Source of the DNA: a virus
Virus record (IMG/VR): IMGVR_UViG_3300042868_002925
Span: 1-25,648 of that record
DNA: 25,648 bases
Direction: 5' to 3' (one strand)
A program made the translations under genes and the position numbers. How positions within the stretch are numbered: position 1 is the stretch's first letter; every line of letters starts with the position of its first letter. Positions 1 through 25,648 of this stretch are shown here, one piece after another. The notes beneath the pieces were generated by a model. That model searched no databases, had not been told where the DNA came from, and was given only the letters and a program-made list of their open reading frames with translations.

Positions 1-1371
1 GATTTTTATTTGGAACGTCAGGATAATCCGAATGATAAATCAAAGGAACGTATTGATGCTATAAAAAAGAAATATAAAAATGTTGAAATAATCACCTCTA
101 GAGATGTACCATCTTTTATCAAAAAAAATGGAGGATATATTAGAGAATCTGTAAACGAAGCATTATTACTAGAAGGCGGGGCATATGGGCATATGAATCA
201 TCCATTTGATATTTCAATGAACCTTACATTTGGTGATTTGAAGAAAATTATCAATAACGCTTTAGATGGTAAATTAGGAGTAGTTAGAGAAAAAACCGAT
301 GGACAGGCGTTAGCAATCAGTTGGAAAAATGGTAGATTAATTGCCGCTCGTAACAAAGGGCACTTAGCAAATGGTGGAGCTAACGCTTTGGATATGAGTG
401 CGTTGGCATCTAAATTCGGAGGAAGAGGTGCATTAAGTGATGCATATAACTTCGCAATGAAAGATTTATCAGCCGCTATTAGTGGATTGGGAGAGAAGGA
501 AAGACAGAGTATATTTAAGGATGGTTCAGCGTTTTGTAACTTAGAGGTAATCTATCCACAAAATGCAAACGTAATCCCTTACGGACAATCTTTGTTAGTA
601 TTTCATAATGTAGTTGAATACGATGAGAAAGGTGTTGCAATTGGTGGTGTAAAAGGTGCTGAAAGTAAATTAGCATCTATGATTAAACAAACTAATGCAC
701 ACATCCAATCCAAATATACATTACAAGGACCTCCAATTACACAACTTCCAAAAGATGAGAAGTTAAGTTCTCAAAAAGGAAAATTCAATGGAATGCTATC
801 TAAACTACAAAGTGAGTTTGGATTAGGAGATAAAGATGGTATAGCTGAATATCATTTTGCTTGGTGGATGAAGTTTGTTAACAATTCTAAAAAGAATCTT
901 TCTCAATTAGAAAAAGAAGGATTGGCAAGAAGATGGGCATTTGATAATAAATCATTTGGTATAAAATCAGTTGCAGATGAGGATGCTAGAAAATGGGCAG
1001 ATGGTGTAGATAAAGATGCTAAAGATAAAATAATGAAAGGAAATATTCGTAAATTCGAAGATATATTCTTAGGAGTAGGTGCGGAGGTTCTTTCGTTTAT
1101 GAGTTCGGTATTAACTGCGCAGCCAGATAAAGCATTACAATCAATTAAAGCATCATTAGAATCATCTATATCAGATATTAGAAATGGTGGTAGTGAAGCC
1201 CAAATAAAGAGATTAGAGAAAGAACTACAAAGATTAAACGCTATTGGTGGGTTTGATAAGTTAGTTCCAAACGAAGGATTGGTATTTTTCTACAAAGGAA
1301 ATACCTATAAGTTAACGGGTACATTCGCTCCGTTAAATCAAATTTTAGGAATTTTTAAGTTTGGAAGATAA
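1..1371 (+). CDS. Ligase/nucleotidyltransferase-like phage protein, 5' truncated
   Basis: The frame is open to the left edge (codons from base 1 are Asp-Phe-Tyr). The first initiation-type codon is a TTG at 10, so the real start is probably outside the window. Numbering from that TTG, a phage-typical segment GGAYGHMNHPFD (residues 56-67) is followed by EKTDG with Lys95. This has the K-x-D-G form of motif I in covalent nucleotidyltransferases (DNA/RNA ligases, capping enzymes). Later segments fit the other motifs in order: AARNKGH near 112-118, NLEVIYP near 177-183 (Glu179), and close to the C-terminus NEGLVFF (Glu422) with YKL (Lys434). From family knowledge this would be an ATP-dependent end-joining or nucleotidyl transfer enzyme. 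A long helical insert (about 230-410) separates motifs III and IV, which is unusual. Activity and substrate are inference. It precedes the packaging genes, separated by 44 bp with promoter-like DNA. Confidence 0.6.
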   Translation, partial: DFYLERQDNPNDKSKERIDAIKKKYKNVEIITSRDVPSFIKKNGGYIRESVNEALLLEGGAYGHMNHPFDISMNLTFGDLKKIINNALDGKLGVVREKTDGQALAISWKNGRLIAARNKGHLANGGANALDMSALASKFGGRGALSDAYNFAMKDLSAAISGLGEKERQSIFKDGSAFCNLEVIYPQNANVIPYGQSLLVFHNVVEYDEKGVAIGGVKGAESKLASMIKQTNAHIQSKYTLQGPPITQLPKDEKLSSQKGKFNGMLSKLQSEFGLGDKDGIAEYHFAWWMKFVNNSKKNLSQLEKEGLARRWAFDNKSFGIKSVADEDARKWADGVDKDAKDKIMKGNIRKFEDIFLGVGAEVLSFMSSVLTAQPDKALQSIKASLESSISDIRNGGSEAQIKRLEKELQRLNAIGGFDKLVPNEGLVFFYKGNTYKLTGTFAPLNQILGIFKFGR

Positions 1372-1374
1372 ATT

Positions 1375-1407
1375 GTATATATATGTATATATAATAAGTT
1401 ATAAATA
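1375..1407 (+). promoter_or_regulatory. AT-rich promoter-like stretch with T4-late-type TATAAATA
   Basis: The 44-bp gap holds alternating TA runs ending in an exact TATAAATA at 1400-1407, the T4 late -10 consensus. It lies only 8 bp before the next ATG, so a transcript from it would have almost no leader. The upstream TATATATGTATATATAAT could be an alternative element. In DNA this AT-rich the match may be chance. Confidence 0.35.
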
Positions 1408-1415
1408 AATAAAAT

Positions 1416-2084
1416 ATGGCAAAGAGAAAAAGCTTTGAACAAAAAAATAATTACATTCACCCTAGTCGTAAGTTAATCATCGATACGGTATTTGGTAGAG
1501 AAGATACTACACAAAAGGTGCATGGTTATGAAGGTGAAGTTGAAACTGATAAAGAAGTTGGTGAAATTTGGACTGATAAAGAAGGAAAGACTTGGGAACA
1601 AAAAGATGGATACAAAATATCAGTTTCCCAAATGGATGATGTTAGAAAGTATTTAGAAAAATTAAATACTTGTCAAACCGAAGATTGTAATACTATAAAA
1701 TATAGTAATGCAGATAAAAAGTTAATTCGTAAGACTGGAAAATGTGCTACATGCTTAGCAAAAGAAGAAAGTGTGTTAAGAGCAGATGGTACATATCCAT
1801 TTTATGAAGATTATAAAATAACAAACAATCAGTTATCATATGTTATTGATTTGAAAGCTCAATTCGAAGAAGGATTGAGAGGAGTATCTCAAACATTAGA
1901 ATTTATTAATGAGGATGGTACTATTCAAAAATGGCATTATGATATTGATATTGATAAAGTAAAGGAAGATTTACAAAAAGATATAGATGGTGCAACCGAA
2001 GCAATTGAAGCTCTGTTGGAGAGGAAAGCAGCATTAGAAGATAAGTTACGAGAATTAAACCATTCAGAGCTTATAAAAAATTAA
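1416..2084 (+). CDS. Hypothetical Cys4 (zinc-ribbon-like) coiled-coil protein
   Basis: A 222-residue protein that I do not recognise. Visible features are four cysteines as C86-x4-C91 and C110-x2-C113, spaced like a small zinc-binding ribbon, and a charged C-terminal helix (about 185-217) with a coiled-coil look. The acidic middle is rich in Glu, Asp and Lys. It is the first full gene of a block leading to the large terminase. In T4 the small terminase subunit gp16 lies directly before gp17, so a small-terminase or packaging-adaptor role is possible by position only. There is no clear helix-turn-helix, and a membrane protein gene intervenes. The ATG at 1416 follows an A-rich leader with no Shine-Dalgarno. 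Confidence 0.75.
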   Translation: MAKRKSFEQKNNYIHPSRKLIIDTVFGREDTTQKVHGYEGEVETDKEVGEIWTDKEGKTWEQKDGYKISVSQMDDVRKYLEKLNTCQTEDCNTIKYSNADKKLIRKTGKCATCLAKEESVLRADGTYPFYEDYKITNNQLSYVIDLKAQFEEGLRGVSQTLEFINEDGTIQKWHYDIDIDKVKEDLQKDIDGATEAIEALLERKAALEDKLRELNHSELIKN

Positions 2085-2089
2085 AAATT

Positions 2090-2740
2090 ATGAAAAAATT
2101 ATTGAATTTTAAAAACATTGCTATCGCAGCATTGATTATTTATGTATTATTACAATGGTTCAACCCAGGCGGAGTTATGCCAGGTGGAAGAACTATTAGA
2201 ATCGATGGTAAAAAATATGAAGTTATCAAACACACAATTGATACCGTTGATATCGTAAAAACGAAAGTAGTAACTAAAAAAGGTGAAGATATCTATCACG
2301 AAACAATTGTTGAAAAAGAAGTAATGATTCCAACGGTAATTGATACAGCGGCATTGTTAAAAGATTATTATTCAAAAGTATTATACAAAGATGTATTGGT
2401 ATTACCTGATTCATTAGGAACAGTTGCGGTAACCGATACAATCTCACAAAACAAAATCTTAGGTAGAACTTTTAACGCTAGTGTTAAGCAAAGAATTATA
2501 AAAGAAACTACTATTGTTAAAGAACCCGCTAAAACTCAATTATACTATGGTTTAAATGGTGGATTTAATAAAGTTGATGTAGTTACATCAATAGGAGCTG
2601 GGTTAATCTTAAAGACAAAGAAAGATAAGATATATCAATTTAATTTAGGAGTAAACAATAGAGTTGTAGATGGTACAACCGGTGGATTATCACCATATAT
2701 CGGATTTGGTACTTATTGGAAAATTAGAGTAAAAAAATAA
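2090..2740 (+). CDS. Hypothetical N-terminally membrane-anchored protein
   Basis: 216 residues. A short positively charged start (MKKLLNFKN) is followed by a hydrophobic segment, about residues 10-24, which should act as an uncleaved signal anchor. The rest would then lie outside the inner membrane. The middle is rich in charged beta-type alternation (Val/Ile/Thr/Lys). The C-terminal 70 residues (YYGLNGGFN ... SPYIGFGTYW) have the Gly/aromatic alternation of an outer-membrane-barrel-like or beta-sandwich segment. A role at the envelope, for example in lysis or superinfection, is conceivable, but nothing diagnostic such as a lipobox is visible. It starts 5 bp after the previous gene, and its stop overlaps the terminase start in TAATG, suggesting translational coupling. 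Confidence 0.7.
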   Translation: MKKLLNFKNIAIAALIIYVLLQWFNPGGVMPGGRTIRIDGKKYEVIKHTIDTVDIVKTKVVTKKGEDIYHETIVEKEVMIPTVIDTAALLKDYYSKVLYKDVLVLPDSLGTVAVTDTISQNKILGRTFNASVKQRIIKETTIVKEPAKTQLYYGLNGGFNKVDVVTSIGAGLILKTKKDKIYQFNLGVNNRVVDGTTGGLSPYIGFGTYWKIRVKK

Positions 2741-4353
2741 TGAGTAATACAGTTCAGCAAAATACTAAAAATTTAAAGCAGATTATTGCTGAAGAGTATA
2801 AGAAGTGTGCATTAGACCCAATATACTTTATGAAGAAGTATTGTGTCATTCAACACCCTACTCGTGGTAAAATACCATTTCATCTATATCCATTTCAGGA
2901 GAATTGCTTAGATGAATTTAAAGATAATAGATTTAATATCATTCTTAAATCCCGCCAATTAGGTTTATCAACCCTATCGGCGGGCTTTATTCTTTGGAAG
3001 ATGATATTCAACCAAGACTTCAATGCATTGGTTATTGCAACTAAAGTAACTGTTGCAAAAAACTTAGTAGAGAAGGTAAGGGTTATGCACGATTTACTTC
3101 CTATTTGGTTAAGAGATGGTTCAACGGCAGCATCCGAAGATAACAAACTTTCCCTTAAATTAAAAAATGGTTCTCAAGTAAAAGCAATTGCAAGTTCTCC
3201 AGATGCAGGACGTTCGGAAGCCCTATCCCTATTAGTTGTGGATGAGGCAGCATTCATTAGAGATATCGATGATATTTGGTTATCAGCACAATCAACCCTA
3301 TCAACGGGTGGTTCTGCTATTATACTTTCTACACCAAATGGTGTTGGTAACTTTTTCCATAAAACTTGGGTAGAAGGCGAAAGTGGACAAAATGGTTTCA
3401 ATTGTATTAATTTACATTGGACTGTACACCCTGAAAGAAATCAGGCTTGGAGAGATGAGCAAACTCGCATTTTGGGAGTAAAAGGAGCATCGCAAGAATG
3501 TGATTGTGACTTTATTGGTTCGGGTGATACTGTAATCTCACCGGCATTATTGACTTGGTATAAAGATACATATGTTATGGAGCCCGTAGAAAAAAGAGGA
3601 TTCGATGGAAACCTTTGGATATGGGAGCATCCTAATTACAATAGACAATATATGATATCTGCCGACGTGGCGAGGGGAGATGGTTCGGATTATTCAACTT
3701 TCCAAATTATTGATATTGAAGATTCATCGCAAGTTGGTGAATACAAAGGTAAAATTGATACAAAAGATTTTGGAAACTTCCTTACAGCGATAGCAACTGA
3801 ATATAACAACGCATTATTGGTAGTAGAGAACTCAAACGTAGGATGGGCGACTATTCAACAAATCATAAACAGAGGATATGGTAACTTATTCTATATGAGT
3901 AATGATTTGAAATACATCGATACCGAGCGACAAATGAGTAATAAGTTTTATAGAGATGAGAAGCAATTAGTTGCCGGATTCTCTACAACAACAAAAACTC
4001 GTCCTCTTATCATTTCGGCATTAGATACCTATATAAATGATAAAGATATAATCATTCGTTCTGGTAGATTAATAGATGAATTATTCACATTCATATGGCA
4101 TGGTGGTAGAGCTGAAGCTATGAAAGGATATAATGATGACCTTACAATGGCGTTAGCAATCGGACTTTGGGTTCGTAATACCGCATTGAGATTGAGACAG
4201 GAAGGTATTGATTTAACAAAAACAATGTTGAACGCTACAACGATACAAAATAATACAGGAGTTTACGCCTCAAACTGGCAACAACAACGTAATCCGTATG
4301 AAATGGATTTGGGTAGAGGGGAAACTGAAAACTTAACTTGGTTACTTCGTTAA
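2740..4353 (+). CDS. gp17: Terminase large subunit (T4 gp17-like)
   Basis: A 537-residue packaging motor/nuclease (T4 gp17 is about 610). The N-terminal ATPase shows Walker A SRQLGLST (71-78), Walker B LLVVDEAA (164-171, with the catalytic Glu after Asp) and the coupling motif STPNG (197-201). The C-terminal RNase H-like nuclease shows SADVARGDGSDYS (acidic Asp309), VVENSNVGWA (Glu363) and GYNDDLTMALAIG (Asp466/Asp467), the usual three acidic positions. It would dock on the portal, cut concatemeric DNA and drive ATP-powered translocation into the prohead. The start overlaps the preceding stop by one base (TAATG). In T4, gp18 and gp19 (sheath and tube) follow. Here a small Cys-rich gene and the portal follow instead. 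Confidence 0.97.
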   Translation: MSNTVQQNTKNLKQIIAEEYKKCALDPIYFMKKYCVIQHPTRGKIPFHLYPFQENCLDEFKDNRFNIILKSRQLGLSTLSAGFILWKMIFNQDFNALVIATKVTVAKNLVEKVRVMHDLLPIWLRDGSTAASEDNKLSLKLKNGSQVKAIASSPDAGRSEALSLLVVDEAAFIRDIDDIWLSAQSTLSTGGSAIILSTPNGVGNFFHKTWVEGESGQNGFNCINLHWTVHPERNQAWRDEQTRILGVKGASQECDCDFIGSGDTVISPALLTWYKDTYVMEPVEKRGFDGNLWIWEHPNYNRQYMISADVARGDGSDYSTFQIIDIEDSSQVGEYKGKIDTKDFGNFLTAIATEYNNALLVVENSNVGWATIQQIINRGYGNLFYMSNDLKYIDTERQMSNKFYRDEKQLVAGFSTTTKTRPLIISALDTYINDKDIIIRSGRLIDELFTFIWHGGRAEAMKGYNDDLTMALAIGLWVRNTALRLRQEGIDLTKTMLNATTIQNNTGVYASNWQQQRNPYEMDLGRGETENLTWLLR

Positions 4354-4357
4354 TTTT

Positions 4358-4370
4358 TATATATTTATAT
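4358..4370 (+). promoter_or_regulatory. Putative late promoter, TATATATTTATAT
   Basis: Directly after the terminase stop lies TATATATTTATAT, 17 bp before the next ATG. The same core, TATATTTATA or a close variant, recurs in most larger gaps of this window. A TTG lies 19 bp upstream of the TATATTTA box (4338-4340), which also fits the Bacteroidota -33/-7 arrangement. Orientation is assigned from the genes, which are all plus strand. Confidence 0.45.
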
Positions 4371-4387
4371 GTTGAAACTATTATAAT

Positions 4388-4870
4388 ATGAAACTAATAA
4401 ATCTAATTCCACTAAAAGAAATGGATAATCCTTGTTGGAAAGGATATGAAATGGTGGGTACTAAAAATAAAAATGGTAAAGAAGTACCAAATTGTGTTCC
4501 TATTAAAGAAGAAGCAACTGATAATGAATATGATGAATTGGATGTTGAGCCTGAAGAAATTGAAGATTTTATTGAATTTTTAAAAGCATATAAAAATACT
4601 TTATCTGAAGCAAATTGCAATTGTGTGTATGAAGCAGAATATCAGGGTAGAGAAGTTCAGTTGGGTAAACCAATGCAAGGTGATATTAAAAAATTCAAAG
4701 TATATGTAAAGAACCCAGCAGGTAATGTTGTTAAGGTAAACTTTGGACAAAAGGGAATGAAAATTAGAAAATCAAATCCTGCGGCTAGAAAATCATTTAG
4801 AGCTAGAATGAATTGTGACAACCCCGGACCAAGACACAAAGCAAACTATTGGAGTTGTAGAAAATGGTAA
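4388..4870 (+). CDS. Cys-rich phage protein, possible head-associated
   Basis: 160 residues with six cysteines (16, 36, 77, 79, 143, 157). The N-terminal NPCWKGYEMVG ... VPNCVP (14-38) and the C-terminal RKSFRARMNCDNPGP ... YWSCRKW (134-160) are signatures I know from many phage proteins of unknown function. An acidic linker (40-62) and a helical segment separate them. The C-terminal half (82-160) is basic and beta-rich, suggesting nucleic-acid or capsid contact. The first residues, MKLINLIPLKE, resemble the start of the 9916 gene product and end in an L-x-E site. This may be a prohead-targeting peptide. It lies between terminase and portal behind its own promoter-like motif. Function is unknown. 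Confidence 0.75.
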   Translation: MKLINLIPLKEMDNPCWKGYEMVGTKNKNGKEVPNCVPIKEEATDNEYDELDVEPEEIEDFIEFLKAYKNTLSEANCNCVYEAEYQGREVQLGKPMQGDIKKFKVYVKNPAGNVVKVNFGQKGMKIRKSNPAARKSFRARMNCDNPGPRHKANYWSCRKW

Positions 4871-4874
4871 TTTA

Positions 4875-4906
4875 TTTGTTAATTTCAAATAATTTCCATA
4901 TCTTTA
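4875..4906 (+). promoter_or_regulatory. Putative Bacteroidota-type promoter before the portal gene
   Basis: TTTG at 4875-4878 is followed, 20 bp later, by TATCTTTA at 4899-4906. This fits the Bacteroidota housekeeping pattern TTG (-33) / TAnnTTTG (-7) except for the last base. The portal ATG is at 4927. This gap lacks the TATATTTATA motif seen elsewhere, so it may be read by unmodified host polymerase. Confidence 0.35.
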
Positions 4907-4926
4907 AACAAACTATAAAATAACAA

Positions 4927-6651
4927 ATGGCAGATAAAACATTTTTCGGTAGGTTACAAAAATTATTTTCAACTAAAACTATCGTTCGTAGAACCTCTAA
5001 GGGGTTAAGGGTAATTGATACAGATGAGTATCAAAGTTTATCAACAAATTTAATTGATAGATACAGTCGTATGAAAGTACCACAATATAGTGGTGGTTTG
5101 ATGGAATCAGCGATGGCATATCAGCAAGTTCGTATTGATTTATTTAGAGATTATGATGGAATGGATAACGACCCTATCATATCATCGGCATTAAATATAT
5201 ACGCTGATGAATCAACAGTTAAGAACGAATTGGGTGATGTATTAAAAATCAATTGTCCAAACGAAAACACAAAAGAAATACTTCATAATTTATTTTATGA
5301 TATTCTTAATATAGAATTTAATTTATGGCCTTGGACTAGAAACTTAGTTAAGTATGGCGATTTCTTTTTACAATTAGAAATTTCACCTGAATTGGGTATC
5401 ATAAATACAACGCCGTTATCAGTATATGAAACGAGTAGAGTAGAAGGATTTGACCAAGAAAATCCACAAAGAGTAAAATTTGTGTATTCGCCATTCCAAA
5501 ACCCAAACAGCGCATTATCAACGGCATCTGCTAAGAAAGAATATGAGAATTATGAAATAGCTCACTTCCGATTATATTCAGATTCAAACTTCCTACCTTA
5601 TGGTAAATCTATGATTGAAGGTGGTAGAAGAGTTTGGAAACAATTATCATTAATGGAAGATGCGATGTTAATCCATCGTATTATGAGAGCACCTGAAAAG
5701 AGAATCTTTAAAGTGGATGTTGGTAATATTCCACCAACCGAAGTTGATAACTACATGCAAAAAATTATCAACTCATCTAAGAAAGTTCCATTTTTGGATG
5801 CAAATACCGGTGAGTACAATTTAAAATACAACATACAAAACCTTATTGAAGATTATTATATGCCAGTTCGTGGTAGTGATAATGGTACTTCAATTGATAC
5901 TCTAAAAGGTTTGGAATATAATATGATTGATGATATTAACTACTTAAAAGGTAAGTTGATGGCAGCATTGCATATTCCGAAAGTATATTTAGGATATGAA
6001 GAAGATATTAGTGGTAAGGCTACTTTAGCAGGACAAGATATTCGTTTTGCAAAAACAATCGAAAGAATCCAAAAGGTATTAGTATCAGAATTGACTAAGA
6101 TAGCAATCGTTCACTTATATGCACAGGGATTAGATAGTGGTGATGATTTAGATTTCCAATTAGAATTAACTATTCCATCTAAAATCTATGAGCAAGAGAA
6201 GGTAGAATTATATACATCTAAGATTGCATTGATTACTCAAATGCAACAAACCAAAATGTTCTCTAAAAAATGGATGTATGATGCTATTATGAATATGACT
6301 CCTGAAGAGCAAGATGATTTGACTGTTGATGTGATTGAAGATACTAAACAAATGTTCCGATTAACATCAATTGAAACTCAAGGTGTTGACCCGGCAAAAG
6401 AAACCGGAACGGATGAAACAACTAATGTAGAAGAGGAAATTCAAAAAATAAAAAATGAATTAGATGAAGAAGGAAAAGTTGGTAGACCAGCAGACCCTAT
6501 TAGATATGGTAAGGATGACCACCATTTAGGTAGAGACCCGTTAGGTATTAAGAGTTTAAAACAAAAAGCTCAAAGAGAAAACAAAGAGATATTCAAAGAT
6601 ATGCTGGGTAATAAAAAGACTATTTTGATGGAAGATTTGGATAAAAAGTAA
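4927..6651 (+). CDS. gp20: Portal vertex protein (T4 gp20-like)
   Basis: 574 residues (T4 gp20 is 524). Portal proteins form the dodecameric ring at one head vertex through which terminase pumps DNA and onto which the neck assembles. The order of segments fits gp20: a variable basic N-terminus, then DGMDNDPIISSALNIYADE (about 78-96), the WPWTRNLVKYGDFFLQLEI region, and RVWKQLSLMEDAMLIHRIMRA (the wing/stem start). Then come LKGLEYNMIDDINYLKGKL and a long helix with GQDIRFAKTIERIQKVL, followed by a charged C-terminal tail (about 480-574). The call also rests on context: terminase upstream, protease, scaffold and capsid downstream. The leader is A-rich without Shine-Dalgarno. Confidence 0.93.
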   Translation: MADKTFFGRLQKLFSTKTIVRRTSKGLRVIDTDEYQSLSTNLIDRYSRMKVPQYSGGLMESAMAYQQVRIDLFRDYDGMDNDPIISSALNIYADESTVKNELGDVLKINCPNENTKEILHNLFYDILNIEFNLWPWTRNLVKYGDFFLQLEISPELGIINTTPLSVYETSRVEGFDQENPQRVKFVYSPFQNPNSALSTASAKKEYENYEIAHFRLYSDSNFLPYGKSMIEGGRRVWKQLSLMEDAMLIHRIMRAPEKRIFKVDVGNIPPTEVDNYMQKIINSSKKVPFLDANTGEYNLKYNIQNLIEDYYMPVRGSDNGTSIDTLKGLEYNMIDDINYLKGKLMAALHIPKVYLGYEEDISGKATLAGQDIRFAKTIERIQKVLVSELTKIAIVHLYAQGLDSGDDLDFQLELTIPSKIYEQEKVELYTSKIALITQMQQTKMFSKKWMYDAIMNMTPEEQDDLTVDVIEDTKQMFRLTSIETQGVDPAKETGTDETTNVEEEIQKIKNELDEEGKVGRPADPIRYGKDDHHLGRDPLGIKSLKQKAQRENKEIFKDMLGNKKTILMEDLDKK

Positions 6652-6667
6652 TATTCCACAATAAAAG

Positions 6668-6678
6668 TATATTTATAT
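6668..6678 (+). promoter_or_regulatory. Putative late promoter, TATATTTATAT
   Basis: TATATTTATAT in the 46-bp gap after the portal gene, 19 bp before the next ATG. No TTG lies 19-21 bp upstream, so a host -33 box is absent. That is what is expected of T4-type late promoters, which have only a -10 element. Confidence 0.4.
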
Positions 6679-6697
6679 CAGAGAAATTAAACAATTA

Positions 6698-7573
6698 ATG
6701 AAAAATATTAAGCACTCCAAATTTAAAAACACAGGATTCATTTTTGAATTGTTAGTTAGACAGATTACATCTGAAATAATGTCTGGCACAACAAATTCAA
6801 AAGCAGAAAAGATATTAAAAGAATATTTCTCTGCTAAAAAAGAACTTTCAAAAGAATTGAAACTATATCAGTATTTAATAAATGAAAGATATAATTCCGA
6901 ATCTAAAGCACAAAAGTTTGTTGAAACTGTATGTGAAGCACGTAAGAGATTGGATGAGCAAAAGCTTACAAAAGAAAAATATAATCTTATTAAAGAGATA
7001 AAAGAAATTTATAATATAGATGATTTTATTAAATCTCCTATTTCAAATTATAAAAACTTAGCATCTATTTACAAAGTTTTTGAAGCAACTATCACTAAAG
7101 AATCATTTGAACCAAAGGATATTGTTAATTCTAAATTTACAATCGTTGAGAACATAATTAACTCATCTATTGAGAATAAAGATAAAAAAGTTACCGATAG
7201 AGTATTGGAAGAGTATAGAAAGCAAGATGAGGAAGTTAGAATGTTATCATACAAAATGTTAGTTGAAAACTTTAATTCCAAATACAACAACCTTTCGGCC
7301 GGACAAAAAAACTTACTTAAAGAGTATATTAACAATATCAACAATACTGGCAAATTAAAAGAGTATGTTAATAATGAAGTTAATACGTTATCTGAAGGAT
7401 TAAAATCGATAGGTTCTAAAATCAATGATAAAGTAACTAAAATCAAATTAGCTGAAACAATTTCAAATATTAAAAAAATTAAGACGGTTAAAAGATTGAG
7501 AGAATCTCACTTATCAGCATTAATGATGAGTTACGAATTATTAAAAGAATTAAAAGATAGCTTAAATAAATAA
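6698..7573 (+). CDS. Hypothetical helical protein, prohead-core candidate
   Basis: 291 residues, almost entirely alpha-helical and very rich in Lys, Glu, Asn and Ile, with no cysteine motif or membrane segment beyond one Cys near residue 80. The start KHSKFKNTGFIFELLVRQIT is a segment I associate with uncharacterised structural-cluster proteins of T4-like marine and flavobacterial phages. It sits between portal and protease, where T4 carries the small prohead core genes 67 and 68. A core or scaffold-accessory role is therefore reasonable but inferred only from position and composition. Several L-x-E triplets are present, potential gp21 cleavage sites. Confidence 0.75.
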   Translation: MKNIKHSKFKNTGFIFELLVRQITSEIMSGTTNSKAEKILKEYFSAKKELSKELKLYQYLINERYNSESKAQKFVETVCEARKRLDEQKLTKEKYNLIKEIKEIYNIDDFIKSPISNYKNLASIYKVFEATITKESFEPKDIVNSKFTIVENIINSSIENKDKKVTDRVLEEYRKQDEEVRMLSYKMLVENFNSKYNNLSAGQKNLLKEYINNINNTGKLKEYVNNEVNTLSEGLKSIGSKINDKVTKIKLAETISNIKKIKTVKRLRESHLSALMMSYELLKELKDSLNK

Positions 7574-7576
7574 AAA

Positions 7577-7807
7577 ATGATAAATTATAGAATTTATAAA
7601 GTAGAAACATTCGCATCATCAAGTGTAACGGGTTCCGTATCCGAAAAAGCTTGGGGTGTTATGAAAGACCATAATGGAACTTTAGGCGGAATCGTAATGG
7701 AAGGTGGCGGAACATTGTTTGGTTCACATATGATTACGGGTCAAGTATATCCGTGTTATCCACGACAAATTAGTTGTTCAACGGGTTCATTTAGTATTTT
7801 TTCATAA
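7577..7807 (+). CDS. Small hypothetical protein, Gly/Ser-rich
   Basis: 76 residues, starting 3 bp after the preceding stop. It is beta-type and Gly/Ser/Thr-rich (GGIVMEGGGTLFGSHM), ending with GQVYPCYPRQISCSTGSF. Such short beta proteins with a PCYP-like C-terminus occur among phage virion surface proteins, so it may be a decoration or head-surface component. No family assignment is possible by eye. The composition differs sharply from the Lys/Glu-rich helical neighbours. Confidence 0.6.
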   Translation: MINYRIYKVETFASSSVTGSVSEKAWGVMKDHNGTLGGIVMEGGGTLFGSHMITGQVYPCYPRQISCSTGSFSIFS

Positions 7808-7817
7808 ATAATTAGAA

Positions 7818-8585
7818 ATGCCAGCACAATCTAAAGCACAACAACGATTTATGGGTATGGTTCACGCTGCACAAAAGGGTGATATGGAAAATCCATCACC
7901 TGAAGTAGAAAAAGCAGCAGATTCAATGTCCGATAAAGATGCTAAAGATTTTGCATCAACTTCACATAAAGGACTTCCTGATAAAATAAAAGAAATGGTG
8001 TTGGCTGAATTACGTTCAGTAAGAGCTATCCAAACTGATTACGCTAAAACATTAGATGCTATTCAGCAAAACTTAGAAGGATATAAAAAATCTAAAGGAA
8101 CTCCAAACGAAAATCAATATGTACAAAAACTTAAAGCACTAACTGCACAAAAGAAAAAACTTTCCGCAGAATTAGATGCAAAGGTTAGTGGTATGTACAA
8201 AGATGCAGAATTGAAAGTAGATGAAATGAATACTACTGGCAATGTGCAAGGATATGGTACACCGCACGCATTTGGTAAAGGTGAGGATGAAAAAACTAAA
8301 GGTAAAAGACAAGCTGATTTGACTGGATATAGTGTAGTTAAAGAAAATCGTTGGTTAGAACTAAAAAAAGATGAATCAACTGCACAATCTAAAATTGGTA
8401 GAGGTATATCTAATATCAATAAACAATTAAAAGAAATGGAAACTTTTCTTAATTGGTATGGGAAAATTAAGAACGAAAGTGGGGTAGATAATAAAAGTTA
8501 TTGGAAAAGAACAAATAGTCATATTTATAGTATAAAGGAACGATTACTAAAATTAGACCAAAAAATAAGACAAATTTCAGAATAA
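7818..8585 (+). CDS. DUF3008-type N-terminus with long coiled-coil extension
   Basis: 255 residues. Residues 1-57 (QQRFMGMVHAAQKG ... SPEVEKAADSM ... DAKDFASTSHKGLPDKIK) match the small family DUF3008, usually a stand-alone protein of about 60-70 residues found in phages and bacteria. Here it is fused to about 200 residues of charged helix with coiled-coil character (60-125 and 175-255). A Gly/Pro-containing hinge (GYGTPHAFGKG) lies near residues 148-158. The function of DUF3008 is not known to me. Its location in the head cluster suggests a virion or core protein. Its stop overlaps the next start in TAATG. Confidence 0.75.
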   Translation: MPAQSKAQQRFMGMVHAAQKGDMENPSPEVEKAADSMSDKDAKDFASTSHKGLPDKIKEMVLAELRSVRAIQTDYAKTLDAIQQNLEGYKKSKGTPNENQYVQKLKALTAQKKKLSAELDAKVSGMYKDAELKVDEMNTTGNVQGYGTPHAFGKGEDEKTKGKRQADLTGYSVVKENRWLELKKDESTAQSKIGRGISNINKQLKEMETFLNWYGKIKNESGVDNKSYWKRTNSHIYSIKERLLKLDQKIRQISE

Positions 8586-8899
8586 TGAAAATATCTCAAT
8601 TGAAAGAGCTTGTTAAGCAAGTAGTTAAAGAAGAAAACGATTATCAACAATTATTCAAACATATGTTGGATAAGACTGGTAAATCTATTACTAATATGTC
8701 CGATGATGAAAAGAAGAAATTCTTTAACGCCGTAGACACTGCTTACAAAGCAAAATCTGAAGGAAAATTGAGAGGATATAACGAAGCTGATTTAACCGCA
8801 GGCCAAAAGAAAATAGATACCGATGGCGATGGTGAAATCGAAGGTTCGGATTTAGCAGCATTAAGAGCTAAAAACGAAGGGGTTCAAAAAAAAAAGTAG
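8585..8899 (+). CDS. EF-hand-like protein (zero-frame product)
   Basis: 104 residues. The N-terminal amphipathic helix MKISQLKELVKQVVKEE resembles short head-targeting leaders. The segment MSDDEKKKFFNAVDTAYKAK (38-57) is followed by a canonical calcium loop at residues 78-89 (Asp78, Asp80, Asp82, Gly83, Ile85, Asp89) and the exit helix DLAALRAK. This is a dockerin/EF-hand-type half-site, so Ca2+ binding is likely. The frame ends inside an A10 run with the codons AAA AAA AAG then TAG. The -1 frame continues with a membrane helix and 139 further codons. The 104-residue form may therefore be only one of two products, or the gene may be broken. It starts by one-base overlap with the previous stop. 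Confidence 0.75.
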   Translation: MKISQLKELVKQVVKEENDYQQLFKHMLDKTGKSITNMSDDEKKKFFNAVDTAYKAKSEGKLRGYNEADLTAGQKKIDTDGDGEIEGSDLAALRAKNEGVQKKK

Positions 8900-8940
8900 T
8901 AACTGAAGGTGTAATTGAAGGAATACTTGCAACTATCACC
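8876..8940 (+). promoter_or_regulatory. Candidate programmed -1 frameshift signal (A AAA AAG)
   Basis: Ten adenines (8886-8895) followed by G create the heptamer A AAA AAG at 8890-8896 in the correct zero frame, the E. coli dnaX type, followed at once by TAG at 8897. A purine-rich GAAGGGG (8876-8882) lies 7 bases upstream, where dnaX has a stimulatory Shine-Dalgarno-like element. A weak stem can form downstream: 8915-8920 with 8926-8932 (one bulged G), extended by GGTG 8908-8911 with CACC 8937-8940. The spacer is longer than usual. Transcriptional slippage on A10 or a homopolymer sequencing error would look the same. Confidence 0.5.
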
Positions 8941-9315
8941 ATAGCTATATTAGGTAAAATATTCATTTATTTTATTTATGAATTGGCTAAAAAAGCAGGA
9001 AGCTACATAAATGGTAACAACGAATATAAAAAAGCAGTTACCAAAATATTAGAGTCAATATCTAATAACAAACAAGCTATGAACGATATAGCTAAATTAT
9101 TGGATAGTAACGATGGAATAAATGACAGAGTTACTGACAAGATTGTAAGAATGGGATATGTACAAACCCAAATTACGAAAATGGTGGATAGTACAAATGG
9201 TAAATTGGATGAAACCGAACTTAAAAATCATTTAAAAACCGCATTGCTAAACGCGTGGGAAGATAAAGGATTAACGGGAAGAGCAATAGAAAAGGTAAAA
9301 AAAGATATAAAATAA
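8896..9315 (+). CDS. -1 frame extension: membrane helix plus helical domain
   Basis: In the -1 frame relative to the EF-hand gene, the reading is open from 8872 and encodes 139 codons after the slip site. First comes VVTEGVIEGILATITIAILG and KIFIYFIYELAKKAG, a hydrophobic transmembrane-length segment. Then come about 110 charged helical residues (DIAKLLDSNDGINDRVTDKI ... AWEDKGLTGRAIEKVKKDIK). No ATG or GTG lies between 8896 and 8983. The only conventional start is TTG at 8983, which would discard the membrane segment. Frameshifted translation from 8585 would give a protein of about 243 residues, which I favour. Alternatives are a TTG-initiated soluble 110-residue protein or a recently broken gene. 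It abuts the protease start. Confidence 0.55.
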   Translation, partial: VVTEGVIEGILATITIAILGKIFIYFIYELAKKAGSYINGNNEYKKAVTKILESISNNKQAMNDIAKLLDSNDGINDRVTDKIVRMGYVQTQITKMVDSTNGKLDETELKNHLKTALLNAWEDKGLTGRAIEKVKKDIK

Positions 9316-9906
9316 ATGAATAAAGGATTATTAATAGAGACCCATTTGTTTGAAGCTAAGCTTGTAGAGCAAGATAACGGAACTTATTTAGTTAAAGGTA
9401 TCTTACAAAGAGCAGGCGCACCGAATCAAAACCATAGAAGATATCCAAAAGAAATCTTAGAGAGGGAGTGTAAGAAGTACGAACAACTTATCAAAGAAAG
9501 AAGAGCATTGGGTGAATTAGACCATCCCGATTCTCCTGTAATTAATTTGAAGAACGTTTCGCATAACATCAGAGAAATTGGATGGGATGGTGACGATGTA
9601 GTAGGTATAGTAGAAATCCTATCAACTCCATCGGGTAACATCCTTAGAGAATTATTAAAAAACAATATTCGTTTAGGAATTTCATCGAGAGGATTGGGTT
9701 CAGTAAAAGAACTAAGTGATGGTACTTTAATGGTTCAGGAAGACTTTGAATTAGTTGGATGGGATTTTGTATCAAACCCATCTACGCATGGAGCATTTAT
9801 GGCACCAATGAACGAATCCAAACAATGGGCAAAAGTTGCAGAGGAATGTGGTAAGTATTGTCGCTCACAAGATTTGATGAGAGAAATTATAATTGAATTA
9901 AATTAA
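9316..9906 (+). CDS. gp21: Prohead maturation protease (T4 gp21-like)
   Basis: 196 residues (T4 gp21 is 212). A serine protease of the herpesvirus-assemblin-like fold that cleaves scaffold, core and capsid proteins inside the prohead. It carries NHRRYPKEILERE (39-51), the catalytic-His segment ALGELDHPDS (His70) and the catalytic-Ser segment GISSRGLGS (121-129, Ser123/Ser124). The following WDFVSNPSTHGAFM (149-162) is also typical of the family. N-terminal L-x-E triplets (LIE, LFE followed by Ala) could be self-cleavage sites. Its position before scaffold and capsid matches T4, but five small genes, including bS21, are inserted between protease and scaffold. Confidence 0.95.
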   Translation: MNKGLLIETHLFEAKLVEQDNGTYLVKGILQRAGAPNQNHRRYPKEILERECKKYEQLIKERRALGELDHPDSPVINLKNVSHNIREIGWDGDDVVGIVEILSTPSGNILRELLKNNIRLGISSRGLGSVKELSDGTLMVQEDFELVGWDFVSNPSTHGAFMAPMNESKQWAKVAEECGKYCRSQDLMREIIIELN

Positions 9907-9915
9907 TATAACATA

Positions 9916-10167
9916 ATGGCAAAGTTAATAAACTTAATACCCGGCAAACAAATTCAAAAAGAAGAATTAGATGATATGGAAGCAAATCTTCCTGCGCAAG
10001 TAGAAAGATTTTTAGATAGAGCCGTAAAGGTAATAAGAGCTTCAAATTTATCAAGAAGAAAAGAACAATTTGTAATAGCAAAAATGATTGATGCATTAGA
10101 TATGAATCCATCTGAATTACAACAAGCCGTACAAAAAGTTAAAAAGAACAAAATCGTAAAGAGATGA
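9916..10167 (+). CDS. Small helical protein, prohead-core candidate
   Basis: 83 residues, helical and basic at its end (KVKKNKIVKR). The start MAKLINLIPGK repeats the KLINLIP leader of the protein encoded at 4388, although the rest is unrelated. That suggests a shared targeting peptide rather than homology. The body (FLDRAVKVIRASNLSRRKEQFVIAKMIDALDMNPSELQQ) looks like a compact helical bundle. Its stop overlaps the next start in ATGA, suggesting coupling. It lies just after the protease, a usual place for small internal or core proteins. Function is unknown. Confidence 0.7.
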   Translation: MAKLINLIPGKQIQKEELDDMEANLPAQVERFLDRAVKVIRASNLSRRKEQFVIAKMIDALDMNPSELQQAVQKVKKNKIVKR

Positions 10168-10601
10168 TAAGATTAAAAGACCTTCTATGTGAGGGAGAGG
10201 ATTTTCAACAACTTCCTACTGAAATAAAAAAACATTTTTTGGAAATCATTTCTACGTTCGGCCAATTTGGTGAACAAATGACTAGAAAATCTGATATCAG
10301 AACTATCGCAGAAACATTGGGTGGTATAGCAGATGCAGCACAAGAATACACTTTGAGAGAAGGTGGTGATTGGTTTGATAGAGTTACGATTAAACGTAAT
10401 ATGAAGGAATTGAAAGCATTGCATGAAAAATTCCAAAAGGAATCAATGGAAGCAAAAGCGCAAGAACAAAGAATGGAAGCACTATATGAAGATATGGGGC
10501 ACGTATTAAATAGATACTTTGAAATAGCAGATGTATCAGAAGAGGTTATGAGAAATAGATTGGGATTAAAAGAATGCAAATCTTGCAACAATACAAAATA
10601 A
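10164..10601 (+). CDS. Hypothetical helical head-cluster protein
   Basis: 145 residues, all helical, acidic and basic residues mixed, with a distinctive GGDWFDRVTIKRNMKELKAL stretch (about 67-86) and a C-terminal CKSC pair (138-141). The N-terminus MIRLKDLLCEGED is a short amphipathic leader ending in L-C-E followed by Gly, which matches the gp21 cleavage pattern L-x-E. An internal head protein processed during maturation would fit. The ATG is fixed by the four-base overlap with the upstream stop. No family recognised. Confidence 0.7.
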   Translation: MIRLKDLLCEGEDFQQLPTEIKKHFLEIISTFGQFGEQMTRKSDIRTIAETLGGIADAAQEYTLREGGDWFDRVTIKRNMKELKALHEKFQKESMEAKAQEQRMEALYEDMGHVLNRYFEIADVSEEVMRNRLGLKECKSCNNTK

Positions 10602-10607
10602 ATTAAA

Positions 10608-10979
10608 GTGGAAGAATTAGCATCATTATTATTACAAAGTAGAACACAGGCTCACTCATTTCATTTGGGTGTAAAGGGAATTGGTTCTCATTCAGCGCAT
10701 TTAGCATTGGGAGATTACTACGATTCTATTAGTGGATTAATCGATGGATTGGTAGAAGTATATCAGGGTAAAGAAGGTTTAATACAATTATCTGGCATCG
10801 GAGTATTAGATAAAAATAATGATATCAAAAACATAATTAATTATTTTGAAAAATTATGTGCAATGGTTGCTAAGTTAAGACAGAATCCAAAATTACAAGA
10901 TAGTTGGATTCAAAACGATATCGATACAGTTGTATCTTTATTATACAAAACTAAATACAAATTAGTAAATCACCAATAA
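10608..10979 (+). CDS. Ferritin-like-looking phage protein (DUF5856-type)
   Basis: 123 residues with a GTG start. An in-frame TAA at 10599-10601 leaves only ATT, AAA and this GTG as possible early codons, so GTG is well supported. The segment LLLQSRTQAHSFHLGVKGIG followed by SHSAHLALGDYYDSISGLID and LVEVYQGKEG is the signature of a phage family I recall as DUF5856. It has the His/Glu-studded four-helix appearance of Dps/ferritin-like proteins (His residues near 16-19, 28, 31; Glu near 49). Metal binding is suggestive only. It precedes bS21 by 6 bp and is probably cotranscribed with it. Confidence 0.7.
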   Translation: MEELASLLLQSRTQAHSFHLGVKGIGSHSAHLALGDYYDSISGLIDGLVEVYQGKEGLIQLSGIGVLDKNNDIKNIINYFEKLCAMVAKLRQNPKLQDSWIQNDIDTVVSLLYKTKYKLVNHQ

Positions 10980-10985
10980 TAAGTT

Positions 10986-11171
10986 ATGTTGATTGTTGAT
11001 GTTAAAGATGGAAACATCGAAAGAGCGTTAAAAGTTTATAAGAATAAAGTAAAAAGCGTAAAGCAAATTGAACAACTTAGGGATAGAAAAGAGTTTGAAA
11101 AGCCATCTATAACTAAGAGAATTGAAAAACAAAAGGCAATACGAAATACAAAGTTAAAAAATATTTTTTAG
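10986..11171 (+). CDS. rpsU: Phage-encoded ribosomal protein bS21
   Basis: 61 residues. The bS21 signature is clear: MLIVDVKDGNIERALKVYKN, then QIEQLRDRKEFEKPSITKRI, with a basic tail. Length and the short beta-strand start are typical of the Bacteroidota form. bS21 sits by the 3' end of 16S rRNA on the small subunit. In Flavobacterium johnsoniae it helps bS18 and bS6 to sequester the anti-Shine-Dalgarno sequence. Phage bS21 genes are known from several phages and are thought to be used late. Here it lies immediately upstream of scaffold and capsid, ends with an inverted repeat and is followed by a terminator. Replacing host bS21 to favour phage messages is inference. Confidence 0.9.
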   Translation: MLIVDVKDGNIERALKVYKNKVKSVKQIEQLRDRKEFEKPSITKRIEKQKAIRNTKLKNIF

Positions 11172-11204
11172 AAAAACAAACAATTTCTTTAGTTTTCTAA
11201 AAAA
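11164..11204 (+). repeat. 12-bp perfect inverted repeat over the bS21 stop
   Basis: TTTTTTAGAAAA (11164-11175, containing the bS21 TAG stop) is the exact reverse complement of TTTTCTAAAAAA (11193-11204), with a 17-nt loop. The stem has only two G/C pairs and is not followed by a U tract. It may protect the 3' end or assist the stronger terminator downstream, or it may be low-complexity coincidence. Confidence 0.5.
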
Positions 11205-11206
11205 TT

Positions 11207-11217
11207 TATATATTTAT
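11207..11217 (+). promoter_or_regulatory. TATATATTTAT motif next to a terminator
   Basis: The recurrent late-promoter-like motif appears here as TATATATTTAT, but only 8 bp before a terminator hairpin and about 150 bp before the scaffold start. If active, most transcripts from it would stop at once. The scaffold gene may use another promoter downstream, or this is not a promoter. Confidence 0.3.
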
Positions 11218-11225
11218 TTTCGAAT

Positions 11226-11251
11226 ATCCTATTCTATATAGGATTTTTTTT
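11226..11251 (+). terminator. Intrinsic terminator after bS21
   Basis: Stem ATCCTAT (11226-11232) with ATAGGAT (11238-11244), 5-nt loop, followed by an eight-T tract. It separates the small-gene operon ending in bS21 from the scaffold/capsid operon. The 117 bp between it and the scaffold ATG contain no ORF I trust and no clear promoter. Confidence 0.75.
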
Positions 11252-11368
11252 ATTAAGACAATAGTTGATTAATGAATACCCTTCTCTATAAGGTGTGACC
11301 GAACAATCAGCAAAATATCATTGAAGTTCCACAATATAATAACTTCACAGGAACAAATTCATTTAAAA

Positions 11369-12598
11369 ATGGCAAATTCAAAATTGTTAAAAGAAGCAAT
11401 CGCAGATGCTAAAGCGGTTAAAGAAACTGCATTGGCTAACGCAAAGCTTGCTTTAGAAGAAGCCTTCACACCAAGACTACAGTCTATGTTAACTCAAAAG
11501 TTAAGAGCTGAAGCTGAGATGGAAGGGGACGAAGAGCAAGTAGATGAAGAATTAAGTTCAGATGGTATCGGCTCTAAAGTAGAAGCTGGATACGCTGAAA
11601 CTCCTGGTGCAAACCCAACCTTAACTGCTCAAACTGATTTATCAGTAGGTGTAACTAAAGATGGTGGTAAGCCAGAAGCGGCTGGTACTGACTACACTAA
11701 AGTAGCAGATATCAACGAAGAAGAAGAAAATCCATTCGGTTCTGAAGAAGGCGACAAGGATGCAGAGATTGCAGAATTGAAAGCTAGATTAGCAGAATTA
11801 GAAGGAGAAGATTCTGAAGAAGAAAATCCTTTCGCAGCAGCAGAAGGTGAAGATGGTATGAACATGGATGACATGGGCATGGATTCGGATATGGGTGATG
11901 GTGAAGAGTATGATGTAACCGGCGGTGAAGAAGATACCGAAGATGACATGGACTTAGAAGCAATCATCAGAGAGTTAGAAGCTCAATTAGGTGACGAAGA
12001 AGGTTCAGAAGAAGAAATACCTGCAGAAGACCCAGCAATGGCTGAGAATTTAGCAGATGGTTCAGAAGCTGGTACTGACAAAGGCGAAACACCAAAAGTT
12101 GTTGTAACTAACGAAGAAGAAGAATCAGATGAAGTTGACTTAGAAGAAATTTTAAGAGAAATGGAAGCTGATATGAAAGGTGATGAAGAGAAAGTTGATG
12201 AAGCTGAAGAGTCTGAAAAAGACAAAGAAATTGAAGAAGCTTACAACACTATCAAATCATTACAAAGAACTATCAACGAAGTTAATTTGTTAAACGCAAA
12301 ATTATTATTCGCTAACAAATTGTTCAGAGCTCATAATATGACTAACGAACAAAAAATTAAAGTTATCGAAACTTTGGATAGAACTAAATCAGTAAGAGAG
12401 GTTAAATTGGTATTCTCTACATTAGCAGAGAACTTCAAATACACTTCAACTACTAACAAAACAACTAAAAAATCTATTTCTGAAGGAATCGCTTCTAAAG
12501 CAGTTAAATCAACCGCTCCAAAAGTAGCTAAAGCAGTAATTACTGAATCAGCTCAAATTTCTGATAGATTTAAGAAGTTAGCAGGTATTATTAAATAA
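11369..12598 (+). CDS. gp22: Prohead scaffold/core protein (T4 gp22-like)
   Basis: 409 residues from ATG 11369. The frame can be read from a TTG at 11321, but the ATG begins a sensible MANSKLLKEAIADAKAV helix. The centre (about 50-290) is extraordinarily acidic, with long Glu/Asp runs alternating with Gly, Asn and Met. The C-terminus is a basic helix (AQISDRFKKLAGIIK) of the kind that binds capsid protein in scaffolds. T4 gp22 is 269 residues, so this one is longer, mostly in the acidic part. L-x-E sites followed by Ala occur early (LKE-A, LEE-A), consistent with destruction by the gp21 protease. It sits 31 bp before the capsid gene in one transcription unit. The acidic interior presumably gives the prohead core its charge before being cleared. 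Confidence 0.88.
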   Translation: MANSKLLKEAIADAKAVKETALANAKLALEEAFTPRLQSMLTQKLRAEAEMEGDEEQVDEELSSDGIGSKVEAGYAETPGANPTLTAQTDLSVGVTKDGGKPEAAGTDYTKVADINEEEENPFGSEEGDKDAEIAELKARLAELEGEDSEEENPFAAAEGEDGMNMDDMGMDSDMGDGEEYDVTGGEEDTEDDMDLEAIIRELEAQLGDEEGSEEEIPAEDPAMAENLADGSEAGTDKGETPKVVVTNEEEESDEVDLEEILREMEADMKGDEEKVDEAEESEKDKEIEEAYNTIKSLQRTINEVNLLNAKLLFANKLFRAHNMTNEQKIKVIETLDRTKSVREVKLVFSTLAENFKYTSTTNKTTKKSISEGIASKAVKSTAPKVAKAVITESAQISDRFKKLAGIIK

Positions 12599-12629
12599 TT
12601 CATAACAAAAACAATTAAAAGTACATAAA

Positions 12630-14243
12630 ATGGACTTAAAAAAATTAATGAACGGCGCAAACCCACAAAGCGTAATGCTTGAGCAAACTAGAGGTTTGAA
12701 AGCAAAATGGGAAAAAACAGGTTTGTTAGAGAACGCAGGTTCTGAAACAACTAAGCATGGTATGGCAGTAATGTTAGAAAACCAAGCAAAACAATTATTA
12801 GATGAGGCTACAAGAACAGGTACATCTTCAGGTTCTGAAGAGTGGGCAGGTGTTGCGTTACCTTTAGTAAGAAGAATCTTCGGTTCTATCGCAGCTAAAG
12901 AATTCGTTTCAGTTCAACCAATGAACTTACCTTCAGGTCTTATTTTCTATATGGATTTCAAATATGGTACTAACCCAGCAGGTAATCCAAACTTTACAGG
13001 TTCTTCATTATTCGGTAATGGCGGAACTTTTGGTAAAGATTCTTTATCTCCATCAGGTAACAAATTGGGTTCTACTCAATCTCCTGATGGTGGTTTATAT
13101 GGTGCAGGACGTTTTGGTTACACAATCAATAACGCAACTGCAGCAATCACTGCAACTTTTGCTTCTGCATCTTTAGGTGATATCGATTATGATTTATCTT
13201 CTGGTTCAGTTTCTGCATCTTATGCAGCTAACACATTGAAGAAAATCGTTGTAGCATTACCATCTGATGCAGATTGGAATGGTATCAGAGCTTTCGAACC
13301 AACTTTATTAACTGGTTCAGCAGTAAATGTTTTCCCTCAATATACTACTAAAAATGGTAGCAATGTTGAATTCGTTGCAACTGTAACTGGTTTATCAAAC
13401 TTGGCTACTGTTGGTGTATCATTAGCATACCACGTACAACCTACTGATATCTCTCGTGGAGATTTCGAAGATAGAGGTACTGATTTGGCTATTCCAGAAA
13501 TCGAATTAGAATTGAAATCAGAGCCAATCGTTGCTAAGACTCGTAAGTTAAAAGCAATTTGGACTCCTGAATTGGCGCAAGATTTGAACGCATACCACTC
13601 TGTAGATGCAGAAGCGGAATTGACTCAAATGTTAAGTGAGTACATCTCTTTAGAAATCGATTTAGAAATCTTAGAAATGTTACAACAAAACGCTTTCACA
13701 ACTGAATACTGGTCAGCAAAGGTTGGATACGATTGGACTGGAAACGGTTTCGCTATCGATTCATCTGCAGCAGCAGCTTCAGCATACCAAAAGAATACTT
13801 GGTTCCAGACTTTGGGTATTAAATTACAAAAAGTTTCTAACAAGATTCACCAATTAACAATGAGAGGTGGAGCAAACTTCGTAGTAGTTTCTCCTAACGT
13901 TGCAACTATTTTAGAATCAATGAATGGTTTCTCAGCAAATCCTGGTAAAGACGCTTTATCATTTGCAGCTGGTGTAACTAACATTGGACAAATCTCTAAT
14001 AGATACGATGTTTACAAAAACCCTTATATGACTGAGAACGTATTATTAATGGGCTTCAAAGGTTCTAACTTCTTCGAAACCGGAGCAGTTTACGCACCTT
14101 ATGTACCATTGATTATGACTCCATTAGTGTACGACCCAACTAACTTCACTCCAAGAAGAGGAGTTATGACTCGTTACGCTAAGAAATTAGTAAGACCAGA
14201 ATTCTACGGTAAAGTAGTAATTGATGGTTTAGAAACTCTTTAA
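12630..14243 (+). CDS. gp23: Major capsid protein (T4 gp23-like)
   Basis: 537 residues (T4 gp23 is 521), HK97-type fold. It shows the gp23 order: a helical N-terminal propeptide, then GVALPLVRRIFGSIAAKEFVSVQPMNLPSG (about 74-103), and ELKSEPIVAKTRKLKAIWTPELAQDL with the E-loop/spine region. After these come NKIHQLTMRGGANFVVVSPNV and VYDPTNFTPRRGVMTRYAKK at the C-terminus. A protease site fits LLDE59-Ala60, comparable with T4 cleavage after Glu65, so the mature chain would begin ATRTG. The middle region 110-240 is Gly/Ser/Thr-rich and differs from T4, probably the insertion domain. It is cotranscribed with scaffold and followed by a strong terminator. Confidence 0.95.
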   Translation: MDLKKLMNGANPQSVMLEQTRGLKAKWEKTGLLENAGSETTKHGMAVMLENQAKQLLDEATRTGTSSGSEEWAGVALPLVRRIFGSIAAKEFVSVQPMNLPSGLIFYMDFKYGTNPAGNPNFTGSSLFGNGGTFGKDSLSPSGNKLGSTQSPDGGLYGAGRFGYTINNATAAITATFASASLGDIDYDLSSGSVSASYAANTLKKIVVALPSDADWNGIRAFEPTLLTGSAVNVFPQYTTKNGSNVEFVATVTGLSNLATVGVSLAYHVQPTDISRGDFEDRGTDLAIPEIELELKSEPIVAKTRKLKAIWTPELAQDLNAYHSVDAEAELTQMLSEYISLEIDLEILEMLQQNAFTTEYWSAKVGYDWTGNGFAIDSSAAAASAYQKNTWFQTLGIKLQKVSNKIHQLTMRGGANFVVVSPNVATILESMNGFSANPGKDALSFAAGVTNIGQISNRYDVYKNPYMTENVLLMGFKGSNFFETGAVYAPYVPLIMTPLVYDPTNFTPRRGVMTRYAKKLVRPEFYGKVVIDGLETL

Positions 14244-14266
14244 TCTTAACGGATTAGGATAATCGG

Positions 14267-14298
14267 AAAGAGGGGATAGAAATATCTCCTCTTTTTTT
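14267..14298 (+). terminator. Strong intrinsic terminator after the capsid gene
   Basis: A 12-bp stem AAAGAGGGGATA (14267-14278) with TATCTCCTCTTT (14283-14294), one G-U pair, closed by a GAAA tetraloop and continued by T residues. It is nearly the same sequence as the terminator at 14756-14787. Confidence 0.88.
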
Positions 14299-14302
14299 AT
14301 GC

Positions 14303-14328
14303 TTACATAAATTTTTTATATTTATATA
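14303..14328 (+). promoter_or_regulatory. Putative late promoter, TTACATAA + TATATTTATATA
   Basis: TTACATAA (14303-14310) is followed by TATATTTATATA (14317-14328), 25 bp before the next ATG. The same pair with similar spacing occurs at 18951-18974. It lies right after the capsid terminator and would restart transcription for the small gene that follows. Confidence 0.45.
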
Positions 14329-14353
14329 CGAACAAATTAAAATCAAAACTAAA

Positions 14354-14722
14354 ATGGCATACCCAGAACCACAGTATTCAGTAACAGAAACCGCAAAAGA
14401 TTTACCAACATATACTGCGGAAAGTACAGACAAAATTTTAGCTAGACAAGCAGATGGTAAAATGGGATACATATTAGTATCCGATTTACAAGTAACATTG
14501 GATGGTGATGGACTGGCAACCGATGCCTCTGTTACCTCATTGAGTGGTAGTGTTAGCAGTAGTATTACCTCATTGAGTGGTAGTATTGCAACCAAAATGG
14601 CAAATACTTCATTTGGATATATTACTGGTAGTTTTGCAAATGATGGGGCTGCAGCATCAGCTGGTGTTGCAATTGGTGGATTGTATCATACTACCGGTAC
14701 AGTTAAAGTTAGATTAACATAG
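14354..14722 (+). CDS. Small fibre- or decoration-like virion protein
   Basis: 122 residues. It has an N-terminal segment (SVTETAKDLPTYTAESTDKI), then short Ser/Thr repeats (SLSGSVSSSITSLSGSIA, about 62-79). The C-terminal end GAAASAGVAIGGLYHTTGTV followed by KVRLT is a terminus I recall from many phage fibre and decoration proteins. It is likely on the virion surface, for example a trimeric head or neck appendage. It stands alone between two nearly identical terminator+promoter units, separate from capsid and neck operons, like a self-contained inserted cassette. The repeat style matches the fibre genes downstream (LSGS, SSS), suggesting common origin. Confidence 0.7.
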   Translation: MAYPEPQYSVTETAKDLPTYTAESTDKILARQADGKMGYILVSDLQVTLDGDGLATDASVTSLSGSVSSSITSLSGSIATKMANTSFGYITGSFANDGAAASAGVAIGGLYHTTGTVKVRLT

Positions 14723-14755
14723 TTTTCAATTTTATTAAAAATAAAGTAAATTAAG

Positions 14756-14787
14756 AAAGAGTGGTTAGAAATATCCACTCTTTTTTT
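14756..14787 (+). terminator. Intrinsic terminator, near-copy of the capsid terminator
   Basis: Stem AAAGAGTGGTTA (14756-14767) with TATCCACTCTTT (14772-14783), one T-T mismatch, GAAA tetraloop and T tract. It differs from the 14267 terminator at 4 of 32 positions. At one base pair G-C has become T-A on both sides, so pairing is maintained. Confidence 0.87.
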
Positions 14788-14790
14788 ATT

Positions 14791-14803
14791 TATATATTTA
14801 TAT
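14791..14803 (+). promoter_or_regulatory. Putative late promoter, TATATATTTATAT
   Basis: TATATATTTATAT immediately follows the terminator and lies 20 bp before ATG 14824. It is identical over 13 bases to the motif at 4358-4370. It would drive the neck operon 14824-18904. Confidence 0.47.
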
Positions 14804-14823
14804 GTAAATATAATTGGAATAAT

Positions 14824-16044
14824 ATGTCTTTAAATTTAAAATGGCCCGGCAGTGGTTCAGCAATTGTAGCATTTTCCGGCTCAACAACATCATCAATGGG
14901 ATTAACTCCTTTTGGTATATATGATTTAGACCGTGATTTTTATACAGATGCACCAAAAACCGCTGGATGGTGTGCAAAACGATTGGGTTATCCAATTGTT
15001 GATGTTGAAATGATTGATGAACAATTTTACGCTTGTTTTGAAGAATCCGTATCGGAATATTCAGCACAGGTAAATCAATTCAACCTTAGAAACAACTTAG
15101 ATATTTTAAAAGGACAACCAAAAACCGCTAGAGATAACTATTCTCAAACGCTTGTTGATGGTTCGTTTTTACCAACTACAATTAGAATGTCCCAACAATA
15201 CGGTACATTGGCTGGCGTTGGTGGTAACACATCCCAAAAGAAAGCATATATTGAATTAACTCCAGGTCAACAAAAGTATAATTTGATGAGTGCATCGGTT
15301 GATATTGAAACTTCATCATCATTTGCAACCATATTTCAAGGACCATCCACGGTAGATGTAGTAAAAGTGTTCTACGAAGCAACTCCGGCAATTCAAAGAT
15401 TCTTTGACCCGTATTCGGTTGGTGGACAGGGTACGTTGAACTTAATGGATGAAATGGGATTTGGCTCATATTCTCCGGCAGCACAATTTTTACTAATGCC
15501 TCTATATGAGGATATGTTAAGAATACAAGCTATTGAATTTAATGACCATATTAGAAAATCACATCATAGTTTTAATATAGTTAACAATATAATTGAAGTA
15601 TTCCCCGTACCAAGAGCTGGACACGGACCTACTCGATTGTATTTTGATTATATGAGTAGAGATGAATTTGAACATAATTCACAAACCATTCAGTCGGACT
15701 CACTTTCTGATTACTCTGATATTCCATATGATTTCATACAATATAGTAAAGTTAATGATGTGGGTAAACAATGGATTAGAAAGTACACATTAGCATTAGC
15801 AAAGGAACTCTTAGGAGCGATTAGAGAAAAATATAGTTCAGTACCTATACCAGATGGAGAAGTATCCTTAGATGGAGCAGCATTGAGAGCAGAAGCGCAA
15901 GTGGAGAAGGATATGTTAGTAACTCAACTTAGAGAAAACTTAGAAGAGTTAAGTAGAAAGAATGTGATGGAAAATAAGGCACACGAATCAGACCATCAGC
16001 AAGAAATGTTGAGAAAAGTTCCTTTAAAAATATATGTAGGATAA
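14824..16044 (+). CDS. gp13: Neck protein (T4 gp13-like)
   Basis: 406 residues from ATG 14824. The frame extends left to 14761, but that part overlaps the terminator and promoter, so it is not coding. Near the N-terminus AKRLGYPIVDVEMIDEQFYACFEESVSEYS corresponds to the gp13 segment in which RLG-PI-VE is followed by a helix. Near the C-terminus QWIRKYTLALAKELLGAIREKYSSVPIPDGEVSLDGAALRAEAQVE (about 310-355) matches the gp13 helix-loop-helix ending. T4 gp13 has 309 residues, so there is an extra central beta-rich region (about 120-230). gp13 binds the portal after packaging and, with gp14, makes the neck and prepares tail joining. Confidence 0.82.
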   Translation: MSLNLKWPGSGSAIVAFSGSTTSSMGLTPFGIYDLDRDFYTDAPKTAGWCAKRLGYPIVDVEMIDEQFYACFEESVSEYSAQVNQFNLRNNLDILKGQPKTARDNYSQTLVDGSFLPTTIRMSQQYGTLAGVGGNTSQKKAYIELTPGQQKYNLMSASVDIETSSSFATIFQGPSTVDVVKVFYEATPAIQRFFDPYSVGGQGTLNLMDEMGFGSYSPAAQFLLMPLYEDMLRIQAIEFNDHIRKSHHSFNIVNNIIEVFPVPRAGHGPTRLYFDYMSRDEFEHNSQTIQSDSLSDYSDIPYDFIQYSKVNDVGKQWIRKYTLALAKELLGAIREKYSSVPIPDGEVSLDGAALRAEAQVEKDMLVTQLRENLEELSRKNVMENKAHESDHQQEMLRKVPLKIYVG

Positions 16045-16045
16045 T

Positions 16046-16501
16046 ATGGCAAAATTCGTATCAGATAGAGATGTAGCCTTTTTCAAAGGAATAGCGAGAG
16101 AATTAGTAGATGATGTAATACAAAATACTTTAGTTTTATTTAAAATAAACTTAAATGAAACAAAGATTAATATTTACGGAGAATCTATGAATAAGACTTG
16201 GTATGCCGGAGTTGAAGTATTTGGATTAATAGACAAAGAACCGGAAACAACTACATACGAAGGATTTGGTGCGGATAGAAATCAATCTATAACTTTCAAA
16301 TTAGATAGATGGATGCTTGAGGAAAAGAATATATACCCAGAAATTGGAGATGTTATTTTTTGGAATGAAGCATATTTTGAAATCGATAACACTAACGAGA
16401 TACAATTAGTAGGAGGACAAACGTATAACAATTTTAGTGTAGTTTGTTCAACATTTATGGTATCAAAATCTTCGTTAAACATAGAACATAGAATAAACTA
16501 A
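16046..16501 (+). CDS. gp14: Neck protein (T4 gp14-like, short form)
   Basis: 151 residues, starting one base after the gp13-like stop. Features fitting the gp14 neck family are an early helix (ARELVDDVIQNTLVLFKI), then INIYGES, beta strands around YAGVEVFGLIDKEP, and FGADRNQSITFKLDRWMLEE. These lead to a Pro-x-x-GD-x-I-F turn (YPEIGDVIFWNEAYFEI, about 111-127). T4 gp14 is 256 residues, so this is shorter. The call leans on order (gp13, gp14, gp15) as well as pattern. It would complete the head side of the neck. Confidence 0.68.
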   Translation: MAKFVSDRDVAFFKGIARELVDDVIQNTLVLFKINLNETKINIYGESMNKTWYAGVEVFGLIDKEPETTTYEGFGADRNQSITFKLDRWMLEEKNIYPEIGDVIFWNEAYFEIDNTNEIQLVGGQTYNNFSVVCSTFMVSKSSLNIEHRIN

Positions 16502-16505
16502 GAAT

Positions 16506-17627
16506 ATGTCAACAAATCCATTAAAAGCCGGTAGTAATAGGGCAAACGAAATAAAATCTGCAAAGGGTGATTTGAAAAGAAGCGTAACTCTCTTTGATAT
16601 AGATTATGCTATGATGTCTTATTTGGAGGATACTGTATTACCTACTTTATCCGATAGTAATGGTAGTGCAGTTAAAATTCCCGTAATATATGGTAATTCC
16701 GAAAGATGGAACGGAGCAAGAAGGCAGGGTATTTTCAGAGATGTAAAAGGTAAGATTCAATTACCACTATTAATGATTCGTAGAACATCGATTGCAAAGG
16801 ATGAAACTATGCCAATGCAGAATAGACACGTTTCATATCCAACTATTACAAAATATTCAAAAGATAATAGATACGATAGATTTAGTGCATTGGGTGGACC
16901 GGCAAGACCTAAATACGAATTATTCAATATTGTAATGCCTGATTATGTAGAGGTAAACTATGAATGTATGGTTTGGACATCGTTTACAGAACAATTAAAC
17001 GAAGTAATTGAACATCTTAATTTTACATCATCATATTGGGGTGATAAAGAAAAATATAAATTTAGAGCATCCGTATCGGAGTTTAATGTTATAAACGAAG
17101 TAGGGGAAGGCGCCGAAAGAATTAATAGAGTAGAATTTTCGCTTAATGTTAAGGCATACTTATTGCCAGAAACATTCGATGGAGAATCCACTACTAGAAA
17201 ATCAATGTCTGTTAAAAGAGTGGTTGTTGCAACTGAAACCGATGTAACCGGAAATGGTAGATTGGAGGGAATATTAACAACATCATCTCCATATTATGAT
17301 AATAAAGATTTGATTGATTTCTTATCATTGAATAATAGTAAAGTAGGTAGACCGATAACAAACAATACAATAACATTTAGTGGAATAAAACTTATAAAAG
17401 CTCCTACTCAATTAGAATCAGTAGTTAGCTCGGGAATTTCAGTAGGTGGGCAGATGTATGATATTAAAGTTTATATAAACGGAGCAAGATATTATCAAAC
17501 TTCACATTTTACAGTTGGAATTACAATAAATAGTTTAACAATAAACTTTATTCAAGCTAATTTAGGATTTGTAGTAGATAGTAACGATGAAATTATTATA
17601 ACAGGTAAATTTATCGATATTACATAA
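16506..17627 (+). CDS. gp15: Tail terminator/sheath stabiliser (T4 gp15-like)
   Basis: 373 residues (T4 gp15 is 272). The N-terminal two thirds follow gp15: VKIPVIYGNSERW (about 56-68), then LPLLMIRR, the Tyr/Arg segment before GGPARPKYELFNIVMPDYVEVNYECMVWTSF, and EQLNEVIEHLNF. After these come KYKFRASVSEF and RINRVEFSLNVKAYLLPETF. gp15 caps the tail tube and sheath and joins to the neck. The extra C-terminus (about 290-373) has a small beta module, IKVYINGARYYQTSHFTV ... LTINFIQ ... DEIIITGKF. It resembles the C-termini of the next two proteins. Its stop overlaps the next start in TAATG. Confidence 0.82.
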   Translation: MSTNPLKAGSNRANEIKSAKGDLKRSVTLFDIDYAMMSYLEDTVLPTLSDSNGSAVKIPVIYGNSERWNGARRQGIFRDVKGKIQLPLLMIRRTSIAKDETMPMQNRHVSYPTITKYSKDNRYDRFSALGGPARPKYELFNIVMPDYVEVNYECMVWTSFTEQLNEVIEHLNFTSSYWGDKEKYKFRASVSEFNVINEVGEGAERINRVEFSLNVKAYLLPETFDGESTTRKSMSVKRVVVATETDVTGNGRLEGILTTSSPYYDNKDLIDFLSLNNSKVGRPITNNTITFSGIKLIKAPTQLESVVSSGISVGGQMYDIKVYINGARYYQTSHFTVGITINSLTINFIQANLGFVVDSNDEIIITGKFIDIT

Positions 17628-17956
17628 TGAAACGAAGTCTATTAGATATAACTCAAAAAATGTTTAGGAAACGTATAATGGCTGTTTTAACTCCCAAAGA
17701 TTTAAATCATTCCGATTATTGGATATACGAAGCATCTGGGTATAAATTAGTGGATGTATTACGTGAAATCGAATTTAGAGAAACACAAGATAGATTACTA
17801 GTAATGATAAATACTCAAGGAATATCTCCGAGAGATTATATTGTTGAATCGGCTAGTGGTGGATTACTTATTAAATTTATAAAATCAAATTTTGAATTTG
17901 ATTTAGATGATGATGATTATATTGAAATACACGGAGATATAGAAAAATATGCTTAA
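17627..17956 (+). CDS. Small neck/tail protein with shared beta module
   Basis: 109 residues, no named family. A basic N-terminus (MKRSLLDITQKMFRKRIMAV) leads into a beta-type C-terminal half: RLLVMINTQGISPRDYIVES, then GGLLIKFIKSNFEFDLDDDD and YIEIHGDI. This half follows the same order as the end of the gp15-like protein: strand, turn, D/H-Y/F strand, I-x-F, then D-D-x-I-x-I-x-G. This pattern is common in phage tail appendage proteins. It is translationally coupled on both sides (one-base overlap upstream, 8-base overlap downstream). It probably is a tail-completion or neck-appendage component. Confidence 0.7.
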   Translation: MKRSLLDITQKMFRKRIMAVLTPKDLNHSDYWIYEASGYKLVDVLREIEFRETQDRLLVMINTQGISPRDYIVESASGGLLIKFIKSNFEFDLDDDDYIEIHGDIEKYA

Positions 17957-18455
17957 ACAATTTAACTCAAATGCCAGAAAGCTCAATAGAGTTGTTCCGA
18001 AGGATATTAAATCAAATACGTTAGATAACGATGCGTATATTGCATATTTGGAAAGTATTGCAGAAGCAGAATATACGGAACATAATACTAATATTCAGAA
18101 AACTAACTCCAAAACTCGTTCAAATCCAAATCCTACAAAAATTGTAAATAACAAATCCACAATTAAGAATTTTTATAACGAAATATTACAACATAGTGCT
18201 AGAAAAATTACTAAATCAGTTGATGAGTTTGATAATACATTAAATACTCTAACTATATATGATACTGTATTGGATTATGGAACAGAAGGAGCTTCTCCAA
18301 ATAATTTTGAAATATTAGTTTACGGATTACACATACCGGGTAATTTTATTATAACTGAAATTAATAACAATGTAGTAATACATCTAAACGATAGGTATAT
18401 AGATTTTGATTCTGTAACAATCAATGATATATATGTTATAGGCAAATTTAAATAA
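17949..18455 (+). CDS. Neck/tail-associated protein with shared beta module
   Basis: 168 residues. The N-terminal half is Asn/Lys-rich and mostly polar (residues 1-90, including a flexible SKTRSNPNPTKIVNNKST). The C-terminal half ends NFEILVYGLHIPGNFIITEI then NNVVIHLNDRYIDFDSVTIN and DIYVIGKFK, a third copy of the beta module described for the two preceding proteins. Function is unknown. Context suggests a neck whisker-like, collar or tail-completion part. The ATG overlaps the previous gene by 8 bases. Confidence 0.7.
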   Translation: MLKQFNSNARKLNRVVPKDIKSNTLDNDAYIAYLESIAEAEYTEHNTNIQKTNSKTRSNPNPTKIVNNKSTIKNFYNEILQHSARKITKSVDEFDNTLNTLTIYDTVLDYGTEGASPNNFEILVYGLHIPGNFIITEINNNVVIHLNDRYIDFDSVTINDIYVIGKFK

Positions 18456-18457
18456 TT

Positions 18458-18904
18458 ATGGCAACATTTATAAGATTAAAACAAATAGAAAGTGGTTCAG
18501 CATTAAATACTGCTGCACAAGTTGGTTCTGATTTTTCCCAATCAGTAGTTAATATTATTACGGGAGAAGTTACGGCTGTATTGCCAGATGGTATAGTATC
18601 ATCTTCTGCTCAAATATTTATTACTGGCACAATTGGATATAGTGATATTGCAACCGATATAGAAGTAGCAGTTATAAGTTCGTCTTTATCGGCATCGCAA
18701 GTTTTAATATCTTCATCAATAAGTTCTTCAATAGCAACTGCATTAAGTGGAAGTTTATCTTCGATAACGATATTAAGTTCATCAGTAAAGACTAGATTAG
18801 ATAGTTTAGAATTATTTAGTTCTTCATTAGATAATACATACGCTACTGATGCAGAACTTTCAATATCACAATCGAATATTGACATAGATATGGGTGAGTG
18901 GTAA
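18458..18904 (+). CDS. Ser-rich fibre-like protein
   Basis: 148 residues. Ser, Ile, Thr and Ala dominate: GIVSSSAQIF, ISSSLSASQVLISSSISSSI, LSGSLSSITILSSSV. The periodic hydrophobic residues amid Ser clusters resemble the hydroxyl-rich trimeric coiled coils of the larger fibre proteins downstream. The motif VSSSAQI matches the GSSQI/GSSQV boundary motif of those proteins. It ends DMGEW-COOH, like the DGGSF and DAGEF ends of the next two fibre proteins. It may be a short fibre or a fibre-attachment adaptor. It belongs to the neck operon, separated from the next gene by 104 bp. Confidence 0.68.
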   Translation: MATFIRLKQIESGSALNTAAQVGSDFSQSVVNIITGEVTAVLPDGIVSSSAQIFITGTIGYSDIATDIEVAVISSSLSASQVLISSSISSSIATALSGSLSSITILSSSVKTRLDSLELFSSSLDNTYATDAELSISQSNIDIDMGEW

Positions 18905-18950
18905 TATATAAAAATTAAATATATCGAACAAATTCACATTTATTTAGTGG

Positions 18951-18974
18951 TTACATAAATAATTGATATTTATA
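18951..18974 (+). promoter_or_regulatory. Putative late promoter, TTACATAA + TATTTATA
   Basis: TTACATAA (18951-18958) followed by GATATTTATAA (core TATTTATA 18967-18974), 34 bp before ATG 19009. It has the same arrangement as 14303-14328. No terminator with a U tract is seen in this 104-bp gap, so read-through from the neck operon is also likely. Confidence 0.42.
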
Positions 18975-19008
18975 AGGGAATTCAAATCAGAAAAAAGAAA
19001 AACCAAAT

Positions 19009-21426
19009 ATGGCACAAATCATTAAACACAGGCGTGGTAGTTTAGAAGCCCTATCAGCAGTAACCTCATCCTTACAAAAAGGTGAATTAGTAATTGCTTC
19101 AGGCTCATCGAATTTATCGGTAACTAACGGAGCATCGATTGTATTCGCAGTTCCGGAAAACGGACAAGTACAAGCGGTAAATAGATTTTTAGTAGGCAAT
19201 TCCGCACCAAATACGTTTGCAGCTGGAACTTATAATGGAATGGTAAATGGAGTTCCTTACTACGCAAGTGGTAGTTCTACATTATATTTATTAGGAGAAG
19301 GAGCAAATTCAATTCCAAACTTAGTAGGTAACATTCAATCATTCAGTTCGTCTGTTGCAACCTCAATAAATGCATTAAGTGCATCAATTGGTGGTGGTAG
19401 TATTGGTAATTCTGTAACAGCATTAAATACATTTACAGGTTCGCAAGAATCTAAGAATAGTACATTAGCAACTTATACAGGTTCGGTAAATACTAGATTA
19501 ACAAATTTAGAAAGTACTTCAGCTAGTGTAAACACATCTGTTGCGGCATTAAATACTTCATCAGCTTCACAGCAAGTTAGTATTGATGCTTTAAACACAT
19601 TTAGTGGTTCTGAAAATACTAAAGCATCTACATTAGCAACTTATACAGGTTCGGTTAATAGTAGATTAGACCAATTATCAACCGCAAGTGGAAGTGCTAT
19701 TACAAGATTGACCGCTTTAGAAGTTGAAACGGCTAATTTGGAAACATTTAGTGGTTCTCAATTGACTAAAGATGCAACATTAGCAACTATTACGGGTTCT
19801 TTGATTACATCCGCTTCAAACGCAGTAATAGCAAATACACAATTAAACTCATATACATCCTCATTAAGAACTGCATTTACTGCAAGTGGTGCAAATGTAA
19901 CATTTAGTGGAGATGTAACTATTCCTGGTAACTTAACAGTAGCAGGAACAACAACCGCAGTAAACTCTACTACGATTCAATTGGGAGATAACATAATTGA
20001 ATTAAATGGTACAGGTGTTGCAAATGGTGGTTTATTAGTTAAAGACCCAACTGCACCAAATACGGTAAGTGGTTCATTACTTTGGGATTCTACAAATGAC
20101 TACTGGAAAGCAGGAGCATCAGGAGCTGAAAGTAAATTATTAAGAGCAGTTGGTGATTCGGTAGTTACGGGTTCATCTCAAATTACTTTACAATCCACAA
20201 CAGGATTTACTGCGTTTGATACTGCATTGGCAACCATAACAGGTTCGTTAATAACATCGGCAAGTGCAGCAGCAATTGCAAACGCAAATCAAAATACATT
20301 TACATCTTCTGCATTAGTTAGATTCACAAATTTAGAAACAACTTCTGCTAGTGTTAATACTTCGATAGCAAACTTAAATAGTTTCACATCATCGAATAAC
20401 TCTACAACTTTATTAAACGCATTTACTGCATCAGCTGAAAGTAGATTTACAGCATTAGCAACTTACACTGGTTCAGTTGATACACGATTTACAACATTAG
20501 CAGCTGTAACGGCATCTTTGATTGTTGATGCAAATAATTTAGAAACATTTAGTGCATCGGTTCTTACTCAATTAGGTACATTAGCAACTTATACGGGTTC
20601 AGTTAGTACAAGATTAACAGAAGTTGGAGTAGTGACTGGTTCATTGATAGCATCCGCATCGGCTGCTAAAACTACAAATGATTCACAAGGAGTTTCAATA
20701 ACTAACTTAAATGCATCATCCGCATCTCAACAAATTAGTATTGATGCATTGAATTCATTCAGTAGTTCTGAAAATACTAAATCATCTACATTAGGAACTT
20801 ATACGGGTTCAGTTGATACAAGATTTACAACATTAGGAACTTTAACGGGTTCGAACGCAATCAGATTAACTAATTTAGAAACAACTTCTGCAAGTGTTAA
20901 TACGAGTGTTTCAAATATCAATACTTTCACTTCTTCTGCAAATAGTAGAATTACGGTATTAGAAGGTACAGGCACAATACAAGGTTTAGGTACTTCTAAT
21001 AACGTAACTTTCGCAAAAGTAACAACGACTGGAGATGTAATAGTTGGTGGAGATTTAGTAGTACAAGGTAATACTGTAACATTAAATACCGCTCAATTAG
21101 TAGTTGAGGATAAATTGATTACATTAGCAAGTGGTTCTACTTCAAACGCAACCGCAGATGGTGCAGGTATCGAAGTAGCAGGAACTACTGCAAGTTTCAA
21201 ATACAATGGAACAACCAATCAATTTAGTTCAAGCGTAGCACTCGCATCAAATATAACCGGTTCTATCAACTTAGGTTCGGCAGCAGGAAGTTCTAAGAGA
21301 GTAGCATTCCGAAACACAAATGGTAATTTGGATTTAGTTCCAACTGCAAGTGTATCGGGGGATTTACTACAATGGGATGGTACTGATTTTGTAATGAGTA
21401 ACACAATCGATGGTGGTTCATTCTAA
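19009..21426 (+). CDS. Long repetitive tail fibre protein
   Basis: 805 residues of Ser/Thr/Asn-rich repeats. The N-terminal domain (about 1-110: KHRRGSLEALSAVTSSLQKG, then GELVIASG) resembles phage fibre attachment domains. Next comes a long run of units such as LATYTGSV, TNLESTSASVNTS, ALNTFSGS and LEVETANLETFSGSQ, consistent with a trimeric hydroxyl-rich coiled coil. A beta module, GNLTVAGTTTAVNSTTIQLG then DNIIELNGTG and SGSLLWDSTNDYWKAG, sits near 305-375. A similar one, GDLVVQGNTVTLNTAQLVVE then DKLITLASG, sits near 680-705. The C-terminus is VMSNTIDGGSF. No S74 chaperone or catalytic domain is seen. It probably forms a fibre shaft used in adsorption. It shares long near-identical DNA tracts with the fibre gene at 22225. 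Confidence 0.85.
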   Translation: MAQIIKHRRGSLEALSAVTSSLQKGELVIASGSSNLSVTNGASIVFAVPENGQVQAVNRFLVGNSAPNTFAAGTYNGMVNGVPYYASGSSTLYLLGEGANSIPNLVGNIQSFSSSVATSINALSASIGGGSIGNSVTALNTFTGSQESKNSTLATYTGSVNTRLTNLESTSASVNTSVAALNTSSASQQVSIDALNTFSGSENTKASTLATYTGSVNSRLDQLSTASGSAITRLTALEVETANLETFSGSQLTKDATLATITGSLITSASNAVIANTQLNSYTSSLRTAFTASGANVTFSGDVTIPGNLTVAGTTTAVNSTTIQLGDNIIELNGTGVANGGLLVKDPTAPNTVSGSLLWDSTNDYWKAGASGAESKLLRAVGDSVVTGSSQITLQSTTGFTAFDTALATITGSLITSASAAAIANANQNTFTSSALVRFTNLETTSASVNTSIANLNSFTSSNNSTTLLNAFTASAESRFTALATYTGSVDTRFTTLAAVTASLIVDANNLETFSASVLTQLGTLATYTGSVSTRLTEVGVVTGSLIASASAAKTTNDSQGVSITNLNASSASQQISIDALNSFSSSENTKSSTLGTYTGSVDTRFTTLGTLTGSNAIRLTNLETTSASVNTSVSNINTFTSSANSRITVLEGTGTIQGLGTSNNVTFAKVTTTGDVIVGGDLVVQGNTVTLNTAQLVVEDKLITLASGSTSNATADGAGIEVAGTTASFKYNGTTNQFSSSVALASNITGSINLGSAAGSSKRVAFRNTNGNLDLVPTASVSGDLLQWDGTDFVMSNTIDGGSF
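19717..19763 (+). repeat. 47-bp tract identical to 23650-23696
   Basis: This stretch, coding LEVETANLETFSGSQ, is identical base for base to 23650-23696 in the second long fibre gene, while flanking sequence differs. A diverged third relative occurs near 24474-24518. Identity at wobble positions points to recent exchange or gene conversion rather than protein selection alone. Confidence 0.8.
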
Positions 21427-21433
21427 ATATTAA

Positions 21434-21462
21434 GCCCCCTCTAAAGGAGGGGGATTTTTTTT
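21434..21462 (+). terminator. GC-rich intrinsic terminator after long fibre gene
   Basis: Stem CCCCCTC (21435-21441) with GAGGGGG (21447-21453), 5-nt loop, then a run of eight T. It is the most GC-rich hairpin in the window. The next gene starts 32 bp later with no recognisable TATATTTATA motif between. Confidence 0.9.
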
Positions 21463-21494
21463 AAATTATTAATGAATAAAAAACACCAATCATA

Positions 21495-22133
21495 ATGGCT
21501 CAAAAAATATTACAAAAAAGGTCGCTAACAGCAGGGAAAGTTCCTGACACTGGCTCCCTATTAGTAGGTGAGTTGGGTATAAACGTTTACGATGGTAAAG
21601 TTTATATACACAAATCCGGTTCAAGCCAATCGATTGAAACTTTAGTTAGTACAAATTCGACTACAACCGGTTCTATTACCTTATTGGGTACGGGTTCATT
21701 TGGTGAGTTAAACGTTACAAACGATGTTAACGTTGGCAGTGATGTATTCGTAACGGGGGATATCGTTGGAAATGGTGATATTGATATCGCTGGGGCAGTA
21801 TCCGCATCAATTGTTTCCGCATCCGCATTTATTGGTTTTGGTGGTGGATTGACAGGAATTACAGCATCAATGAGACCGGATGATTTTGATTTCAATTCAG
21901 AACCATTCGCAGGAACAATAGGATATATACAAGGTAGTGGTTCACTTTACAAAGTAGCAACCACTTCAACGGCAGTAGAATTCAGATACAACGATGAGAT
22001 TAAAGGAACTTTTACAACTACAAATGGATTTAGTGGTTCACTTTACGGAATTGGCGATGTACTTGCATTTAGTGGTTCGGTAGCAAATAGATTAGCATCT
22101 TTGGAAGCTGGTTCAGATGCAGGAGAATTCTAA
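21495..22133 (+). CDS. Short fibre protein, paralogue of the next fibre's N-terminus
   Basis: 212 residues. Residues 1-100 are clearly paralogous to the start of the protein encoded at 22225: KRS/GKVP-TGSL/GE/N-YDGK, then SIE, TTGSITL, TGSFGELNVT, GDIDI. This GE-x-x-N-YDGK domain is a usual fibre N-terminal virion-attachment or cap domain. The rest is unique: GFGGGLTGITASMRPDDFDF, then beta strands, and the C-terminus GSDAGEF. It may be a stand-alone short fibre, or a hinge that pairs with its longer paralogue. It is enclosed by terminators on both sides. Confidence 0.8.
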   Translation: MAQKILQKRSLTAGKVPDTGSLLVGELGINVYDGKVYIHKSGSSQSIETLVSTNSTTTGSITLLGTGSFGELNVTNDVNVGSDVFVTGDIVGNGDIDIAGAVSASIVSASAFIGFGGGLTGITASMRPDDFDFNSEPFAGTIGYIQGSGSLYKVATTSTAVEFRYNDEIKGTFTTTNGFSGSLYGIGDVLAFSGSVANRLASLEAGSDAGEF

Positions 22134-22151
22134 TTACGATAATAAAAATAT

Positions 22152-22163
22152 TATATATTTATA
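22152..22163 (+). promoter_or_regulatory. TATATATTTATA motif abutting a terminator
   Basis: The recurrent motif lies directly against the hairpin that follows (22164), as at 11207-11251. It cannot drive the next gene efficiently unless the terminator is leaky. The motif may serve another role, or the real promoter may be in 22191-22224, which holds TTACATAA (22192-22199). Confidence 0.3.
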
Positions 22164-22190
22164 AAGGTACTACATAGTACCTTTTTTTTT
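22164..22190 (+). terminator. Intrinsic terminator after short fibre gene
   Basis: Stem AAGGTACT (22164-22171) with AGTACCTT (22176-22183), 4-nt loop ACAT, continued T tract to 22190. It separates the two paralogous fibre genes. Confidence 0.87.
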
Positions 22191-22224
22191 GTTACATAAC
22201 TCAAATAAATTATAGTCCATAAAT

Positions 22225-25176
22225 ATGGCACAAAGTATTATACTAAAGCGCTCAGCGCTACCTGGAAAAGTCCCAACAACCGGTTCATTAAATATCGGTG
22301 AAATAGCAGTAAATACCTATGATGGTAAACTATTTATAAAGCGTTCGGGAAATTTAGATTCGATTGAAGGAATTGTAGTTACCAACTCAATAACTACGGG
22401 GTCTATAACGTTAACTCGAACGGGTTCTTTTGGGGAATTAGTAGTAACACAAGATGCCAATGTTGCTAGAGATTTATATGTAACAAATGATATCATTGGA
22501 GCAGGTGATATTGATATAACGGGAGATATCACAGGTAGTTCCGCATTACTAAGTGGTAGTTTAATATTAAGTGGTTCTCAAACCATTACGAATAATTTGA
22601 CTGTTTTAGGAACAGTTAATGCCAGACAATTCAATATTTCCGTAATATCATCTTCGGTATTATTTCAAAGTGGTTCAACTAAATTTGGAGATACTTCAGA
22701 TGATACACACTCATTTACTGGTTCGGTATCAATTTCTGGTTCATTTTTATTGAATGGACAAGAAGTAGGTGGTGGAACAACATCGGGTTCATTTACCGGC
22801 TCATTTACCGGAGATGGTAGTGGATTGAGGGGAGTAGTTAGTGATGATTTACCAATAGATGGTTGGGATTATAATTCAAATAGTTCTGCATCAATTAGTG
22901 AATTTAATAATGAGTCCAGAAAGTATTTAATAGATTTTCAATGGGAAGAGGAAGTTGGTACACCGATTGGATTTAAAACATTTATATCAAACGTAACGGG
23001 TAGTTCACAAATTGTTCCAACCGAAGCTGGTATTAAATTTATAGTAGGAAATCAACAAGTTGCATTGGTAGGACCAAATGGTATAGAATCGGTGCCACCT
23101 GCAGGAACTATAAGTGGTTCATCTCAATTGACAAGTTCTTTTGATAGTAGATATGTTTTGGAAAGTGAAACGGGCTCATTACAAACTTCAATAACAAATT
23201 TGAATACATTTACTGCAAGTGTAACTACGGCATCGATTGTAACTTCAATAACAAATTTGAATACATTTACTGCATCGGTTTCGACCGCAAGTTTGGTAAC
23301 TTCTATTTCAAATTTAAATACTACAACAGCATCTTTAAATATATCAGTAACCAACTTAAATACGTTCAGTTCATCTGAAAATAGTAAGGCAGTTACATTA
23401 GCAACTTATACAGGTTCAGTTGAAAGTAGATTTAGTACATTGGCAACATTGACTGGTTCTAATTCAATTAGATTAACAAACTTAGAAACAACCTCCGGAA
23501 GTGTAAATACACGATTAACTGAAATAGGTGTAGTTACGGGTTCATTAATCTCATCCGCATCTGCGGCTAAAACAACAAATGATTCGCAAGGAGTTTCAAT
23601 AACAAATTTAAATACTCTCACTGCATCCGCATTAACAAGATTAACGGCATTAGAAGTTGAAACGGCTAATTTGGAAACATTTAGTGGTTCTCAATTAAGT
23701 AAAGATTCAACATTAGGAACTTATACGGGTTCAAATGATACAAAATGGTCTACATTAGGTTCACTAAGTAGTTCATTTGCAAGAACAAATTCGACAAACG
23801 TATTTAGTGGTGACCAAACAATCACAGGTTCATTATTTGTAACTTCAAACCTAATTGTACAAGGTTCTTCATCAATTCAAAATATTAGTTCTTCTACATT
23901 AAACATTGGAACTAACATTATAACTGTTGCAGTAAATCAACCATCGGTTAGATTTGGTGGAATTTCAGTAATAGATAGTGGTTCAGCAGGAGGTTCTGGT
24001 TCATTCTTATATGATTCTGTACACGATGAATTTATATTTCTTCACAAAGGAAACGGAACAAATGTAACATCATCTCACTTCGTATTAGGGCCAGAAACTT
24101 ATGATAATTTAGGTAATGAAACATATCTGACAAACAATAGAATACCAAAAGGAACAGGAAAAGAACATCTTAATGATTCTCAAATTTCAGATGATGGAAC
24201 AACTGTAAGTATTGGAGGAGCATTGACCGTAACAGGCAATATTACAGGTCCAATTAGAGCAACAAATGGTGTAGTAAGTGGTTCTTCTCAAATAACATAT
24301 GCAAGTATTTCTTCTATCCCATCGGGAATAGTAAGTGGTTCTTCACAAGTAATTGGAATATTAAGTTCATTGAACACATATACAGGTTCAAATGATACAA
24401 CTAATACTACACAAAATAGTAGATTAGACCAATTATCAACTGCAAGTGGTTCGGCGATTACAAGATTATCAGCATTAGAAGTTGAAACATCTAATTTAGA
24501 AACATTTACATCTTCGATTAATACAACGATTAAAACGAGATTGAACGCAGAAACGGTAATTAGTGGTTCATCGCAAGTAACATTATCATCTACAACGGGA
24601 TATGGTTCAGTACTAAATCAAGCAGTATTAACATCATCATCACCTACATTTGCAGGTGCAACATTAACAGGAACAATTACATCCAATGTTACAAACAACT
24701 ATGGATTAGTTTTAAATAGAGCAGCGGTAACTAATTATAATGGTATAAGCTTACAAACTGCAGCAGTGGCTCAATGGTATGTTGGAATGAGAGAAAATCT
24801 TTCATCAAACAATTATATTATATATAATGAGAGTGGAACAGATGCGTTGACTATTTCTAAATCAAATAGTAATGCAACATTTGCAGGAACAATAACTGAA
24901 AACTCATCATTACGATATAAAGAAAATATTGAACCAATAAAATATGGTTTAGATAAAGTTCTTCAAATGAGAGGAGTTACTTACGACAAAAAAAATACCG
25001 GAGTAAAAGAAATAGGTGTAATTGCAGAAGAAATTTATGATGTTTTACCTGAAGTAGTTTTAAAAAATGAAGAGGGTGAAATAGATTCGGTTTCGTATGG
25101 TAGAATTACCGCAGTTTTAATAGAAGCTATAAAAGATTTAAAGAAAGAAATTGAAGATTTAAAAGCAAATAGATAA
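22225..25176 (+). CDS. Long tail fibre with C-terminal S74 self-cleaving chaperone
   Basis: 983 residues. N-terminal attachment domain (1-105) is paralogous to the short fibre upstream. Then come beta modules with SGSSQI/V/L boundary motifs and a hydroxyl-rich coiled-coil repeat region (about 330-500: LATYTGSV, TNLNTFTAS, LEVETANLETFSGSQ). More beta modules follow (GSLFVTSNLIVQGSSSIQNI). The last 90 residues are an intramolecular chaperone of the peptidase S74 type: SSLRYKENIEPIKYGLDKVL, then IGVIAEEIYDVLPEVV, and LIEAIKDLKKEIEDL as the final helix. Ser894 and Lys899 fit the S-x-x-R-x-K cleavage dyad. The released part would be residues 894-983 after trimer folding. This is probably the main receptor-binding fibre. 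Its stop overlaps the next start in TAATG. Confidence 0.92.
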   Translation: MAQSIILKRSALPGKVPTTGSLNIGEIAVNTYDGKLFIKRSGNLDSIEGIVVTNSITTGSITLTRTGSFGELVVTQDANVARDLYVTNDIIGAGDIDITGDITGSSALLSGSLILSGSQTITNNLTVLGTVNARQFNISVISSSVLFQSGSTKFGDTSDDTHSFTGSVSISGSFLLNGQEVGGGTTSGSFTGSFTGDGSGLRGVVSDDLPIDGWDYNSNSSASISEFNNESRKYLIDFQWEEEVGTPIGFKTFISNVTGSSQIVPTEAGIKFIVGNQQVALVGPNGIESVPPAGTISGSSQLTSSFDSRYVLESETGSLQTSITNLNTFTASVTTASIVTSITNLNTFTASVSTASLVTSISNLNTTTASLNISVTNLNTFSSSENSKAVTLATYTGSVESRFSTLATLTGSNSIRLTNLETTSGSVNTRLTEIGVVTGSLISSASAAKTTNDSQGVSITNLNTLTASALTRLTALEVETANLETFSGSQLSKDSTLGTYTGSNDTKWSTLGSLSSSFARTNSTNVFSGDQTITGSLFVTSNLIVQGSSSIQNISSSTLNIGTNIITVAVNQPSVRFGGISVIDSGSAGGSGSFLYDSVHDEFIFLHKGNGTNVTSSHFVLGPETYDNLGNETYLTNNRIPKGTGKEHLNDSQISDDGTTVSIGGALTVTGNITGPIRATNGVVSGSSQITYASISSIPSGIVSGSSQVIGILSSLNTYTGSNDTTNTTQNSRLDQLSTASGSAITRLSALEVETSNLETFTSSINTTIKTRLNAETVISGSSQVTLSSTTGYGSVLNQAVLTSSSPTFAGATLTGTITSNVTNNYGLVLNRAAVTNYNGISLQTAAVAQWYVGMRENLSSNNYIIYNESGTDALTISKSNSNATFAGTITENSSLRYKENIEPIKYGLDKVLQMRGVTYDKKNTGVKEIGVIAEEIYDVLPEVVLKNEEGEIDSVSYGRITAVLIEAIKDLKKEIEDLKANR
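23650..23696 (+). repeat. 47-bp tract identical to 19717-19763
   Basis: This is the second copy of the fibre tract described at 19717. It lies in the coiled-coil repeat part of the S74 fibre gene. A second pair of related segments, coding RLDQLSTASGSAITRL, lies near 19660-19712 and 24417-24470 with only scattered differences. Confidence 0.8.
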
Positions 25177-25648
25177 TGGCAAATCTACTAAATATCACCA
25201 TAAATGATACAGGTTTTATGGGGCTTCCATCCGGTACAACAGACCAAAGACCAGCATCTCCTCTAACAGGATATCTTAGATTCAATACCACATTAGGCAT
25301 TGTTGAATATTATAATGGTACATATTGGATAGACCAAACAACGGGTAGAATTGCCGAAGGTAGTATTGTAACATCAAATTTAATAATGCATTTGGATAGT
25401 AATAATCCAATTAGTTATCGTGGTGGAAATACGTGGTACGATACTAGCCCACAATGTGCACATGGAATATTTGTAAATGGACCAACTCATACATCGGCAG
25501 ATGCTTCGGGTAGAACCGTTACATTTGATGGAACAAATGATTATGTTAGAATTGCCCCATTAACTATAATGCCAACAACACAAATAACTATGGAAGGTTG
25601 GATTAAACCAACAAGAACGGTAAGTACAGGTACAGTAAGAGGTGGTGT
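25176..25648 (+). CDS. LamG/concanavalin-like virion protein, 3' truncated
   Basis: The first 157 codons of a gene running past the right edge. ATG 25176 overlaps the S74 fibre stop (TAATG). The N-terminal module GLPSGTTDQRPASPLTGYLR then FNTTLGIVEYYNGTYW (about 16-51) is a typical phage virion module. It is followed by VTSNLIMHLDSNNPISYRGG and TWYDTSPQ, then VTFDGTNDYVRI and MEGWIKP. This is the start of a LamG-like (concanavalin A-like jelly-roll) domain that usually binds carbohydrate. Coupling with the S74 fibre suggests an adhesion partner, such as a fibre tip or head fibre that binds surface glycans. Confidence 0.85.
   Translation, partial: MANLLNITINDTGFMGLPSGTTDQRPASPLTGYLRFNTTLGIVEYYNGTYWIDQTTGRIAEGSIVTSNLIMHLDSNNPISYRGGNTWYDTSPQCAHGIFVNGPTHTSADASGRTVTFDGTNDYVRIAPLTIMPTTQITMEGWIKPTRTVSTGTVRGG

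Follow-up and report, generated by a model that had tools for sequence, protein, structure and literature searches.

A candidate programmed -1 recoding site at a conserved adenine run in a head-cluster gene of T4-like phages

Introduction

A small gene in the head cluster of a T4-like phage ends in a run of adenines and a stop codon, and the -1 frame stays open across that stop and encodes a hydrophobic helix. This arrangement raises the question of whether the two frames are joined by slippage on the run into one longer protein and, if they are, whether the ribosome or the RNA polymerase slips. We followed this question in one stretch of viral DNA, the window (25,648 nucleotides, IMG/VR record IMGVR_UViG_3300042868_002925), and in its relatives. 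For the relatives, IMG/VR was scanned with both parts of the gene and with alignments of them as queries, and removal of duplicates left 79 distinct junctions.

Results

The junction in the window

The upstream ORF, 8585-8899, closes with the codons CAA AAA AAA AAG TAG (Table 1). The preliminary description had reported an ORF that ends in an in-frame A AAA AAG heptamer followed directly by TAG, and this is what is seen at 8890-8899. The -1 frame is open from the A-run as far as a TAA at 9313-9315, giving 139 codons when counted from 8896. That this frame has no ATG or GTG start of its own was borne out for the part that matters: the window sequence contains neither codon in the -1 frame upstream of the hydrophobic helix, and the earliest start-like codon of the frame is a TTG at 8983, downstream of the helix. 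A fusion of the two parts would have 104 + 139 = 243 aa, in agreement with the length of about 243 residues proposed earlier. Two forms of the product, one soluble and one membrane-anchored, would follow from this sequence. The A10 is the only run of at least 10 A or T in the window and it recurs in 79 homologous junctions, so that the arrangement is not due to chance.

Table 1. Features of the recoded gene and its surroundings, in window coordinates
Feature	Position	Strand	Evidence or remark
Upstream zero-frame ORF, 104 aa, terminating in QKKK and the stop	8585..8899	+	homologues, alignment A2
Single EF-hand-like loop DTDGDGEIEGSD, residues 78-89	8816..8851	+	alignment A2; Pfam EF-hand_5 E 0.015
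Slippery homopolymer A10	8886..8895	+	A9-A12 in 79/79 distinct junctions
Heptamer A AAA AAG, zero frame	8890..8896	+	identical final 7 nt before the stop in 62/79
Zero-frame stop TAG, immediate	8897..8899	+	every relative has TAG or TAA here
-1 frame extension domain, 139 aa, without a usable start ahead of the membrane helix	8896..9315	+	
Downstream stem-loop 1	8908..8940	+	distance from the heptamer to its start 11 nt in the window, 8 nt in the larger subfamily
Putative membrane helix GILATITIAILGKIFIYFI	8920..8976	+	19-residue Kyte-Doolittle mean 2.15
Downstream stem-loop 2, inner stem 8951-8978	8942..8989	+	94% of its pairs retained within the window's subfamily
Next gene, prohead core protease (Peptidase_S77, T4 gp21-like)	9316..9906	+	E 1.8e-29

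Conservation of the junction

The 79 distinct junctions come from many separate metagenomes and represent a large group of uncultured T4-like phages. In every one of them, 9 to 12 adenines (A9 in 2, A10 in 45, A11 in 31 and A12 in 1) precede an extension encoded in the -1 frame. The zero-frame stop, TAA or TAG, comes at once in 77, with G, GG, C or nothing in between, and lies 4 nt past the run in both A9 junctions. The codons before the stop are CAA-AAA-AAA-AAG in 28 junctions, AAA-AAA-AAA-AAG in 24, GAA-AAA-AAA-AAG in 10, AAA-AAA-AAA-AGG in 8, CAA-AAA-AAA-AAA in 6, AAA-AAA-AAG-AAT in 2 and CAA-AAA-AAA-AAC in 1. A slippery heptamer (A AAA AAG, A AAA AAA or A AAA AAC) thus stands at the very end of the ORF in 69 of the 79. 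In 8 junctions A AAA AGG adjoins the stop, with A AAA AAA ahead of it, so that the slip would be needed one codon earlier; in the 2 others, A AAA AAG stands one codon before the last codon.

No G-ending codon is used at the start of the run, even though 30% of the upstream Lys codons are AAG and 12% of the Gln codons are CAG. The +1 frame is closed within 2 codons in every fused junction examined for it. No start codon in the extension frame is conserved ahead of the helix in the fused set, and none occurs upstream of the run. In 491 kb of loci with the fused arrangement, there was no further A or T run of at least 10, and there were only ten runs of 9.

Run and stop persist in spite of considerable divergence on both sides of the junction. 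Among relatives, identity to the window is as low as 37-50% for the extension and about 49% for the upstream protein, whose length varies between 102 and 229 aa, with central inserts or an extra domain at its end. Comparison with homologues had been proposed earlier as the way to recognize recoding, and the result was decisive: A-run, stop and both frames are all kept in the 79 distinct junctions.

One further sequence departs from the usual pattern. In L180, which is close to L033, a deletion around the A-run of the upstream gene removes part of the EF-like loop and leaves the upstream ORF and the extension in an unusual frame relation. This could be a broken allele or an assembly artefact.

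Homologues without the fusion

Fifteen distinct homologues of the upstream gene lack the extension, and none of them has an A-run of at least 8 near the stop; L049 was excluded from this set because its contig stops at the run. These homologues mostly terminate in KLK, NKK or KNK, and their protease gene begins at the stop codon.

The reverse case is also found. In L030, L064 and L066, the extension is a separate gene with its own overlapping ATG and no A-run. These standalone extensions open with a short N-terminal segment, MIKLKSILIEV or MIKLKSLLIEV. L056, which is fused (A11), is nested in the standalone clade of the extension tree (100/95), and therefore the fused and standalone arrangements have interchanged.

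RNA structure downstream of the run

A signal with three dnaX-like parts had been proposed for this site. Two of them, the heptamer and the downstream stem-loop, held across the family, but the third, a Shine-Dalgarno-like GAAGGGG upstream of the heptamer, did not. Its sequence differs in the relatives, which have GAATCGG, GAAGTGG, GAAGTTA, AACGAAG, AAAATGG and others at this position, and it is not conserved.

The stem-loop is present, but its earlier description as weak is apt only for the window taken alone, where the hairpin is modest (z -1.99 with synonymous shuffles; with dinucleotide shuffles, z -0.33 for 64 nt and -2.81 for 94 nt). As dinucleotide shuffles gave negative values elsewhere in the extension too, we used protein-preserving shuffles, with other genes as controls. 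Against these, structure past the run had a mean z of -2.87 ± 0.20 family-wide (n = 40), while the same shuffles gave -0.1 to -0.9 for the upstream ORF and 0.1 to -0.7 for the protease gene. The hairpin is maintained through the choice among synonymous codons. At the level of the family, the structure is the second strongest feature of the site. The hairpin is absent from the three standalone copies of the extension domain (z -0.4 to -0.7). The region upstream of the run is slightly structured (z -0.88), and deeper in the extension (offset 59) structure also exceeds the background (z -2.2).

In -1 frameshifting, the stimulatory structure usually lies 5-9 nt past the heptamer. In the larger subfamily the inner stem lies at 8 nt, and 91.9% of the cells of the helix are paired, compared with 40-61% in slid controls. 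Synonymous Leu and Lys codons covary in this stem (CTN with AAG in 20 cases, TTR with AAA in 14, mixed in 4), a count that includes shared ancestry. In the window's own subfamily, where the hairpin starts 11 nt downstream, the pairs showed no covariation above shuffles. L056 keeps its A11 and lacks the hairpin (z about -0.1). The consensus from RNAalifold for the ungapped alignment was only weak; the conclusion on structure is based on the synonymous shuffles and on the counts for the named helix. No family matching the RNA was found in Rfam.

The two protein parts

The upstream protein consists of a helical N-terminal part and one loop of the EF-hand/dockerin type. The loop matches the pattern DxDxDGxIxxx(D/E), with invariant ligand positions: D78, D80, D82, G83, E84, I85, E86 and D89 do not vary among the 21 aligned homologues of A2. 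Pfam gave no match above its gathering score for this protein (EF-hand_5, 15.2 bits against a cut-off of 25.9), and the pairing of EF-hands is not seen, as there is one loop only. What remains of the earlier assignment to the EF-hand proteins is thus an invariant loop, but a single one, below every Pfam gathering score. Matches to MlaC were below the cut-off and were regarded as chance.

In L261 and L265, the EF-like loop is wholly missing, and the A9G, the stop 4 nt on and the -1 extension are kept. The recoding is therefore independent of the calcium-loop sequence.

The hydrophobic segment of the extension has a 19-residue Kyte-Doolittle mean between 1.84 and 2.39 across all 79 relatives. 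Judging from this composition, the helix probably inserts in the membrane; insertion is likely rather than certain because a near-invariant Lys lies in the middle of the helix. AlphaFold2 modelled the extension with a mean pLDDT of 85.9 as eight helices and nothing else. Pfam, PHROGs and a Foldseek search of the PDB assigned it to no family, and it matched no known PDB fold; an unannotated viral model, A0A6J5M8K1 (204 aa), matches it with 34% identity. Both parts are under purifying selection, with pN/pS of about 0.27 for the upstream part and 0.50 for the extension, values for which pS is near saturation.

Genomic context and distribution

The recoded gene is flanked by the portal gene (4927-6651) and the Peptidase_S77 gene (9316-9906), the position of the prohead-core genes in T4. 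There, the core genes for gp67 and gp68 lie between those for the portal gp20 and the protease gp21. By the major capsid protein, the nearest cultured phages are Flavobacterium phage immuto and Microcystis phage Mel-JY01 (about 54% each), and this relationship leads us to guess a Bacteroidota host. The gene is absent from the head region of immuto, and that of Mel-JY01 yielded no relative. Among cultured phages, tblastn against 50,697 phage records gave no match to the upstream protein or to three variants of the extension, and a scan of genome contigs with the extension alignment gave none either.

The A10-A15 runs of the huge phage LR756508 were considered as similar sites and rejected, as they lie inside or between ordinary ORFs and show no frameshift arrangement. 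This 484-kb uncultured phage (L237, LR756508.1) has A15, A12 and A10 at 15826, 23445 and 28380, within 35 kb of its head region and in both coding and intergenic DNA; the window's relatives are without such runs elsewhere. Further along the window, 19009-25176 encodes large, tail-fibre-like proteins with abundant repeated segments of the type S/T-x-x-N-T-x-T-G-S.

Discussion

Which process joins the two frames

The sequences compared here make it almost certain that slippage on the A-run causes the recoding. Most translation would terminate at the TAG or TAA at or near the end of the run and give the short protein with its one EF-hand-like loop. A fraction would slip back one base on the 9-12 adenines and continue in the -1 frame, giving a fusion with a helical domain and a hydrophobic helix that probably inserts in the membrane. 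The tRNA-Lys would re-pair on A AAA AAR(C), consecutive AAA codons would cause pausing, and the downstream hairpin would stimulate the slip; slippage of RNA polymerase on the same run may add to the product.

Whether the polymerase could account for everything has to be weighed seriously. It would add one A (or drop two), and normal translation of the altered mRNA would give the fusion. At least 9 adenines are present whatever the codon register, A10GG among them, so that homopolymer length seems to vary less than the heptamer does; the first codon of the run also never ends in G. In bacteria, the RNA:DNA hybrid spans 9-10 bp, and the polymerase slips efficiently in vivo on 9 A (PMC5009743). 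Closure of the +1 frame within 2 codons would mop up other slippage products, and in L056 the run persists where the hairpin does not. Given the lower limit of 9 on the run, polymerase slippage may contribute. Its length does not discriminate, however, since ribosomes likewise pause and slide on consecutive AAA codons (PMC4363877), and a long run therefore fits both mechanisms. Transcriptional slippage alone also leaves the conserved downstream hairpin unexplained. This hairpin points to the ribosome, because it is still untranscribed while RNA polymerase sits on the run. Stimulators of transcriptional slippage sit upstream, in the nascent RNA, and the region before the run is only slightly structured. 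We regard transcriptional slippage as the sole cause as unlikely, and the ribosome as probably responsible for most of the slip. With good though incomplete confidence, we thus read this T4-like head-cluster gene as carrying a programmed -1 recoding site that would work mainly by ribosomal slip.

Explanations without slippage fare much worse. The extension might be a protein of its own, made by internal initiation or by coupling after the stop, as L030, L064 and L066 do encode it as a separate gene with an overlapping ATG. The window has no start ahead of the helix, however, nor is one conserved in the relatives or present upstream of the run; the ATG of TAAATGA cannot start the extension because it is in the zero frame. 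The A-run would also be left unexplained, which makes this reading very improbable. It is still harder to believe that the run is retained just for a Lys-rich peptide, with the hairpin serving another purpose such as mRNA stability. The short form does end in KKK or KKR, except at three junctions ending in KKN, but AAG never stands at the start of the run in spite of its share of the upstream Lys codons, and the homologues without the extension mostly have other endings and no run. A missing A in the assembly had been named as a competing explanation. Homopolymers are error-prone and a near relative, L180, carries a frame-changing deletion, but the two frames stand in one and the same relation, with several stop contexts, at 79 distinct junctions from many metagenomes. 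Purifying selection acts on both parts, and the homologues lacking the extension also lack the run. From these natural controls and the lack of other long runs, we consider assembly error or a decayed gene to be excluded for practical purposes, and there is no good alternative to slippage.

A possible role in the prohead

Because the gene adjoins the prohead protease gene, a head-core protein in two forms is suggested. By analogy with T4, we tentatively propose that the short form is a core protein and that the long form is either a membrane-anchored minority or a membrane protein carried in the head and delivered to the next host. According to a review of the T4 head (PMC9958956), the head starts to assemble on a portal ring at the inner membrane, and some T4 internal proteins are directed into the core by a short N-terminal sequence. 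The long form would borrow the N-terminal segment of the short protein. Such targeting fits the gene arrangement, because the standalone extension has an N-terminal segment of its own and the fused one uses the upstream N-terminus. A more elaborate and rather improbable version is a dual-mode site, in which the A9-A12 run serves both polymerase slippage and hairpin-stimulated frameshifting, together setting the ratio of soluble to anchored prohead-core protein, with a few anchored copies helping to start head assembly at the host membrane.

Short L/I-x-E segments occur at the ORF starts at window positions 4388, 9316 and 10164 and in the standalone extension of L066. Examples are MIRLKDLLCEG, MNKGLLIETHLFEA and MIKLKSILIEV, which are reminiscent of the T4 core-targeting peptides cut by the protease.

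If the long form is present in proheads, it would give a handle on the start of T4-like head assembly at the membrane. The locus adds a strongly conserved recoded gene to the T4-like head-core cluster, where recoding is otherwise undescribed in the literature searched. Gene callers that work in a single frame would break this gene in two or overlook its membrane domain. The natural controls, the gene without extension and run and the free extension without run, make an unusually clean comparative case, and the joint conservation of a run of 9-12 A and a hairpin makes the question of ribosome versus polymerase directly testable.

Comparison with known systems

Frameshifts in phage structural genes, the A AAA AAG heptamer and slippage on poly-A are already known (PMC5009743). 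In the open-access literature, we found no slippage or frameshifting combined with an EF-hand-like phage gene, a prohead-core gene or a membrane-helix extension; this recoded gene, with its very clean signal, seems to be new.

The zero-frame A AAA AAG, the downstream stem-loop and products that share an N-terminus are common to this site, E. coli dnaX and IS3-type elements. The present site differs from these in having no conserved Shine-Dalgarno sequence, 9-12 A in place of A6G, and a stop within 4 nt of the run. In E. coli dnaX, the slip yields the shorter product, whereas here it would yield the longer one; a comparable reversed arrangement is mentioned only as a candidate, for Chlorobium dnaX (PMC5009743). 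With the transcriptional slippage of Thermus thermophilus dnaX (9 T) and Citrobacter rodentium tssM, the site shares a homopolymer of at least 9 and nearby stops in the other frames. Unlike them, it has a conserved hairpin downstream of the run.

In position, the gene resembles those for T4 gp67 and gp68, which have the same place in the head cluster and also encode small, charged, helical proteins; the likeness is one of position and general protein character. The available parts of the T4 head review (PMC9958956) describe neither a membrane domain nor recoding for gp67 and gp68. Flavobacterium phage immuto has the same order of head genes but lacks both parts of the recoded gene.

Several phage structural genes yield a minority product extended at the C-terminus, at a set ratio (PMC5009743); T4 itself has no G-T frameshift (PMC5009743). 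Lambda G/GT, T7 and T3 gp10A/10B, Lactobacillus phage A2 and Listeria phage PSA make such an extended minority product, as predicted here. Their extensions are Ig-like or chaperone domains, whereas the extension here is a membrane-helix domain, and its gene lies beside that for a T4-like prohead protease.
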